Shown here one piece after another: positions 1-64,000 of a stretch of 64,000 nt of DNA. Position 1 is the first letter of the stretch. Each line of letters starts with the position of its first letter. Where the stretch lies: the NCBI GenBank assembly GCA_030430025.1, contig JAUIGR010000007.1, forward strand, positions 1 to 64,000, given 5' to 3'. Under the pieces are notes generated by a model that made no database searches, was not told the DNA's origin, and saw nothing but the letters and a program-made list of their open reading frames with translations. This DNA is from Gammaproteobacteria bacterium. Its GTDB lineage: Bacteria; Pseudomonadota; Gammaproteobacteria; Xanthomonadales; Marinicellaceae. The position numbers were made by a program, and so were the translations under genes.

Positions 1-173
1 CACCGTCGACCGGAAAAAAGTTTCTGGAAAACTTTTTCACGTTAGCCTGAGAGCCGCATGGAAGCGGCGAATAAAAAAGCATTGAAACACTTGTTTTCTG
101 GTCGAAAAAATATGGAGATTGTAATAAATTTATCTTATCCAACAATAACTTATGCATTTTTCAGGTTCGACTA
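1..173 (+). repeat. Family A structured repeat, copy A1 (left part cut by the window edge)
   Basis: This stretch is near-identical to the right half of the full-length copy at 17165-17474. It contains the same AAAAAGTTT-loop-AAACTTTTT hairpin, the same GCCGC-ATGGAA-GCGGC hairpin, the shared AACAATAACTTATGCA block, and ends in the terminal motif TTTTTCAGGTTCGACTA. The left half lies outside the window. It carries no plausible gene. It is one of at least three sizeable copies, so it is best read as a non-autonomous mobile or retained repeat. Confidence 0.8.
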
Positions 174-230
174 AATAGACAATAACCTTTCTCCTAGTAT
201 TAAACGCAGGGGGAATCAACATATTTACGT

Positions 231-260
231 TTGACATCCATTAGACTACAAATGTAAACT
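231..260 (+). promoter_or_regulatory. Candidate BlaI-type promoter and operator
   Basis: A perfect -35 box TTGACA (231-236) is followed after 18 bases by the -10-like TAAACT (255-260). The palindrome TACAAATGTA at 247-256 overlaps the -10 region and matches the TACA-N2-TGTA core known for BlaI/MecI operators. It lies 28 bases upstream of the BlaI-family start codon. This layout suggests autorepression of the repressor-receptor pair. No other copy of this palindrome was noticed in the window. Confidence 0.6.
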
Positions 261-284
261 ATGTGAAAAAATGATCGCTTTATT

Positions 285-650
285 ATGAATATCTCTGAAT
301 CTGAACTGGTTGTCTTACAAATACTTTGGCAAAGCTCACCTTTGACAATAGGCCAAATCATCGCTCGCATACCTGAATCAAAAGACTGGCATGACAACAC
401 TATCAAGACGCTGACTGGGCGACTATTAAAAAAAGGTCATATCTCAAGACAAAAAGATGGAAGACAATATTTTTATAGCCCAAATACTTCTAAGGAAGAC
501 GTTTTAACTTCGGCCACTAAATCATTCATGCAGAAATTTTTTGATGGCCAAGTCGGACCCCTGATAGCACATTTTGCAGCACATAAGTCTCTACAAAAGT
601 CAGACATAGAGGCTATTGATGAGATCATCAAGGAATTAAAAAATGATTGA
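285..650 (+). CDS. BlaI/MecI/CopY family transcriptional repressor
   Basis: A 121-residue protein of the usual family length. Residues 1-70 form the winged helix: the start ISESELVVLQILW, then TIGQII, the recognition helix region TIKTLTGRLLKKG and the wing GRQYFYSP. The C-terminal third would be the dimerisation helices, which in this family contain the site cut on signalling. It is a cytoplasmic DNA-binding repressor and probably binds the palindrome at 247-256. Its stop overlaps the start of the M56 receptor gene by 8 bases, so the two are translationally coupled. No beta-lactamase gene is adjacent, so the regulated target is unknown. There is no clear Shine-Dalgarno sequence before the ATG. 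Confidence 0.88.
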   Translation: MNISESELVVLQILWQSSPLTIGQIIARIPESKDWHDNTIKTLTGRLLKKGHISRQKDGRQYFYSPNTSKEDVLTSATKSFMQKFFDGQVGPLIAHFAAHKSLQKSDIEAIDEIIKELKND

Positions 651-1812
651 TTGGATTTTAAAAACGGCACTATTAACCTCTGTGGTGTTACTTTTTGTGG
701 CATTGTTCAGGTCTAAAGTCAGAAGATTATTTGGAGCCCATGTTAGTTATATGATGTGGGTTTTAGTCCCTTTGTCTTTGATTTTTTATTCACTGAAAGA
801 AAAAACTGCGGTCATCATTTCATTCAATGGTGTCAATCTTTTGTCTAATCCACAAGCCACTCCAGTTTTTACCTCACCTTATTTTTTTAGTGAATCCCAA
901 ATTGACATGATGCTATGGATTTGGGGTATTGGAATGGCTTTATTCGTGCTTTTTCGCTTTTGTACTTGGGGTTTGTTTAATTACAAGTTGATGACTCAAA
1001 GGCAACTTTATGTGCTTGATGAGCAGCTTGTTAAGCAATTGAAGTGGCGTCAAAAGCTGCCAAAAATTTATCAAACGTCACAGGCCCATTCACCCTTTGT
1101 TACTGGCCTGATCAAGCCCAAAATATACCTTCCTTCAAACTTTGATCAGCTATTTACCACGACCGAAAAGATAATGATTTTAATTCATGAGCTTACCCAC
1201 GTGAAAAGGAAGGACTTGTTCATACAATTATTGGCTGAAGGCATTCGTTCCATATATTGGTTCAATCCCTTGGTTTATTTATTGTGGAATGAATTTACTC
1301 AAGATCAGGAGATGGCTTGTGATCGAACAACCCTCCTAAAATTAGATAAGGGAATAAAGAAACAATATGCCCAGGCGCTCAAAGTAAGCGCGGTTGCTCA
1401 TTTAATCCCCAATACATTGACTTTTTTTAACCATAAATATGAGAGGTATATCATGTTAAATTTTCATAACAAAAACTTAAGCAAGTCAATTAAAGGAACC
1501 TTGCTGATTTTATTTTCAATCGCATTTCTATTCTTCAGTACACAACTTGTATTTGCATGCGCTGATCCTGACGAGCACGGTAACATAATAAGTTACAATT
1601 TTAATGAAGTACCAGCAAAAGAAGTGGTTCAGCTAATTGCTCACATCAACCCTGGAGAGGAAGAGATCACTGATATTCAATTGTTAGATGAAGTGTTGAT
1701 CTCGGCCAAAGCAGAAGAGGTTTATGCTTTTGATTTTTTACAAGAAATCCTAATGACTCATGGCATCAAGTTTGAAAGAAAAGGCCTTGAGTGGAAGTTT
1801 ACTCAATTGTAA
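643..1812 (+). CDS. BlaR1-type M56 membrane metallopeptidase with a C-terminal STN-like domain
   Basis: A 389-residue polytopic membrane protein. Hydrophobic segments lie near residues 3-20, 30-50 and 85-105. The zinc-protease motif HELTH is at residues 182-186, followed by the downstream EMACD motif typical of M56 enzymes, and a further membrane segment lies near 290-307. In BlaR1 and MecR1 the peptidase is activated by an extracellular penicillin-binding domain and leads to cleavage of the cognate repressor. Here that roughly 250-residue sensor is missing. About 80 residues follow the last membrane segment, with a pattern (YNFNEVPAKEVVQLIA, later LQEILMTHGIKFER) resembling the STN domain of secretins and TonB receptors. 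The STN assignment is by eye. The ligand is unknown. Confidence 0.82.
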   Translation: MIDWILKTALLTSVVLLFVALFRSKVRRLFGAHVSYMMWVLVPLSLIFYSLKEKTAVIISFNGVNLLSNPQATPVFTSPYFFSESQIDMMLWIWGIGMALFVLFRFCTWGLFNYKLMTQRQLYVLDEQLVKQLKWRQKLPKIYQTSQAHSPFVTGLIKPKIYLPSNFDQLFTTTEKIMILIHELTHVKRKDLFIQLLAEGIRSIYWFNPLVYLLWNEFTQDQEMACDRTTLLKLDKGIKKQYAQALKVSAVAHLIPNTLTFFNHKYERYIMLNFHNKNLSKSIKGTLLILFSIAFLFFSTQLVFACADPDEHGNIISYNFNEVPAKEVVQLIAHINPGEEEITDIQLLDEVLISAKAEEVYAFDFLQEILMTHGIKFERKGLEWKFTQL

Positions 1813-1836
1813 AGAAAGCATACTAAATGGCATTAT

Positions 1837-1879
1837 GCTGCAAGACCCACTTATACGATAACCATTTGGGACTTGCAGC
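1837..1879. repeat. Intergenic hairpin between convergent genes
   Basis: The arms GCTGCAAGACCCA (1837-1849) and TGGGACTTGCAGC (1867-1879) pair over 13 bases with one mismatch around a 17-base loop. It lies between the convergent ends of the M56 receptor and the BNR lipoprotein. There is no T-run on either side, so it is either a weak or factor-dependent terminator or an RNA-stabilising structure. Confidence 0.45.
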
Positions 1880-1966
1880 ACCACAAGGACTTTGATCTAG
1901 ATCGTAGATCAGTTTTTCAAAAAATGCTACAAAATTAACTCGTCTCGAGAGGCCGTTATCTGATCA

Positions 1967-3736
1967 TTACTCGAAGTTATCTTCAAATATCAGGTCGGAT
2001 AATACTTTCTTAGCGACATACATATCCAGGTCGGTAGCATCGGGTTCTGGCGACCAGGGAAAAGATAAAAAGACAGCTTCTGGATTACCCACTGACATTT
2101 CAAGGTAATCACTGAAAAAGTAATTATTACCCCAATAATCAGATTCGACGAATAAACTGGTGGGAGTGACCCGAGATTCATGCCAAGTCATCCCTTTGTC
2201 GCTGGAATAGCTGTAATACATATCAAGATGAGCCTCAAGTGAATCATCAGTTTGATCGCCGTTTCGGGTATCAAGATAAGACACATGAATGCCGCCTTGC
2301 TGATCAATCTCGATCCAAGGTAGGAGCTGATCTGCTTGGATATCCGGTGTGATGATCCATGGTGTGTCCCAAGTTTCACCATTATCGCCCGATCTACTCA
2401 TCCAAACAGCATAGTCAGTACCATCCAGTATTGTGGAGTCTACATAAATAATAAATAAGTCACCATCAGGGTGAACAGCGAGCAACCTTAATGGTACTAA
2501 GCGAAAATAGCCAGGGATTAATTGATCATTAATAAAAAGGTTCAAAGCCGCTGCTGAAAAGGGCGCATCAATAGTGGTAAGTGGCTGATCATTGCAAGAT
2601 TTATACATTACTACTGTGTCAGCAATGTAGAAACATTCACCAAAAAATCGAGGTTGTGGTGTGAATAACTCATTGATATTTAGTAGTGGAAAAAAGCTTT
2701 CACCAAAATCCATAGAACTAAAAGCTCCTTGAGTATTTTCTACCATCACTAAGCTACCATCATCATCAACAGCCATCCAACCTTTATCAAAACTACCGTT
2801 AACGAAGTATGGCCCTTGTTGTGCATCATTTTCCAAGTTTCGTCGATAAACGTAGAAAGTATTATTCTCTGGGCCTAAAAATGTTGTCATACCACCAAAA
2901 TACATCAGCTTGTTGACTGGATCGTAAGCCGTCATTGGGTCAAAATGATGAACGTTTTCAACTTGTGAAAGGGGACTAATAAATTGGTTGGTCCAAGTTT
3001 GGCCACCGTCATTACTGTGCGCGCTTTGTAATTGCCAGCTATTTTCCAAAAAATCTGAATTGTATTCACCCGCATTATCTGTCCATGTAACCACAATATC
3101 TTGCCCATCTTCAGAGACACGCATCGAAGTTTCTCCCGCCTGGATACCAGGATCAGCAATATCCACACGTGTCAAATCAAAAGAGGTTGTTTCATCTGTG
3201 AAGATGTTCGCTTTTAATGCCGGTTGATTGTTAATGTGGTTTTTATAGGTTTGTGGCAGTAGATCGTAATTGGTGCCTTCAGAAAGTTGTCCTGTTCTGA
3301 TTTCAACAAGCACTCTTAACGGGTCGTTAACCGGTATTTGAGCTTGGTCAATCACCGCTAGTGCTTGTTCCCATCTTTTTTGCCTGATATACAAATGGGT
3401 CAACTTTGTTTGTAGTTCCTGAGTATGGCCGATTGAGTCCATGGCTTCAAGCAACAATGATTCAGCTGCCTGGTATTCTTTTAATTTAATCAGCCATTCA
3501 ATTTTACTGAACAACTGCTCACTAGCGACCAGTTCACCAATGTCATCAGAAAAGCAGTCTTGATATTTTTCCAGATGGTTGGTCGATTTGTAAAAATATT
3601 TTTTTGTGGTATCCGTAGGGCAATGGTGTTCAGGACCCATGCTGTTATTATTGACTGTATTGACACGGTTGTGCTGACAACCTGATAGTACTGATATCGT
3701 TAAAAATAATGAAATGAGTTTGTTATAATTTTTCAT
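1967..3736 (-). CDS. Lipoprotein with TPR-like N-terminus and sialidase-type BNR repeats, C-terminal DNFE tag
   Basis: A 589-residue exported protein. The N-terminus has a lipoprotein signal with lipobox LSGC at about residues 17-20. Residues 75-150 are helical, TPR-like repeats. From about residue 180 the protein becomes beta-rich with Asp-box motifs of the S-x-D-x-G-x-T-W kind (SNDGGQTWTN, SRSGDNGETW, SYSSDKGMTW), which points to a sialidase/BNR beta-propeller. The last ten residues are SDLIFEDNFE, nearly the same as the ends of the proteins at 17778-18302 and 40374-41675. No catalytic sialidase arginine triad was assigned, so a binding or structural role is as likely as an enzymatic one. 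It is transcribed alone, diverging from the MFS-PlsC gene. Confidence 0.75.
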   Translation of the reverse strand: MKNYNKLISLFLTISVLSGCQHNRVNTVNNNSMGPEHHCPTDTTKKYFYKSTNHLEKYQDCFSDDIGELVASEQLFSKIEWLIKLKEYQAAESLLLEAMDSIGHTQELQTKLTHLYIRQKRWEQALAVIDQAQIPVNDPLRVLVEIRTGQLSEGTNYDLLPQTYKNHINNQPALKANIFTDETTSFDLTRVDIADPGIQAGETSMRVSEDGQDIVVTWTDNAGEYNSDFLENSWQLQSAHSNDGGQTWTNQFISPLSQVENVHHFDPMTAYDPVNKLMYFGGMTTFLGPENNTFYVYRRNLENDAQQGPYFVNGSFDKGWMAVDDDGSLVMVENTQGAFSSMDFGESFFPLLNINELFTPQPRFFGECFYIADTVVMYKSCNDQPLTTIDAPFSAAALNLFINDQLIPGYFRLVPLRLLAVHPDGDLFIIYVDSTILDGTDYAVWMSRSGDNGETWDTPWIITPDIQADQLLPWIEIDQQGGIHVSYLDTRNGDQTDDSLEAHLDMYYSYSSDKGMTWHESRVTPTSLFVESDYWGNNYFFSDYLEMSVGNPEAVFLSFPWSPEPDATDLDMYVAKKVLSDLIFEDNFE

Positions 3737-3989
3737 TTGTAAGTTTTAATAAGCTGAAAAAGTTGTACATTGTCCACAAAGCAAGTTAATTTTTTGTTTT
3801 TTCTATAAGCAAACAAAAGATAAGGTGTTTTTTTAAAGCTTTGTAAAGAAAGTTAAAGTTTGTGTTTTCATGTAAATGTTTCATACATAGAGTTAACAAA
3901 AATTTAAATTGATATCACGTATGGTCAGATCATCAGTTATTAAAACATGATACACTTTGGTGTACTTAAATCCATGAATACTTATCATT

Positions 3990-5894
3990 ATGTCGAAACA
4001 GTTTGCCTTGCTGGAAGAGCGTCGCTTTCTGCCTTTTTTCTTGACACAGTTTCTGGGTGCATTCAATGACAATGTCTTTAAAAATGCCTTAGTTATCATG
4101 ATCGCTTTCAATGTTGCTAAAGAAGATGTGGATACTTTAACTAATTTGGCATTTGGGTTATTTATTTTGCCCTTTTTCTTGTTTTCTGCCTTTGCTGGGC
4201 AGGTGGCTGATAAGTATGAAAAGTCTAAGCTTATTCAGCGCATTAAGTTGTTTGAAATTTTAGTGATGCTGATTGCTTGTTTGGGGTTTTATTTGCAAAG
4301 CGTAGGTTTGTTGATTTTTGTGTTGTTTTTAATGGGAGCACAATCTTCTCTATTTGGCCCGGTTAAATATGGCTATTTGCCTGAAAAGCTTTCCAATGAT
4401 GAGTTGATAGGTGGTAATGCCATGGTGGAGGCCAGTACTTTTGTTTCAATTCTTTTGGGCACTATTTTGGGTGGTATTTTAATTGCTTTGAACTCGATTT
4501 GGCCTGTTTCAGCTGCGGTAGTGATGTTTGCCTGTTTGGGTTATTTAACGGCGAGACAGATACCTAACACACCGCCAGCAGACAGTCGTATTGAACTTGA
4601 CTGGAATATTGCACGGGCGACTATGAAAAACTTACGATTTCTGCCAAAAAATCGGGTGGTTTTTTTGTCGGTTTTAGGTATTTCCTGGTTTTGGTTCTTT
4701 GGTTCTGTTTTTTTAGCACAAATACCGAATTACACTAGAACGGTCATTAATGGTAATGAACATGTAGTGACTATTTTGTTAACGATGTTTTCTATTGGCA
4801 TAGGTGTTGGCTCTTTATTGTGTGAAAAGCTTTCGGGCAAAAGGGTTGAGATTGGTTTGGTGCCAGTTGGTGCGATTGGTTTGGCGTTGTTCTCATTGGA
4901 TGTCTATTTTGCGTCTTTGGCGTGGTCAACTACTGAGCCGATGGTTTTCTCTAATTTTCTGCAAACGATGGGCGCTTGGCGCATTTGCATTGATCTAATG
5001 ATGATAGGTATCTTTGGTGGTTTATACATTGTGCCATTGTATGCACTGATTCAGGAACGCTCAAAAGAAGGCCATGTTTCTCGTGTCATTGCAGGTAACA
5101 ATATCATTAATGCTTTGTTTATGGTGGTGGCTGCTGTTTTGGGCATGGTAATTCTTGGTGTTTTGGGTTTAAGCATTCCGATATTGTTTTTAATTACTAC
5201 TGTTCTTCATGTGGTGGTGTGTTCTTATATATTTACTATAGTGCCTGAGTTTCTCTTGCGGCTGGTTGCCTGGTTCATGGTTTCTATGATTTATCGAGTC
5301 AAACACAAAGGTTTAGATAATATTCCATCTGATGGTCCGGTGTTGTTGGTGTGTAATCATATCAGTTTTGTTGATCCTATTATTCTAATGGGCAGGGTGC
5401 GAAGACCTACACGTTTCGTGATGTACTATAAAATTTTTCAAAGGGGGTTGATGAAACCACTTTTTCGAGCAGCTAAAACCATTCCTATTGCAGGAGCCAA
5501 AGAAGATCCTGAAATTATGGAAGCAGCGTTTGCCTCAGTTCGGGAGGCCTTAAATAATAATGATGTTGTTGGTATCTTTCCTGAAGGGGCACTGACAGTA
5601 GATGGTTATATGGGTCCATTTAAACCCGGTGTTGAGAGAATTATTGCTGAGACACCGGTACCTGTGGTGCCGATGGCATTAAGTAACCTTTGGGGATCTA
5701 TGTTCTCTCGTTATGATAAGTCTCTGATAAAGCGCAGACCAAGAAAACTGTGGGCTAAAGTGGAATTGATCGTTGGTGAGCCAATTCCTCCGGATCAAGT
5801 TACGGCGGAGTTATTGTATGAAAAAGTCAAAGCGTTAAAGGCTCAAACACAAATAGCCAACCCTTTATCTCCAAATACCAAAGAGAAAACCTGA
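3990..5894 (+). CDS. MFS lysophospholipid transporter fused to PlsC-type acyltransferase
   Basis: A 634-residue fusion protein. Residues 1-420 are a 12-segment MFS transporter of the LplT type, opening with the diagnostic FLGAFNDNVFKNAL. Residues about 440-620 are a PlsC domain with the acyltransferase H-x4-D motif in NHISFVDP and the second motif FPEGALT. In enterobacteria LplT imports 2-acyl lysophospholipids that Aas reacylates, and in many bacteria transporter, acyltransferase and acyl-ACP ligase are one long protein. Here the third AMP-binding ligase domain is absent and the gene ends cleanly with a stop, so the acyl donor must be supplied by another protein. It acts in the inner membrane in phospholipid repair or remodelling. 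Confidence 0.87.
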   Translation: MSKQFALLEERRFLPFFLTQFLGAFNDNVFKNALVIMIAFNVAKEDVDTLTNLAFGLFILPFFLFSAFAGQVADKYEKSKLIQRIKLFEILVMLIACLGFYLQSVGLLIFVLFLMGAQSSLFGPVKYGYLPEKLSNDELIGGNAMVEASTFVSILLGTILGGILIALNSIWPVSAAVVMFACLGYLTARQIPNTPPADSRIELDWNIARATMKNLRFLPKNRVVFLSVLGISWFWFFGSVFLAQIPNYTRTVINGNEHVVTILLTMFSIGIGVGSLLCEKLSGKRVEIGLVPVGAIGLALFSLDVYFASLAWSTTEPMVFSNFLQTMGAWRICIDLMMIGIFGGLYIVPLYALIQERSKEGHVSRVIAGNNIINALFMVVAAVLGMVILGVLGLSIPILFLITTVLHVVVCSYIFTIVPEFLLRLVAWFMVSMIYRVKHKGLDNIPSDGPVLLVCNHISFVDPIILMGRVRRPTRFVMYYKIFQRGLMKPLFRAAKTIPIAGAKEDPEIMEAAFASVREALNNNDVVGIFPEGALTVDGYMGPFKPGVERIIAETPVPVVPMALSNLWGSMFSRYDKSLIKRRPRKLWAKVELIVGEPIPPDQVTAELLYEKVKALKAQTQIANPLSPNTKEKT

Positions 5895-5956
5895 TCCAAG
5901 TCGACAATAATGTCAAGGTCATTGACGTCCAGGCTACTGGATAAGTGTCACCAAGA

Positions 5957-6011
5957 CTAACAGCGCAAAGAATCTTTTTTAAAGCATTAATAAAAGCAGC
6001 TGTTAGTTTTT
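5957..6011 (+). terminator. Possible terminator after the MFS-PlsC gene
   Basis: CTAACAGC (5957-5964) pairs with GCTGTTAG (5999-6006) and is followed by a run of T. The loop of about 34 bases is long for an intrinsic terminator. The rest of the 400-base gap 5895-6294 holds the hairpin at 6106-6129 and the TyrR box at 6272-6289, and no gene is visible. Confidence 0.4.
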
Positions 6012-6105
6012 AACAAGTGTTAATGATTACCAAATACACGAGCGTTATTGTAGTCCAGAGGGAATACAGCCATTCATTAACGGATTGAGAGGCGAGGTGT
6101 AAGAG

Positions 6106-6129
6106 CATTGTCAGCATAAACTGACAATG
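6106..6129. repeat. Perfect 9-bp hairpin in the leader region of tyrR
   Basis: CATTGTCAG (6106-6114) and CTGACAATG (6121-6129) are exact inverted repeats around a 6-base loop. No T-run follows, so it is unlikely to be an intrinsic terminator. Its place about 165 bases before tyrR leaves a protein-binding site or leader structure as options. Confidence 0.4.
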
Positions 6130-6271
6130 AATAATGGTTACTGGTAATGTTGAATGTTATCTGTATATTTTAAGTTGAGCTTACGATAAGACAAAGATAC
6201 AATACGTAAAATTTTTTTTACAAGCGCCGTTGAGGACAATATAACTTATTGATGTTTATGGACTTGACAGG

Positions 6272-6289
6272 TGTAAATAATTACTTACA
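6272..6289 (+). promoter_or_regulatory. Strong TyrR box immediately upstream of tyrR
   Basis: The sequence TGTAAATAATTACTTACA matches the TyrR box consensus TGTAAA-N6-TTTACA at 11 of 12 defined positions. The wider stretch 6271-6290 is an almost perfect 20-bp palindrome. It ends 5 bases before the ATG of the TyrR-like gene and starts 2 bases after a TTGACA (6264-6269), so bound protein would block promoter or start-codon access. This strongly suggests autorepression. Confidence 0.72.
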
Positions 6290-6294
6290 CGAGT

Positions 6295-7764
6295 ATGAAG
6301 TTAGCCATTACCACGGAAAATAAGCATGGAATAACAGATAATGTACTTTCATTGATCAGAGAGTTCCATGCTGATTTAATACAATTAGAAGTAGGGGATG
6401 GTAAGATTTTTTTACAAACTCAGCCACTGGATAAAACGATACAAGGCACTTTGGCCAGCCGGCTAATGCAAATTTCTGGTGTTAAGTGGGTCAGTCAAAT
6501 AGATACATTACCCATAGTTGAACAGCAGAATGTATTGAATTCATTATTGGAGTCGATGCTTGATCCGGTGTTGGGTATCAACACCAAAGGTCAAATCGTC
6601 TATGCAAATAGCATGGGCAGACAACTTTTTTATGATAACAAGGTGGTTTTGGCTAACCGCCATATGAAGGACATTTTCACAACCACTGACTGGCAGAAAA
6701 AAGTTGATGCTGCCGGTTCCACTGGTTTACCTGTGACCATAGAGACCACTGCTGGCAAGATGCTGTTGGAAGTACAAGCCATTAAAAATAACCACGGTCA
6801 AATGACTGGCGCATTGCTACTGTTTAGAAACCAGAAAAAAGTCATGGCCAGTAGTATGGTTCTACAAGGTAAAGAAATTAATGGAGTAAATGCCATGGTT
6901 TATCAGTCGGATGTCATGAGTGAGTTGATGCAACGCGCACAATCAGTGGCTAAAATTGACGCTGCTTTGCATCTCATCGGTGAAGCGGGTACAGGAAAAA
7001 CAGTGTTGGCTCAAGTTTGCCATAGCATCAGTGATCGTAGAAATTATTTATTTACTGTGGTGGATTGTCGGGCACTTAATGCAGAAGCTTTATCATACAC
7101 TTTGTTTGGTAATCGTGGTCAGTTGGGTGTGTTAGAGTTGAACACTAAAGGTACTTTGTTTTTGTCACATGTCGAATATTTGCCAAAGCACTTGCAACAT
7201 CAATTAGCTCAATATTTAACTAGCCAGAGGGCTGATGGTTTACCTCGGTTAATTGCTTCATCAAGTAAACGATTTAATCAGCTTTCGGGGAAGGTTATTC
7301 CCGCTTTGTCCCAACTGTTGGATTTGTTGCGCTTGGATGTGCCCGCCTTGAGAGATAGGAAAGAGGATATTTTGCTTTTGGCTAATCATTTCTTGGGTCA
7401 ATTTGCATTACAAATGGGAACGCAAAAGTCATTGAGTGCTGCTGTGATGAGTCGAATAACACATCATTACTGGCCGGGGAATGTCAGTCAATTACGCAAC
7501 AGTTTATATAAAGCTTTCATGATGGCAAGAAATGATCAAATTGAGTTAACCGATCTGGATTTACAAGGCGGTGCCAGCATAGAGGCTGAATTAGAAGGGA
7601 TGACCTTACCGGAAGCGGTTGGCGAGTTTGAGAAACACTTTTTACAACATTGGTACCAAAAATACCCTTCAAGCCGAAAATTGGCAGTTCAACTGGGTGT
7701 TTCACATACGACCATCGCGCAAAAGATAAATAAATATAAGCTCAATCAATTGAATGAAAATTAA
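6295..7764 (+). CDS. tyrR: TyrR-family transcriptional regulator of aromatic amino acid genes
   Basis: A 489-residue protein with TyrR architecture: an ACT-like N-terminus (1-70), a PAS domain (about 80-180), a sigma-54-type AAA+ module (about 205-425) and a C-terminal helix-turn-helix ending in KLAVQLGVSHTTIAQKI, very close to that of E. coli TyrR. Walker A is intact (GEAGTGKT, 229-236). The GAFTGA loop is absent, as in TyrR. Walker B reads GTLFLSHVEYL, so the usual DE pair is SH, and the arginine-finger region is also divergent. ATP may be bound but hydrolysis is doubtful. In this family aromatic amino acids are the co-effectors. It is first in a tight run with sat-cysC 12 bases downstream. 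A TyrR box sits just before the start codon. Confidence 0.88.
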   Translation: MKLAITTENKHGITDNVLSLIREFHADLIQLEVGDGKIFLQTQPLDKTIQGTLASRLMQISGVKWVSQIDTLPIVEQQNVLNSLLESMLDPVLGINTKGQIVYANSMGRQLFYDNKVVLANRHMKDIFTTTDWQKKVDAAGSTGLPVTIETTAGKMLLEVQAIKNNHGQMTGALLLFRNQKKVMASSMVLQGKEINGVNAMVYQSDVMSELMQRAQSVAKIDAALHLIGEAGTGKTVLAQVCHSISDRRNYLFTVVDCRALNAEALSYTLFGNRGQLGVLELNTKGTLFLSHVEYLPKHLQHQLAQYLTSQRADGLPRLIASSSKRFNQLSGKVIPALSQLLDLLRLDVPALRDRKEDILLLANHFLGQFALQMGTQKSLSAAVMSRITHHYWPGNVSQLRNSLYKAFMMARNDQIELTDLDLQGGASIEAELEGMTLPEAVGEFEKHFLQHWYQKYPSSRKLAVQLGVSHTTIAQKINKYKLNQLNEN

Positions 7765-7776
7765 GAGAAAACGATT

Positions 7777-9489
7777 ATGAAATATACATCAGCTTATGGT
7801 GGTGGGGATTTGGTCAACCTGATTCCTGATGCCGAAAAGAAAAAGGAATACCAGGCGCTTGCTAACACTTTGCCAGATTGGGATTTAACAGCCCGTCAAC
7901 TGTGTGATATCGAGTTGTTGCTGAATGGTGCTTTTTCTCCATTAAAAGGCTTCATGACAGAAGCAGATTATGACTCAGTGTTAACCGAGATGCGGCTGGC
8001 CAGTGGTGTTTTGTGGCCTATACCAGTGACTCTGGATGTTGACCAAGCGACTGCACAAGCAGCTCAAAAAAAAGGCCAGTTGACGCTAAGAGATCCGGAA
8101 GGTGTTGTTTTGGCTATCCTTAATGTCAGTGATGTTTGGCGTCCAGATAAGGCTAAAGAGGCCGAATTGGTTTTTGGAACAAATGATACCAAACATCCAG
8201 CGGTTAATTATTTAATGAATCAAGCCGGTGACTATTATTTGGGAGGAGCGTTATTGGGCCTTCAGTTACCAACGCATTATGATTATCAACATCTCCGTCA
8301 TACCCCACAAGAAGTGCGAAGAAAATTTGCTAAGTTAGGTTGGAATAAAGTGGTGGCTTTCCAAACCAGGAATCCGATGCATAGAGCGCATCAAGAACTG
8401 TCGTTCCGTGCGGCTCAAAGGGTTGAAGCTAATTTATTGATTCACCCGGTTGTTGGAATGACTAAACCGGGTGACATAGATCACTTTACTCGTGTTCGTT
8501 GTTATGAGCAACTGATGGATCGTTTTCCTGAGCGAACTACTGCTTTGTCTCTCTTACCCTTGGCGATGCGCATGGGAGGGCCACGTGAGGCTTTATGGCA
8601 TGCCATCATCCGTAAAAATTATGGTTGTACACATTTGATTGTTGGTCGAGATCATGCGGGCCCTGGAGATGATTCAGATGGAAATCCATTCTATGATCCA
8701 TATGGTGCTCAGTCTTTGATGAAAAAATATCAGGATGAGCTAGGAATTGAAATGGTTGAATTTGAGATGATGGTCTATTCTCAAGATAAGGCGCAGTATA
8801 TTCCAATCTCTGAAAAACAAGAAGACGAACATATTTTGAACATCTCTGGTACAGAATTAAGACGTCGGTTGAAACTTGGATTAGAGATTCCTGAATGGTT
8901 TTCCTACCCTGAAGTAGTGGCTGAATTACGTAAAAGTCACCCACCCAGACATAAACAAGGATTCACCGTATTTTTTACTGGTCTATCAGGTTCAGGTAAG
9001 TCAACAATTGCTAATGCATTGCGTATTAAGCTGATGGAGATGATTAATCGTCCAGTGACATTGTTGGACGGTGATGTGGTTCGTAAACACCTTTCCAGTG
9101 AATTAGGTTTTTCTAAAGACCATCGTAATATCAATGTTTTGCGAATCGGTTATGTGGCCAGTGAAATTACTAAAAATGGCGGTGTTGCTATCTGTGCGCC
9201 GATTGCCCCCTATCAAAATACCCGAGAAGAGGTGCGACAAATGATTGAACCTTTGGGAGGGTTTTTGGAAATTCATGTATCAACGCCATTAGAAGAATGT
9301 GAAAAAAGGGACCGCAAAGGCTTGTATGATAAAGCCAGAAAAGGTCTCATTAAAGAATTTACTGGCATTTCTGACCCTTATGAGGCGCCTCAAAAACCAG
9401 AACTGGCTATCGATACCCAGGATTATTTACCGGATGAAGCGACACAACAAATTATTCTCAAGCTAGAAGCCATGGGTTTGATTTCTTAA
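7777..9489 (+). CDS. sat-cysC: Bifunctional sulfate adenylyltransferase / adenylylsulfate kinase
   Basis: A 570-residue cytoplasmic enzyme. Residues 1-390 are monomeric-type ATP sulfurylase with the nucleotide-binding motif QTRNPMHRAH and GRDHAGPG, which makes adenosine 5'-phosphosulfate from sulfate and ATP. Residues 395-570 are APS kinase with P-loop GLSGSGKS (402-409) and the DGD motif, which phosphorylates APS to PAPS. Both halves look complete. This is the fused Sat form, not the CysDN heterodimer of enteric bacteria. It lies 12 bases after tyrR and 6 bases before the exonuclease gene, so it is co-transcribed with genes of no obvious link to sulfur. No PAPS reductase or sulfotransferase is in the window. 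Confidence 0.94.
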   Translation: MKYTSAYGGGDLVNLIPDAEKKKEYQALANTLPDWDLTARQLCDIELLLNGAFSPLKGFMTEADYDSVLTEMRLASGVLWPIPVTLDVDQATAQAAQKKGQLTLRDPEGVVLAILNVSDVWRPDKAKEAELVFGTNDTKHPAVNYLMNQAGDYYLGGALLGLQLPTHYDYQHLRHTPQEVRRKFAKLGWNKVVAFQTRNPMHRAHQELSFRAAQRVEANLLIHPVVGMTKPGDIDHFTRVRCYEQLMDRFPERTTALSLLPLAMRMGGPREALWHAIIRKNYGCTHLIVGRDHAGPGDDSDGNPFYDPYGAQSLMKKYQDELGIEMVEFEMMVYSQDKAQYIPISEKQEDEHILNISGTELRRRLKLGLEIPEWFSYPEVVAELRKSHPPRHKQGFTVFFTGLSGSGKSTIANALRIKLMEMINRPVTLLDGDVVRKHLSSELGFSKDHRNINVLRIGYVASEITKNGGVAICAPIAPYQNTREEVRQMIEPLGGFLEIHVSTPLEECEKRDRKGLYDKARKGLIKEFTGISDPYEAPQKPELAIDTQDYLPDEATQQIILKLEAMGLIS

Positions 9490-9495
9490 GATCAT

Positions 9496-10386
9496 ATGAG
9501 ACAGGATAAAACTGCCTATCTGATTGATGCCAGTGTGCTCGTTTTTCGCAGTTATTATTCCTTGGCAAATGATTTTTTTGACAGTCAAGGACATTCGATC
9601 AATGCGATATATGGCTTTGGTCGAGTGTTATCTCGTTTTATCAAACAAACTGGTGCTAAATACATTGCTTGTGCTTTTGATGAATCGTTGACTACTTCTT
9701 TCCGCAATGACATTTATCCTTTATATAAAGCCAACAGAGAGCCTGCGCCAGAAGATTTAAAGCGCCAGTTTAAAGGGTGTAAAGAGTTGGCACATCAGCT
9801 AGGAGTAGCCACTTTTGGTGATGATCATTATGAAGCCGATGATCTGATTGGTACACTGCATGCTCGGGCACACGATGATGGCCTTAATGTATGTGTAGTG
9901 TCAGCTGATAAAGACTTAACACAACTCATCAGGCCTGGTGATTGGTGGTGGGATTATGGCAAAGGTCAACCCATGGGCTATGAACAGTTGACAGATAAGT
10001 TTGGTGTTCGGCCAGATCAAATAGTTGACTATTTGGCACTCGCTGGTGATGCGGTAGATAATATTCCAGGTGTTAAAGGAGTGGGGCCAAAGACGGCGAT
10101 TTATTTACTTAACCATTTTGGTGATTTGGACACTATTTTAGAGCGGGTCAATGAAATAGGATACCTGAGCTTTAGAGGCGCTAAGTCGTGTGCTAATAAA
10201 ATTAAACATCAAGCCGATCAGGCTTTATTATCTCGCCAATTGACTCAGATTATACTTGATGCACCTATGGCTCATGATGATATAATCAAAAAACAACGGG
10301 ATAAGAGGTCATTAAAAGGATACTGTGAATTCATGAATTTTGGCCCTTTGATGCGACGGCAATTGATAGAAGCTGCATACATATGA
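9496..10386 (+). CDS. 5'-3' exonuclease of the DNA polymerase I N-terminal type
   Basis: A 296-residue stand-alone flap/5'-nuclease. It opens with YLIDASVLVFRSYY, contains the acidic metal-binding motifs YEADDLIGTL and SADKDLTQLI, and the helix-hairpin-helix DNA-binding segment GDAVDNIPGVKGVGPKTA. All the acidic clusters of the family are visible, so it should be an active metal-dependent nuclease, unlike some shorter Xni/ExoIX proteins. There is no polymerase domain, and the stop is followed at once by the PilR-like gene. It overlaps that gene by 4 bases (ATGA), indicating translational coupling. A role in Okazaki-fragment or repair flap removal is the family expectation. Confidence 0.9.
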   Translation: MRQDKTAYLIDASVLVFRSYYSLANDFFDSQGHSINAIYGFGRVLSRFIKQTGAKYIACAFDESLTTSFRNDIYPLYKANREPAPEDLKRQFKGCKELAHQLGVATFGDDHYEADDLIGTLHARAHDDGLNVCVVSADKDLTQLIRPGDWWWDYGKGQPMGYEQLTDKFGVRPDQIVDYLALAGDAVDNIPGVKGVGPKTAIYLLNHFGDLDTILERVNEIGYLSFRGAKSCANKIKHQADQALLSRQLTQIILDAPMAHDDIIKKQRDKRSLKGYCEFMNFGPLMRRQLIEAAYI

Positions 10387-11618
10387 CATACGAAAAAAAA
10401 CGCATTTTGGTTGTAGATGATGAAACCGATATCCTACAACTTTTAGAAATTTCCTTGAATCGAATGGGGTTGTCTGTTCATACAGCAGAAAACGTCGGTG
10501 CAGCCAAGTATCAACTTGAGAAAACCAGCTTTCATCTTTGTTTGACCGATTTTAAGTTGCCTGATGGTACGGGAGTTGACTTGGTTAAACACATAACCCA
10601 GCATTATCCATTGACGCCAGTAGCTGTTATCACTGCCTTTGGCACCATTAATCATGCTGTTGAAGCATTGAAGCAAGGTGCCTACGACTTTATCACTAAA
10701 CCAATCAGTTTAGATACTTTGCGCCAGTTGATTATCAGTGGTTTGAAATTGGCTGAGTCACAAAAAGTGGATGATTTTGAACCATTATTATTCAACTCAA
10801 CCTCAAACTATTTTCAAGCCTTGAATCGTTCTATTGAGTCTTTGGCTGGTAATAAAGCACCAGTTATGATCTATGGGGATGAAGGGACTTGGAAAGAAAA
10901 AATTGCTCATATGATACATGTTAACAGCAAGCTTAGGGAGTATCCTTTCACGGTTATTGACTGTGGTTCAAAAGATGTTAATTTGAGGTATGCCGAGAAA
11001 GGGACTACTTATTATAAAAACGTTGAAAAATTGGATTCTTATCAACAAGGAGCGTTAGTTGACCAACTAAGGCAAGTGGGTGATGAGCAAAGAATCATAG
11101 CAGCGACTTGTTGGATTGAAGCCGAGTTCAAAGAGTCACAGGCGATAAAGAAATCATTGATTCGTCAACTAACAGTGGGTGAAATTACCACCACGCCTTT
11201 ACTTCGCCGTAAAAATGACTTGGTAGAGTTGAGTAAAGAAGTATTAGAACAATTAGCTCAAACATGGAATAAGCTACCCTGTAAAATTCATCCATCTGCG
11301 ATGGCTAAATTGAAAAACTATGATTTTCCCGGAAACATCAAAGAATTAGATCGTATTTTGTCTAAAGCAGCAATGAGTTGTCAAAACCAACTGATCCGAG
11401 AAGATGACATTGACTTGTCAGGTACCGGTTATCGGCCATTGATTACCAAAGAGCACAATTTAGATCAGTATATTGAGCAAATAGAAGTGAGAGAAATCAC
11501 CAATGCCTTGGCCAAAACCCATAATAATAAAACTAAAGCAGCTGAGTTATTAGGTATCAGTTTTCGTGCCTTGCGTTATAAGATTAAGAAACTGGATATT
11601 GAAAACGCAGATATCTAG
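10383..11618 (+). CDS. pilR: PilR-like response regulator with degenerate AAA+ module
   Basis: A 411-residue protein. Residues 1-125 are a receiver domain close to PilR, with acidic pocket DDE (12-14), phosphoacceptor D56 in LTDFKLPDG and lysine in FITKP. The central module keeps the NtrC layout but Walker A is broken (GDEGTWKEK), the GAFTGA loop is absent and Walker B is not recognisable. The last 45 residues are a Fis-type helix-turn-helix (NKTKAAELLGISFRALRYKI). It should therefore be phosphorylated and bind DNA but not drive sigma-54 open-complex formation. Its likely partner, a PilS-like kinase, is 46 kb away at 57632-59164. The stop codon lies inside the left end of repeat B1, so the native C-terminus may have been altered. 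Confidence 0.8.
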   Translation: MTYEKKRILVVDDETDILQLLEISLNRMGLSVHTAENVGAAKYQLEKTSFHLCLTDFKLPDGTGVDLVKHITQHYPLTPVAVITAFGTINHAVEALKQGAYDFITKPISLDTLRQLIISGLKLAESQKVDDFEPLLFNSTSNYFQALNRSIESLAGNKAPVMIYGDEGTWKEKIAHMIHVNSKLREYPFTVIDCGSKDVNLRYAEKGTTYYKNVEKLDSYQQGALVDQLRQVGDEQRIIAATCWIEAEFKESQAIKKSLIRQLTVGEITTTPLLRRKNDLVELSKEVLEQLAQTWNKLPCKIHPSAMAKLKNYDFPGNIKELDRILSKAAMSCQNQLIREDDIDLSGTGYRPLITKEHNLDQYIEQIEVREITNALAKTHNNKTKAAELLGISFRALRYKIKKLDIENADI

Positions 11619-11746
11619 GGCCTATTAACACTATTTAATTGGTTGCTGTTAAGACTGAAGATGCTTCAATCAAGTCGCGAAGAGCGCAGTTGTATGAAAA
11701 AAGTAGTGTCAGCAGCATCTAACCAAATCGTGTTAACAGACCCTAG
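11615..11746. repeat. Family B terminal-inverted-repeat element, copy B1
   Basis: The left end CTAGGGCCTATTAACACTA (11615 on) is the inverted partner of the right end GTGTTAACAGACCCTAG (to 11746). The same ends and the inner block AAAAAAGTAGTGYCAGCAGCATCTAAC recur at 54381-54600, where the middle is longer. No gene is inside. This is a small MITE-like element. Its first bases supply the TAG stop of the upstream pilR-like gene. Between it and the gene at 12296 (gap 11619-12295) lie copy A2, a transposase remnant and a promoter. Confidence 0.78.
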
Positions 11747-11764
11747 TTTGAATTTTTCATTAAT

Positions 11765-11890
11765 TAGTCAACCCTGAAAAAGTCCCTCCTGGCCTTTTTC
11801 AGCATCGGTCAAAAAACAGTTAATCGCAAAAGTGCGATTTTGCTGATGTTTTTTGACCTGACTTGAGCCTGGCTGCTCAAGGTGGTTTTG
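11765..11890 (+). repeat. Family A structured repeat, copy A2 (left half only)
   Basis: This matches the left part of the full copy at 17165-17474. It begins with TAGTCAACCCTGAAAAAGTCC, then has the stem GGTCAAAAAAC / GTTTTTTGACC enclosing AATCGCAAAAGTGCGATT, and the hairpin TTGAGCC-TGGCT-GCTCAA. It breaks off after AAGGTGG. It directly abuts family B copy B1, so two repeat families have collected in the same gap. Confidence 0.75.
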
Positions 11891-12094
11891 TTATTTACAG
11901 CATCAATTGTCTAACCCGAATATTTCACCAACCACTGATTTAAGTGTCAATGAACCTGTTCTTTTATGAAAATGAGCTAAGATGATTGAATCGGGTAAAA
12001 ACAGTTGGTTTTTGACTGACTTTTGCTTATTCCAGAGGCACCTGTCCTGTCCACCCGTTTTTGATCAACATGCCGGGCCAGCACTCACAAGCTA

Positions 12095-12256
12095 TTAACC
12101 ACTGAACAATAACTGTTGACTCACCTTAACCCACAGTGCCTGATGGGGATAATGGCTGGACATATATAAACGAATGCGACGGGTATTGATCATAATCGCT
12201 GTTGCCACCTTGAATAAACGTAAACTAATGGTAGAATGCGTCCCGTGTGTGATTAA
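12095..12256 (-). pseudogene. C-terminal remnant of an IS1380-like (DDE group 1) transposase
   Basis: On the minus strand an open frame of about 53 codons ends at TAA (12095-12097). It contains THSTISLRLFKVATAI, then NTRRIRLYMSSHYPHQALW. This resembles the conserved C-terminal part of IS1380-family transposases (T-I-R-L-x-L-L-K-I, then R-R-I, then Y-P-x-Q). There is no start codon in context, no catalytic region, and the frame is closed upstream. It is a fossil of an insertion sequence. The family call is from memory of the motif and not from a search. Confidence 0.5.
12210..12237 (+). promoter_or_regulatory. Candidate sigma-70 promoter for the 12296-13682 gene pair
   Basis: TTGAAT (12210-12215) and TAGAAT (12232-12237) are separated by 16 bases and lie about 58 bases before the start codon at 12296. 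A strong ribosome-binding site (AGAAGGAGAT) precedes that start. The promoter lies within the transposase remnant, so the pair may have been inserted next to, or promoted by, mobile-element DNA. Confidence 0.5.
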
Positions 12257-12295
12257 AAGTGCGTATATTAATTTAATTTTAGAAGGAGATTTTTA

Positions 12296-12829
12296 ATGAA
12301 GAAACTTATATTTTTAGCACTCACACTCAGTTCTTTTATTGCATTTGCATGTGGTGATAATGAAATCGAAAGTGACGGCGGCTCCACAAACGATGGTCAA
12401 AGTTTTACCCAAACCAGCTCTGGGTTAACAGCTTCATTCTCTGGTGATGCTGAAATAGAATGTGTTAATCTTCCACCAATAACGGTAACTGGCTTTGCGT
12501 ATTTCAGCATTCAAAGACTAGTGATCGGGATTACTTATGCCTTGAACTATAGTGGCGGCGGTGGTGGCAGCGGCTTTGCAGACCTTAAACAACAAGATGG
12601 TTGTCACAATATAACAGGAGATGACCGATTAGGTTTGGCAGTTGCAGCTTTTGTTTTTGCAAGGAGTCAAGCCGTTGGTATTAATGCCAGACTGAATTTT
12701 GCGGAAAAATATAAGCCTGGTAGCACCTTTGAACTTACATTTCCTGATGGAAGCATTGCTAGATTTGAGGTTGGAGCCTATAACACAACGGCTCCCCTAG
12801 TGGCAGAAAAATCCAATTCTTGTCAATAA
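12296..12829 (+). CDS. Unknown small exported protein, glycine-rich middle
   Basis: A 177-residue protein I do not recognise. Residues 1-18 are a clear signal peptide (basic start, then LIFLALTLSSFIAFA), giving a mature protein that begins near C19; the residues before that cysteine do not fit a lipobox well. The mature part is Ser/Thr/Gly-rich, with a GGGGGSG run near residue 100, and has a pair of cysteines near residues 56 and 103. It ends in CQ. A beta-rich secreted fold is plausible. It is preceded by a strong Shine-Dalgarno sequence and separated by a single base from the next gene, so the two form a pair. The surrounding region is repeat-rich, which hints at accessory DNA. Confidence 0.65.
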   Translation: MKKLIFLALTLSSFIAFACGDNEIESDGGSTNDGQSFTQTSSGLTASFSGDAEIECVNLPPITVTGFAYFSIQRLVIGITYALNYSGGGGGSGFADLKQQDGCHNITGDDRLGLAVAAFVFARSQAVGINARLNFAEKYKPGSTFELTFPDGSIARFEVGAYNTTAPLVAEKSNSCQ

Positions 12830-12830
12830 A

Positions 12831-13682
12831 ATGAATAAAACTAGCAAATATAAAAACAAGTCAATAGCTATTATCATAATGGTAGTAGCTATTATTTTTT
12901 TCTATAAAAAATACTTAGACAAAAATAATGATGTTATTGTCCATAATGAAGTCTCAGTGGAGCAAGATTATCAAGGCACCATTCTTCAAGAAGACTCCTC
13001 TGTTTTACATACTAAGTCTGATGGCGAATACAAACTAACTGAATACGAATTTCACCAATTATGTGGGTTTAGTAAGAAAAAATTTCACGAATCTATGGAT
13101 AATATCAATTATCAATCAATGTCTACGTCAGAATTGGATCATATAGAAAAAGTATTGGTTAATTGTCAAAAGTGGTTTGAAAATTTGGCAGAGATTAGTG
13201 ACTCTGATATAAATCAAATCAAATTAAGAATAGAAGAAAAAGATCAAATTTTAAAAGAGCTCAGTATTGAAAAAGCATACGACAGTAACATAATGATCAA
13301 AGCAACAAAATTGATTAACCATGATGATCCAGATATTTCAGGTTCGGCATTGTTATACCTACTGACTTACGATAACCAGTTTTTGATTAAAATTGGCGAG
13401 GAAATGGGAACATCTGACCTCTCTTTTTTACGTGGTAACTTAGATTTATCAATTTTATATAGTTGTCAAAACGGTTTAGATTGTTCACCAGAAGGTGTTT
13501 TTATGCAGGATATGTGTGTTATTGATGAAAGTGCCTGCAATTTAACTGTCAATTCATGGCTAAGACAGAAAAAAACAATCAATCAATATGATGATCTTAT
13601 GATTTCTTTCAGTATCATTAACTCACTTTTAAATTCAGATTGGTTTCAAGATAGAGATATTCTTAATCCGCCAGACCCATAA
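12831..13682 (+). CDS. Unknown protein with an N-terminal membrane anchor
   Basis: A 283-residue protein without a recognised domain. A basic N-terminus (residues 1-10) is followed by a hydrophobic segment at 11-26 (IAIIIMVVAIIFFYKK), so the remainder is probably periplasmic. The rest is acidic and helical, with cysteines near residues 78, 110, 214, 220, 232 and 238, which would suit disulfides outside the cytoplasm. It follows the gene at 12296 after one base and has no obvious Shine-Dalgarno sequence of its own, so it is likely translated by coupling. The sequence is more AT-rich than the neighbouring housekeeping genes, compatible with transfer. Confidence 0.6.
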   Translation: MNKTSKYKNKSIAIIIMVVAIIFFYKKYLDKNNDVIVHNEVSVEQDYQGTILQEDSSVLHTKSDGEYKLTEYEFHQLCGFSKKKFHESMDNINYQSMSTSELDHIEKVLVNCQKWFENLAEISDSDINQIKLRIEEKDQILKELSIEKAYDSNIMIKATKLINHDDPDISGSALLYLLTYDNQFLIKIGEEMGTSDLSFLRGNLDLSILYSCQNGLDCSPEGVFMQDMCVIDESACNLTVNSWLRQKKTINQYDDLMISFSIINSLLNSDWFQDRDILNPPDP

Positions 13683-14023
13683 AAGCCCTGTCATTCTCTC
13701 CGATGAGGTGTCGTGTTAATATCTTGTTCAGCTGAATCACAGACACCTTACCATGCTTTATGGTATTGTATGAATTTTTTCTGATAGATAAATCCTTTGA
13801 AATTCAAAAACTTACAAAAACGACGATTGTTTTCTTAAACATCCGGTAAAAGAAATAAATATAATATTAACAATAACTTACGCAGAATTTCGGAAAGGTC
13901 CGTCTTTTAAGTAAGGAGCCCCTTATTGCCTACTTTCCGCTTTCTCGCTATATAGCGAGACATATTCGGTTTGGTCTGTCCTGAAAAAGTGGCTATTCCA
14001 TATGTGGTTTTAGTTTTTCATTA
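13683..14023. other. 341-base gap with repeat debris and palindromes
   Basis: No gene was seen. The stretch holds a hairpin TACCAT-GCTTT-ATGGTA (13749-13765), a block AACAATAACTTACGCA (about 13869) that resembles the right end of the family A repeat, a hairpin made by AAGTAAGG and CCCTTATT near 13908-13927, the perfect 18-bp palindrome TCTCGCTATATAGCGAGA (13943-13960), and a GTCCTGAAAAAGT block (about 13978) like the left end of family A. It looks like a scrambled family A copy. Confidence 0.5.
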
Positions 14024-14635
14024 TTAAACAAAGCATTTCCTGAAAGGTGATTTCTGTGGAAAATAATTCATTAAAAACTGCATTTGGTCAGTAATGATGT
14101 GTTTGCCCTGCAGATATATGTATTCTGCATAATTAGGTGCGAAGGGTATCGCCAGTAATTTCATATTTGATTGAAGTGGCGTTCTGTCTGCTTTGTGATT
14201 GTTGCACCGTTTACAAGCCGTTACTACATTTTCCCAAACATCTTTTCCTCCTTGTGAAACAGGCGTGATATGATCACGAGATAGCTGCTTTGGTTCAAAT
14301 ACTTGTCCACAATACAAGCATAAATTTTGGTCTCTTCTGAATAAGGTAGGGTTATTCAAAGGAGGCACATAATCGTTTAATTGTTTGTGGAAGTGATGGT
14401 TTTTACCCTTAGTCCCTATAATAGCAGGGATGTCGATGTGGCTTTGAAGCCCTGTTTGGGCGTTGATTCCACCGTGAAGACGGGTCAGTGTGGAGCCAAA
14501 TGTGTATTGCACCATATCCAATGAAATGAGCTTGGCAACTTGCTCTTTGTTTAACCATTCAAGTGGCATGCCTGTTGCATCTGTTCTTAGGGTCTGATGC
14601 ACACCCCGGTAAGTTTTATAAATAGCCTTCTCCAA
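14024..14635 (-). CDS. HNH endonuclease family protein
   Basis: A 203-residue single-domain protein. The HNH core lies at about residues 103-150: a zinc-binding pair in CLYCGQ, the catalytic segment LSRDHITPVSQGG, the asparagine in WENVV, and the second zinc pair in ACKRCNNHK. The N-terminal segment LRTDATGMPLEWLN and the segment PPLNNPTLFRRD are typical of a chromosomal HNH family common in proteobacteria, whose physiological role is unclear. The upstream start in this frame is a TTG; a GTG at 14602 also fits, and the first ATG would remove conserved residues. It stands alone, upstream of and divergent from nothing obvious, with repeat debris at its 3' side. Confidence 0.85.
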   Translation of the reverse strand: MEKAIYKTYRGVHQTLRTDATGMPLEWLNKEQVAKLISLDMVQYTFGSTLTRLHGGINAQTGLQSHIDIPAIIGTKGKNHHFHKQLNDYVPPLNNPTLFRRDQNLCLYCGQVFEPKQLSRDHITPVSQGGKDVWENVVTACKRCNNHKADRTPLQSNMKLLAIPFAPNYAEYIYLQGKHIITDQMQFLMNYFPQKSPFRKCFV

Positions 14636-14724
14636 AGGTGGTTTATACGATTAAAAACCACCTTTGGGATAATTGCAAGGGCTGTTATTTAAATTTCACG
14701 TTTTTGTGACCAAATTGTCATTTG

Positions 14725-16053
14725 TTAGCCCAGTAACATGCCTGCCATGGTTGCTGAAAAAAGCGATGCAATGGTGCCTCCAATCAGTGCTTTAATACCA
14801 AAGGATGACAGCGTTTTTCTTTGGCCGGGAGCTAATGATCCAATGCCACCTACCTGTATACCAATAGAAGCAAAATTAGCAAAACCACAGAGCATATAAG
14901 TAGCCATCAAAATTGATTTTTCATAAGTTAAATGAACGGCTGCTGTTGCAGCTTTCATACTTGCTAAACTTTCGTATCCAACAAATTCTGAAGCGATGAT
15001 TTTAACGCCCAACAGTTGACCGAGCAACGTCATGTCCTCAGTAGCGACACCAATCAGCCACATTAATGGGGCAAACAAATAGCCTAAAAGGAATTCCATT
15101 GATAACTGCGAATAACGGGTATTTTCTGTTATCCAGCTGTTGATTGCAGTCAAATCACCTAATTTGCCAAGACCGAAGTTAATCATTGCCAAAAAAGCAA
15201 AAAACACTAATAGCATGGCACCCACATTCATAGCCAGTTTTAATCCTTCAGTTGTGCCATTAGCTAAAGCATCCAAAAAATTAGAACCTACTGATTCGTT
15301 GGTGATTTCAATATTGGAATTGATTTCTTCGGTTTGAGGATATAGCATTTTAGCCACCACAATAGCACCGGGTGCAGCCATGACAGATGCGGCTAACAAG
15401 TGTTTAGCATAGTATAGTTGCATGGTTTTGTCTTCGCCTCCAAGAAAACCGACATAAGCGGCTAAAACACCACCAGCAACAGTGGCCATGCCGCCAATCA
15501 TTACCAATAAAATTTCTGACTTATTCATTTTTTCCAAATATTTCTTTATCATCAGTGGCGCTTCAGTCTGACCGAGAAAAATATTGCCTGCGACGGATAA
15601 GCTTTCAGCGCCTGAGATGCGTAATGCTTTGGTCAGTAACCAAGCCAGGCCACTCACTATTTTTTGAATGATACCTAAATAAAATAAAACAGAAGTCAAT
15701 GCTGAGAAGAAAATAATGGTTGGCAGGATCATAACTGCAAAATTAATAAGAGGAGATTCTATTTTGCCACTACCGAATGATCGAAAAAGAAAATTGGTTC
15801 CTTCTTTGGTGAAGTCCATAATGTATATGAAAAACTGTCCAACGCTTTTAAAAATACTTTCGACAAAAGGCACATATAAGACGCCAATGGCAAGCACCAA
15901 CTGAATGGATAAACCCACGGTTACTACCTTCCAACTGATGGCTTTTCGGTTACTTGAAAAAACATACGCCAGTGCTAATAATACTAACATGCCAATGGCT
16001 CCACGAAATAACGACTCCAGTGTAAAACCAGCTGATGGGATGATCTCAGTCAT
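14725..16053 (-). CDS. Concentrative nucleoside transporter (NupC/CNT family)
   Basis: A 442-residue inner-membrane permease with many hydrophobic segments, N-terminal, core and C-terminal CNT regions. The family motif GQTEAPL lies near residue 165, followed by GGMATVAGGVLAAYVG, both substrate- and ion-binding elements of Na+ or H+ coupled nucleoside uptake. I place the start at 16053 because GGAG lies six bases before that ATG; an ATG 12 bases further upstream lacks a site. It is followed on the other side by apbE, which ends upstream of it with a gap of 27 bases, so apbE and this gene are probably co-transcribed. Confidence 0.92.
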   Translation of the reverse strand: MTEIIPSAGFTLESLFRGAIGMLVLLALAYVFSSNRKAISWKVVTVGLSIQLVLAIGVLYVPFVESIFKSVGQFFIYIMDFTKEGTNFLFRSFGSGKIESPLINFAVMILPTIIFFSALTSVLFYLGIIQKIVSGLAWLLTKALRISGAESLSVAGNIFLGQTEAPLMIKKYLEKMNKSEILLVMIGGMATVAGGVLAAYVGFLGGEDKTMQLYYAKHLLAASVMAAPGAIVVAKMLYPQTEEINSNIEITNESVGSNFLDALANGTTEGLKLAMNVGAMLLVFFAFLAMINFGLGKLGDLTAINSWITENTRYSQLSMEFLLGYLFAPLMWLIGVATEDMTLLGQLLGVKIIASEFVGYESLASMKAATAAVHLTYEKSILMATYMLCGFANFASIGIQVGGIGSLAPGQRKTLSSFGIKALIGGTIASLFSATMAGMLLG

Positions 16054-16080
16054 GAACGACTCCATTTGGTAACGGGTCGA

Positions 16081-17139
16081 TTATAAACCACCTGCTTGTG
16101 GTTGTGGAATCTGGCATTTTAGTTGTAAGTTTTTCAGGCGCTTGAGAATGGGTTTAGTAGCATAGCATTGGTTATTTACATCAACTACTACTGCGTTCTT
16201 AATGTTTAGTTTTTGTGCTATCTGAAACCAATTTTTGCCAGCCACAACTAAAGCAGTGGCTGCTGCGTCTGAGTGCATACCATTGTCAGAAATGACTGTT
16301 GCAGAAATTATATGATTTACTGGCCAATAATTTCTGGGGTCGATAATATGGGCATAGCGCTTACCATTGAATGCTTTGAATCGTTGGTAGTTGCCGGATG
16401 TAAATATGGCTTCATTGTTTTTGGCCTCAAGAGATGCAAGAACTTGAGAATCTTTCGGAGATTGAATACCGATGACCCAGGGTGTATTGCCTTTTTGACC
16501 TAAGGTGAGTAAATCACCACCGGCATTGATAATGGCATGCTTGATGCCGTACGATCGAATGATTTTGGCAGCTTGATCGACTGCATAACCTTTGGCTAAG
16601 CCGCCTAAATCAAACCAAACATGACGATTTTGACTGTGTAGTTTTTGACCTGTCCAGATCAAATCAGTTGTTTGAGGGGCTTCTGCTAACAAGGCATCAA
16701 TGGCTTGTTTCTTTGGAGGAGGTTCAGTTAAAGGGTATTCGTCACTATGAAATCCCCACAGATGAATCACCTCACCCATCACGGGGTTGAATAAACCATC
16801 AGACTGTTTGCTTAACAAAATGCTTTTTTGCAATACAGCATACTCATCATTTGAAAGATTAACTGATTTGCCTGCTCGGAGTTTGGTATTGATATCCATG
16901 AGGCGACCAGGTTTCCAGGCATGCCATTGGTAATGCATTTTATTTAATTCTTTCTTGATTTCAGTAACCGCTTGATTGGCTGCTGATTTATCATCAGTCC
17001 AGAGCACAATGTCAACCACCGTACCAAAAACAAACATTTGATGTCTGATGCTATGATCTTCAGTTTTTCTGGAAAATAAATTTGAAGTGATCAAGATGAT
17101 TCCGATTGTGATGGTGAGAATGGATAAAGAGATTTTCAT
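16081..17139 (-). CDS. apbE: FAD:protein FMN transferase (ApbE)
   Basis: A 352-residue protein. It attaches FMN covalently to threonine in flavoprotein targets such as NqrB, NqrC and RnfG, and acts in the periplasm. Residues 4-22 form an N-terminal membrane or signal segment. Family motifs are present: FGTVVDIVLW near the start, DLGGLAKGYAVDQA, INAGGDLLTLG, HIIDPRN and the metal-binding SDAAATAL. No lipobox cysteine is seen, so it is probably membrane-anchored or cleaved and not lipidated. No Nqr or Rnf genes are in the window. It is the first gene of a probable pair with the nucleoside transporter. Confidence 0.92.
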   Translation of the reverse strand: MKISLSILTITIGIILITSNLFSRKTEDHSIRHQMFVFGTVVDIVLWTDDKSAANQAVTEIKKELNKMHYQWHAWKPGRLMDINTKLRAGKSVNLSNDEYAVLQKSILLSKQSDGLFNPVMGEVIHLWGFHSDEYPLTEPPPKKQAIDALLAEAPQTTDLIWTGQKLHSQNRHVWFDLGGLAKGYAVDQAAKIIRSYGIKHAIINAGGDLLTLGQKGNTPWVIGIQSPKDSQVLASLEAKNNEAIFTSGNYQRFKAFNGKRYAHIIDPRNYWPVNHIISATVISDNGMHSDAAATALVVAGKNWFQIAQKLNIKNAVVVDVNNQCYATKPILKRLKNLQLKCQIPQPQAGGL

Positions 17140-17164
17140 ATATTGTTAATAATAAGGGTACATT

Positions 17165-17474
17165 TAGTCAGTTCTGAAAAAGTCCTTCCTGGCCTTTTCC
17201 AGCATTGGTCAAAAAAACACTTAAGCGCAAAAGTGTGATTTTGCTGATGTTTTTTGACCTTACTTGAGCCTGATGGCTCAAGGTGGCACGTCCCTGTGCC
17301 ACACCATCGACCATAAAAAAGTTTCTGGAAAACTTTTTCACGTTAGCTTGAGAGCCGCATGGAAGCGGCGAATAAAAATGCATTGAGACACCTGTTTCCT
17401 GGTCGAAAAAATGTGCAAAATTGAAGTAACTCTTTATATTTAACAATAAGTTATGCATTTTTCAGGTTCGACTA
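17165..17474 (+). repeat. Family A structured repeat, full-length copy A3
   Basis: The element starts with TTAGTCAGTTCTGAAAAAG and ends with TTTTTCAGGTTCGACTA, which are imperfect inverted repeats. Between them at least five hairpins follow each other: GGTCAAAAAA/TTTTTTGACC (17207-17259), TTGAGCC/GGCTCAA (17264-17281), GTGGCAC/GTGCCAC (17283-17302), AAAAAGTTT/AAACTTTTT (17316-17338) and GCCGC/GCGGC (17354-17369). Copies or parts occur at 1-173, 11765-11890, about 13869-13990 and 41690-41731. A 96-codon open frame runs through it on the minus strand but has no sign of being a real gene. Confidence 0.85.
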
Positions 17475-17760
17475 TTTACTCGCTGTTGTGTAATTCATTC
17501 CAATAAAGTTAAATATTTTGCCCTTAGTGTGGTTGTGATATAAAGCATTACTGGTGGATTCTACTTGCAAGTGCAACGGACTATAACATTTAGATAATAC
17601 TTCAAGGGGAGTCAGGTTGCCAAATTAATGCATATTATCGATATAACTGCTCGGTTTAAGTGGCTTTGAGGTGAACTTTATCCTCGTTAGCCTGATTTTA
17701 GACGTAATTGTCCTTTAGTTTTTGAATGTCTTTAAAAATATTCATGCCGCACTTGATAAG
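17475..17760. other. Gap with unidentified decayed DNA upstream of the beta-helix fragment
   Basis: No intact gene was seen. On the minus strand a short frame reads FGNLTPLEVLSK, resembling the tail of integrase-type transposases, and another reads MDSLIKCGMNIFKDIQKL before a stop. The block TGGATTCTACTTGCAAGTGCAAC looks like the kind of end seen on insertion sequences. These suggest that mobile DNA removed the 5' part of the beta-helix gene, but none of them is conclusive. Confidence 0.3.
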
Positions 17761-17777
17761 GCTATCCATCATCCTAT

Positions 17778-18302
17778 ATGCCATATTTCTTAATGCAAAA
17801 CTCTGTCATTACCAATAACGGTGATGGGGGCAATGAAGAGTATACAGATGGGTTCTTATTCTATGCTGATGTAAAAGCAAAAGTCGATTTGAACTACAAC
17901 ACCATCGCTGGGAATGATGTGATTGGTCCACTGATCTATAACATAGGTGATGAAGTGACTACATCTGCTGTATCCAGCATCATTGATGAAGACAATGATT
18001 TGTATTTTGGATTTGATGGTGCTTATTTGTTATCAGAGTGTTTGTTAGTTAAAAACAAAGGTGGCATTATTTTGCCACCACCCGCAGATATTCAGGTTGG
18101 TGATGCCGAGAACGGTGATTACCATTTAACGGCTGACTCTCCTGCCATAGACTTTTGTGGCCAAATGGTTGAAGGTGATTTTGATAAAGATGGCAATCCC
18201 CGCGGTTTTGACGATATTAAAGTTGATCAATTCGGAACTTATGATTTAGGAGCCTATGAATACATAGGCAGTGACATCATCTTTAAAGACGGATTTGAGT
18301 GA
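17778..18302 (+). pseudogene. 3' fragment of a secreted beta-helix (choice-of-anchor Q type) protein with C-terminal DGFE tag
   Basis: The 174-residue open frame lacks a signal peptide, and an in-frame stop lies 19-21 bases before the first ATG. The content is typical of the end of right-handed beta-helix surface proteins: MQNSVITNNG, then GDYHLTADSPAID, then DKDGNPR and YDLGAYEY. The last residues are SDIIFKDGFE. The preserved tag and the missing export signal say that this is a truncated copy of a larger secreted protein. No Shine-Dalgarno sequence is visible, so expression is unlikely. Confidence 0.7.
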
Positions 18303-18566
18303 TTCGACATCGATGAACTTGTTTGTTAATTTAAGCAAGAGCAACAGTACGCATCTTACTTTTTTAGGCAACTTCTCAATCGTTGCACTTATAAATGGAA
18401 CTCAGAACCAAAAAATAAGCTGAATGTTCAAATATTGCATTGATAATATTGGTTGGTGACTGTGAACAATAGATAACACGCTTGATTTATGATTTTTTCT
18501 GTCCGCGAACAACCCATAGATCACAAGCTTGCAATCTTACACTCAATTGCTTGTAATATAGTCAAA

Positions 18567-18604
18567 CAGACATTAAATGTTGCTCTTTCTAAGTTTAATG
18601 TCTG
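18567..18604. terminator. Perfect 11-bp hairpin in the convergent gap 18303-18682
   Basis: CAGACATTAAA (18567-18577) pairs exactly with TTTAATGTCTG (18594-18604) around a 16-base loop, followed by ATTTTAT. A second exact hairpin, TTATCAAAGA/TCTTTGATAA (18671-18699), spans the stop codon of the VPS10-like gene on the minus strand. Neither has a long T-run. They may end transcription from both sides of this 380-base gap, which shows no gene. Confidence 0.4.
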
Positions 18605-18682
18605 ATTTTATCGACTCTTTTAGTTATCTTCTTTCTAAACAACAATCGCTAAGGTCTTTTTAAATTACTATTATCAAAGACT

Positions 18683-21600
18683 TTAAGCATCTTTGATAAA
18701 ATCTGAAAAAGATTTTATTTCAACTGATTGACCAGAATTAATAAAAGTGCTGATTTCATTTTTATAGATAGTTTCAAAAGTTTTCTTCGCGGTATCAAAA
18801 CGTTCACTGATTAATTTCATATTGGCTTTTTCAGGAGCAGAAGGCGGTGCAAAGCCACCAGTAACCTTGCTATACAGATCCGCAAGGTCTTCACGTAATC
18901 GATTTTCTGCACTGCCAACATAATTGTCTCCGGAGGTGATCACCAATGTTTCTTTCAGTGCTTGCAGTTTATCAACAAGATTATTGTGTTCGTTCTTATC
19001 AGTTGCAGCCTCTATATAAGAGTCTATTCTATAGACTAGATATGCTAGATCCTGATTCATATCATACAAACGCATGGTTGCTTCATAGAGCTCACTTCTT
19101 TGTTTATCTGAGTACGGAGAATCAGGTGAGTTTTGCAGCTCTATTTCTGTTTCATAACTCTCTTTGCCCTTGGTAAAAACAACTTTATAGACTCCTGCCG
19201 GAGCTCTTGGAGCTGTGAATCCACCAAATGCAAAAGTTTTTGCTTTTGCCAGTTTAGGTCGTTTTAATAGACCATTCCAGCTGACAGTATTAATGCCTTT
19301 GGCTTTGCTTGCGGGTAGTTCAGTGACCAACTTGCCTTGTGAGTCAAAGATTTCCATTTTGGTTTTGCCAAAGATGTGTTTTTTCTGTAAATAGTAAACA
19401 ATTTTGGCATTGCGATCTGGGTTTGGACCGACAAATTCCATTTCTGAGCTGTAACCACCGAAGCCACTTTCTTCTCTGATGATCATCGGTTTGGATTCAA
19501 AAAAGTGGACCTTTTTGGTCAGAACTTCTGGTGTAATTTGTCGAAGTGGTGTGACATCATCCAGAATGATAACGCCACGTCCATGAGTTGCCATCACGAG
19601 ATCTGCCTCTCGTTTCTGCATATCCAGATAGTGAATGGCCACTTCAGGCATATTATTCTTAAAGTGACTCCAGTTGGCGCCACCATCAATAGAGACAAAC
19701 AAGCCCCGCTCTGTTCCTAAAAAGAGTAGGTTTGGATTTTCAAAGTCTTCCTGGAAAGCTCTGGCAAAACCTTTGATATCAGCAGTTACAATAGAATTCC
19801 ATGTCGTTCCATAGTCTGTGGTTTTGTAGACATAAGGTTCCATATCACCGGAAGTGTGACCATCAAAGACAGCATAGGCTGTGGCTTTGTCATGATGGCT
19901 GGCTTCAATATGGTAGACCCAAGTGCCTTTGGGAAGATTTGGTATGTTGTTTTCCACACTTTTCCACTTTTTGCCGCCATTCCTGGTGACTTGGACCCGA
20001 CCATCGTCAGTGCCGACCCAAATGACTTTTTCATTCATTGGCGACTCAGCGATGGTGAAGATGGTTCCATAGGTTTCTGCACCTGAGTTGTCTTTAGAAA
20101 GACCACCTGAATTCTCTTGATCTTGTTTTTCTGGATCGTTGTAAGTCAGATCTTTTGATAGCTTTTTCCAGGAGTCACCTGTGTCATTGGAGCGATAAAG
20201 AAATTGACTGCCCATATAGATACGATCAGGGTTGTTTGGACTTTGGACGATAGGCGCATTCCAATTAAAACGTAATTTAGGATCACCTTTTTCTTTCAAA
20301 GGTTGAATAGTTTTCACTTCGTCGCGGTCGAGGTTGTAACGCCAAACATTTTTTGCTCCTTGCATTTCCGAATAGATAATGTTTTTGGTTGGATGTCTCA
20401 AAACCCTAAAGCCATCACCAAAACCTATGTTTTCCCAGTCTCGGGCTTCAATTCCGCCAGGAGAATAAGAGGGCCCGTACCAGCTACCGTTGTCTTGTAG
20501 CCCTCCATAAACATTATAAGGCGTCTGGTTATCAATACTGACATGATAGTACTGGGATAAAGGCAGGTTTTCTACGATTTCCAGGGTTGTGGCACCATCC
20601 CAGGATCGGTACAATCCACCATCGGTGGCCACATAAACGCGATCTGAATCATTAATATCAAATACGATATCATGGATGTCAGGATGCATTGGCCCCATGG
20701 TTTTAAATGTCTTTCCACCATCTCTGCTGATGGAGCCGTTATATCCACCTTTGACAACCACGTCGGGATTTCTAGGGTCTACTACAATTCTGGAAAAATA
20801 AAAGGGTCTGACGACCAACTCAAAATCACCGTTTAATCGAGTCCACGACTTGCCAGCATCATCGGATCTGTAAATCCCTCTATCAGATTCTTTTTCTGTT
20901 TCTAATACCGAGTAAATGATATCGCTGTTTGAAGGTGCTAAAGCCAACGCTATACGGCCTAATTTGCCTTCGGGAAAACCATTGTGAATTTTATGCCAAG
21001 TTTTCCCTGAATCGATTGATTTGTACAAGGCACTGTTGTGCCCACCAGAATTGAATGACCAAGCTGTACGTCTGAATTCCCACATTGATGTGTAAAGTAC
21101 ACTGGGGTCATTTGGGTCGATGATGATATCGGAACAGCCTGTGGTTTGATCAGTGTAAAGAATCTTTTCCCAAGTGCTTCCGCGGTCTGTTGATTTGTAA
21201 AGGCCTCGTTCTTCATTATCACTCCACAGAGCTCCCAACACGCAAACGTACACTTCATTGTGATTCTTAGGATTGATCTCGATGCCTGCAATTCGTTCTG
21301 AGTTTTCAAATCCTATAAATTCCCAGTTAACACCGCCATCATCAGATCGAAACAATCCATCACCTGTGGAAACAGAATTTCTGGTCCATGTTTCTCCAGT
21401 TCCCACCCAGATGGTTTTATCAGGTTGAACCGGATCCACTTTGACTACCCCAATAGATTGAACATGGTCATCAAAGATAGGTTCAAAAGAAGCACCGCCA
21501 TTTTGTGAACGCCAAACACCGCCGCCAGCAGATCCTACATAAATGATTCGATTGTTAGTCGGATGTACTTCGAGGTCATTGATGCGACCGCTCATGAGTG

Positions 21601-21754
21601 CCGGTCCAATCTGTCTGGCTTTCATATCGCCGAATAAAGCATCACCCTTTAACACTGGATTAGCAGCATGAGATGTACTCGCAATTAAAAATAATGCTAT
21701 GGAGATAGTACCTGGTTTTAATTTGATCTTACTAGGTTTCATGGTCTTTTCCAT
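18683..21754 (-). CDS. Large secreted VPS10/sortilin-type BNR-repeat protein
   Basis: A 1023-residue exported protein. A signal peptide occupies about residues 12-30, ending STSHA. Roughly eleven Asp-box motifs (for example SDDGGVNWEF, STDRGSTWEK, SDDAGKSWTR, SIDGGANWSH) are spread over residues 60-690 and predict two beta-propellers of the sortilin/VPS10 or xyloglucanase-like kind. After the last box comes THGRGVIILDD, then a beta-sandwich-like part and a helical C-terminus (about 880-1010). Such proteins are often annotated as glycosyl hydrolases without proof. The start may be the ATG at 21742, which has GGAAAAG upstream. It follows the LolA-like gene by 9 bases (upstream stop at 21764), so the two are one operon. 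Confidence 0.82.
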   Translation of the reverse strand: MEKTMKPSKIKLKPGTISIALFLIASTSHAANPVLKGDALFGDMKARQIGPALMSGRINDLEVHPTNNRIIYVGSAGGGVWRSQNGGASFEPIFDDHVQSIGVVKVDPVQPDKTIWVGTGETWTRNSVSTGDGLFRSDDGGVNWEFIGFENSERIAGIEINPKNHNEVYVCVLGALWSDNEERGLYKSTDRGSTWEKILYTDQTTGCSDIIIDPNDPSVLYTSMWEFRRTAWSFNSGGHNSALYKSIDSGKTWHKIHNGFPEGKLGRIALALAPSNSDIIYSVLETEKESDRGIYRSDDAGKSWTRLNGDFELVVRPFYFSRIVVDPRNPDVVVKGGYNGSISRDGGKTFKTMGPMHPDIHDIVFDINDSDRVYVATDGGLYRSWDGATTLEIVENLPLSQYYHVSIDNQTPYNVYGGLQDNGSWYGPSYSPGGIEARDWENIGFGDGFRVLRHPTKNIIYSEMQGAKNVWRYNLDRDEVKTIQPLKEKGDPKLRFNWNAPIVQSPNNPDRIYMGSQFLYRSNDTGDSWKKLSKDLTYNDPEKQDQENSGGLSKDNSGAETYGTIFTIAESPMNEKVIWVGTDDGRVQVTRNGGKKWKSVENNIPNLPKGTWVYHIEASHHDKATAYAVFDGHTSGDMEPYVYKTTDYGTTWNSIVTADIKGFARAFQEDFENPNLLFLGTERGLFVSIDGGANWSHFKNNMPEVAIHYLDMQKREADLVMATHGRGVIILDDVTPLRQITPEVLTKKVHFFESKPMIIREESGFGGYSSEMEFVGPNPDRNAKIVYYLQKKHIFGKTKMEIFDSQGKLVTELPASKAKGINTVSWNGLLKRPKLAKAKTFAFGGFTAPRAPAGVYKVVFTKGKESYETEIELQNSPDSPYSDKQRSELYEATMRLYDMNQDLAYLVYRIDSYIEAATDKNEHNNLVDKLQALKETLVITSGDNYVGSAENRLREDLADLYSKVTGGFAPPSAPEKANMKLISERFDTAKKTFETIYKNEISTFINSGQSVEIKSFSDFIKDA

Positions 21755-21763
21755 TACTTATTT

Positions 21764-22564
21764 TTAATCGTTTTCCGGTGTTTTAGATGCAGTTTTTTCA
21801 GCTTCTTCAGTTACTGGTGTTTCTAATGGCATAGCAAAATCAGATTCTGAAACGGTAGGGTTGAGCTCAACTGTTTTTAACACCATTGTAGTTTCAGGAC
21901 CATCTTTGATGCCTTGGGTTAGAGAAAATGGGAAAAACAACCCGTCCACTTCCTGATAATCACTGAGTTTGCTTTCATTGATTTTACCTTTCATTGGTCC
22001 TTGCTGAATTTGAGTTTCTATCAAAACAGGAACAAACGCTTCTGTGTCAAAATAATAATAACTGACGTCCTCTATTTTTTGTCCGTCAATTGTGATCGGT
22101 TCTTTCACCAATTTAACTTTATAGGTGTCTGATCCATCTTTAGTTTCGGTTCCTAAAAGTTCAACTGCATAGCCTTTTTCTTTCCATCCAATAAAGGGGA
22201 AAGGAAAATCATTGCTCTCGAGTTTTTGATTTTCTGTGGATTCTGCATCTGACCTTTCAGCTTTCATTGTCATGAAGTTTGTGTTCCACATTGATTCACC
22301 ATCAAACACACCCTGTTTGATCTCTTTACCTTGAAATGAAAAATTCATGTATTGGCGTCCGTCTTTCAGATTGACAACTTCAAATGGGAAGACCATTCCT
22401 TGTTGATTGAACTCTCCTGACATTTTAATACCTTTTACATCGTTCCAGGCTTGTATACCACCAGTGTTATCAATGTATCCCTGAATGATTTCATTAACAT
22501 CAACAGCATGAACTGAGGTGAACGTCATCATTGAGATTACAATCAAATTGATTTTGTTTTTCAT
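21764..22564 (-). CDS. LolA-like outer-membrane lipoprotein-sorting family protein
   Basis: A 266-residue periplasmic protein. Residues 1-20 are a signal peptide ending SVHA. The mature part, with EIIQGYIDNTGGIQAWNDVKGIKMSGEF and later repeated long strands, fits the half-barrel LolA/LolB/LppX superfamily that carries lipids. The acidic tail (residues 235-266) appears unstructured. I start at the ATG of MKNKINL; the in-frame upstream candidate is a TTG and would spoil the signal peptide. It is transcribed just before the VPS10-like gene with 9 bases between, so it probably serves that protein or its cargo. The gene diverges from the serine hydrolase at 22786. Confidence 0.78.
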   Translation of the reverse strand: MKNKINLIVISMMTFTSVHAVDVNEIIQGYIDNTGGIQAWNDVKGIKMSGEFNQQGMVFPFEVVNLKDGRQYMNFSFQGKEIKQGVFDGESMWNTNFMTMKAERSDAESTENQKLESNDFPFPFIGWKEKGYAVELLGTETKDGSDTYKVKLVKEPITIDGQKIEDVSYYYFDTEAFVPVLIETQIQQGPMKGKINESKLSDYQEVDGLFFPFSLTQGIKDGPETTMVLKTVELNPTVSESDFAMPLETPVTEEAEKTASKTPEND

Positions 22565-22785
22565 GAGATTTAATTTTTTGAGGTTAAAAGACAAAGCATC
22601 ATACGAATTTTATTTGAACAAAACCATATGCTCATAGTCATATGCTTTATGACGGGAGTTTACAAGCATACAAAGGGTCAACCTTTATTCAGTGGATAAA
22701 TCATTGTGACTGATTTCCTATATCTTTATGTGAATGGTATGGGCGATAATGACCGATATTGAAGTTACATTAAAGATAGATTTCC

Positions 22786-23898
22786 ATGTTTAAGTTATTG
22801 TTGCTCATCTTCTCGATCTTTTTTTCTTTGAAAACATCAGCATCTATTTTTTCACCCGAGGTTGTCAAAGAAGTTAAGCAAAGGGTTATACATCAATATA
22901 ATCCTGGTATTGTAATCGCTTATTTTGATGGTTATCAGGTCGATTATCTTATCGAAGGTTATGCTAACTTGGCGCAAAGAAAACCACTGACCAAAGACAC
23001 TGTATTTGAAATAGGTTCTATAACTAAGACGATGACATCGCTGCTTTTGGCCGATGCTGTTATCAAAGGAGAGTTGATATTAGACCAACCGATTACTTCC
23101 CTTTGGCCAGATATTGCCAGTCAGCAAGTCAGTCATCAGATTACGTTAAAGCAATTGGCGACACACACTTCTGGGCTGCCAAGGTTACCTAGTAACTTGA
23201 CAACTTTAGGTAACTTCATTGGTTTAGTGAGGAATGATCCCTACGCTTTTTATGATCGTGATGATTTAGTGGGTGCTCTTTCAAAACAAAAAGTGGATGC
23301 AAATGCTGGATACAGTTATTCTAATTATGGTGCTGGCTTGTTAGGCGAGTTACTGGCTATTCACTATGGCCTTTCTTATGAGCAATTAATACAACAACGG
23401 GTGTTTAATCCTTTAGGTATGACTCAAAGTTATGCTGATAGCGCTCAGGTACCCTCAGATTTAAAGGCTACTGGTTATGCAGGTGATGATGAAGTTTCAT
23501 CATGGCATTTTAAGGCCCTTGCTGGCGCGGGAGCAGTAAATACTAACATCAAAGATTTGATGACTTATGGACTGGCTATACTCCATGCTGATAATGATCA
23601 ACTCAAAGAGGCCATCAAATTAAGTAAACAAATTCATTATCAGAGCAAAAAATTAACACTTGGTTTGGGCTGGCATTTCAGCAAGAATGCTTTATGGCAT
23701 AATGGTGGTACGGGTGGTTTTCGAAGTATTTTGATTATCGATCCAGAACAAAACAAAGTGGTAGCAGGTATTACCAACCAATCAGAACATAACATAGAAG
23801 ATATTGTAAAACATATACTATGGCCCGAAAAATCTTTTAGAACATACGATTATCCGGTCAACATTGAAATATCTGCTTTAAAAGTCTATGAAGGATAA
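22786..23898 (+). CDS. Serine hydrolase of the class C beta-lactamase fold, C-terminally truncated
   Basis: A 370-residue exported enzyme with a signal peptide at residues 1-19. The catalytic SxxK motif is SITK (in FEIGSITKTM), the YxN motif is YSN, and the third motif is HNGGTGG. This set is found in AmpC-like penicillin-binding proteins, esterases and D-aminopeptidases, so the substrate cannot be told. The frame ends in KVYEG followed by TAA, exactly where relatives continue into a beta-rich C-terminal domain, and the missing domain is still recognisable downstream (see 23899-24133). The catalytic domain is intact, so the shortened protein may still be active. No BlaI operator precedes it. 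Confidence 0.82.
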   Translation: MFKLLLLIFSIFFSLKTSASIFSPEVVKEVKQRVIHQYNPGIVIAYFDGYQVDYLIEGYANLAQRKPLTKDTVFEIGSITKTMTSLLLADAVIKGELILDQPITSLWPDIASQQVSHQITLKQLATHTSGLPRLPSNLTTLGNFIGLVRNDPYAFYDRDDLVGALSKQKVDANAGYSYSNYGAGLLGELLAIHYGLSYEQLIQQRVFNPLGMTQSYADSAQVPSDLKATGYAGDDEVSSWHFKALAGAGAVNTNIKDLMTYGLAILHADNDQLKEAIKLSKQIHYQSKKLTLGLGWHFSKNALWHNGGTGGFRSILIIDPEQNKVVAGITNQSEHNIEDIVKHILWPEKSFRTYDYPVNIEISALKVYEG

Positions 23899-24133
23899 TA
23901 CTACAACAAAAGAATCAATCAAGCGGTCAAAACCCACCTCAAAAATGGACGTTTGATGATTCAGTTCCCAGAACAACCGCATTATTCATTAAACTTATCT
24001 GGGAAATGACCTATTGACTGTTGACTTTCTTAAAAAACGGATTCAATTTAAAGACAATACATCTGGATTTTTCAAACAATTACTGTTTAATGGTTGGGGA
24101 AGTGAGTTGGTTTACCAACGTGTTGATCATTAG
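23899..24133 (+). pseudogene. Decaying C-terminal domain of the upstream serine hydrolase
   Basis: Reading on in the same frame past TAA (23896-23898) gives YYNKRINQAVKTHLKNGRL and PEQPHYSLNLSGK before a TGA. Shifting by one base inside GGG at 24001-24003 continues as NDLLTVDFLKKRIQF, then DNTSGFFKQLLF and SELVYQRVDH, with a stop at 24131-24133. The pattern Y-x-G-x-Y, NGRL, Y-x-L, I-x-F-x-x-D and a final RV is typical of the extra domain of this hydrolase family. One nonsense change and one single-base insertion would explain the break. The restored stop overlaps the convergent kmo stop. Confidence 0.75.
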
Positions 24134-25497
24134 TACGGTTGATTATCTATTCTAGGTAATTTTTGTAAAACCAACCGTTCCCCTCTTACTAAATCGACCT
24201 CATTAAGGGAAGTCACATGTTCACTCAATTGTTCCAAAATTTTGGTTTGAATCTTACCGCGATTTTGTGCATCAGTGTAAGGGATGGAGTGAAACATCAC
24301 CATTGAATATCGTGGAATGAAATGATTGGGTTGTCGTCGCTCTAGTTCAAAAGCAATTTGTTTTTTAAGGTGAAACTTAGGGTCCCGAACAGTTGATCTC
24401 ATTTCTACGTAGTTTTCCAATGCCATATCGGCGATGGCATTGACGTTGACCATTCTTGATTTAACGAAGACGGGAAGTGCTTGTTCCCAGCTTTCTTTTG
24501 ACTCTGTCAGAATCTCATTCAGCGCCAGGCAGTCTTCAAAGCCAGCATTCATTCCTTGGCCATGGAAAGGGACAATAGCGTGAGCAGCATCTCCAATTAA
24601 TACCACTTCTTTGTGATACCAGTCATCACAGCGAATGGTGCCTAAATAGCCTGTCGGATTGTTAAAATAATCTGTTTCTAAATCGGCAATCAAAGGTTTA
24701 ACATCGGTAAAGTGTTTGTCAAAAAACAGATTAAGTTGAACAGGCGTTTTGATCGCATAAAAACTGATTTCGCCTTCATTAGGCATGAACAATGTTGCAG
24801 TAAAACTGCCATCAGGGTTGGGTAGGGCAATCAACATGTACTCACCGCGAGGCCAGATATGTAAAGCTTCTCGGCGCATTTGATGTTCTCCTGATTCACT
24901 TGGTGGGATGGTTAATTCTTTGTACGAGTGATTCAACAGCTCCGAAGTAAACGAGGTTTCTTTCAAAGCTTTCATGCTTTCCCGTACTTGGCTGCCACCC
25001 CCATCAGCACCAATTAAGTACTCAAAATCATGATTTTGTGTTTCTTCTGTTGTGACGTTTCGTATATCAATAATTTTGTTATCAAAATCAATGGCCATCA
25101 ATTCATGCTTAAAATAAAACTTCACCAAACCAGTGGCTTCTGCTCGATCTCGTAACAGGCTGACCAAACCAGCACGTGATACCGAATAAATCACTTCTTC
25201 GGGTCGTTGACCATAGCTTTGAAACTGTAATTGACCCGATTCTTGATGCAACATACGCCCTTTCATTGGGATTAGTAAAGGTTTGATGACATCCATGACA
25301 CCGGCAGCTTTCAATGCATTAATCCCTCGATTTGCCAAAGCCAAATTGATCGATCGACCAGCTGGTATGGATTCTTTGCGAATATCAGGCAATTGTTCAA
25401 ACACAGTCACCTGATAGCCTTTTTGTGCTAAAAAAATGGATTGTAATGAACCGACCAGTCCGGCACCTATAACCGTAATGTGTTTGGGTTTATTCAT
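24130..25497 (-). CDS. kmo: Kynurenine 3-monooxygenase
   Basis: A 455-residue FAD-dependent hydroxylase that converts L-kynurenine to 3-hydroxykynurenine with NADPH and oxygen. The N-terminal dinucleotide fold is GAGLVGSLQSIFLAQKGY with a following VFEQ. The second FAD motif is IGADGGGSQVR and the third is LIGDAAHAIVPFHGQGMNAGFED, all as expected for KMO. The C-terminal 40 residues hold the helix seen in membrane-associated KMO. It overlaps kynU by 4 bases, an ATGA coupling. With kynureninase it makes 3-hydroxyanthranilate for tryptophan breakdown or NAD synthesis. No tryptophan dioxygenase is in the window. Confidence 0.95.
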   Translation of the reverse strand: MNKPKHITVIGAGLVGSLQSIFLAQKGYQVTVFEQLPDIRKESIPAGRSINLALANRGINALKAAGVMDVIKPLLIPMKGRMLHQESGQLQFQSYGQRPEEVIYSVSRAGLVSLLRDRAEATGLVKFYFKHELMAIDFDNKIIDIRNVTTEETQNHDFEYLIGADGGGSQVRESMKALKETSFTSELLNHSYKELTIPPSESGEHQMRREALHIWPRGEYMLIALPNPDGSFTATLFMPNEGEISFYAIKTPVQLNLFFDKHFTDVKPLIADLETDYFNNPTGYLGTIRCDDWYHKEVVLIGDAAHAIVPFHGQGMNAGFEDCLALNEILTESKESWEQALPVFVKSRMVNVNAIADMALENYVEMRSTVRDPKFHLKKQIAFELERRQPNHFIPRYSMVMFHSIPYTDAQNRGKIQTKILEQLSEHVTSLNEVDLVRGERLVLQKLPRIDNQPY

Positions 25498-26762
25498 AAG
25501 CTTTGCTCCAAAATATTGACGAACCTGACCATTTCCTCAAATCGGTTATATAAAGGAACAGGAGCCACCCTGATTACATTGGGTTCCCGCCAATCTCCTG
25601 TAACACCTGCTGCTTCAATGGCTTCAAAAACCACTTTCCCAGGCTTGTTGGTGTTGATTGTTAACGATAGTTGACAACCAGATAAATCTTCATCTGGTGT
25701 GATGACTGTCACTTGCTCTTTTAGTCGGTTGTCCAACAAAAATCGCAAAAAGCCAGTCAGTTTTTTTGATTTTTCACGAAGTGTTGATATGCCCCCTGCT
25801 TTTTTAAAAGTGTCCAAAGAAGCGCGAATAGCTGCCAGCGACAAAATAGGTGGATTGGAAAGTTGCCAAGCTTCTGCCGAATGTATGGGGATAAATTGGT
25901 TATTCATTTTGAACCGTGTTGTTTTATCATGTCCCCACCAACCTGTGAATCGAGGCAATGTTTCGTCATCATGATGCTTTTCATGAACAAAACAGCCAGC
26001 CACTGAACCAGGACCAGAGTTTAAGTATTTATATGAACACCAAACTGCAAAATCCACACCCCACTCATGCAGTTCCATCAATACATTCCCTGCGGCATGT
26101 GCCAAATCAAAACCGATGGGAATGTGATGACTTTGTGCTGTATGAGCGATTAACTTCATGTCTAAAACCTGCCCCGTATAATACTGTACACCAGGCAGCA
26201 TGATCAAAGCCAATTGGTCGGCCAGATCATCAATGGTTTGCAAAATATCTTCTTGTCTTAAACAATTTTCTCCCTTCCTGGGCTTTAACAACACCATGTG
26301 TTTTGCAGGATCTAACCCATGAAATTTGATTTGTGATTCAACCGCATAGTGGTCGGATGGGAATGCATGATCCTCTATTAATACCTTTGTTCTCGTACCT
26401 CTTGGTCGGTAAAAACTAACCATCATTAGATGTAGATTAGTGGTCAATGAATTCATACAAACCACTTCTGTGGTTTTGGCTCCGACTAATGCCGCAGTTT
26501 CCTCTGACAGAAATTCGTGATAGGGCATCCATGGGAAATCACCATCAAAATGACCCTTGACTCCCAGTCTTTGCCATTGACTCAACTCATAATTAAGGTA
26601 TGAATGTGTTAATTTGGGCTGCAACCCAAGTGAGTTTCCACATAAGTATATCTCATCTGTACCATCATTTTTTTTAGGTAGATGAAAGTCATTTCTCATA
26701 TGACCTAAAGGATCATGGGCATCCAATTCTTGTGCAAATGACAAACTGTCTTCAAATGGCAT
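25494..26762 (-). CDS. kynU: Kynureninase
   Basis: A 422-residue PLP enzyme that cleaves kynurenine or 3-hydroxykynurenine to anthranilate or 3-hydroxyanthranilate plus alanine. Family motifs are present: YLCGNSLGLQP near the N-terminus, the PLP-contact FPSDHYA, GFDLAHAAGN, and the lysine segment WCSYKYLNSGPGSVAG. The start is set at 26762 because the alignable region begins there; an in-frame ATG at 26798 is also possible, while the longest frame opens with TTG. It overlaps kmo by 4 bases and lies about 80 bases after the M14 peptidase stop, at the end of the minus-strand run. No TyrR box was seen directly upstream. Confidence 0.95.
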   Translation of the reverse strand: MPFEDSLSFAQELDAHDPLGHMRNDFHLPKKNDGTDEIYLCGNSLGLQPKLTHSYLNYELSQWQRLGVKGHFDGDFPWMPYHEFLSEETAALVGAKTTEVVCMNSLTTNLHLMMVSFYRPRGTRTKVLIEDHAFPSDHYAVESQIKFHGLDPAKHMVLLKPRKGENCLRQEDILQTIDDLADQLALIMLPGVQYYTGQVLDMKLIAHTAQSHHIPIGFDLAHAAGNVLMELHEWGVDFAVWCSYKYLNSGPGSVAGCFVHEKHHDDETLPRFTGWWGHDKTTRFKMNNQFIPIHSAEAWQLSNPPILSLAAIRASLDTFKKAGGISTLREKSKKLTGFLRFLLDNRLKEQVTVITPDEDLSGCQLSLTINTNKPGKVVFEAIEAAGVTGDWREPNVIRVAPVPLYNRFEEMVRFVNILEQSL

Positions 26763-26839
26763 GGTATTGTCACTTAAAAGCTCAAAATTATAAACCATAA
26801 AAAATGGAGGCAATATTAATTAAAAGTGTCTCTGAAAAA

Positions 26840-29359
26840 TTAGTACGTTTCAGATTCTGTATCTCTATGACTCAATTCTGTTTTTTTTATCAAACTTGAT
26901 TGGAAGACAGCATTGATTAACCATTGTTCTGTGCCTTTCCAAAAAGCACGGAAGGTGGGATTGAAACCAAATTTAATGAACAAACCTTTCCCCGATTTTT
27001 CAGCTATCACAAGAGGTTTATTTTTCAACTTTTCCTGCCAGTGATCGGAGACAAAACCTGCAGCTTGAATCTCTTGTGTTATTTGAAGTGGGGTAGCAAA
27101 AGGGTCTTTTGATGGTTTCAGTATACTGTCGCCTTTGAGTAGAGCATATTGTGTTTCTTGTTTTGTTCCAAATGCCAGTGGATGTGATAAATCAGCTGAT
27201 GCTGCTATGATGGCACCTCCAAGGACACGTTCAGCTTGGTGTTTTTCGTAATCGCCGTAGGCCAGTCTTTCACTTCCTTTTTCTTTTTGCTCTGTATTGT
27301 CATTTTGTTCTTTGTTTTCTTTTGACTGCAGTTTTTGTTCGATGAACTGAGCACCTTTTTGCAAGCCTATTAAGGTACCCCCTTGTTTTACCCAATCTTT
27401 TAATTTTTGTTGAACGGTGTCGTTAAAATGTTCTTTATGGTCACCATTGGGAATAATGATGTGTGAGTAATCATTGAGCCTGATATTATTTAACTGCCAC
27501 CATCGCACTTTGGTTAGGGGTAAAAACACCTGTGTGTCAAACAGGTGCCATATGCTGCCAGCCTGATAAACATCAACATCTCGACCCACCACCATCAAGA
27601 CGGAGGGTTGTGCTAACAGTTTAACAGCAGGTGACCCCATGTCGATGCCTTGATCCGCTAGTGAAGTACTCACAGGATACCATTTCACCTGAAAGACATC
27701 GGTTATGGTGCTTAATGTACTGAATAATTGTTCTTCGGTTTGGGCATCAGCTTTGAGAATGAAGCTTCCTGATGGCACCTTAATGCCATCAATATGTAAT
27801 GGTTTGCCGCTCATATGAATCTCTAGACCCAACTTTGTTAGGTAGTGCAGCGCCCCAGCTGCGTTGCCACTATGCCAGTCAAAGACATAAGCCAAAGCAT
27901 TTTTTTTGTACTGATTATTGACTTCAAAGTGATCAAATAAGTCATTACCATCAACAGCAGATGACACCGGAGCAAACGGTAAACCCCAAGCCATTGCTAG
28001 ATTCCACGATGAAACATCATAAAAGGTGTTGTCTTTAAAGTGCTGAACTGTGTTGAAGAGTGATTGAATCAAAGTAGTTTGTTTTTGGTCGAGGGGAATA
28101 AACAATGCTTGGTTTTTCTTGAAGATATGGTTTTTAACTTTTCGGTCATTACTGAGGTTTTTGAATTGGATGTTATGTAAAGTTAAAAACATCATCAGCT
28201 GTTTAGCTCGATATTGATTGTCGCTGACGTCCAAAAGATAGCCTGATAGACCACTTTTTTTTGCCTGTTCACGGGCCTTGCGATGGAAATTATTTTGATA
28301 GTCCAAAATGGCGTGGCGATTTGCTTGGGCACCATAGACTGTTGATAAAGCAGTTAAGAACTGGTTACGAATCCCCGCTGCCAGTGAACGCTCGCCATTA
28401 TGGGTCTTCATTACACCACCGTTGGCACGGGCTTGTTCAAATAAGATGCCAATACTTCCTTGTAAATCCGGATAAGTTGAACCTTTCCCTGGGTAAAAAT
28501 CATCATAATCTTCTTTGGAGAAATAAGTTTGTCCAATGCCATCCAGTGCTTTGGCGTGGTGTTTGGCAATCAGCGCGGTTAAAGCCTGGTTTTGTTCTGT
28601 AATTTCAGGGTTAACTCGACTTGGCACACCAGGCTGGAAAAAGAAACTTGCTGGGTTCCACATTTCATGGTGGTCACTCAAGACATGGGGTTGCCAATCT
28701 TGATAGATAGCAACACGCGCTTTGGATTCAGCTTGTGTTAGCAGTAACCAATCACGGTTGAGATCAAACCAGTAGTGGTTAGTTCGTCCATCTGGCCATA
28801 ATTCATTATGTGAGATATCATTTGGATCCTTAATGGTCGTGATAGAGCGGGTGCTGTTAACATAGCTGGTGAATCGTGCCAGGCCATCCGGATTGAAGCT
28901 GGGGTCAATTAGAATAACGGTATTTTCCAATGTTTTTTTTATATCGTTATTATTCGACGCCAATAAGTACCATGCATACAAAACGGAAGCATTGGCACCA
29001 CTGGATTCGTTGCCATGGATGCTGAAACCATTCCAGATTTTCAGAACATTCGGTTTGGTTTTAATGGTTTCCAGTTGTTCGATGTTTTCTCTACTACTGA
29101 CAGCCAGCAGTAATAGTGGTCGTCCCTCATTAGTTTGACCATACTGCATGAGTTGTGCTTGATCGCTGGCGACAGCCAGAAGTTTAAAATAGCTGACCAA
29201 TTGATCATGTCGCAAATGGCGTTCTCCCAATGGTTGTCCAAAGTATACGTCGGGAGAAGGTAAAGTGGCATTGTAAAGCTCTCCTTTGGGTAGATAATAT
29301 TCCAATGGTTTGGCAACAATAACTAATGGGAAAATTAGCAGCATCAATAAAACTTTCAT
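26840..29359 (-). CDS. Secreted M14-family zinc carboxypeptidase
   Basis: An 839-residue exported protein with a signal peptide at residues 1-16. The carboxypeptidase domain (about 40-340) has the zinc ligands in SIHGNESSG (H-x-x-E), the substrate segment IDPSFNPDGLAR, the third zinc ligand region LSDHHEM and the general-base glutamate in GILFEQA. The remaining 480 residues are a long domain seen in large marine M14 proteins, with a class I glutamine-amidotransferase-like segment around YSHIIIPNGDH and a low-complexity lysine/glutamate stretch near residue 690. It probably trims or digests peptides outside the inner membrane. It lies between the RND pump and the kynurenine genes on one strand. 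Confidence 0.87.
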   Translation of the reverse strand: MKVLLMLLIFPLVIVAKPLEYYLPKGELYNATLPSPDVYFGQPLGERHLRHDQLVSYFKLLAVASDQAQLMQYGQTNEGRPLLLLAVSSRENIEQLETIKTKPNVLKIWNGFSIHGNESSGANASVLYAWYLLASNNNDIKKTLENTVILIDPSFNPDGLARFTSYVNSTRSITTIKDPNDISHNELWPDGRTNHYWFDLNRDWLLLTQAESKARVAIYQDWQPHVLSDHHEMWNPASFFFQPGVPSRVNPEITEQNQALTALIAKHHAKALDGIGQTYFSKEDYDDFYPGKGSTYPDLQGSIGILFEQARANGGVMKTHNGERSLAAGIRNQFLTALSTVYGAQANRHAILDYQNNFHRKAREQAKKSGLSGYLLDVSDNQYRAKQLMMFLTLHNIQFKNLSNDRKVKNHIFKKNQALFIPLDQKQTTLIQSLFNTVQHFKDNTFYDVSSWNLAMAWGLPFAPVSSAVDGNDLFDHFEVNNQYKKNALAYVFDWHSGNAAGALHYLTKLGLEIHMSGKPLHIDGIKVPSGSFILKADAQTEEQLFSTLSTITDVFQVKWYPVSTSLADQGIDMGSPAVKLLAQPSVLMVVGRDVDVYQAGSIWHLFDTQVFLPLTKVRWWQLNNIRLNDYSHIIIPNGDHKEHFNDTVQQKLKDWVKQGGTLIGLQKGAQFIEQKLQSKENKEQNDNTEQKEKGSERLAYGDYEKHQAERVLGGAIIAASADLSHPLAFGTKQETQYALLKGDSILKPSKDPFATPLQITQEIQAAGFVSDHWQEKLKNKPLVIAEKSGKGLFIKFGFNPTFRAFWKGTEQWLINAVFQSSLIKKTELSHRDTESETY

Positions 29360-29468
29360 TTTTTAATTCCTCTATAGTATGTGTAGACAACGTTTATTTA
29401 CGGCGGCCTGGGCACAATTCATGAGTTATCCAATCTGATTTATTATAAATCAAAAGTAAATGTCGATT

Positions 29469-32400
29469 TTAGGCTTGATTCAATAGTTTCGTTTTGATGC
29501 GTTCTAAAAGAGCATAAAGAGAAGGGACTAAAACGAGCGTAATTACTGTAGCAAAAAGAATGCCAAAAGCGAGAGAAATCGCCATTGGAACAATAACCTT
29601 GGCCTGTAATGAGGGTTCGAACATGATCGGAAGTAAACCAAAAAAAGTGGTCAAGGAAGTCAGTAAAATAGCTCGAAATCTTTTGCTGCCGGCGTGTTGA
29701 ATGGCTTCAGTCAAAGATACACCCTGAGCCCTTTCCTTATTGACATAGTCAACCATCACCAACGAATCATTGACCACGACACCGAATAATGCAATGACAC
29801 CAAATAAAGACATCATGCTGAATGTTTCGCCGACAATCAGATGGCCAACAATGGCCCCAGTGATACCAAAGGGAATGACTGACATGATGATCAGTGGCTG
29901 TGCATATGATTTCAGCGGAATAGCCATCAACACATAAATTAACAAACAGGCAGCCAGCATGCCAATACCTAGGTTCGTTAACAGTTCTCCCATTTCCTTG
30001 GTTACACCATCCAATTCTGGTTGGACTCCGGGATATTTTTTTAAAATATTGGGCAGGTGTAAATTTTGTAGTTCAGCGGCAATGGCTTGAGGATCACCAA
30101 TGGCTTTGTCTACCACAGCAGTGAGTCGAGCCGCTCGTTTCCGATTGACTCGTTCTATGGTATTGGGTGCTTTGCCTAAAGTCACTTCGGCGACCGTATT
30201 CAATGGTACGGCTTGACCGAGGGGTGTGCGAATACGTAACTCATCTAAAGATTTCAATGATTCACGGCTGTCTCGGTCATATCGCAACATCACCTTCACT
30301 TCATCCTGGTCACGTTGAATTCGTTGGACCTCTTCGCCATAAAAGGCCTGACGAACCTGTCTGCCCAAGTCGGCTTGACTGAGGCCCAGGTTACGGCCCA
30401 GTGGTTTTAACGTCAATTGAATTTCATCTTTACCTGACTCAATCGAATTGCGGATATCTGAGACACCATCATAGTTCTTGATAACAGCGGCGATCTCATC
30501 AACGGCCAGGCGCAGTTGTTCGATGTCATTACCGTTGAGTTTTAGGTTAATGTCTGGTCCCTGGCCAGGGCCTGTCAATGACATGGTGCCGATATGGGTG
30601 GCGCCTGGAACTTCACCAATATAAGCTGTCCAGCGTTTGAGCATTTCTTTACCATCAATCACCGAATCTTCTTCTTTGACCAATTCAACAATGACCCGAC
30701 CTGAAACCTGAGAATCTGCGAAAGCCAGCCGGTGGGTATATACTGAACCAGAGGATTTACCTTGTTTTTGACTGATGTCTTTATCGAGTTTTACTAGAGC
30801 CGCTTCAATGTGCTGTAAAACCTCATCTGTTCGGGACTGTGGTGTCCCTTGAGCCATAGCAAAATCCGCTTGGACAAAATCAGCGACAAAATCTGGCATC
30901 ATCACAAAACGCACGATGTTATTGGCAATGAGGCCAATACTGAGGAAAAAGATGGCACCAAAAATGGTCAGTGTTAAAACAGGACGTGCGATGGCTCGAC
31001 CAATTAATGGTTGGTATCGAGTTTTAACCATGTGTTCGAGATAGTAATTGACTTTTCGCTGCAAACGAAGCAAAGGGCCCGGCTGATCAGTACCAATGTC
31101 TTCTGACTTCATGTGAGATAAATGGGCAGGTAAAATGAATTTGGACTCAACCAGCGAGAAAAATAAACAAAGGATAACTACCCAGGCAATGGCTTCAAAA
31201 AAGGAGCCGAATATGGTACCGACAAATAACATCGGTAAAAAAGCGGCCACTGTGGTTAATACACCGAAAGTGGCAGGAGTGGCTACCTTTTGTGCACCGA
31301 TCACAACGTTTTTCAATGAGTGTCCATGATGTTGTATTTCGTAATAAGCACTTTCCCCGATAACGATGGCATCATCGACGACGATACCCAGAACCAATAT
31401 GAAGCCAAACATGCTGAGCATATTGACACTGATGCCGACTACGGGCAGTAGCATGAAGGCACCTAAAAAAGCCACCGGTAACCCGACCATAACCCAAAAA
31501 GCCACTCGTAATCGTAAAAATAAGCTCAAAGTTAAAAGCACCAACAATGCACCTTGCCACATATTGCGTTGCATCATTTCCAGTCGTCCACGGACGTAAT
31601 GTGAGGCATCAGACCACACTGCCATAGAAACGTTGGCGGGTAACTGGTTTAATTTGTTTTTGACATAAGCATTGACTTGATCAGAAATATCCAGAACCGA
31701 TTCGTTCTCAACAGACTGAACCTGAATACTTAAACCAGGCCGACCATCAAATGTTCCTGGGCTGGATCCTTCGACAAAGCCATCTTTGATGGTGGCGATG
31801 TCACCAAGATAAAGTCGAGAACCATCTGGATTAGTGCGGACAACCAAATCAGCAAAGTCATCACCCACATAGGCTTGCCCAATGGATCGTAACAATACAT
31901 CACCGCGGTCGGTTTTAATGGATCCTCCAGGCAAGTCAATTGAGCTCGCTCTCAGTGCCGTGGCAATTTCATCAAAAGTCAGGTTGTATTGTCTTAATGT
32001 GGTCTCTGTGATTTCGATGGCTACTTCAAAATTTCGTTCTCCGAGAATTTGTGCCATTGAAACATCTGGTAAATCGATGATGTCGTCCCGTACTTGGCGT
32101 GTGGCCTCTAATAATGCGGTTTCTGGTATATTACCGAATACCGATACAAATAAAACGGGTTGTTGAATCAAAACTTCTGAGACAACGGGTTTTTCAGCTT
32201 GGTCGGGAAATGAATTGATGCCATCGACACGGTTTTTGACTTCTGCCATGACATTTTTGACTTCATAATCAGTATTGATTTCGAGGTTAGCTCTGGCAAA
32301 ACCCTCGTTAGAAATACAAGTAGTTTTATCCAAGCCTTCAAGTCCTGTAACTGCGTCTTCAATTTTTGAGCAAATACCTTTTTCTACTTCATCCGGTGCA

Positions 32401-32579
32401 GCCCCGGGGTAGGTCATGGTGATGCTGACCATGTTGGTAGCTGTGGCTGGAAAAATTTCTTTCTTGAGCGTAAAAGCGGTATAGGCCCCTGCCAGCAAGA
32501 GGGAAAACATCATCAGGTTGGCAGCCACTGAATTATTGGCGAACCAATAAATCAGCCCTTGATCCCACCGCCGACTCAT
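29469..32579 (-). CDS. RND-family efflux pump inner-membrane permease
   Basis: A 1036-residue protein of full length for HAE1/AcrB-type pumps. The duplicated fold of six-segment blocks and large periplasmic loops is clear. The transmembrane aspartate pair is in LVLGIVVDDAIVIGES, and FGVVVNDSLVMVDYV marks the second half. The porter-domain start FPATATNMVSITMTYPGAAPDEVE is typical. It works by proton antiport with a periplasmic adaptor (the gene just upstream, 4-base overlap) and an outer-membrane channel. No TolC homologue is nearby. The substrate is not predictable. Confidence 0.95.
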   Translation of the reverse strand: MSRRWDQGLIYWFANNSVAANLMMFSLLLAGAYTAFTLKKEIFPATATNMVSITMTYPGAAPDEVEKGICSKIEDAVTGLEGLDKTTCISNEGFARANLEINTDYEVKNVMAEVKNRVDGINSFPDQAEKPVVSEVLIQQPVLFVSVFGNIPETALLEATRQVRDDIIDLPDVSMAQILGERNFEVAIEITETTLRQYNLTFDEIATALRASSIDLPGGSIKTDRGDVLLRSIGQAYVGDDFADLVVRTNPDGSRLYLGDIATIKDGFVEGSSPGTFDGRPGLSIQVQSVENESVLDISDQVNAYVKNKLNQLPANVSMAVWSDASHYVRGRLEMMQRNMWQGALLVLLTLSLFLRLRVAFWVMVGLPVAFLGAFMLLPVVGISVNMLSMFGFILVLGIVVDDAIVIGESAYYEIQHHGHSLKNVVIGAQKVATPATFGVLTTVAAFLPMLFVGTIFGSFFEAIAWVVILCLFFSLVESKFILPAHLSHMKSEDIGTDQPGPLLRLQRKVNYYLEHMVKTRYQPLIGRAIARPVLTLTIFGAIFFLSIGLIANNIVRFVMMPDFVADFVQADFAMAQGTPQSRTDEVLQHIEAALVKLDKDISQKQGKSSGSVYTHRLAFADSQVSGRVIVELVKEEDSVIDGKEMLKRWTAYIGEVPGATHIGTMSLTGPGQGPDINLKLNGNDIEQLRLAVDEIAAVIKNYDGVSDIRNSIESGKDEIQLTLKPLGRNLGLSQADLGRQVRQAFYGEEVQRIQRDQDEVKVMLRYDRDSRESLKSLDELRIRTPLGQAVPLNTVAEVTLGKAPNTIERVNRKRAARLTAVVDKAIGDPQAIAAELQNLHLPNILKKYPGVQPELDGVTKEMGELLTNLGIGMLAACLLIYVLMAIPLKSYAQPLIIMSVIPFGITGAIVGHLIVGETFSMMSLFGVIALFGVVVNDSLVMVDYVNKERAQGVSLTEAIQHAGSKRFRAILLTSLTTFFGLLPIMFEPSLQAKVIVPMAISLAFGILFATVITLVLVPSLYALLERIKTKLLNQA

Positions 32580-33766
32580 AATGCCTCCTGCTCGGAGGCC
32601 GCTGGTTCCTTACTGCCGCTTTCCATCGTTTTGAGTCTCAATGTCATACCATTTTCAGGTGCTTGAATGGGGGTGATAATGATTTGATCCTGTGCGCTGA
32701 GACCGGAGGTCACATAGTCGTAGTCATCTGTTTTGTGAGCCACCTGAACTTCTAATATGGCCAGCTTACCTTCGCGATAAACAGCTATCTTGTCATTGGC
32801 CATCATCCAGGCAGCAGGTACTGCGAAAACGTCAGTTAAGGTATCACCCTCGATATCTGCTTCAACAAAAGCGTTAAAGAACAACCCCTTATCCAATGGG
32901 TCATTAATTTCTGCAACAGTGTGATAAAGCAATGTGTTGCTGTCTTTAGCTGCTTCTACGCGGACCAGATTGCCTTTTAAGGTTTGTTGCTGATCACTGA
33001 GTGTGACAGGTAAACTTTTGTGATCTATATTGCCATGCCCAAGATTTAATTTATCGATGTCTTTTTGTGTTAATGGTAATCTGACTTCAGCAACAGCTGA
33101 ACCTGCGATGGTACCTAAGGAGCTTACCACGCCGACATATTGGCCGATGTCGACACTTTTGTTGATAACAACACCATCGAAAGGTGCTGTGACGGTTGTT
33201 TTCGATAAGTCACGTTGTGCTTTAGCTAAGGCTGCTTGAGCAGCTTTAACATTGGCTTGAGCACCTTGTAGTTGGGGTATGTTGAGCACCAGATTACTTG
33301 GTTGACCTTTTTTACCGAATGATTGCCAGTCTTTTAGGGCTTGTTCTGAGCGCGCTTGTTCCAGATCACGGTTAGCTTGAGCGCTGGCTAATGAGGCCTT
33401 GGCTTGTTGAACAGCTACTTGATAGTCTGCTGGGTCAATATTGACAAGAACATCGCCTTTTTTGAAGTGACCACCTGTTGTGAAAGCAGCTCCCAAAGAG
33501 ATAATCTTTCCAGAAATTTCAGAGGTTAATAAAATTTGATGTTTAGGAGTAACGATTCCCTGGCTATGGATTTGAATGGTATATTGACTGGGTTTTAGCT
33601 GTTGTGTTTCCACCAAAAAACCTATTGGCTTTTCAGGTATGACAGCAGGTGGTTTTTTCAATAATCCCATCAATGACATCAATGCCATAAAGACCAAGAT
33701 CACAATAAAAAAAGGTATAGCACGTTTTAAAAGAGAAACTGGTTTGTTTTTTATGTTTTCTTGCAT
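32576..33766 (-). CDS. RND efflux periplasmic adaptor (HlyD/MFP family)
   Basis: A 396-residue membrane-fusion protein. A single N-terminal membrane segment lies at about residues 17-36. It is followed by the beta-barrel and lipoyl halves (GKIISLGAAFTTGGHFKKGD and TVTAPFDGVVINKSVDIGQ) flanking an alpha-hairpin rich in Ala, Gln and Glu. I start at 33766 because GGGAG lies six bases upstream of that ATG, while an in-frame ATG at 33808 lacks a site. It overlaps the pump gene by 4 bases and lies 73 bases after pyrF. Confidence 0.93.
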   Translation of the reverse strand: MQENIKNKPVSLLKRAIPFFIVILVFMALMSLMGLLKKPPAVIPEKPIGFLVETQQLKPSQYTIQIHSQGIVTPKHQILLTSEISGKIISLGAAFTTGGHFKKGDVLVNIDPADYQVAVQQAKASLASAQANRDLEQARSEQALKDWQSFGKKGQPSNLVLNIPQLQGAQANVKAAQAALAKAQRDLSKTTVTAPFDGVVINKSVDIGQYVGVVSSLGTIAGSAVAEVRLPLTQKDIDKLNLGHGNIDHKSLPVTLSDQQQTLKGNLVRVEAAKDSNTLLYHTVAEINDPLDKGLFFNAFVEADIEGDTLTDVFAVPAAWMMANDKIAVYREGKLAILEVQVAHKTDDYDYVTSGLSAQDQIIITPIQAPENGMTLRLKTMESGSKEPAASEQEAL

Positions 33767-33839
33767 ATTGAACTCCCGTGCATTGATGGGCTTGTGATTA
33801 TAAGACATGACGTATCAAAAAAATGGCTATTATCTAAGG

Positions 33840-34655
33840 TTATTGTTCATATCGACGGTAATTGTTAATGGTGTTTTTCAGAGATTCGGCAGCTTGACCT
33901 GCGGCTGTTGCGAAATTATGGTGGTGTTGACCAGCATAGATGATATTTCGTGATGATGAAATGATCAGACCCAGACCATCGGTTCGTAAACCGGATTCTA
34001 ATGTTGTTTGAACATCACCACCTTGTGCTCCAATGCCGGGTATCAACAATGGCATGTCACCGACAATCTGTCTAATACCAGCGAGTTCTTCAGGGTATGT
34101 GGCGCCAACCACCAGCAGCAGATTGTGGTTTTCATTCCATGACTGACTGGCTTGTTTTGCAACATGTTCATATAGTTTATTTCCGTTAGACAGTGTTAGA
34201 TTTTGTAGCTCTCCTGAGCCCTCATTGGATGTTTTGCATAACACCACAACACCTTTATCAGTATACTTGCTGTAAGGTTGTATAGTATCTCCCCCCATGT
34301 ATGGGTTAACGGTGACAGCATCAGCTTGATAGCGTATAAAAGCTTCTTTTGCATACTGTTCAGCGGTGCTTCCAATGTCGCCGCGTTTGGCATCTAAAAT
34401 GACAGGAATGTTGGGATACCGACTGTGAATGTAACGAATGATAGAAGTCAGTTCAGATTCTGCTTGTATAGCAGCAAAGTATGCAATTTGAGGTTTGAAA
34501 GCACATACATGCGGTGCCGTGGCATCAACAATGGCTATTAACCAATCATCCAGGCTCACATTCAGGTCAGTGATTTTTGATGGCTGTGGATCCAAGCCTA
34601 CGCAAAGCAGCGAATCATTATTTCGTTGGGCTTGTTCCAACTTTTTGATGAACAT
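33840..34655 (-). CDS. pyrF: Orotidine 5'-phosphate decarboxylase (type 2)
   Basis: A 271-residue TIM-barrel enzyme that makes UMP from OMP in the last step of de novo pyrimidine synthesis. The catalytic D-x-K-x-x-D tetrad is in LDAKRGDIGST, and the N-terminus LLCVGLDPQPSKI and the phosphate-binding end GIGAQGGD are clear. The length and these motifs fit the longer type 2 family typical of actinobacteria and some proteobacteria, unlike the roughly 240-residue enteric PyrF. It leads the minus-strand run containing the RND genes and diverges from the protease gene at 34743. Confidence 0.95.
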   Translation of the reverse strand: MFIKKLEQAQRNNDSLLCVGLDPQPSKITDLNVSLDDWLIAIVDATAPHVCAFKPQIAYFAAIQAESELTSIIRYIHSRYPNIPVILDAKRGDIGSTAEQYAKEAFIRYQADAVTVNPYMGGDTIQPYSKYTDKGVVVLCKTSNEGSGELQNLTLSNGNKLYEHVAKQASQSWNENHNLLLVVGATYPEELAGIRQIVGDMPLLIPGIGAQGGDVQTTLESGLRTDGLGLIISSSRNIIYAGQHHHNFATAAGQAAESLKNTINNYRRYEQ

Positions 34656-34742
34656 GAGCTTGAAAAATTAACAAGAGAACGTATTTTACTTTGAACCATA
34701 GGGTTAATCCAAACTCAAAGCTTTTAAAAAACGGTAATATCA

Positions 34743-36074
34743 ATGAAATCACTGACTTTTGTATTTTGTGTTTTTGCTTTCAAATCTTTGATGGCCGCTT
34801 TACCAACCGCTGTTGATGGTCAGCCATTGCCGTCTTTAGCTCCAGTGTTAGAGCAAGTAACACCAGCGGTGGTGAATGTTAACACCAAGTCGGTCCAGTA
34901 TGTTCGGTCAAGAAATAATGATTTTTATTCTTGGTTTTATGGTTTGCCCAGTGCGCCTCGTGAACGAGTGACTCAGTCATTAGGCTCGGGTGTGATTATT
35001 GATGCAGTTCAAGGATTGATTTTGACTAATCACCATGTGGTCAATGATGCCGATGAAATATCTGTGGTATTGCATGATGGCCGACAGTTTGACGCGCGAC
35101 TGATAGGTTCTGATGAGGGCACTGATGTGGCAGTGATTCAGATAGAGGCTAAAGATTTGACGGCTTTACCTTTGGCAGATTCTAGTGAGTTAAGGGTCGG
35201 TGATTTTGTGGTTGCTGTGGGAAATCCTTTTGGCTTGGGACAAACCGTTACCTCTGGTATTGTCAGTGCTTTGGGACGCACCAGTTTGTCTGGTTTAGGG
35301 TATCAGAACTTTATCCAGACAGATGCTTCGATCAATCCTGGTAATTCAGGAGGTGCTTTGATCAATTTAAATGGTGAGTTGGTTGGTATCAATACAGCGA
35401 TTTTTTCACCTTCAGGTGGTAATGTGGGTATAGGCTTTGCTATTCCTTCATCTTTGGCTGAACGAATGATGAGGCAGTTAGTGGCTTATGGTACAGTGCG
35501 TCGTGGCTCACTGGGGATACAGGTTCAGGACATCACCGATCGGTTGTCTCAGGCTTTTAATATTGCAATTAATCAGGGTGTTTTGGTGACGGCTGTGGAT
35601 CCTGAGTCACCTGCAGAGCGAGCTGGTTTACAGGCCGGCGATGTGGTGACCTATATCAATGGTCAAAAAATTTCTTCCAGTAAACAATTCCAAAACTTTG
35701 AAGGTTTGATTGAGCTGGATAGTGACGTCACTGTGGGTTTTTTACGTGAAGGTAAAGAATTGCGAAAACTCACTCGTATCAGTGAAATAGATCGCAGTGA
35801 AATGAGTGGACAAGAATTACATCGTGAGTTGACAGGTTCTGTATTAATCAATTTGCCACATAAGTATCGCGAAAATTATCAAGGTGTTTTCGTTGAGTCG
35901 GTTGAACGCAGTTCATCGGCCTGGCAACTCGGTTTACGGGCCGGTGATTTGATCACCGCAGTAGATAAAAATGACATCGTCAATCTCAAGCAATTGAACA
36001 AAAGAATGGCTAAAAAAGTGGTGCTTTCTATTTATCGTAATGGCCGTTACTATCTGTTGCCGCTTTCAGATTAA
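34743..36074 (+). CDS. Periplasmic trypsin-like protease of the DegP/DegQ (HtrA) family
   Basis: A 443-residue envelope protease. A signal peptide lies at residues 1-18. The catalytic triad is visible as H98 (TNHHVV), D128 (GTDVAV) and S202 (GNSGG). Two PDZ domains follow, near residues 255-340 (GVLVTAVDPESPAERAGL) and 355-440 (VESVERSSSAWQLGL). Full length with two PDZ domains fits DegP/DegQ better than DegS. It degrades or refolds misfolded periplasmic proteins. It is monocistronic, ended by a strong terminator at 36081. Confidence 0.93.
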   Translation: MKSLTFVFCVFAFKSLMAALPTAVDGQPLPSLAPVLEQVTPAVVNVNTKSVQYVRSRNNDFYSWFYGLPSAPRERVTQSLGSGVIIDAVQGLILTNHHVVNDADEISVVLHDGRQFDARLIGSDEGTDVAVIQIEAKDLTALPLADSSELRVGDFVVAVGNPFGLGQTVTSGIVSALGRTSLSGLGYQNFIQTDASINPGNSGGALINLNGELVGINTAIFSPSGGNVGIGFAIPSSLAERMMRQLVAYGTVRRGSLGIQVQDITDRLSQAFNIAINQGVLVTAVDPESPAERAGLQAGDVVTYINGQKISSSKQFQNFEGLIELDSDVTVGFLREGKELRKLTRISEIDRSEMSGQELHRELTGSVLINLPHKYRENYQGVFVESVERSSSAWQLGLRAGDLITAVDKNDIVNLKQLNKRMAKKVVLSIYRNGRYYLLPLSD

Positions 36075-36080
36075 GTTATG

Positions 36081-36110
36081 GGCACCTCATTAAATAGAGG
36101 TGCCTTATTT
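36081..36110 (+). terminator. Intrinsic terminator after the HtrA protease gene
   Basis: GGCACCTC (36081-36088) and GAGGTGCC (36097-36104) form a perfect 8-bp GC-rich stem around an 8-base loop, followed by TTATTT. It starts 6 bases after the protease stop codon. Confidence 0.88.
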
Positions 36111-36160
36111 GATTGGTGAAATATTGAGGCTAAACCCATGTTAAAATTTTTGCTTTGTAG

Positions 36161-36724
36161 ATGGAGCAGCCAGTGAACCAACAACTTCAAACAATGATCA
36201 ATAACATGCCTGAAAAGACGGGTAAGTCATTAGAACAATGGAATCAGTTATTGTCTCAATCAGGTTTGGAAAAACATGGTGAAATCATGAAGTTGTTGAA
36301 AGATGAACATGACGTGTCTCATGGTTTTGCTAACACCATCAGTATTTTATTTCGTGAACAGTTGGCTGGGGGGCCTCCTGCAGCTGATGACTTGGTTTCA
36401 GAACAATATAAGAACAAAGCTCATTTTTTGCCCATTTATCAAAATTTGGTTGAGCGTATCCTTTCTTGGGGAAGTGACATCACCATTGCGCCAAAGAAAA
36501 CTTATGTGAGTTTAGTAAGAAACAAACAATTCGCTATTATCAAGCCATCAACCATGAAACGAATGGATATTGGTCTTAATCTAAAGGGAGAAGGTTTTAC
36601 ATCGCGTTTAGAGACCGATAAAGTCTTTGGCGGCATGTGTTCTCACCGTGTTCAAGTTGTTGATAAATCTGATATTGATGATCAACTGTTGGGATGGATA
36701 AAACAGGCTTATGAACGCAGTTGA
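36161..36724 (+). CDS. DUF4287 and DUF5655 domain protein
   Basis: A 187-residue cytoplasmic protein with no signal peptide. Residues 10-65 match DUF4287 (PEKTGKSLEQWNQLL, then LLKDEHDVSHGFAN), and residues 90-185 match DUF5655 (a conserved segment around ITIAPKKTYVSLVRNKQFAIIKP). The function of both is unknown, although DUF5655 is also found near putative nucleic-acid enzymes. The ATG at 36161 gives a few extra residues; a GTG at 36173 has GGAG seven bases upstream and may be the real start. The gene lies 50 bases after the protease terminator and is followed by the AbgT gene with 59 bases between. Confidence 0.75.
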   Translation: MEQPVNQQLQTMINNMPEKTGKSLEQWNQLLSQSGLEKHGEIMKLLKDEHDVSHGFANTISILFREQLAGGPPAADDLVSEQYKNKAHFLPIYQNLVERILSWGSDITIAPKKTYVSLVRNKQFAIIKPSTMKRMDIGLNLKGEGFTSRLETDKVFGGMCSHRVQVVDKSDIDDQLLGWIKQAYERS

Positions 36725-36783
36725 TTTGCAAAAATCACCAATTTAAGGAACAATAACTGGCTTTGTGTCAAGCGAAGTCATCT

Positions 36784-38385
36784 ATGAGCCAAAATCCACA
36801 GGCGGAATCAACGCCTCAAAAACAACAAGCCAATGGCTGGTTTTCCAAGTTTCTAGGAGTCGTTGAATGGTTAGGTAACTTGTTACCGCATCCCATCACT
36901 TTATTTGCCTTATTTTGTATTTTCATTATTTTATTCAGCGGCGTGGCTGAATTTTTTGGTATGAGTGTGCCTGATCCAAGACCGGAAGGTGCCAAAGGAA
37001 GAGAAGCAGACGGTATCATTGAGGTCATATCATTATTTTCAGCGGAAGGATTGCGACGAATTGTCACTGGTTTGGTAACCAATTTCACTGGTTTTGCACC
37101 ATTAGGTACGGTGCTCGTGGCTTTATTAGGTGTTTCGGTGGCTGAACACTCGGGTTTGCTATCCGCTGCCATGCGTTCTTTGGTTATGGGCGCTTCGAAG
37201 CGGATGGTAACGGTGACTATTGTCTTTGCCGGTGTGGTTTCCAATACAGCTTCTGAACTCGGTTATGTGGTATTAATTCCGATGGCTGCTATGATTTTCC
37301 ATTCGTTGGGTCGACATCCTTTGGCTGGCTTAGCTGCTGCATTTGCTGGTGTCTCTGCTGGTTATAGTGCCAATTTATTACTAGGAACCGTGGATCCTCT
37401 GTTATCAGGCATTACAGAAACAGCTGCCCAGATGATTGATCCTGGTTATGCAGTGGGCCCAGAGGTGAACTGGTATTTTATGTTTGTCAGTACCTTTTTG
37501 ATTGCCATCATGGGTACCTTTGTGACAGAGAAAATCGTCGAGCCAAGATTGGGTCCCTACAATGATGAAGAGGCCAGCATTGACCTGGGTGCACAAACCA
37601 TGGAGCAAATTACTGATCAGGAGCGCAAAGGGTTGCGAATGGCTGGGTTGAGCTTTTTGGTTTTGGGGGTATTATTGGCTTTAACGATTGTACCAGAGTG
37701 GGGCATTTTACGTCACCCAGAAACGGGCGAAGTAGCAGGTTCTCCTTTTTTGAAGGGTATTGTTGCCTTTATTTTCATTACTTTTGCTATTCCCGGGTTC
37801 GTTTATGGTCGTGTTGCTGGCACCATGAAAAATGATCGGGATGTGATTGATGCCATGAGTAAGAGCATGGGCACCATGGGTATGTATATCGTATTGGTGT
37901 TTTTTGCGGCTCAATTTGTGGCTTTCTTTAAGTGGACCAATCTGGGAACTGTAATGGCGGTTAAGGGCGCTGCTTTATTACAAATGATGGGTCTTGATGG
38001 GCCCATGGTGTTTGTTTTCTTTATTATGATTTGTGGTATGGTGAATTTGTCTCTTGGCAGTGCTTCTGCTCAGTGGGCAGTAACCGCACCTATTTTTGTG
38101 CCGATGTTGATGTTGATTGGCTATGCACCGGAAACCATTCAGGCTGCTTATAGAATAGGAGATTCGGTGACTAATGTCATTACGCCGATGATGAGTTATT
38201 TTGGTTTGATCCTGGCTGTGGCTTGTCGCTATAAAAAAGACTTAGGCATAGGAACGTTGATAGCAACCATGTTACCTTACAGCATCTTGTTTTTTGTCGG
38301 GTGGACACTGCTGTTCTACTTGTGGGTCTTTGTCTTTGGTTTACCGGTAGGTCCCGGGGCAGCGACTTATTACACGCCTGGCTGA
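36784..38385 (+). CDS. AbgT-family transporter
   Basis: A 533-residue inner-membrane permease with about eleven hydrophobic segments. The opening WLGNLLPHPITLFALF and the mid-protein NTASELGYVVLIPMAAMIF and AGYSANLLLGTVDPLLSGI are hallmarks of the AbgT family, whose members take up p-aminobenzoyl-glutamate or export sulfonamides. The start is taken at 36784, since the upstream extension would begin with TTG. Other known AbgT partners (AbgA/AbgB amidohydrolases) are absent. Confidence 0.92.
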   Translation: MSQNPQAESTPQKQQANGWFSKFLGVVEWLGNLLPHPITLFALFCIFIILFSGVAEFFGMSVPDPRPEGAKGREADGIIEVISLFSAEGLRRIVTGLVTNFTGFAPLGTVLVALLGVSVAEHSGLLSAAMRSLVMGASKRMVTVTIVFAGVVSNTASELGYVVLIPMAAMIFHSLGRHPLAGLAAAFAGVSAGYSANLLLGTVDPLLSGITETAAQMIDPGYAVGPEVNWYFMFVSTFLIAIMGTFVTEKIVEPRLGPYNDEEASIDLGAQTMEQITDQERKGLRMAGLSFLVLGVLLALTIVPEWGILRHPETGEVAGSPFLKGIVAFIFITFAIPGFVYGRVAGTMKNDRDVIDAMSKSMGTMGMYIVLVFFAAQFVAFFKWTNLGTVMAVKGAALLQMMGLDGPMVFVFFIMICGMVNLSLGSASAQWAVTAPIFVPMLMLIGYAPETIQAAYRIGDSVTNVITPMMSYFGLILAVACRYKKDLGIGTLIATMLPYSILFFVGWTLLFYLWVFVFGLPVGPGAATYYTPG

Positions 38386-38389
38386 TTAA

Positions 38390-38404
38390 TAGAGGTACCC
38401 TCTA
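38390..38404. terminator. Small perfect hairpin between abgT-like and the convergent transglutaminase-like gene
   Basis: TAGAGG (38390-38395) pairs with CCTCTA (38399-38404) around three bases, 5 bases after the transporter stop. The T-rich tail is weak (TAAGCTTATTTC). It could end transcription from either side. Confidence 0.4.
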
Positions 38405-38441
38405 TAAGCTTATTTCAGGGTAAGGTGAGGTGATCAACACT

Positions 38442-39239
38442 CTATTTCTGAAACCATTGCAGAGCACGAGAGATTAAAGACCCACCAAATTTTCTAGACA
38501 GTCTATTGCGACGCTCTTGTAAAGTTTGTGAAGATTCAGCACCATATTTTTTGGCTTGGCTTAGCATCATAATAACCATTTTCTTGGGTATAGGATGACT
38601 CAATGAGATGTCCTTGCGACTGTATGGATATATGGTTTTTTGCTTATAAGGGTCAAATTCTGTAGTACCTAATGTTGCCTTTGGGCTCAGATAAATTTGA
38701 GAAGTAGGAATAACAATGCGAACAGGATCACCTGAATTGCCTTTCGCAGTCCAAACGGCAACAGTATGATTCCAGGTAGGCCAAAAGAGCCCAACGTTCT
38801 TCACCCCCAAACCTCTGGCGATGAAAGCAAACATAGCTGAGAGCTCGTCACATTCAGCAACAGCTGTGGGTTGTGCAATCTCTTCTGTTTGATATTGAGG
38901 ATCAAGCAGGGTACTCCATTGTTTCCAGATGGAGTCAGAGTTTGGTTCTTTGTCAGTTACTGCCCAACGTATCTGCCATAGCCCTGAATCACGTGTGGCT
39001 TCAAAAGCTAATCTGACTCGGACAAAATCGTGATAGTTCTCTTTATCATCACTGATGTTGTGCGTTTTTTTGAGTACCAAAAATTCCTGTTTGACTACAT
39101 CAGAAGGTTCCATATATTTTGTGGCAATCTCTTCTAATCCATGGAGCAAGTCCTGATAAGTCAAGTAATCAGAATCATTTTGGGCAAAAAGTATATTTGA
39201 AGTAAATAACAACCAGTTCAAGGTTAAGAAAATTTTCAT
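38442..39239 (-). CDS. Exported transglutaminase-like cysteine protein
   Basis: A 265-residue protein with a signal peptide at residues 1-19. The core AVAECDELSAMFAFIARGLGVKN supplies a candidate nucleophile cysteine on a helix, and WNHTVAVWT supplies the histidine, spaced as in the transglutaminase-like superfamily. The third, acidic residue is not certain. Family members in bacteria often cleave or cross-link peptides in the cell envelope. The basic C-terminal tail (RRNRLSRKFGGSLISRALQ) is unusual. It is last in a three-gene minus-strand set with a lytic transglycosylase and a small exported protein. Confidence 0.65.
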   Translation of the reverse strand: MKIFLTLNWLLFTSNILFAQNDSDYLTYQDLLHGLEEIATKYMEPSDVVKQEFLVLKKTHNISDDKENYHDFVRVRLAFEATRDSGLWQIRWAVTDKEPNSDSIWKQWSTLLDPQYQTEEIAQPTAVAECDELSAMFAFIARGLGVKNVGLFWPTWNHTVAVWTAKGNSGDPVRIVIPTSQIYLSPKATLGTTEFDPYKQKTIYPYSRKDISLSHPIPKKMVIMMLSQAKKYGAESSQTLQERRNRLSRKFGGSLISRALQWFQK

Positions 39240-39261
39240 TGATTGACCGCATTAATTGGGT

Positions 39262-39867
39262 TTATTTGTAAGAACACATTGGCATTGATTGGGTAAACAC
39301 TTTGATTTGCTCAAGTTCAGATCGACCTTTTCGTAAGACTGACCAATACCTTGCACCGCCTAAATGAGTACTCAGCTTGCCTGATATAACCTGGTCCTGG
39401 TTGACCCAATAATCGAGTATTTTTATCGCACATTCGATATTGTTTTTAGCATCATGTAATTCCATTTCATTTTTAATATCACAGCTATACCTTTTTTGGT
39501 TTGCACTTTCTATCGATAATTGAGCCAACCCTCGGCTTATCACTGCATTACCATGACCATCGAAAAAACGTTCAGTATAAGTAAGATGGGTGTTGAACTG
39601 GCTTTCATGCTTAACAATCGCTGATAACAATCCTACCCAAAACTGAATACGGTGTATTTGTGATAGTTTTGGGTAGGTTGGACAAAAGTTCATTATGTCA
39701 TCGGGGACTTGACGATAGAGGTTGGTTTGTTTAATGGTATCTTCTGCTGTGTTTGTCCATTGCCTACCGCTATCATTTACCGACCATGCTGCATACTTGA
39801 GTTGACCTTTTGATGCACAACCAGAGATCAGTGATAGCAAGAGTAACAGCCGTATTTTAAAACCCAT
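39262..39867 (-). CDS. Lipoprotein with lytic transglycosylase (SLT) domain
   Basis: A 201-residue protein. The lipobox LISGC is at about residues 12-16. The SLT-like core has the catalytic glutamate in IVKHESQFNT, then SRGLAQLSIESANQ and the later CAIKILDYWV segment, matching the goose-lysozyme-like fold of lytic transglycosylases. It would cleave peptidoglycan between MurNAc and GlcNAc while anchored in a membrane. I start at the ATG at 39867; an in-frame TTG 12 bases upstream would only lengthen the N-terminus. It is the middle gene of the set 40178-38442. Confidence 0.75.
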   Translation of the reverse strand: MGFKIRLLLLLSLISGCASKGQLKYAAWSVNDSGRQWTNTAEDTIKQTNLYRQVPDDIMNFCPTYPKLSQIHRIQFWVGLLSAIVKHESQFNTHLTYTERFFDGHGNAVISRGLAQLSIESANQKRYSCDIKNEMELHDAKNNIECAIKILDYWVNQDQVISGKLSTHLGGARYWSVLRKGRSELEQIKVFTQSMPMCSYK

Positions 39868-39899
39868 CAGTATGTGCAAGGGTTAATTGCTAGTTACTA

Positions 39900-40178
39900 T
39901 TAATTGTTTTTTGATGTGGCGGGTATAACCAATTGCTTCATCTGAGCGGTGTTTAGCCAAATTTGTTCGTTGTGATTTTCGAATGAACGTTCAAAAAGTA
40001 CCCAGCCAGATTTCTTATCGACTTCAATAACAGTGAGTTTAACCTTTATGCCTCTGTATGAGTCAAATGACATACCAAGTTCTTCATAAAATACTTGACC
40101 TTTCTTAAGAAAAGTAGGTGAGTCTGCGATAACAAGGCCAGAAAATAGTAACAAGATGAGTGCCGAAAGTTTAGTCAT
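39900..40178 (-). CDS. Small exported protein of unknown function
   Basis: A 92-residue protein with a signal peptide at residues 1-18 (ALILLLFSGLVIA). The 70-residue mature part is beta-rich with alternating charged and hydrophobic residues, could be an SH3-like small barrel, and has no cysteine. It is preceded by a Shine-Dalgarno-like AAGGAG (on the minus strand before the ATG) and followed by the transglycosylase after 32 bases. It is thus the first gene of a three-gene set of exported proteins. Confidence 0.6.
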   Translation of the reverse strand: MTKLSALILLLFSGLVIADSPTFLKKGQVFYEELGMSFDSYRGIKVKLTVIEVDKKSGWVLFERSFENHNEQIWLNTAQMKQLVIPATSKNN

Positions 40179-40373
40179 GATTAGCTCCTTATAACAGTTG
40201 CGGATAAATGGCTCTAGCTTATATAGTCATCATTGAAGATTGGCTGAATCAATGCGCAGTAAAAGTGTGAACAGTCTCCCAATTTTTGCAGAAAGTGTAA
40301 AAGAAATGAACTTCTTTTCCGTTAATTAACGATGGTCTTGGTGTTCTTTTATAAATATTTGAGGCGTTATACC

Positions 40374-41675
40374 ATGAGAATACCATTACAACTGTCTTTG
40401 TGTCTGCTGTTAACATCATTCAGTCTACAGTCCTTGGCCGGAACTTTTCAAGGTTCAGGTTTTGGTCCGATTCCTGATGGTCCTGACGGTTGTGGTGAGA
40501 TAGGCGAACCACTGGCCATCACTTTTGAGGTGCATAATATGAATCCAGTAGTGACGGTAGAGGTTGACATGGAAATTTCACATGATTGGATGGGAGATGT
40601 GATTGCTGTTTTAGTTGCTCCGAATGACGATTCACATTTGTTATTTGGTGTTACAGGGGCAGCTGAAGGTACGTGTGATGTAGACGATTCTAACTTAAAT
40701 GGACTTTACAAATTCACTGATGATGTTAATAATGGCCCGGATGATTTGAGTTGGTGGCAGTGGGCGGATAATCTAAGTGGAGGTGGAACTATGCCCAGTG
40801 GATCTTATCAGACCACATCGATGGGGGGATTTGTTAATGCTGGAAACATTACATTGATGAATGATGCTTTTAGTGGGGTAACAGATCCTAACGGTACTTG
40901 GACTTTATTGGTTTATGATCATTGGGTTAATGTCACTGGCGAAGTCACTGATGCCTCATTAATCATCAATGGTGCAGGCGGTCAGATCAGCGATGGCAGT
41001 GCCGTATATGGTGTCGGAACAACTGGAGGTGGCAATATCCTGCAAAGTGATATAGATTATTTATTTGCAGATCGCTGGTTTTATCGATTGGACAGTGACA
41101 CCAAAGAGTATGTTTTTCCTGTGCCCAATGAAACGAGCTACAGTGGAGATACTGCTACTTTGAGTTGGGATGATGTTGATGGTAAAGGATTCAGTGCTGA
41201 ACTGACTCACGTGATTGACCAGAGTGGATTGCCGCCTGAGCAGGCGACCCTGACAAGCACCATGACAATAGTGAACTTAAATCAACAAGGTATAGAGCTC
41301 AATTTATTTCACTATACTGATTTTGACATGAGTATTGGAGATACAGGTTCTTTGATCGAATTTCCCAGTCATCTAGAGCAAGTGGGTGGTGATTATCAGG
41401 CAGAATTTCGTGCAGGAGGCAATGTAAACTACCAAATAGGCAATGTCGAAACTGTAGCTGTTCCACTTACCGATGAAAACATTAATGACCTCACCAATGC
41501 GGCCGCACAATTTGGACCTGATGATATACGTATGGCGTTTCAATGGCAAGATGTATCGGTATCACCAGGGATCGGTTATCAAGTACAGACAACAAGGTCC
41601 ATAGGGGGTGCGACAGCACCTGTTCCTGCAGATCCTGTATTCAGTGACCTGATCTTTGCCGATGATTTTGAGTGA
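40374..41675 (+). CDS. Secreted protein with proprotein-convertase P domain and C-terminal DDFE tag
   Basis: A 433-residue exported protein with a signal peptide (residues 1-23, ending LAG). Residues about 40-200 form a jelly-roll P domain as found after subtilisin-like proteases (ISHDWMGDVIAVLVAP, later DPNGTWTLLVYD), here without a protease. The second half is beta-rich and unrecognised. The end SDLIFADDFE matches those of the proteins at 1967 and 17778. I start at 40374, with GAGG nine bases upstream; the longer frame from 40332 would hide the signal peptide. It converges with the TonB-receptor operon. Confidence 0.78.
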   Translation: MRIPLQLSLCLLLTSFSLQSLAGTFQGSGFGPIPDGPDGCGEIGEPLAITFEVHNMNPVVTVEVDMEISHDWMGDVIAVLVAPNDDSHLLFGVTGAAEGTCDVDDSNLNGLYKFTDDVNNGPDDLSWWQWADNLSGGGTMPSGSYQTTSMGGFVNAGNITLMNDAFSGVTDPNGTWTLLVYDHWVNVTGEVTDASLIINGAGGQISDGSAVYGVGTTGGGNILQSDIDYLFADRWFYRLDSDTKEYVFPVPNETSYSGDTATLSWDDVDGKGFSAELTHVIDQSGLPPEQATLTSTMTIVNLNQQGIELNLFHYTDFDMSIGDTGSLIEFPSHLEQVGGDYQAEFRAGGNVNYQIGNVETVAVPLTDENINDLTNAAAQFGPDDIRMAFQWQDVSVSPGIGYQVQTTRSIGGATAPVPADPVFSDLIFADDFE

Positions 41676-41689
41676 TTAGGTTTTTAATG

Positions 41690-41731
41690 AGTCAGTCCTG
41701 AAAAGTCCATTTTTTCTTTTTCAGGTGCGAT
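41690..41731. repeat. Minimal derivative of family A: both ends, no middle
   Basis: AGTCAGTCCTGAAAAGTCC (41690 on) is the left end of family A and TTTTTCAGGTGCGA (about 41717-41730) is its right end, directly joined by about eight bases. The two form a CTGAAAA/TTTTTCAG hairpin with T-rich flank. This is an internal-deletion product, and it may double as a terminator for the P-domain gene. Confidence 0.6.
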
Positions 41732-41753
41732 TTATTAAGAACAATGGCTCAGT

Positions 41754-41786
41754 AAAAGGACCAAAAACCCATGCTTTGGTCCTTTT
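41754..41786. terminator. Bidirectional terminator between convergent genes
   Basis: AAAAGGACCAAA (41754-41765) and TTTGGTCCTTTT (41775-41786) form a perfect 12-bp stem around a 9-base loop, with A-run and T-run ends, so it can stop transcription from both the P-domain gene and the TonB operon. Confidence 0.88.
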
Positions 41787-41871
41787 CATCTAAAAATCAA
41801 GGCTATTCAAATAGTTCGAAGCATAGCGATTAAAAGTCTTATTTTTTTAAGCCAAGCATATACTGGATGCT

Positions 41872-44800
41872 TTAAAAGAAATCATAAGAAACTCCCAAAC
41901 CAAAAGACCGTCCTTTTGTGTATTGACGCGTTATTTCACCCCCTTGTAAAAATTCGACGTCATCATCAAGCAGGTTTTTTGCTTTGAAACTGATTTTCCA
42001 GCGGTCATGGATTTTGTGACTATAAACAAAATCCAGTTGGCGAAAGGGTTGTTCATAGACATCTGGTGACCCAGAAGTGCCCGCTTCAGAGATTCGTTCG
42101 CCAAAGACATTGAATAACAAAGATGCACTGATACCGCGGTCTTTATTGTCATAGCCAAACTGGAAATTAGCCACATAAGGGGACTGGCCTTGCAGTGGTC
42201 GGGTGTTGTTTGTTTGTGATCCTGGGCGGTCTGTACTCAGAGTGATCTCTGACTCAATGTGAGCCAAGTTGGTGCTGATATAAAAATCTGACCAGGTGTC
42301 ACGGATGAATGATAAATCTTTGTAGAACTCCAGTTCTACGCCTTGGTTTTCTGCAAAATCTGCATTCTCAAAACTGATGATACCAGAGGCACCAGGGAGA
42401 ATAATCATCTCAATCGGGTTGATGAATTTTTTATAAAAGAAACTGAGGGAAACAAATTCACCAGCAGAAAAGTACAAATCCCAACGAACATCATAGTGTT
42501 TGATTTTACCCACTTGCAAATCTGGATTACCGATGACGTTGCGGTTGAATACAGGGTCCTTGAATTGAGCTGGTGATAGCTCTTTAAAATCAGGTCGTGC
42601 AGCAGTTTCTGAATAATTAATCCTGAATTGGTGGTCATTCCATATCCAGGTACCTGAGAAGGCTGGGAAGTAATCACTGTCAGTTAGGCCAGCCACTACC
42701 GGACTTTGGTCAGGGTCAAACAACTGAAATGTCGTGACTGTCTGGTCAAACTGCTCCTCACGAACACCCGCAGTGAATCTTAAATTTTCTTTGAACGCAT
42801 AGTCTAAACTAAAATAACTGGCCTTTATGTCCAGTGCTGCATCATAGTTATCGGTTGCTCGAGTAACTTCTATCAATTGATAGCCGTTGGGTGCGATGTA
42901 ATCAGGGTTAAGAATCTGACTGAGTGGGTCAGAACTGTCTGCTTCGTTAGTTAATGAGCCTCGGTCCTCAAAAACGAAACGTCGAATCTCAGAATCCCGG
43001 TCTTTATTGACCCAGTTTTGACCGAAGTTAAACAACAAGTCATGGTTCGTTCCAAAACTCAATGGCCAAGACAGATCATAGCGTATGTTTTTACTTAAGT
43101 CCTGCAAAGTTCGCCAAACCCTGGAGTTTGAATCGTTTCTTGTTGAAAACACAAAGCGGCCTTCATCAGTTTGGTCATAACGGTATATGCGGTTATCCGG
43201 CTCGTCAAAATTGGCCTCTGAATCAGTGTATTGCCACTTGAATTTTAAGTCTCTTAAGATGGGATAAGTGTGTTCTCCGGCAAGCTGAAATGAAGCCAGA
43301 TCACGTTCAGTCCATTTCAGTTCATAAATGCGTCTGGAGTTACCCAGATCTTCATTAAAACCTTCAGCAATTTCATTGAAATTTTCAGTACTGCGCAGCC
43401 ACATCAGGTTAGCGGAAACTTGATTTTGTTCATTAAATTGAGCGCCTAATGTGGTAAATAATGAGGCGTTGATATTTCGTTTAGTGGTGTCGGAAAGCTC
43501 TTCTGATTCCACCACCAGGTTTTCTCCTGATGATACATAAGAACGCCTGAGTTCATTGCGATTTTCGTAATCGCTGCCATACTCCAAAGCCGAAGAAAAG
43601 CCCAATAGAACACCATTGTCTAATTCGAAACGCATACCACCTGCTAAATCAAAACCGAGATTTGGATCAATTTGACTGTAACGCAGATCATAAGCACTGT
43701 TCAGAGATTCTCCGATGCTCTCCAGCTCTTCTGGTGTATAGCCGCCTGTAAAAAATGGGTTAGTAGGACGTAACTGTGTGTCACCTTCTGTCGCTTCGAT
43801 CAATGCCCGCGGCATGCTGCGAGTACCATCATCAAAACCAGTCCAATCACGACTACCGGCATTACCTTTCAACCCCTCTTTGCCAGTGGTTTGTTCATTG
43901 TGACCATAAGATATACCGATACCCAAGAAATTGTCATCAGGAACTGAAATGGTTTCCAATATGACTGAACCGCCACCAAACTCAGCAGGTAAAGAAGCGT
44001 TGTATCCTTTCTGTACTTCAATACTTTGGATGATGCCGGTAGGAAATAAATCCAGAGGAACCACCCGCCTGGTTGGATCAGGGCTGGGCATGTTGGCACC
44101 ATTGAGCAAAGTACTTGAATAACGTTCACCTAAGCCACGAATGAAAATAAATTTGCCATCAACCAGCGTCAATCCAGTCACCCTTTTTAAAGCGCCGGCT
44201 GCATCGGAATCACCTGATTTAGAAATTTGTTCCATGCTCAAGTAGTTGGCCACCGAGTTGTTAGAGCGACGTTCTTCTAAAACCGAGGCCAGTGACCCTT
44301 CAATATAAGGTTCAACGACAACAAACTCTGGTAATTCAGACCCTGCTGGTGTCAGCTCAATGTTCAACTTCGTGCCCTCAATACTGGTAATAGCGACATT
44401 GCTTTTGATTTGGCTATTAAATTGGGCATGTAGCACTGAAATGTTGTAAGTACCAGCTGGCAATTCAGTGACAAATTGACCCGATTCATCTGTAACTAAA
44501 TGATTTGGCTGCCCGCTGATAAAAACCTTGGCTTTAGCTACACCTTGTTGATTCTCTGCAGAAATGACCTGTCCGTTGAAGGGAACCATTTGGCTGTGTT
44601 TATTGTTTCCTTCACTGGAGTTTTGCTGCTCGATAGAACCTGGATCAATAGAAGACTCTGTATCAACCAGAGGTGCTTCGCCTTTGACCTTAAAGTCCAC
44701 TAATACCTGAACGATTTCTCCAGCTCTGAGGATGATGTTGTGTTGATAAAGAACTTCGCGCTCAGACTTCATCGTCAGATCATGTTGGCCCGGTAATAAA

Positions 44801-44985
44801 TTTAACTCAACTCGACCATAACGATCCGTTTGACCTAGTTTGATGTCATTTTCATAAACATCAATATTGGCCAGTGGCCCACCTGTCAAAAAAACATAAA
44901 AAGTCGCTGAGGCAAGGCTTTGTTCTTGTCCTGTCGCTGTCATACTTAGTAGCAAAAGCATCCATATGAATGTTATTTTTTTCAT
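41872..44985 (-). CDS. TonB-dependent outer-membrane receptor with N-terminal carboxypeptidase-regulatory-like domains
   Basis: A 1037-residue receptor with a signal peptide (residues 1-19). Two beta-sandwich repeats follow (about 25-90 and 120-205). The plug is around residues 225-370, with [36 protein letters not shown] and an R-R-V-V-P-L-D-L segment as in plugs of this receptor class. The barrel fills the rest and ends in an aromatic residue (SYDFF). I start at 44985, with AGAG before the ATG. It closes the operon with TonB, ExbB/D and TPR proteins, so this receptor has its own dedicated motor. The ligand is unknown. Confidence 0.9.
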   Translation of the reverse strand: [1037 protein letters not shown]

Positions 44986-45003
44986 GATCATCTCTTTGGC
45001 TGA

Positions 45004-46143
45004 TTAACAACGCCAGCTTTCAGTCTGACATTCGCTGATCACTTTGCGGATTTCTATCGCTTTTTGGAACAGCTGACTATCTGTAATTTGGCTGAGATAA
45101 TGTTCAGCATGTTGGTATTTACCCACCTTGAATAGCGCATAAGCCAGCGCATATTTGATATTTTCATCTTTATCAATGCGTACCCGCAAGATGTCCTTTT
45201 CCATGGCTGCGGCCTGCTCAAAGTTTTCAAGTTCAATCAGCAAGGCAAGGCGTTGCGTCAGTTTTTGTTCCTGATTTTCGATCAAACCATTTAATGTCAA
45301 CGCCATGAACAATTGCCCGGCACGTCGATACAATTCGGCTGCTTCAGAAATCAAACTGCTGTCAGATAAAGCCAAGTCATGAACAATCTTTGCTGCCGAT
45401 AAATAGGCTTCATTTTTAATGTAAGCAGCAGCTAATGATTTTGATACTGCTGCATCTGTCGGAAATTGCAATCTGGCTTGTTCAAGAAAGTGTAAAGCTA
45501 AATTTAAATCACCAGATGCACGTAACGCATTACCAATAGCTACGTAATCAGCAGCTTTTGCCTGGTGTTGTTGTAAATAGATTTTACCCAATTCAGCAGC
45601 GGCACTGTTTAAACCCATCTCAATCAAATAGAAAATTTTGCGGCGCATAAAACCGGATTCGTTAGGAAATATTTTGGCTGCCTGATCCATAATAGCCAAA
45701 GCCATGTCATACTTTTTCATTAACCAGTAACTTTGTGCTCGCATGTGATACACAGAAGGGATTCGCAGTACGGTCTCACCAGCTTGGTCTAAAGATTCAA
45801 TAGCCAACGAATAATTTTCTACAGCAAAAGCTGCTTGGGCCAAATAAACATGAATAACTGAATCAACAGGGCCTTCTTTTTTTGCAGTCGTAAATGAAGC
45901 AATCGCGTCCTCGTTTTTCCCTTGGCGAACAGCCAGAAGCCCTGACAGTATGTGAAATCGTTGTACGTCGAGACCTTCTTCTGACAAATCGACTTGAGAG
46001 AGTGCTTGTGAGGCTCGATCTAAATTGCCATCTTTCAACATCAATGAAGTCAGCTCCAGATAGTTGACTTCGCTTTCATTTGATTCTTGGCCATAGGCTG
46101 TCACTAGTATCAACAACAAAAACCACGACAATAAGTTTTTCAT
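45004..46143 (-). CDS. TPR-repeat periplasmic protein of the TonB operon
   Basis: A 379-residue exported protein with a signal peptide at residues 1-18. The rest is alpha-helical with TPR motifs (for example GNLDRASQALSQV, KNEDAIASFTTAKKEG, KYDMALAIMDQAAKIFP), an array of about nine repeats. A final CxxxxWRC gives a likely disulfide. It lies between tonB (2 bases) and the receptor (18 bases). TPR proteins in this position are common in marine gammaproteobacterial TonB clusters and are presumed to couple TonB or the receptor to other periplasmic parts. Confidence 0.82.
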   Translation of the reverse strand: MKNLLSWFLLLILVTAYGQESNESEVNYLELTSLMLKDGNLDRASQALSQVDLSEEGLDVQRFHILSGLLAVRQGKNEDAIASFTTAKKEGPVDSVIHVYLAQAAFAVENYSLAIESLDQAGETVLRIPSVYHMRAQSYWLMKKYDMALAIMDQAAKIFPNESGFMRRKIFYLIEMGLNSAAAELGKIYLQQHQAKAADYVAIGNALRASGDLNLALHFLEQARLQFPTDAAVSKSLAAAYIKNEAYLSAAKIVHDLALSDSSLISEAAELYRRAGQLFMALTLNGLIENQEQKLTQRLALLIELENFEQAAAMEKDILRVRIDKDENIKYALAYALFKVGKYQHAEHYLSQITDSQLFQKAIEIRKVISECQTESWRC

Positions 46144-46145
46144 AA

Positions 46146-46781
46146 CTAGCTCAGATCAAACCTTATGCGTTGTTTGGCCCAAGATTTCACAGATTTTCCT
46201 TGATATTGTGCGGGTTCAAACTTCCACGAACTGATACCTTGCGTTGCCACTTCATCAAAAATTCCTTCGGGGTATGATTCGATGACTTTGACCTGTTCTA
46301 TTTCACCAGTGATGCCAATTAATAAGGAAAACACCACATAACCTTCAATACCTTTGGCTCGAGCACGGGGTGGGTACATCATAGGAGGTTGCACCACAGC
46401 TTTGACAGTTTGGTCAACCGTATCATCCGTCATAATGACACCATCACCAGATCCTAACAAATCTCCATCCAAACCATTAAGTCCATCCATTGAAAAATCT
46501 GGCAGCCCCAAGTCCAAACCTGATAATTGGCTGTTCAGGCCTAATAAAGGAACAGGTGGAGCCGGTCTGCTTTTCTTGGGTTTTGGCTTCGGTTTTGGTC
46601 TTTGAACCTCTTGTTTGGCTTTTGGTTTTTGCTTTTGAATTTTGATATTAATACCTTGACCTGATTTAGCGGCCTCCATGAACTTTTGTGAGTCATTAAT
46701 CAAAATCAAAGTGCCCAATACCAAAACAGTACCAAAAACCATGGAGGTGAAAGCCACTAAATTTTTTTTTGTTTTATCCAT
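46146..46781 (-). CDS. tonB: TonB energy-transduction protein
   Basis: A 211-residue protein with one N-terminal membrane helix (about 8-27), a Lys/Pro linker (PKPKPKPKKSRP), a short Gly/Leu/Asp-rich segment, and a C-terminal TonB domain (about 130-211) with PPMMYPPRARAKGIEGYVV and the final SWKFEPAQYQGK. It spans the periplasm to drive the receptor. Its start overlaps the exbD stop by one base. Confidence 0.92.
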   Translation of the reverse strand: MDKTKKNLVAFTSMVFGTVLVLGTLILINDSQKFMEAAKSGQGINIKIQKQKPKAKQEVQRPKPKPKPKKSRPAPPVPLLGLNSQLSGLDLGLPDFSMDGLNGLDGDLLGSGDGVIMTDDTVDQTVKAVVQPPMMYPPRARAKGIEGYVVFSLLIGITGEIEQVKVIESYPEGIFDEVATQGISSWKFEPAQYQGKSVKSWAKQRIRFDLS

Positions 46782-47191
46782 CAGCCTGTCCCTACTTCTT
46801 TTTCTGTCGCTACACCAACATCAGTGGCGCCAGCAAGACGTGCTTGATCAACTACTTCAACCAGCTTTCCTGAAGGTACATTTTCATCAGTAACTACCAA
46901 AACGGATTTCTGGGTTTTGGTTTTTAGTAAATCTCGAAGTCGTGATTGTATGACCCATACTCGGATGCTCTCACCATCCATATAGACTTCACCGGCATTA
47001 TCGATATACAAGCGAATGGCTTTGGTAGAGGCTGTTGTGGCACTAGAGGCGGATGGACGATCCAGGTCCAGTTTCATGTCTTTGACAAAGGTGGTGCTGA
47101 CCATAAAGAAAATCAGCAAGATAAAAACCATGTCAATCAAAGGCGAGATATTGAGATCCTGGACAGTTTCTTTACTTTCTCTGTAGCGCAT
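46781..47191 (-). CDS. exbD: ExbD biopolymer transport protein
   Basis: A 136-residue protein with a single membrane helix whose motif ISPLIDMVFILLIFFMV carries the proton-pathway aspartate. The periplasmic part has the usual alpha/beta fold (SVLVVTDENVPSGKLVEVVDQARLAG). It forms the proton-driven motor with ExbB and TtpC. GGAGG precedes the start, and one base separates it from exbB. Confidence 0.94.
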   Translation of the reverse strand: MRYRESKETVQDLNISPLIDMVFILLIFFMVSTTFVKDMKLDLDRPSASSATTASTKAIRLYIDNAGEVYMDGESIRVWVIQSRLRDLLKTKTQKSVLVVTDENVPSGKLVEVVDQARLAGATDVGVATEKEVGTG

Positions 47192-47192
47192 A

Positions 47193-47795
47193 TCAAGCCT
47201 CCAAACCCGGAATCGGGCTGCATAAAAAGTCTTTCAATTGAGCCAAGTCAATCTCCAGCTGTTTTTGTTTTTTATCTAAAATACCATTGACAATTAAACC
47301 GGGAATAGACACGGCCAAGCCCATTTGAGTCGTGATCAAAGCTTGTGAAATACCGCCAGCGATACCTCCCGATTGAGAAAACAAAGACATGTCTCCGAGT
47401 GAATCGAAGGTTTCAATCATGCCAGAAACCGTTCCTAACAAGCCCAGCAATGGTGCTACCAAAACAATAGTACTTATCAGTACCTTGTATTTCTTTATTT
47501 CATTCATTTCTTCAGCGAAAGCATCATCAAGATGACGCCGAAGATGAGATAAATTCTGCTCCCGCAAAGCCATCCCTTTATTCAGTGCACGTACTAAAAC
47601 ACCCTTGTTATTGCTTGGAAGTTTGCCGTGTAAATAACGATATACCAGGTTTCGAGTGCCTCGAACAGTTCCTCTTTGCAAGGACATCATTCGATAACCT
47701 AGTGTCCACCACAGCACGACAGTTGCGATGAACAAAGGCGGCATCACATAACCACCCGATGATAAGTAACCCAAAACTTCCTGCAGTACATTCAT
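47193..47795 (-). CDS. exbB: ExbB/TolQ-type motor protein
   Basis: A 200-residue protein of ExbB size with a first helix near residues 18-36 and a core APLLGLLGTVSGMIETFDSL plus GGISQALITTQMGLAVSIPGL, the conserved second and third helices. It is the second MotA/TolQ/ExbB paralogue of the operon, the other being the longer TtpC-like protein just upstream with 5 bases between. Confidence 0.93.
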   Translation of the reverse strand: MNVLQEVLGYLSSGGYVMPPLFIATVVLWWTLGYRMMSLQRGTVRGTRNLVYRYLHGKLPSNNKGVLVRALNKGMALREQNLSHLRRHLDDAFAEEMNEIKKYKVLISTIVLVAPLLGLLGTVSGMIETFDSLGDMSLFSQSGGIAGGISQALITTQMGLAVSIPGLIVNGILDKKQKQLEIDLAQLKDFLCSPIPGLEA

Positions 47796-47800
47796 TATCT

Positions 47801-49174
47801 TTAAACGGATGCTTTCTGATAGACATTAATGGCTCTTAAAGCAGCTTTTTCCATGTCGTCTTTAATGCGTTCTGCCCAGCCTGAGAGAATATTACCAAAC
47901 ATTAAAGCAGGAATGGCCACGGCCAAACCGACTTCAGTAGTGACCAAAGCGATTGATATGCCACTGGAAAGCAGTTTTGGATCTCCTGTGCCAAATTCAG
48001 TAATGATATCAAAAGTTGAAATCATACCTGTTACTGTTCCCAAAAGACCCAGTAATGGAGCTACCGTTGCAACCACCATAATCAATGAGCCAAAACGATT
48101 TAACTGACCCGATTCATGTAAAATAGACTCAGAAATGATGTCTTCTAAATGATCACGATCGCGATTCAAGTTGCGTAAGGCTGATAACAACACCCTTGCA
48201 GATGATGATGATTTTGAACTGGCATATTGTATGGCTGCTTTGAGGTCACCTGCCTTGATCTTTTCAACCACACGAGCCAGTAATTTTTCTGTACTGGCTG
48301 ATGCACTTTTTAAAAACCAAATACGCAAGACGATCAGGACCAAAGCAAACAAGCCCAATATGGTAATAATCCAAGCAATTTCACCACCTGAGTTAATCAC
48401 TGACAAAACGGTTTTACCTTGTTTTTCTTCGATGGCTTTGATTGATGACTCATACAAAAAAATCGGTAACATACCGTTTTTTTGACCTTTAAAAATGCCT
48501 TGAACAGCATCCGTATCAGCATCTTTCCAAACCTTGAACTGTTTTTCGCCAGCCGGTGCCAGCGCTCCAGCACCCTGATCACTATAGCCATATGAGGCTA
48601 TGTGACCTACTTGTAATAGTTGGCCTGTCACTTCAGTACCATCTGGTAAGAAAAATGACCCGGGTTGTTGTGTAATTTGGGCTTGTTTTTTAATCAAATT
48701 GTTGGCTTGACCTACCAGTTGTTGGATTTTTTGTAATTCAGTGAGTTCACTGTTGTCACCGAAACCTTCAAACCCATATTCTTTCATCGTTGATGAGGCC
48801 TGAACGATGGTTGATTCTATCAAACCTTGATTGTCCTCGGCTGATTCAGTACTGCGTTGAATTTGGAAAATTTCATCTTCCAAAGCATTGGCTTCTGCTT
48901 CAGTTGCGAGTAATTGGTTCTCTAAGCCTGAAATGGTACTTTCCAGCTGTCTTTTTTCCGTTTTACTTTGTACCGCAAAAGCACTGATTCTTGATTGGAT
49001 ATTACTGACTTGAGAACTCAAAAAAGCATATTCTTTTTTATAGGCTAACAGGATGTCAGCTTGAGATTGTTCAGGATTAACTGCTGGTACAGGTGGTTGT
49101 TCAATTTCAGTTGTTTGGGCCAGCAGCGAGTATGAAACCATAACCAGTATGATTGTCAGCGCATTTTTCATCAT
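47801..49174 (-). CDS. ttpC: TtpC-like MotA/TolQ/ExbB protein with a periplasmic coiled-coil extension
   Basis: A 457-residue protein. After a signal peptide (residues 1-19) comes a long coiled-coil part (about 35-125) and a globular segment (FFLPDGTEVTGQLLQVGHIA). The C-terminal 210 residues repeat the ExbB core: a membrane helix near 275, then APLLGLLGTVTGMISTFD and ISIALVTTEVGLAVAIPAL. This architecture is that of TtpC of Vibrio TonB2 systems, required for energising certain receptors. It follows the DUF3450 gene by 12 bases. Confidence 0.87.
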   Translation of the reverse strand: MMKNALTIILVMVSYSLLAQTTEIEQPPVPAVNPEQSQADILLAYKKEYAFLSSQVSNIQSRISAFAVQSKTEKRQLESTISGLENQLLATEAEANALEDEIFQIQRSTESAEDNQGLIESTIVQASSTMKEYGFEGFGDNSELTELQKIQQLVGQANNLIKKQAQITQQPGSFFLPDGTEVTGQLLQVGHIASYGYSDQGAGALAPAGEKQFKVWKDADTDAVQGIFKGQKNGMLPIFLYESSIKAIEEKQGKTVLSVINSGGEIAWIITILGLFALVLIVLRIWFLKSASASTEKLLARVVEKIKAGDLKAAIQYASSKSSSSARVLLSALRNLNRDRDHLEDIISESILHESGQLNRFGSLIMVVATVAPLLGLLGTVTGMISTFDIITEFGTGDPKLLSSGISIALVTTEVGLAVAIPALMFGNILSGWAERIKDDMEKAALRAINVYQKASV

Positions 49175-49186
49175 TTACTCCTAAAT

Positions 49187-49963
49187 TTAACCTTGGTTTT
49201 TTAGGTTTAAAGGTAAGTTGAACAAACCCTGACGAATTTGCTTTTTGAGAGAGTCAAACAAAGCAGCAACCGCTTCGGTATCAGTTGTATCTGTAAATGT
49301 TTCGAACTGCCAACCTTGAGGGTTTTTAACTGCTTGGCCATAAACATCATCACGTGTCTTGAAATACATCAACACAGTACCCAGCTTAGCCACATCAACC
49401 AGTACTTTTTCTCCGTTGAGTTGAATGGTCTGGGAGTAAATGGCATTTTCTCTGGCCAGGCGCATTTCATCTTCTAAAAACGCCCAAAGTCTATTGATAG
49501 CAAGTTGAGACGTAACTTTTCTGCCTTCTAAGTCACGAACAATTCCTTCAACAACACTTTGACGTTCAATGATTTTAAATGGTATGCCTATTTCAATATT
49601 TTCTTGAATACTTTGTGCTAACAATAAGACATCAGGAATCATTTGTTCAGAGTCAGCACCTAAGGATTTGATTTGTTCTTGTAGTTTAACTACTTCAGCT
49701 TGAGCTTGTTTGACTTGCAATTGTTTGCGGTCAATATTGGCTTCCAATTCAGTTTTGCGGGTGTTCAAATAAGACATTGACTGGGTGTGCTCAGCTTTCA
49801 TGATTTGCAGTTCTGCTTGTAAATCTTCTACTTTGCCTCTGAGCTCAATCAGGTTCTCAATCAATTGTTCATTGTTATCAGGATCTTGTGCGACAGCTGC
49901 ACCATATACTAAGGGTAAAGCCAGCACCCATAACATAGGCTTTAATACATTGGGTAATGCCAT
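49187..49963 (-). CDS. DUF3450 periplasmic coiled-coil protein
   Basis: A 258-residue exported protein with a signal peptide at residues 1-24 (ALPLVYGAAVA). Residues 35-105 are a long coiled coil and the C-terminal half fits DUF3450 (for example LEGRKVTSQLAINRLWAFLEDEMRLARE). Members are encoded at the head of TtpC/TonB2-type operons and presumably work with TtpC. It is the first gene of the operon 49963-41872 and is divergent from the beta-helix protein gene, with a candidate Pho box in the gap. Confidence 0.88.
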   Translation of the reverse strand: MALPNVLKPMLWVLALPLVYGAAVAQDPDNNEQLIENLIELRGKVEDLQAELQIMKAEHTQSMSYLNTRKTELEANIDRKQLQVKQAQAEVVKLQEQIKSLGADSEQMIPDVLLLAQSIQENIEIGIPFKIIERQSVVEGIVRDLEGRKVTSQLAINRLWAFLEDEMRLARENAIYSQTIQLNGEKVLVDVAKLGTVLMYFKTRDDVYGQAVKNPQGWQFETFTDTTDTEAVAALFDSLKKQIRQGLFNLPLNLKNQG

Positions 49964-50030
49964 AAAAAATGATCAAGTTTGAGATGATCCCCATTTTATG
50001 AACTGAATATGACGTTTTCGTTTTTGCTTG

Positions 50031-50048
50031 ATGACAATTTTATGACGA
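50031..50048 (-). promoter_or_regulatory. Candidate PhoB-binding Pho box in the TonB-operon promoter region
   Basis: Read on the minus strand the sequence is TCGTCATAAAATTGTCAT, which agrees with the E. coli Pho box (two CTGTCAT units 11 bases apart) at 14 of 18 positions. A third TGAC unit lies 22 bases away (50010-50013), in the same 11-base phase. It sits about 68 bases upstream of the DUF3450 start. This is consistent with phosphate-starvation control of the TonB operon, but one weakly matching site is only suggestive. Confidence 0.4.
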
Positions 50049-50199
50049 TTTAGGTGTACATTAATGCAGACAAGGCAACAATCACAATATAAGGGCTAAA
50101 GAGTTGGTTGTAACACAATATTCATTTTTTGGTAACAAAATGGTAACGTGGACACCATAGCATGGGCCTTTTACACATGTTTCATGAATGAGGTTTGAA

Positions 50200-51954
50200 A
50201 TGAAGTTTACAAAAGTCAAAGCGATCTTGGTTGGTGGGTTGTTCGCGGCATCTGCGGCCCAAGCAATCAATGTAGATGCATTGTTTGAGGGTCAATGGTA
50301 CAGAACAGATATCAATGGGGGTCAAGGGTGGTCACTGGATTACATGAAAATCGGGCCAGAATTAGGGTCTTTTTTTGTTGCTGGTTACGTCTATGACGAC
50401 GACGGCCAACCATTTTGGGTTGTTGGTCAGGATATAGATGTACAAGCAGGAGAGTCCACTTTGAACTTTGATTTGCTCACTGTTTCAGGTGGTAATTTTG
50501 ACGATGAATCTTCACGAGTAGTACAAAATTTTGGCACCATGACGATGGAGGTTAATAATTGTCGAAGTATCTCTGTGAACATCACTGGTATTGATAGTAA
50601 TTACGTGGCACAAACAACTTCATCTTTTGACCTAACTCCTTTTGATGAAATAACAGGCTTCCCTCGAGATGCTGCAGTTTGCCCATACCAAGAATCTTTC
50701 AGCGGTTGTCCTTCTTTTGCAACAGCTTCTGAAATACTACCAAAAACATGTATCGTTCAAGGTACTTTGACAGGTGATGTCACGTTCACCAATAACACCA
50801 ACTGGGTATTAATTGGCGGTGTATTCGTTGGTGAAGACGGCGGCACACCAGGTCAATTAACTATTGAACCAGGTACACGTGTCATGGGTGTCTCTGGGAA
50901 CGACTTTCTGGCTGTTCAACGGGGATCAAAAATTTTTGCTGAAGGAACTGCCAAAGCACCTATTGTATTCACTGGCCCTTACAATGCGTCAGCACCTGAA
51001 GCAGGTGCCGGTAACTGGGGTGGCTTGGTACTATCTGGTCGAGCACCTTTGAATATCTGTGATGAGAATGTACCTTTTGATCAATGTGAAGCTGTTGGTG
51101 AAGGTGGATCTGGTATGTACGGTGGTGGTGACCCATATGACTCAAGCGGTATTTTGAAATATGTACGTATCCAGTTTGGTGGTTTCCGCATTAATGACGA
51201 AGATGAATTGAATGGTCTAGCATTGCAAGGTGTTGGCTCTGGTACTGTATTAGATTACATTCAAATTCACGCTAACGAGGATGATGGTGTTGAATTCTAT
51301 GGTGGTACAGCCAACGCCAAACACATTGTATTAACCGACATTAAAGATGACTCTTTGGATTGGACACACGGCTGGCAAGGTAATATTCAGTACTTGGTTG
51401 TAAAACAGAACCCTGATGCAACAAGTGTTAAAGAGCGTGGTATTGAAGCAGATAACTTTGAAGATAACAACGAAGCCACACCTCGTTCTATGCCCATGAT
51501 TGCTAATGCCACTTTCATCGGCGGTCCTTCGAATGACAAAACAACCACAGGTATGGTATTGCGTCGAGGTACAGGTGCTAACTTCACTAATGTGATTGTT
51601 ACCGGATTTGAAGAGTGTTTGGATCTGGATTCTGATGCCACGTTTGATGCTGCAGGAACACCTAATCAGCTGACAGGTGTTTTGACTATGGAAAATACTG
51701 TAATCAGCTGTGATATTAATTTCAAAGAAGAACAAGGTGATGCATTTACAGTTCAATCTTTCTTCGAATCACAACCTGGCAATAGTGTAGCGGATCCGGC
51801 TTTAGATGGCATTTACCCAACCGCCAATTCGCCTGCTGACATGGTCATTAATCCTGAAAAATGGGGCCCATTCTTTGATAAAGTCACTTATGTGGGTGGC
51901 ATTAAAGACAAAGGCACCGCTTGGACCAATGGCTGGACTGAGTTTTTGGACTGA
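50200..51954 (+). CDS. Secreted parallel beta-helix protein, divergent from the TonB operon
   Basis: A 584-residue exported protein with a signal peptide (residues 1-22, ending AQA). Residues about 30-150 carry a domain with GQWYRTDINGGQGWSLDYM and later YVYDDDGQPFWVVG, a pattern seen in surface or secreted proteins of related bacteria. From residue 165 the sequence turns into short strands and Asn/Gly turns, with GNWGGLVLSGRAP and WTHGWQGNIQYLVVKQ, typical of a right-handed beta helix. I start at 50200, six bases after GAGG; an ATG 12 bases upstream also exists. Its location opposite a dedicated TonB operon suggests a surface or ligand-binding partner of that receptor. No tag of the FE type is present. 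Confidence 0.78.
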   Translation: MKFTKVKAILVGGLFAASAAQAINVDALFEGQWYRTDINGGQGWSLDYMKIGPELGSFFVAGYVYDDDGQPFWVVGQDIDVQAGESTLNFDLLTVSGGNFDDESSRVVQNFGTMTMEVNNCRSISVNITGIDSNYVAQTTSSFDLTPFDEITGFPRDAAVCPYQESFSGCPSFATASEILPKTCIVQGTLTGDVTFTNNTNWVLIGGVFVGEDGGTPGQLTIEPGTRVMGVSGNDFLAVQRGSKIFAEGTAKAPIVFTGPYNASAPEAGAGNWGGLVLSGRAPLNICDENVPFDQCEAVGEGGSGMYGGGDPYDSSGILKYVRIQFGGFRINDEDELNGLALQGVGSGTVLDYIQIHANEDDGVEFYGGTANAKHIVLTDIKDDSLDWTHGWQGNIQYLVVKQNPDATSVKERGIEADNFEDNNEATPRSMPMIANATFIGGPSNDKTTTGMVLRRGTGANFTNVIVTGFEECLDLDSDATFDAAGTPNQLTGVLTMENTVISCDINFKEEQGDAFTVQSFFESQPGNSVADPALDGIYPTANSPADMVINPEKWGPFFDKVTYVGGIKDKGTAWTNGWTEFLD

Positions 51955-51991
51955 TTGTCTTCAAATTGTTGTCATTGTACGGCAAGTATTC

Positions 51992-52027
51992 AAAGGCGTT
52001 CACTTCGGTGCACGCCTTTTATTTTTT
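51992..52027 (+). terminator. Intrinsic terminator after the beta-helix gene
   Basis: AAAGGCGTTCAC and GTGCACGCCTTT pair with one mismatch around a TTCG tetraloop, followed by a T-rich run. It lies 37 bases after the stop codon. The rest of the 256-base gap to 52211 shows no gene. Confidence 0.9.
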
Positions 52028-52210
52028 CATTAAGAAACCAATTTTTTTGATTTTCTAATACATCTTGATTGCTCACCATCAGGTCTTTCTTGGGTTGGTT
52101 TTTTTAACAGAGCGTTTCCACCAATTGGTGTTGTCATATAAACTTAACCTTGAGATGATGGCATTGTCATACTGGTTATTTAACATTAGGGCAACATGTT
52201 GGAGGTTCTC

Positions 52211-52720
52211 ATGAAGCCATTAGAGTTGATTCAGTCTTACGACAGTACCTTAGTAACCAAATTGTTTGGTGTCCGATATTATCAACAGATGTTGCCTATT
52301 GCTTTTGCTATTTCGAGAATGGGAGATGGCTGGTTATATTTATTGATAGGTTTGCTTTCTGGGTTGTTTTTGGGTTGGGTGCATGGCTATTTTTTAAGTT
52401 TATTGTTAGGTTTTGCTATCGAGCGTCCGATCTATTATGTCTTAAAAAATAGTTTGCGACGAGATCGGCCTTTCCATGTCTTAGAAATTAAAAATCATGT
52501 CAAACCCTCGGACCAATTCAGCTTCCCTTCAGGTCATACTTCTGCTGCTTTTTTATTTGCTACCATTTCAGCCAGTTTCTTTCCTATTTTGATGTTGCCT
52601 TTGTTGTTTTGGGCGGCTCTAGTAGGGATTTCCCGTGTTATTCTAGGCGTTCATTATCCTACTGATGTGTTAGTGGGATTGGTGCTCGGTGTTTCTCTGG
52701 GTATTGTGGTGTTGGGATGA
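52211..52720 (+). CDS. PAP2-superfamily membrane phosphatase
   Basis: A 169-residue inner-membrane protein with five hydrophobic segments. All three catalytic motifs are present: K-x6-RP in KNSLRRDRP, PSGHT, and SR-x5-H-x3-D in SRVILGVHYPTD. Family members dephosphorylate lipid phosphates such as phosphatidate or undecaprenyl diphosphate. The ATG at 52211 has GGAGG six bases upstream; the longer frame from 52196 is less likely. It overlaps the following glycosyltransferase by 4 bases. Confidence 0.92.
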   Translation: MKPLELIQSYDSTLVTKLFGVRYYQQMLPIAFAISRMGDGWLYLLIGLLSGLFLGWVHGYFLSLLLGFAIERPIYYVLKNSLRRDRPFHVLEIKNHVKPSDQFSFPSGHTSAAFLFATISASFFPILMLPLLFWAALVGISRVILGVHYPTDVLVGLVLGVSLGIVVLG

Positions 52721-53757
52721 AAATACTTTATGGTGTTCAGGGTACGGGCAATGGACATATCACTCGAGCACGGATAATGGCCAAAGCATTTCTGGCTGCC
52801 GAAGTTGAAGTTGATTATCTGTTTTCTGGCCGAAATGAGGCTGATTATTTTGATATGTCTTGTTTTCATCAGTGTCAGTATTATCGAGGTCTAACTTTTC
52901 AGCTAGATAATGGCCGCATACGTTATGCTAAAACAGTAATTCATAACAATTTAGTGCAGTTTTATCGTGAACTTCAGTCTATTGATGTGTCTGGTTATGA
53001 TGTGGTGTTGACTGATTTTGAACCGTTGACAGCGTGGGCTTGCAAACACACGGATATACCATTGATTGGGTTGGGCCATCAGTATGTCTTTCAGCATCCA
53101 GTGCCTCAAGAAAAACCATCATTTATCAGTCAAAAAACATATGATTATTTTGCCCCGGTGAAACAGTCGTTGGCTATGCACTGGCATCATTTTGATTCGC
53201 CTATTTTACCGCCGCTGGTTGAACATAATGACAGTGAAGTAGTTCATCAACAAGGTTTAGTGGTGGTTTATCTTCCTTTAGAAAATCAACAAGCAGTGGC
53301 GTCGATGCTGTCTCCCTTCTCAGACCATCATTTTATTGTTTATTCTCCCCAGTCTATTGAAAGTCAGTGGTCACATATTGAATTTAAGCCATTATCGAGA
53401 GATGGATTTCAGGTCGATTTAAACCGTTGTGATGCAGTGATATGTAATGCTGGTTTTGAGCTGAGCTCAGAAGCTTTATATCTAGGTAAGCGACTGTTGG
53501 TCCGTCCGTTACGTGGACAACATGAGCAACAATCTAATGCTTTGGCGTTAAAAAAGTTGGGATATGGTGAAGTGATGACAGAATTGAAGTCAGAATCAGT
53601 CAAATCTTTTTTAAATGAGGCGCCAAGGATGCAAATTCGATTTCCAGATGTCGCCTCTTATATTGTCAACTGGTTAGTTAGCGGTAGGAATGTTATTGGT
53701 TTAGATTGGTATTTAGATTGTTGGCATCAGCTAATAGTCAATCGGTCAGCCAGGTAA
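52717..53757 (+). CDS. MJ1255/VC2487-type glycosyltransferase family protein
   Basis: A 346-residue cytoplasmic protein of the MurG-like GT-B fold. The N-terminal glycine-rich loop is YGVQGTGNGHITRA, and the C-terminal sugar-nucleotide region includes CNAGFELSSEALYLGKRLLVRPLRGQHEQ. The family is conserved in marine proteobacteria without a proven acceptor. It is coupled to the PAP2 phosphatase by a 4-base overlap, which would suit a shared polyprenyl- or glycolipid pathway. Its last 20 bases overlap the convergent nitroreductase gene. Confidence 0.85.
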   Translation: MKILYGVQGTGNGHITRARIMAKAFLAAEVEVDYLFSGRNEADYFDMSCFHQCQYYRGLTFQLDNGRIRYAKTVIHNNLVQFYRELQSIDVSGYDVVLTDFEPLTAWACKHTDIPLIGLGHQYVFQHPVPQEKPSFISQKTYDYFAPVKQSLAMHWHHFDSPILPPLVEHNDSEVVHQQGLVVVYLPLENQQAVASMLSPFSDHHFIVYSPQSIESQWSHIEFKPLSRDGFQVDLNRCDAVICNAGFELSSEALYLGKRLLVRPLRGQHEQQSNALALKKLGYGEVMTELKSESVKSFLNEAPRMQIRFPDVASYIVNWLVSGRNVIGLDWYLDCWHQLIVNRSAR

Positions 53758-54304
53758 CCTTGTCTGACAAGTCCGGCCGTTTACGATCGACAGGCTGGTC
53801 ATCGCTGCTGCCAATATACAAATACCCAGCAACAAATTCTTTGTCATTTAAACCTAATAGCTGTTCAGCTTGCTTGTTTTCAAAAGTCCAGCCGGTGATC
53901 CATTGTGATGCAAAACCATGTGCAGCAGCAGCAATATTGATGTGTTGACAAACTGCGCCAGCAGATAATATTTGTTCAGCCCAAGGTGTTTTGTGTTCAA
54001 CAGGCGATGCAATCACTGCAATCACCACCGGAGCGCGCATCAGCGATTGTTGTTCTGCTTCGATTTGTTCGGGCTCTAGATATTGTTGTTCAGTTTTTAG
54101 AAGAGCCAAAGCCTCCCCTAGTCGTTTTCTGGCATTTTTTTGAATGACTAAAAAGCGCCAAGGTTCAAGTTTGCGGTGATCTGGTACGCGACAAGCTATC
54201 GTTAATATGGCTTGTAGTTGTTTTTTGTTTGGACCAGGCTCGTGCATATGCTTAATCAATACCGAGCGACGGTTGTGCATGAATTCGATGACTTGTGAGT
54301 ACAT
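53738..54304 (-). CDS. YdjA-like nitroreductase family protein
   Basis: A 188-residue FMN-dependent oxidoreductase. The opening FMHNRRSVLIKHM, then CRVPDHRKLEPWRFLVI, and later EQILSAGAVCQHINIAAAAHGFASQWITG follow the compact YdjA-type nitroreductases closely. They reduce nitro or quinone compounds with NAD(P)H. I prefer the start at 54304, which matches family length; the longer frame to 54352 adds an unaligned hydrophobic stretch. The 3' end overlaps the glycosyltransferase gene tail to tail. Confidence 0.9.
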   Translation of the reverse strand: MYSQVIEFMHNRRSVLIKHMHEPGPNKKQLQAILTIACRVPDHRKLEPWRFLVIQKNARKRLGEALALLKTEQQYLEPEQIEAEQQSLMRAPVVIAVIASPVEHKTPWAEQILSAGAVCQHINIAAAAHGFASQWITGWTFENKQAEQLLGLNDKEFVAGYLYIGSSDDQPVDRKRPDLSDKVTWLTD

Positions 54305-54380
54305 AATCAGAGAAAAATGTAAAAACAGTGATTTTAGCATGTTGCACTTCATTCTGAGGAATGTGTATAGGCTTTTAATT

Positions 54381-54600
54381 TAGGATCTGTTAACACTGTT
54401 TAATTGGTCGCTGCAAATAATTGATCAGCAACAAAAAATGAAGCCTTTTCAGTGATAACCCTTCGGGTTTGGACTGCTTTTTCCTTACAACAGCGTTATC
54501 AGTCACTCATGTGGAGTAACCACAGATCAAGACTTCTGCCTTGCTGTAGGAAAAAAGTAGTGCCAGCAGCATCTAACTCAATAGTGTTAACAGACCCTAG
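54381..54600. repeat. Family B terminal-inverted-repeat element, copy B2
   Basis: The left end TAGGATCTGTTAACACTGT (54381 on) is the inverted partner of the right end AGTGTTAACAGACCCTAG (to 54600). The right block, with AAAAAAGTAGTGCCAGCAGCATCTAAC, matches copy B1, but the middle is about 88 bases longer and contains the small hairpin AACCC-TTC-GGGTT. The 381-base gap 54353-54733 holds this element and the pnt promoter region. No gene is seen inside it. Confidence 0.78.
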
Positions 54601-54733
54601 TATTGAGATGCATTATAAATCATTGGTTTTATAGATTGATGCATTCTAAACAAGCCAAAGCGAATCAAAGAAAAAGTGATATACTGATCAAGGATTTTTA
54701 ACTAGGTCTCATAAAAAACATGGGGATGATTAG

Positions 54734-55867
54734 ATGACGAAAACCATTGGATTGCTTAAGGAATCGGTCAAAGGGGAGCAGCGAGTGGCACTGGTTCCCG
54801 AAACAGTACAAAAAATACTGGATGTTGGGTGGCAAGTATTGATGGAGCAGGGTGCAGGTGACGCTGCAGGTTTTCCAGACAGCACCTATCCAGGGATGAC
54901 TCAATTGGCGAAAAAACGTGAAGATGTATTACAAGGTGCCGATGTTTTGGTCGGTGTTCATGCTTTGGTAGCTGAAGAAATTGCTCAATTGCGAGACCAT
55001 GCTGTCATTATCGGTATGGTTTCTCCTTATATTAAGCAACAGCGTTTTGTTGATGCTGCCAAAAGGGATGTTCTGGTGTTCTCAATGGAGTTGATACCGA
55101 GAACCACCCGTGCCCAGGCCATGGATGTACTCTCGTCACAGGCATCGGTAGCCGGTTATAAAGCCGTTTTACTGGCAGCCAGTGAATCGCCACGTTTCTT
55201 CCCTATGTTGACCACAGCGGCCGGTACCATTCGTCCGGCTTCAGTGTTGGTGATAGGTGCAGGAGTCGCTGGTCTACAGGCGATGGCTACAGCCAAGAGA
55301 CTGGGAGCTAATGTCACTGGGTATGACGTCAGACCTGAAACAGTGGAACAGGTCAAATCATTGGGCGCCAAGTTTTTAGACCTTGGCGTTGAAGCGGTTG
55401 GTGAAGGTGGTTATGCGCGTGCCTTGACTGATGAGGAAAAACAGCTTCAGCAGGATAATCTAAAAAAACATTTGGCTTCAGTTGATGTGTTGATCACAAC
55501 TGCAGCAGTGCCGGGTAGACCAGCACCTCGTATCATCACCGCTGAAATGGTTAAGCAGATGAAACCAGGCAGTGTGATTGTTGATCTAGGTGCAGAAGGA
55601 GGGGGCAATTGCGAACCGACGGAAGCGGGTGTCAATAAAGTAGTCGATGGCGTGAGGGTCATTGGACCTGAAAACTTAGCATCAACTGTGCCTTTACATG
55701 CCAGTGAAATGTACTCACGTAATGTTTGGAATTTATTGTCGTTGATGAATCAAGATGGTGAATTTGTATTGAATTGGGAAGATGATATTTTGTCAGGTTG
55801 TGCGGTCACTCGTGATGGTGTGGTTGTGCATCCAGCAGTTAAAGAATCTTTGGGAGGACAATCATGA
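54734..55867 (+). CDS. pntAA: NAD(P) transhydrogenase subunit alpha part 1 (NAD(H)-binding domain I)
   Basis: A 377-residue cytoplasmic subunit. It carries the alanine-dehydrogenase-like N-terminus (GLLKESVKGEQRVALVPETV), the RQD-loop region and the NAD(H)-binding fold VIGAGVAGLQAMATAKRLGANV. It works with domain II membrane proteins and domain III to make NADPH from NADH using the proton gradient. This is the stand-alone subunit of the three-gene arrangement seen in Rhodospirillum-type enzymes, not the fused PntA of E. coli. It overlaps the next gene by 4 bases. Confidence 0.95.
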   Translation: MTKTIGLLKESVKGEQRVALVPETVQKILDVGWQVLMEQGAGDAAGFPDSTYPGMTQLAKKREDVLQGADVLVGVHALVAEEIAQLRDHAVIIGMVSPYIKQQRFVDAAKRDVLVFSMELIPRTTRAQAMDVLSSQASVAGYKAVLLAASESPRFFPMLTTAAGTIRPASVLVIGAGVAGLQAMATAKRLGANVTGYDVRPETVEQVKSLGAKFLDLGVEAVGEGGYARALTDEEKQLQQDNLKKHLASVDVLITTAAVPGRPAPRIITAEMVKQMKPGSVIVDLGAEGGGNCEPTEAGVNKVVDGVRVIGPENLASTVPLHASEMYSRNVWNLLSLMNQDGEFVLNWEDDILSGCAVTRDGVVVHPAVKESLGGQS

Positions 55868-56172
55868 TTGATGGTTTTATTGCATTGTATATTCTGACGT
55901 TGGCGGCGATTTTGGGTTTTGAAATCATTTCCAAAGTACCCGTGGTGCTTCATACCCCATTGATGTCGGGATCTAACTTTATTCATGGGATTGTCTTGGT
56001 GGGTGCAATGATCGCTTTGGGTCATGCTGATACGACTTTGGAAAAGGTCTTTGGTTTCATTGCCGTTTTTTTAGGAGCCGGTAATGCAGCCGGAGGCTAT
56101 GTGGTGACTGAGCGCATGCTTGAAATGTTCAAACCTCGTGGCAAAAAAGACAAAGATGGAGGTGATTCATGA
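55864..56172 (+). CDS. pntAB: NAD(P) transhydrogenase subunit alpha part 2
   Basis: A 102-residue membrane protein with three hydrophobic segments and the motif GFEIISKVPVVLHTPLMSGSNFIHGI of domain II. It corresponds to the C-terminal membrane part of fused PntA. It is coupled by 4-base overlaps to both neighbours. Confidence 0.95.
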   Translation: MIDGFIALYILTLAAILGFEIISKVPVVLHTPLMSGSNFIHGIVLVGAMIALGHADTTLEKVFGFIAVFLGAGNAAGGYVVTERMLEMFKPRGKKDKDGGDS

Positions 56173-57590
56173 TCGATTGGGTTCACGAATACCTACCGGT
56201 GGCTGTGAAGTTATCGTATTTTCTCGCCGCCATTCTGTTCATTACAGGACTTCGACGAATGAGTGCGCCAGGTACAGCTCGAGGTGGTATAGTGTGGGCA
56301 GGTGTTGGTATGTTGGTGGCTACCTTGGCTACCTTTGCGTCTCCTGATATGCACAATATGCCGCTGATTTTAGCTGCCTTGATTTCATCGACTATTTTGG
56401 CTTGGGTCAGTGGCAAAAAAGTGGCAATGACCGACATGCCACAAATGGTTGCCCTATACAATGGCATGGGCGGTGGTTCGGCCGCTTTTATTGGGGCCAT
56501 TGCGCTGTTTAATGGTGTTAATCACCTTGATGCTTGTCAAGCAGGCTTGGCCAATGGTCATGATTGTATCAGTGGCATCAGTTTAATTTTTGCTATGGTT
56601 GGTGTATTGATCGGTGGTATTTCTTTGAGTGGCTCATTGGTTGCTTTCGGCAAATTACAAGGTTGGATTGATAAAAGCTATAGATTCCCAGGACAACATC
56701 TGTTTAATGGCTTGGTGGCTTTGGTCGCATTGGTGTTGGCTGTGATGCTGTGGCAAGAACTCAATGTCCAGTATATTTGGTGGTTCTTTGGGTTGTCCTT
56801 GTTACTTGGTGTTTTGATGACGTTACCGATAGGTGGTGCTGATATGCCTGTAGTGATTTCGCTTTACAATGCATTCACCGGTCTGGCTGTTTCATTTGAG
56901 GGTTATGTTTTACAAAACGAAGCGATGATCATTGCTGGTATGTTGGTCGGTGCAGCCGGTACTTTATTGACTCAATTGATGGCCAAGGCGATGAATCGAT
57001 CACTGGGTAGTGTGTTGTTTGGTTCCATGGGTGGTTCCGGTGGTTCAGCCATTGATGGAGAGATGAAAGAAATTGAAGCGCAAGATGCAGCGATTCAAAT
57101 GGCTTTTGCTGACCGAGTGATTATCATTCCTGGTTATGGTATGGCTGTGGCGCAAGCACAGCATAAACTGTGGGAAATGACAGAAATGTTGTTGGAGCGT
57201 GGGGTGGATGTCAAGTTTGCTATTCATCCGGTTGCCGGCCGCATGCCTGGACACATGAATGTGCTATTAGCTGAAGCGGGTGTGCCTTATGATTTGATTG
57301 AAGATATGGAAGACATCAATTCACAATTCCCACAGACTGATGTGGCTTTAGTGATCGGTGCCAATGATGTGGTCAATCCGGTGGCTAAAACGGATCCGGA
57401 AAGCCCCATTTATGGCATGCCGATATTGAACGTCGATGAAGCTAAAAACTCGATCGTCATCAAGCGCGGTAAAGGCACGGGCTTTGCTGGCATTCAAAAC
57501 GCCTTGTTTTTCGCAGAAAACAACAAGATGTTGTATGGCGATGCCCAGGATGCCATTGGTCGGTTGATTCAGGGTCTGAAAGGGTTATAA
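56169..57590 (+). CDS. pntB: NAD(P) transhydrogenase subunit beta
   Basis: A 473-residue protein with eight or nine membrane helices (residues 1-260) including YNGMGGGSAAFIGAI, followed by the NADP(H)-binding domain III (about 290-473) with the fingerprint VIIIPGYGMAVAQAQH, the pyrophosphate loop HPVAGRMPGHMN and a C-terminal GANDVVNP. It completes the proton-translocating enzyme. It converges with the PilS-like kinase gene, and no strong terminator was seen between them. Confidence 0.95.
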   Translation: MIDWVHEYLPVAVKLSYFLAAILFITGLRRMSAPGTARGGIVWAGVGMLVATLATFASPDMHNMPLILAALISSTILAWVSGKKVAMTDMPQMVALYNGMGGGSAAFIGAIALFNGVNHLDACQAGLANGHDCISGISLIFAMVGVLIGGISLSGSLVAFGKLQGWIDKSYRFPGQHLFNGLVALVALVLAVMLWQELNVQYIWWFFGLSLLLGVLMTLPIGGADMPVVISLYNAFTGLAVSFEGYVLQNEAMIIAGMLVGAAGTLLTQLMAKAMNRSLGSVLFGSMGGSGGSAIDGEMKEIEAQDAAIQMAFADRVIIIPGYGMAVAQAQHKLWEMTEMLLERGVDVKFAIHPVAGRMPGHMNVLLAEAGVPYDLIEDMEDINSQFPQTDVALVIGANDVVNPVAKTDPESPIYGMPILNVDEAKNSIVIKRGKGTGFAGIQNALFFAENNKMLYGDAQDAIGRLIQGLKGL

Positions 57591-57631
57591 GGGTGAGAGT
57601 AGTCAAATTAGTTATTTAAAAAAGGGTTGTT

Positions 57632-59164
57632 TTATTGGGATAGATTAAAAGTGAGTCGAAATAAGTGATAGGGCTCATCATAAAGGTAGTTCAGCTTGGC
57701 GTGATTGTCGTGACAGAGTTCCCGACAAATGTGTAGACCTAAACCTGTTCCTCTGCTGTGTGTTGTATAGAAAGGTTCAAATAGGTTGTTTTCTTTTTCC
57801 TCGTCAAAAGGCTGACCTTTGTTCATGAAGTCAATGTGTTGATCTTTAACCCGTATTTTTATTAACCCGTCTTCACCATGTTTGATGGCATTGGAAGCTA
57901 AATTCCAAAGGACTTGTTTGATGTGGTTGGGGTCGAAGTTAATGGTTTTATTAACTTGATCCAATTCGATTTCAATTTGTTGAATGCCAGCTATTTTTTG
58001 TATCACCAGATCTGATTTAACTTCTTCGAGTAAGGCTTTGATGAGCAAATCTTTGGGTTTAGCTGTTGGTCGCCGTGACATTTGTAGAACATCTTCGATG
58101 ATGGCGTTTGCTCGATTGACATTATTGACAATAATTTGGCTGATCTCTTTATCTTGTTTTTTGAGATCGGGTGACTCCATTAGTAACTCGGAAGCGGTAT
58201 TGATGGCTGCCAATGGATTACGAATTTCATGTGCGATAGAGCTGGACATTTTTCCTAAAGAGGCTAGATTTAGTTGTTGAGCTGCTTTTTTTAGGAAACT
58301 GGAATCTTCTACAAATAATAAGTGTAAATTATGTTCTTCACTGATTAACGCGGGGCGGAGATATAAGGTGATGCCTTGACTGTTTTGATAAATGTGTCCA
58401 TCCTGCCCTTTTTTAAGGGCGTTGATCACCGAGTCAGGCAAAAAAATCCGATCTTCCAAATTCAGTAATTCTTTGCCATTTTGATTAGCATGAACAATAA
58501 CATGATCTTGTTGATAGATGACAACTCCTTGGCTTAGTTTTTCTATGATGATTTGATTGAGGTTTTCGAGTCCAGATATTGTTTTTCGCTGTGCCCGATA
58601 CATTGCTAATGTTTTGGTATAAGACATCGATTGTCGAATACCTAAAAGAGCGATAACAAAGTATGCAAGAATGTGTAGCAGTTTACTCGACTGAGTGATG
58701 TCAACCAGAGCAGGAAAGTCAATCCAGTCAGGCATAGTCCAAAGTAAAATAGAGGCTAAACTGGGAGCTAAAAGGATATTGGATGCCCTGCGATAAAGAA
58801 TCGAGGATGAGCCGACCACCAAGACAGGCAGAATGGCCATCCCTTGGCTGATTCCATTGGTTGAATAAGCCAGATAAATCATCACAAAGCTGTCAATAAA
58901 TAAGGTAAATTTACTGACTTTTGTGGCATCAACCTGATTAGATACGTAGCTGATAATGGCAACCAAAGCTGCGCAAACGAGGTAAAAGATAACGGTTGGT
59001 GAGGTCAGGTGGTGAAGAGTATCGGTGTTGTAGTGACTGCTTATGTTGTCATTATTGAGCAAAGCAAAATAAAACAAAGCAACGAACAGACGAAAAAGAT
59101 TAAGGATTTGTAAATTTCGACGTTCTAATCTCTTGAATTGTTGTTGGTCGTTGCTATGAATCAT
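57632..59164 (-). CDS. pilS: PilS-like membrane sensor histidine kinase
   Basis: A 510-residue inner-membrane kinase with six N-terminal hydrophobic segments (residues 20-185), a PAS-like region (about 195-285) and a HisKA/HATPase core. The phosphoacceptor is in SSIAHEIRNPLAAIN; the N and G boxes are LASNAIKHG and GTGLGLHI. The six-helix membrane part followed by PAS is the plan of PilS, which senses pilin and controls pilA through PilR. The PilR-like regulator lies at 10383-11618, not next to it. It follows the PhoD-like gene after one base, so the two are co-transcribed. Confidence 0.78.
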   Translation of the reverse strand: MIHSNDQQQFKRLERRNLQILNLFRLFVALFYFALLNNDNISSHYNTDTLHHLTSPTVIFYLVCAALVAIISYVSNQVDATKVSKFTLFIDSFVMIYLAYSTNGISQGMAILPVLVVGSSSILYRRASNILLAPSLASILLWTMPDWIDFPALVDITQSSKLLHILAYFVIALLGIRQSMSYTKTLAMYRAQRKTISGLENLNQIIIEKLSQGVVIYQQDHVIVHANQNGKELLNLEDRIFLPDSVINALKKGQDGHIYQNSQGITLYLRPALISEEHNLHLLFVEDSSFLKKAAQQLNLASLGKMSSSIAHEIRNPLAAINTASELLMESPDLKKQDKEISQIIVNNVNRANAIIEDVLQMSRRPTAKPKDLLIKALLEEVKSDLVIQKIAGIQQIEIELDQVNKTINFDPNHIKQVLWNLASNAIKHGEDGLIKIRVKDQHIDFMNKGQPFDEEKENNLFEPFYTTHSRGTGLGLHICRELCHDNHAKLNYLYDEPYHLFRLTFNLSQ

Positions 59165-59165
59165 G

Positions 59166-60500
59166 TCAGTTTTTTGGATAAGTCAACAAACTGGCATTGA
59201 TGGTCTTCTGCCAATGTTGCTGTCCCTCAGGTCCATACACTTGAACTGAGAGGCGGCGATCTGTTCTCGGTCCAGTGAATGTTAATTTGCAATAGTTACG
59301 TGAACCCACCAAGGTGCCTTTCACTAAAGTCGGATTCTCTAGGTCTTTCTCTAAACTGTCGGCATGGGTGCCTGCTGTGAATGGTGAGCAGGTGATTTCA
59401 TGTAAGGGGTAAGCGTTATTTCTGTGAACTTTTAACATTTCTGTGTGGTGCTTGTCACCACTGAGGAAAAGCACACCGGTGACTTTGTTTTCATCTATCC
59501 ACTTTAAAAAAGGATCCCGTTCATACCGGTATTTATCCCAGCCTTCCCAAGGGTGGTGGTCGTTCAGCATTTGGTTGCCGCCAACAATGAATTTAAAAGG
59601 TGCTTTTGAGCCCAGTAATTGGTTTTTTAGCCAGGTCAATTGTTCTTTGCCATACATGACTTTATCAATACCATCTGGAAAGCGTTCGTGAGATCGGTAG
59701 TAACGGTCATCCATCAAGAAGAAATCAACATCGTTGAAACTGACTTTCGAATAGATGCCTTTCGCTTCTGGCATGCCATAGCTCGGATTGGCCCAGTATT
59801 TTTTAAAAATATTGAGAGACTGTTCCTTGAATATAAAATCACTGCTGGAGTTGTCAGGACCGAAATCATGATCATCCCAAATGGCATAGTTAGGCATCTT
59901 GTGCATTAATGGCTGAAGGTGTGGCCACGAGCGGTCACGGATGACGCGGTAGAGTAGGCTTTGTTCCGAGTCATAATCAACTTCACGATAATACCAGTTA
60001 TCTCCCAGCCATAGCATCATGTCAGCTTGTTCCTCTGCCATTCTGTAAAAAATTTCCCAACCATCGCCATATGGTTTACCAGCGCGGTCAAAGTCAGCTT
60101 CATTTTCAAAATTACAAGATCCGGTCAATACACTAAAATTTGGTGGGTCATGACGCCATTGCCACAATGTTTGTGTAGTGAACTGATAAGTTTTTGATAT
60201 TTGGTCAATATCAGTCACGATTTGGTATTGATATTGTGTGTCAGGATGGAGGTTGGCCAATTTGAATGTATGAACGTTGCCATATTCTTTATTGACCATG
60301 GCTGTGATGTTTTGTTGTTCTCTGGGATTACTCTTTTCCCAATAAGTAAGAGTAATTTCATCAGTTTGTTCGGTTTGTATCCATATGTTGGCGGCACGCA
60401 AGCCGACATGGCCCAGTAAAGGCCCTGATTTGATGCTGTTGGCAGAAACGTTAAACGATAACCAAAGGGGCAATAGGGAGAGTAATCGCATAAGAACCAT
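59166..60500 (-). CDS. PhoD-like alkaline phosphatase family protein
   Basis: A 444-residue exported protein with a signal peptide (residues 4-21, ending VSA). After a fibronectin-like N-terminal domain comes the metallophosphatase core: VLTGSCNFEN (metal cysteine region), LWLGDNWYYREVDY, NYAIWDDHDFGPDNS, VGGNQMLNDHHP and LSGDKHHTEM, all PhoD family metal ligands. Such enzymes are Ca/Fe-dependent phosphodi- or monoesterases. The ATG at 60491 is an alternative start. There is no clear Pho box just upstream. A kinase of PilS type follows directly on the same transcript. Confidence 0.88.
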   Translation of the reverse strand: MVLMRLLSLLPLWLSFNVSANSIKSGPLLGHVGLRAANIWIQTEQTDEITLTYWEKSNPREQQNITAMVNKEYGNVHTFKLANLHPDTQYQYQIVTDIDQISKTYQFTTQTLWQWRHDPPNFSVLTGSCNFENEADFDRAGKPYGDGWEIFYRMAEEQADMMLWLGDNWYYREVDYDSEQSLLYRVIRDRSWPHLQPLMHKMPNYAIWDDHDFGPDNSSSDFIFKEQSLNIFKKYWANPSYGMPEAKGIYSKVSFNDVDFFLMDDRYYRSHERFPDGIDKVMYGKEQLTWLKNQLLGSKAPFKFIVGGNQMLNDHHPWEGWDKYRYERDPFLKWIDENKVTGVLFLSGDKHHTEMLKVHRNNAYPLHEITCSPFTAGTHADSLEKDLENPTLVKGTLVGSRNYCKLTFTGPRTDRRLSVQVYGPEGQQHWQKTINASLLTYPKN

Positions 60501-60619
60501 CAGATGATATTTTGGAAGTGACTAAATTGTACCTCAAACCCCTTTGTTTTTTCCAAATGAGGTACGATAGCTGAAAAAAGTCATATTTTTTTAACGTAAC
60601 CTTCACAAAAAACTTTTAG

Positions 60620-60659
60620 CATCCGCAAGGATGTGAGAGAATCCTCGCTGGGATTTTTT
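60620..60659 (+). terminator. Tandem hairpins with T-run in the leader of the Oar-like receptor gene
   Basis: GCATCC-GCAA-GGATGT (60620-60633) is followed by AATCC (60640-60644) pairing with GGATT (60651-60655) and then a run of T. The second stem is weak but has terminator form. The gap 60501-60798 has no gene. It may be an attenuator or the end of a small RNA. Confidence 0.4.
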
Positions 60660-60798
60660 CTGACTAGAGTTTATTAGGCAATCATTGTTTCAAACACTTG
60701 GTTCATTGCAAAGTGTGTGGCGGTTTTATTTTGTCTATGTAAATGTTAATGAACTGTTGTGAAATGGTTTAAAAGATTTTTTAGGTAAGGTTTTTGAC

Positions 60799-63700
60799 AT
60801 GAAATATTTGAAGAAAGCAAAATGGGTAGCTGCGATTGCTTTGGCAGTGTTGTTACCTGTAGGAGTTGCCCTGGCACAAGAAACGGCATCTTCGATCAAC
60901 GGTACCATTGTTGATTCTGAAGGTAATGCATTAGCTGATGCCACGGTGGTTGTAACACATGAGCCCACTGGCCAAAAGAAAACACTGACGACCAATGAGT
61001 CAGGTCGTTATTCTGCTCGTGGTTTACGTGTAGGTGGCCCCTATACCATCGAGGTTTCCCGTAATGGTTATGCTGAAGCTGAAGAAAATGACATCTACAT
61101 CAAATTGGGTGAAGACCGAGCGATTGATGCAGTGCTAGTTGAAGACGCTATTGCTTTGGATACTGTGAAAGCTGTGGGTGTGGCCGCACAATCACAAACT
61201 TTCAATCCAGATAATATGGGATCGGGTTCCAGTATATCACAGGAGTTGATCACTAATTTGCCAACTGTAGACCGTGATATTCAAGACTATGTTCGCTTGG
61301 ACTCTCGCGTGAATTTGAGAGATTTTGGTCGTGGCATTTCAGTTTCTGGTGTCAATAACCGCTTCAATAACATTTCTATTGATGGTGTCAGCATTGGAGA
61401 TCCGTTTGGTTTGGAGGCTGGTGGTTCACCTGGTTTATCTCAACCTTTCTCATTGGATACGATCGAAGAGCTCAATATCCAGCTATCTCCTTATGATGTC
61501 ACTTTATCTAACTTTACAGGTGCTAACATCAATGCAATCACCAAGTCTGGAACTAATGATTTCTCAGGACGAGTGGCTGGTTATTTTTCCAATGAAGACT
61601 TACAGAAGGATGATAGCAGCGATTTTACACGTGAAGTTTATTCAGTGTCTATGGGTGGTCCGATTATAAAAGATAAACTATTTTTCTTTTTGGCTTATGA
61701 GAAAGAAGAGCAAACATCTTTAGCGCCATTTACAGGTGTTTCAGATGCGTCTATTCAAGCTGTGGCTGATGTGGCTCGCAATGTGTGGGGGTTTGAGCCC
61801 GGAACTTCTGATGCCCCTTCTGATGCGGTAACAACAGAAGAGTCAGTGGTTCTCAAGTTGGATTGGAATATCAATGATTACCACCGGGCTTCGTTTAAAT
61901 ACCAAAATAATGAAGACAGTCAGCCGAGTTATGAGGAGATCAGTAACAGCAATGCATCTTTGAGTTCTCATTGGTATACTAATGATTTTGAAAATGAATC
62001 CTTTAACATCAACTTTTACAGTGATTGGACTACTAATTTTTCTACCGAATTCCGTTATTCGACTTCAGAGTTTGATAAAAATCCAACTAATTTCGCTGAG
62101 TTACCCGAAATTGGTGTACGAGTGGATGACGGTACCGTTTGGATTGGCACAGAACAAAATCGACATGCAAATAGCCTAAACACCAAGACTGACAGCTTGT
62201 ATTTGGCAGGTGATTGGTTTTTGGATGAACATCAATTGACCTTTGGTTTCGACTATAAGGATGAAGAAATTTTCAACCAATATATTCGACGAGCCTTTGG
62301 TACTTATTTCTTTCAAAGTGTTGATGATTTTGCCAGTGGTAACCACTCAGATTATCGATTAGCCATCGGCTCAGATCCTAATAATCCTTACCCATCAGCC
62401 GATTGGTCTTGGTCAAATTTAGGTTTATTTGTTCAGGATAATTGGACTGTTAATGACCGCTTGACTTTGCAGTATGGCTTTCGTTATGACAAACCTGATG
62501 TTGATAATAAACCAAGATTCAACCAAGAATTTACTGATACATTTGGTTTGCCTAACAACAGTGTAGTTGACAATGGTACATTCCAGCCAAGGTTTGGTTT
62601 CAATTATGACATGTCTGACGATTTATATATGCAGTTACGTGGTGGCGTTGGCTTGTTCACAGGAGGTACTCCTAAGGTTTGGCTTTCTAATTCTTACTCT
62701 CAAACAGGAGGAGATATTATTTCTTACCGGAGTGGTGGTGCAGATGAAGATGGTGTTTTATTCACTCCAGATCCGTTTAATCAACCTATTTTGGTAGGTA
62801 ATGCAAGTCAGGAGATCAGTGTTTTAGATCCTGATTTCGATATTCCAACAGTGATAAAGTCTAATATTGCTTTGGATTTTGAGTTGCCATGGTATGGGTT
62901 GGTTGCTTCAACCGAGTTAGAATATATTAAAAATCGTGATGCCATTTTTTATCAGAATCTTAATATTGGTGAGCCGACAGCAATTTTGCCTGATGGCCGT
63001 CCAAGTTATTACCAAGACCCCTACAATTTGGATGGAGATACTGCCGGAGCAATTAGTGGTTTTGGTGACATCATTTATTTGACCAACACCAGCAAAGGTG
63101 ACACTAAGCGAGCTACAGTTAGTTTGGAATTACCTCAAACAGAACATTGGTATGCCAAAGCGTCTTACACCTTCACTGATTCAAGTGAAGTAAGCCCAGG
63201 CTCATCAAGCACTGCTTATTCTAACTGGTCTTATGACCCAAATATTGACCCTAATGATGCTACTGTTTTCACTTCAACATATGAGATTGAAAATGCGTTT
63301 ACGATGGTTGTTAATTACCAAAATATGTTTTTTGGTGATACCATCACTAATATTGGTTTAGTTTGGGAGTCACGTGATGGCGAACCGTATTCGTTGACTT
63401 ACGGTAATGATGTGAACGGTGATGGAGCATTTTCAGGTAATGATTTGCTGTATGTTCCTTTACCAGATGAATATGTTTTGACAGACCCTAGTTTATCAGG
63501 TGAGTTTGAAGATTATTTGCAATCATCTGGTTTGGCACAGTACAGAGGCAGAATTGCACCTAGAAATGCATTTAAAGCGCCTCGAATTAACCAATTTGAT
63601 ATCAATGTGTCTCAAGAGTTACCCGCCTGGGGTCCTGTAAGGGCTACTTTATTCTTTAATATCAAAAATTTAGGAAATATGATAAACAAGGATTGGGGGC

Positions 63701-63861
63701 AAGTTTACACAGGCTTCTACCGTGGTGAAAATGGATGGGATTTAGATCATATTGAAACAGATGGTACACAGGTTATCGACTTCAGTGGCCCTCACTCCTT
63801 GAGTTTGGGAAGATTGGCATCTCAATGGCGTGCTCAATTAGGTTTCCGTTTGGACTGGTAA
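60799..63861 (+). CDS. Oar-like TonB-dependent receptor with carboxypeptidase-regulatory domain
   Basis: A 1020-residue outer-membrane protein. The signal peptide ends VALA at about residue 26. Residues 33-115 are a carboxypeptidase-regulatory-like sandwich (SSINGTIVDSEGNALADATVVV). The plug is around 150-260 with RDIQDYVRLDSRVNLRDFG and INAITKSGTNDFSGRVAGYF, the latter typical of Oar/TonB receptors of this class. The barrel ends in the aromatic FRLDW. The ribosome site AGGTAAGG is upstream. It is transcribed alone, with the terminator at 63886. Relatives in this class have been tied to protein uptake and secretion; the substrate here is unknown. Confidence 0.9.
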   Translation: MKYLKKAKWVAAIALAVLLPVGVALAQETASSINGTIVDSEGNALADATVVVTHEPTGQKKTLTTNESGRYSARGLRVGGPYTIEVSRNGYAEAEENDIYIKLGEDRAIDAVLVEDAIALDTVKAVGVAAQSQTFNPDNMGSGSSISQELITNLPTVDRDIQDYVRLDSRVNLRDFGRGISVSGVNNRFNNISIDGVSIGDPFGLEAGGSPGLSQPFSLDTIEELNIQLSPYDVTLSNFTGANINAITKSGTNDFSGRVAGYFSNEDLQKDDSSDFTREVYSVSMGGPIIKDKLFFFLAYEKEEQTSLAPFTGVSDASIQAVADVARNVWGFEPGTSDAPSDAVTTEESVVLKLDWNINDYHRASFKYQNNEDSQPSYEEISNSNASLSSHWYTNDFENESFNINFYSDWTTNFSTEFRYSTSEFDKNPTNFAELPEIGVRVDDGTVWIGTEQNRHANSLNTKTDSLYLAGDWFLDEHQLTFGFDYKDEEIFNQYIRRAFGTYFFQSVDDFASGNHSDYRLAIGSDPNNPYPSADWSWSNLGLFVQDNWTVNDRLTLQYGFRYDKPDVDNKPRFNQEFTDTFGLPNNSVVDNGTFQPRFGFNYDMSDDLYMQLRGGVGLFTGGTPKVWLSNSYSQTGGDIISYRSGGADEDGVLFTPDPFNQPILVGNASQEISVLDPDFDIPTVIKSNIALDFELPWYGLVASTELEYIKNRDAIFYQNLNIGEPTAILPDGRPSYYQDPYNLDGDTAGAISGFGDIIYLTNTSKGDTKRATVSLELPQTEHWYAKASYTFTDSSEVSPGSSSTAYSNWSYDPNIDPNDATVFTSTYEIENAFTMVVNYQNMFFGDTITNIGLVWESRDGEPYSLTYGNDVNGDGAFSGNDLLYVPLPDEYVLTDPSLSGEFEDYLQSSGLAQYRGRIAPRNAFKAPRINQFDINVSQELPAWGPVRATLFFNIKNLGNMINKDWGQVYTGFYRGENGWDLDHIETDGTQVIDFSGPHSLSLGRLASQWRAQLGFRLDW

Positions 63862-63885
63862 TTTGAGTTGATATAAGTTTGTGTT

Positions 63886-63913
63886 AAAAGGCGGTCTTTG
63901 GGCCGCCTTTTTT
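63886..63913 (+). terminator. Intrinsic terminator after the Oar-like receptor gene
   Basis: AAAAGGCGG (63886-63894) and CCGCCTTTT (63903-63911) form a perfect 9-bp stem around 8 bases, running into a T-run. No gene was seen after it to the window end. Confidence 0.92.
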
Positions 63914-64000
63914 ATGTAAAGCCAGATTTGCATGTTAGTCTACTGCCCGATAAGCCGATTGTTTTGAGTAGATGTAGTTGATGAATGGGTTGAAAGGTTT

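Follow-up and report, generated by a model that had tools for sequence, protein, structure and literature searches.

The window, a stretch of 64,000 nucleotides that begins with the first base of its contig (contig 43; the assembly comprises 3.08 Mb in 114 contigs), carries close to its start a two-gene cassette on the forward strand, the strand of all genes and protein features given here for the window unless stated otherwise. A gene for a BlaI-type repressor (285-650, 121 aa) overlaps by 8 bases the gene for an M56 protease with a C-terminal STN domain (643-1812, 389 aa), which we call M56-STN. The family Marinicellaceae is included in the order Lysobacterales (PMC12195097), and we refer to this marine organism as Marinicella-like. 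Marinicella meishanensis and M. marina were the nearest named relatives among the loci that we named, which are the best 80 of 466 M56 relatives. Convergent with the M56 gene, a reverse-strand frame (1967-3736) gave weak Pfam matches, below the cut-off, to TPR and BNR/Asp-box repeats.

The sequence TACA/TGTA is the general core of BlaI operators. Upstream of blaI, a putative operator GACTACAAATGTAAACT (244-260), which was found by pattern match and contains TACAAATGTA at 246-255, lies over the spacer and the -10 element of a promoter-like pair on the forward strand, TTGACA (231-236) and TAAACT (255-260), with an 18-base spacer and recognised by consensus match. An earlier note on this DNA had pointed to an operator overlap and to a BlaI partner of the receptor; both observations held. 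By eye, the region upstream of blaI in relatives shows TTGACA or TTGACT, an 18-base spacer and the operator form RACTACNNNTGTARNCT over the -10 element. The repressor itself matched Penicillinase_R in Pfam (116.6 bits) and S. aureus BlaI (1sd4; phmmer, E 2.6e-18). In S. aureus, BlaR1 is reported to cut BlaI between Asn101 and Phe102 (PMC9834060); the aligned bond in the window protein is His96-Phe97 (570-575), and an equivalent of Phe97 was present in 14 of 14 BlaI proteins checked, the window's included, some of them near-copies of one another. From this alignment we infer that BlaI would be cleaved before Phe97.

BlaR1, which lets staphylococci sense penicillin, is the textbook antibiotic-sensing protease. 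The core of the window protein places it in peptidase family M56: it matched Peptidase_M56 (PF05569) over residues 6-246 with 171.5 bits (E 3.1e-50; curated cut-off 31), and it contains an HExxH motif and a downstream ExxxD. It was the sole match above the family cut-off in its genome, a second match reaching 29.2 bits, and it scored 91.7 bits against the blaR1_generic model (cut-off 400). The zinc motif HELTH, to which the earlier note had correctly pointed, occupies residues 182-186 (1186-1200), and E223xxxD227 (1309-1323) is by alignment the equivalent of E242xxxD in BlaR1, for which the motifs H201ExxH and E242xxxD and the nearly invariant residues Asp210 and Tyr261 have been described (PMC9834060). 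Alignments A1 (9 proteins) and A4 (10 proteins) showed no variation at H182, E183, H186, E223 and D227, nor at L259 and F261; H182ELTH, E223xxxD227, D191 and Y242 were invariant in ten aligned proteins, window included. BlaR1 is reported to cut itself between Ser283 and Phe284 (PMC9834060). The P1' residue Phe284 is aligned with F262 of the window protein, and L259-T-F-F-N-H264 (1417-1434) is a possible autocleavage loop, as predicted from the sequence. BlaR1 cryo-EM structures ranked first for the full-length AF2 model (8exs, Z 19.4, rmsd 3.6 over 243 residues, covering model residues 1-266). This model had a pLDDT of 74.6, with values below 50 at residues 53-81 and in the link after the last transmembrane helix (residues 302-307). 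That helix, at residues about 283-304 (1489-1554), was assigned from a model helix at 279-304 and from the hydrophobic sequence.

With Pfam, the protein encoded at 643-1812 showed no Transpeptidase (penicillin-binding) domain, which confirmed that the beta-lactam sensor is absent. We also looked for a partner gene that would carry the sensor instead. None of the neighbours tested with Pfam, a set outside which window positions 7777-9489 fall, had a penicillin-binding domain, and the genome's four Transpeptidase matches all lay in ORFs of 571-823 aa, with no short stand-alone Transpeptidase protein among them.

The last 75-85 residues of the M56 protein were confidently predicted to form an STN/N0 fold with the order b-a-b-b-a-b-b (residues 314-389; 1582-1809; AF2 domain model, pLDDT 89.5), which rules out an unrelated fold for the tail. 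This model matched the N0 domains of PilQ (4ar0, Z 9.0) and GspD (3ezj, 8.6) and the STN domain of PupR (6ovk, 8.3), in line with the STN-like tail proposed in the earlier note; neither of the two outcomes that this note had named as refuting its claim was observed. Phage baseplate and VgrG-type domains also matched it (8kea, 9.9; 8gra, 8.7), and a Foldseek search with the domain gave E values above 0.001 throughout (best 1.0e-2), with phage baseplate domains appearing beside secretins. Because baseplate and VgrG domains match the model in addition to secretins, the fold alone names no function.

Pfam STN (PF07660) did not match the window protein alone, and searches of Pfam and NCBIfam with the window tail alone gave chance-like matches only (PduV-EutP, RsbU_N, EutP, MurB). 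A tail profile was built from 12 members: the window tail, eight ortholog tails and three small proteins that stand alone. Two of the 12 reached Pfam STN weakly (best E 9.3e-4). Against the PDB, the seven best sequences found by this profile were all PilQ secretins (3jc8, E 3.8e-5; 9x0w, 9.1e-5; 6ve2, 9.5e-5; 6w6m, 7.8e-4; and three more at E 0.012-0.14), and the next was Cas12a (E 0.18). Against the 8020 ORFs of the collected loci, it recovered the PilQ of the window's own genome at E 1e-6 and the M56 protein of L058, which was not in the profile seed, at E 4e-6. Since PilQ comes first for this profile in the PDB and the genome's own PilQ is also recovered, we reject a chance resemblance. By fold and profile, the tail is a member of the STN/secretin N0 superfamily, and PilQ N0 is the nearest relative found for it.

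The domain has diverged strongly in sequence: its other copies are 17-53% identical to the window's, with one invariant column in 14 rows, and in the M56 domains of the family other residues stand in place of the PilQ motif PWDQAL. A domain tree, weak because of its 90 columns and long branches, grouped 10 of 11 M56 domains with three solo domains (described below) and that of L055 with PilQ. L168, a duplicate of L045, was excluded from this tree and from the PilQ profile comparison; L232, a family member from another genus, was in neither PilQ set of that comparison and is labelled 'other' in the tree. At L055:6901-7128, in a Marinagarivorans MAG, the M56-STN domain keeps the motif as VPWDQAL, and this domain was possibly captured separately.

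Over 33 family genomes, the tail profile gave 44 matches. Complete M56-STN proteins were found in 11 of the 33 (open frames of 388-411 residues), 28 matches lay in long frames (398-777) and were taken for PilQ, and the others were three stand-alone proteins (130-134), one remnant (G026, 185) and one weak match in a 625-residue frame. The STN domain was kept in all 11 family M56 proteins with a full-length alignment. In two genomes (G010 and G014), blaI and the beginning of the M56 gene lie at a contig end. In an order-wide sample, 301 of 398 genomes had a match with an E value of 1e-15 or lower; among the matches listed, position 387 was reached by the same 11 proteins only and the others mostly stop near position 300, one of them (G563) reaching model position 363 with a tail that is repeat-like by eye and has no STN. 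In a class-wide sample of 369 genomes, seven matched at E 1e-25 or better, and the tail was covered only by the window's protein. Searching that sample with a profile that included the solo domains gave, among the matches listed, the window protein, open frames that were 396-906 residues long and, in G347, one frame of 102 residues close to the end of a contig.

STN domains were present in 11 of the 80 named loci, in ten by profile (L046-L054 and L058) and in L055 by eye and weakly by Pfam (19.3 bits; cut-off 28.4); L065 is truncated by its contig end. Outside the family, M56-STN proteins occur in two MAG loci, L055 and L058. The tails of the other proteobacterial M56 proteins, among those listed, were by eye TonB_C-like, ankyrin-like or of other kinds, and up to several hundred residues long. 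M56 relatives were present in 42 plasmid records, none of which covered 80% of the query. Some M56 proteins of Bacteroidota carry TonB plug domains. In the literature searched (titles and abstract openings), we found no description of an M56-STN protein, and a search pairing BlaR1 with an STN domain found nothing.

A solo STN gene directly follows the M56-STN gene in three of the 11 complete cases (G004, G015 and G016), with 41-98 bases between the M56 stop codon and its start. Its products of 116-125 aa (L005:2713-3063, L006:2411-2788 and L007:2763-3140) have a start that is signal-peptide-like by eye and two conserved cysteines, and are predicted to be secreted. We did not find the solo gene in the other eight complete cases, window included, and the 33 family genomes held no other short-frame solo copy except the remnant in G026. 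There (L146:5654-6199), the start of a GFA-like gene is in frame with the last transmembrane helix and the STN domain, and the protease core is gone. In G029, a small ORF that overlaps the end of the M56-STN gene (L054:3487-3849) is STN-like by eye, reached 14% in a profile comparison and had no Pfam match. A small secreted STN protein beside the receptor fits a soluble ligand or brake.

The surroundings of the cassette vary. In six genomes, a gene resembling undecaprenyl phosphate translocases (PF04018) lies before blaI on the same strand (L005:216-1070 and the equivalent place in G010, G013, G015, G016 and G017; assigned with Pfam in one and by sequence in the others). The cassette stands beside riboflavin synthase in G007 (Pfam) and, by sequence, in G014, and beside GFA and deaminase-like genes in a second genus. 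In M. meishanensis, it adjoins TIMP-like and DUF2306 genes; the TIMP-like protein (L004:541-1026, reverse strand; 25.9 bits, cut-off 23.1) is encoded divergently from blaI. No pil or gsp genes were seen next to the cassette.

The operator sites were searched beyond the window, a mapping that the earlier note had proposed. The pattern RACTACNNNTGTARNCT occurred 16 times in the 33 family genomes, and 13 of these sites were directly upstream of blaI; of the 18 genomes in the genus 10 had such a site, and of 11 in a second genus 3. Because 11 of these 13 blaI promoters had served to write the pattern, their recovery is partly by construction, and the independent finds are those in G013 and G014. 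The other three sites lie in or at the edge of coding stretches (a pilO-like ORF in G017, a radA-like ORF in G031 and a contig end in G016; the names pilO and radA, and PilP below, are presumptive). A reversed control pattern gave 26 matches in the same 33 genomes, compared with 16 for RACTACNNNTGTARNCT; the three extra sites are therefore fewer than expected by chance, and at this stringency nothing points to a regulon that extends past the cassette. With three mismatches allowed, a genome-wide search returned 69 sites versus 292 for the reversed control, so that a wider regulon is not visible at this setting and weaker sites are beyond judgement. Thus, the mapping recovered sites upstream of blaI, and the stringent pattern revealed no target gene beyond the operon in the 33 family genomes. 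Neither a beta-lactamase nor a PBP2a gene was found in the operon, among the tested neighbours or beside the stringent-pattern sites, degenerate sites being still possible. As judged from these patterns, the blaI-M56 cassette is the only clear operator target.

Altogether, our results indicate that M56-STN probably reports on a cell-envelope protein, not on an antibiotic. From sequence, models and analogy, we lean towards a BlaR1-type proteolytic switch in which a periplasmic protein of the STN type, or one that binds N0, would give the input by binding or being released. The M56 catalytic residues, the BlaR1-like model, the STN fold, the PilQ-N0 profile and the conserved P1' Phe of BlaI argue for such a switch, as do the occurrence of complete M56-STN proteins in 11 of 33 family genomes, the solo gene in three of them, the cassette as sole clear operator target, and the FoxA/FoxR and PupB/PupR precedents given below. 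The N0-type matches found in the genome are PilQ, its sole Pfam STN match, and two more obtained with a second N0 model, which makes secretins, N0-binders or, in three relatives, the solo STN protein the candidate partners rather than an STN-bearing TonB receptor. The earlier note had suggested a different signal, perhaps contact with an outer-membrane receptor or an envelope component; the exchange of the sensor stood, and the receptor contact calls for revision, since Pfam STN matches only PilQ in the genome.

For the switch, we infer the topology, the partner, the direction and input of the signal, and the cleavage of BlaI as follows. BlaI would bind the operator at 244-260 and repress its own operon. 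The M56 protein would be an inner-membrane protein whose zinc site faces the cytoplasm and whose STN domain lies in the periplasm, where an STN-pairing protein would hold or release the receptor. This pairing protein may be the solo STN protein in genomes that encode one, and elsewhere a secretin N0 domain or an N0-binder such as PilP or GspC. A shift of the last transmembrane helix would then free the active site from the protein's own loop, and cutting of BlaI before Phe97 would derepress the operon. Against such a contact, the STN domain of PupR alone was reported not to bind its partner and to require a second subdomain, CJM (PMC7186176), for which M56-STN has no room; in eight of the 11 complete cases, moreover, the window among them, no solo gene was found. 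We also put forward, tentatively, a self-contained cassette in which the secreted STN protein and the STN-protease, both relatives of a secretin N0 domain, sense each other, or envelope secretin assembly, and cut BlaI. If this were true, the BlaR1 chassis would be a general protease relay fitted with envelope-contact sensors.

A partner among the secretins could also mean that the STN domain mimics the N0 domain of PilQ or GspD and binds the inner-membrane-linked protein that usually docks on it, PilP or GspC, so that its occupancy would report secretin assembly through M56 to BlaI. We regard this as unlikely, even though PilQ came first for the tail profile in the PDB and the genome encodes it along with the two other N0-type matches. 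N0 of PilQ is reported to bind the C-domain of PilP (PMC3441751), and N0 of GspD the HR domain of GspC (PMC3169554). In hhalign comparisons, the 11 M56-STN domains matched 20 family PilQ N0 domains slightly more strongly (97.8%, E 6.7e-13) than 26 other PilQ N0 domains (97.5%, E 5.1e-12), and mean pairwise scores favoured family PilQ in 11 of 14 domains. However, this bias was reversed in the remaining three and may reflect shared composition instead of contact, PWDQAL is replaced, the cassette has no visible pil or gsp neighbour, and the single operator match near pil genes, at the pilO-like ORF, is no more than chance would give.

The C-terminal domain might alternatively be a structural cap that only anchors or stabilises the protease, with the membrane part or the BlaI level governing activity. 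Its rapid divergence is what such a cap would allow; however, an inert cap is hard to explain because the domain is kept in all 11 full-length family proteins and three genomes also encode it as a protein of its own that is predicted to be secreted, and we consider this reading improbable. The least supported form of contact is one with the signalling domain of an outer-membrane TonB receptor, as FecR makes with FecA, which we judge very improbable: the fold does match PupB, PupR, FecA, FoxA and the ferripyoverdine receptor, and signalling in that class is reported to be linked to proteolysis (PMC11637429), but the only protein matched by Pfam STN in this genome, a draft in 114 contigs in which absence is not proven, is PilQ, and the neighbours tested included no TonB receptor.

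This case gives a name to the sensor fold in one lineage; the other M56 relatives examined here have different tails, mostly unexplained. The domain is one tied to protein-protein contacts known in secretins and in iron signalling. With the sensor fold and a small secreted partner candidate in hand, the input of a non-penicillin M56 receptor is directly testable.

Comparison with known systems places the two halves of the protein differently. The cassette resembles BlaR1/MecR1-BlaI/MecI of S. aureus in that a BlaI-type repressor is adjacent to an M56 protease, which shares HExxH, ExxxD, equivalents of Asp210 and Tyr261, and the modelled structure over residues 1-266; an operator-like site over the promoter and, by sequence, Phe at the BlaI cut site are further likenesses. 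Unlike these systems, it has an STN domain of about 75-85 residues in place of a class-D-like penicillin sensor, and no beta-lactamase or PBP2a gene was seen in its operon or beside a stringent-pattern site. Other proteobacterial M56 proteins share the M56 core, with tails that are not STN. With PilQ, the tail shares the N0/STN fold and a recognisable sequence profile; unlike in PilQ, it is the C-terminal end of a membrane protease, a secretin pore being absent, and the family members have lost PWDQAL.

PupR and FoxR, regulators of the FecR type, are likewise inner-membrane proteins that end in a periplasmic STN domain, with proteolytic control there and predicted here. When no signal is present, the signalling domain of FoxA is reported to bind FoxR at its C-terminal domain and to protect that domain from proteolysis (PMC11637429), and the NTSD of PupB to bind the CCSSD of PupR, which ends in STN, a C-terminal place that was called new in 2020 (PMC7186176). 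In contrast to PupR and FoxR, M56-STN would itself be the protease and would act on the BlaI repressor, and it has neither an anti-sigma domain nor a CJM subdomain; no FecR or anti-sigma family matched the window protein, in which Pfam recognised M56 over residues 6-246. By analogy, our best reading sets M56-STN nearer to the contacts of FoxA with FoxR and of PupB with PupR than to the sensing of antibiotics. By the defining feature of the sensor, it is not a beta-lactam receptor; its core makes it a BlaR1-like relay, and its sensor makes it a new variant.
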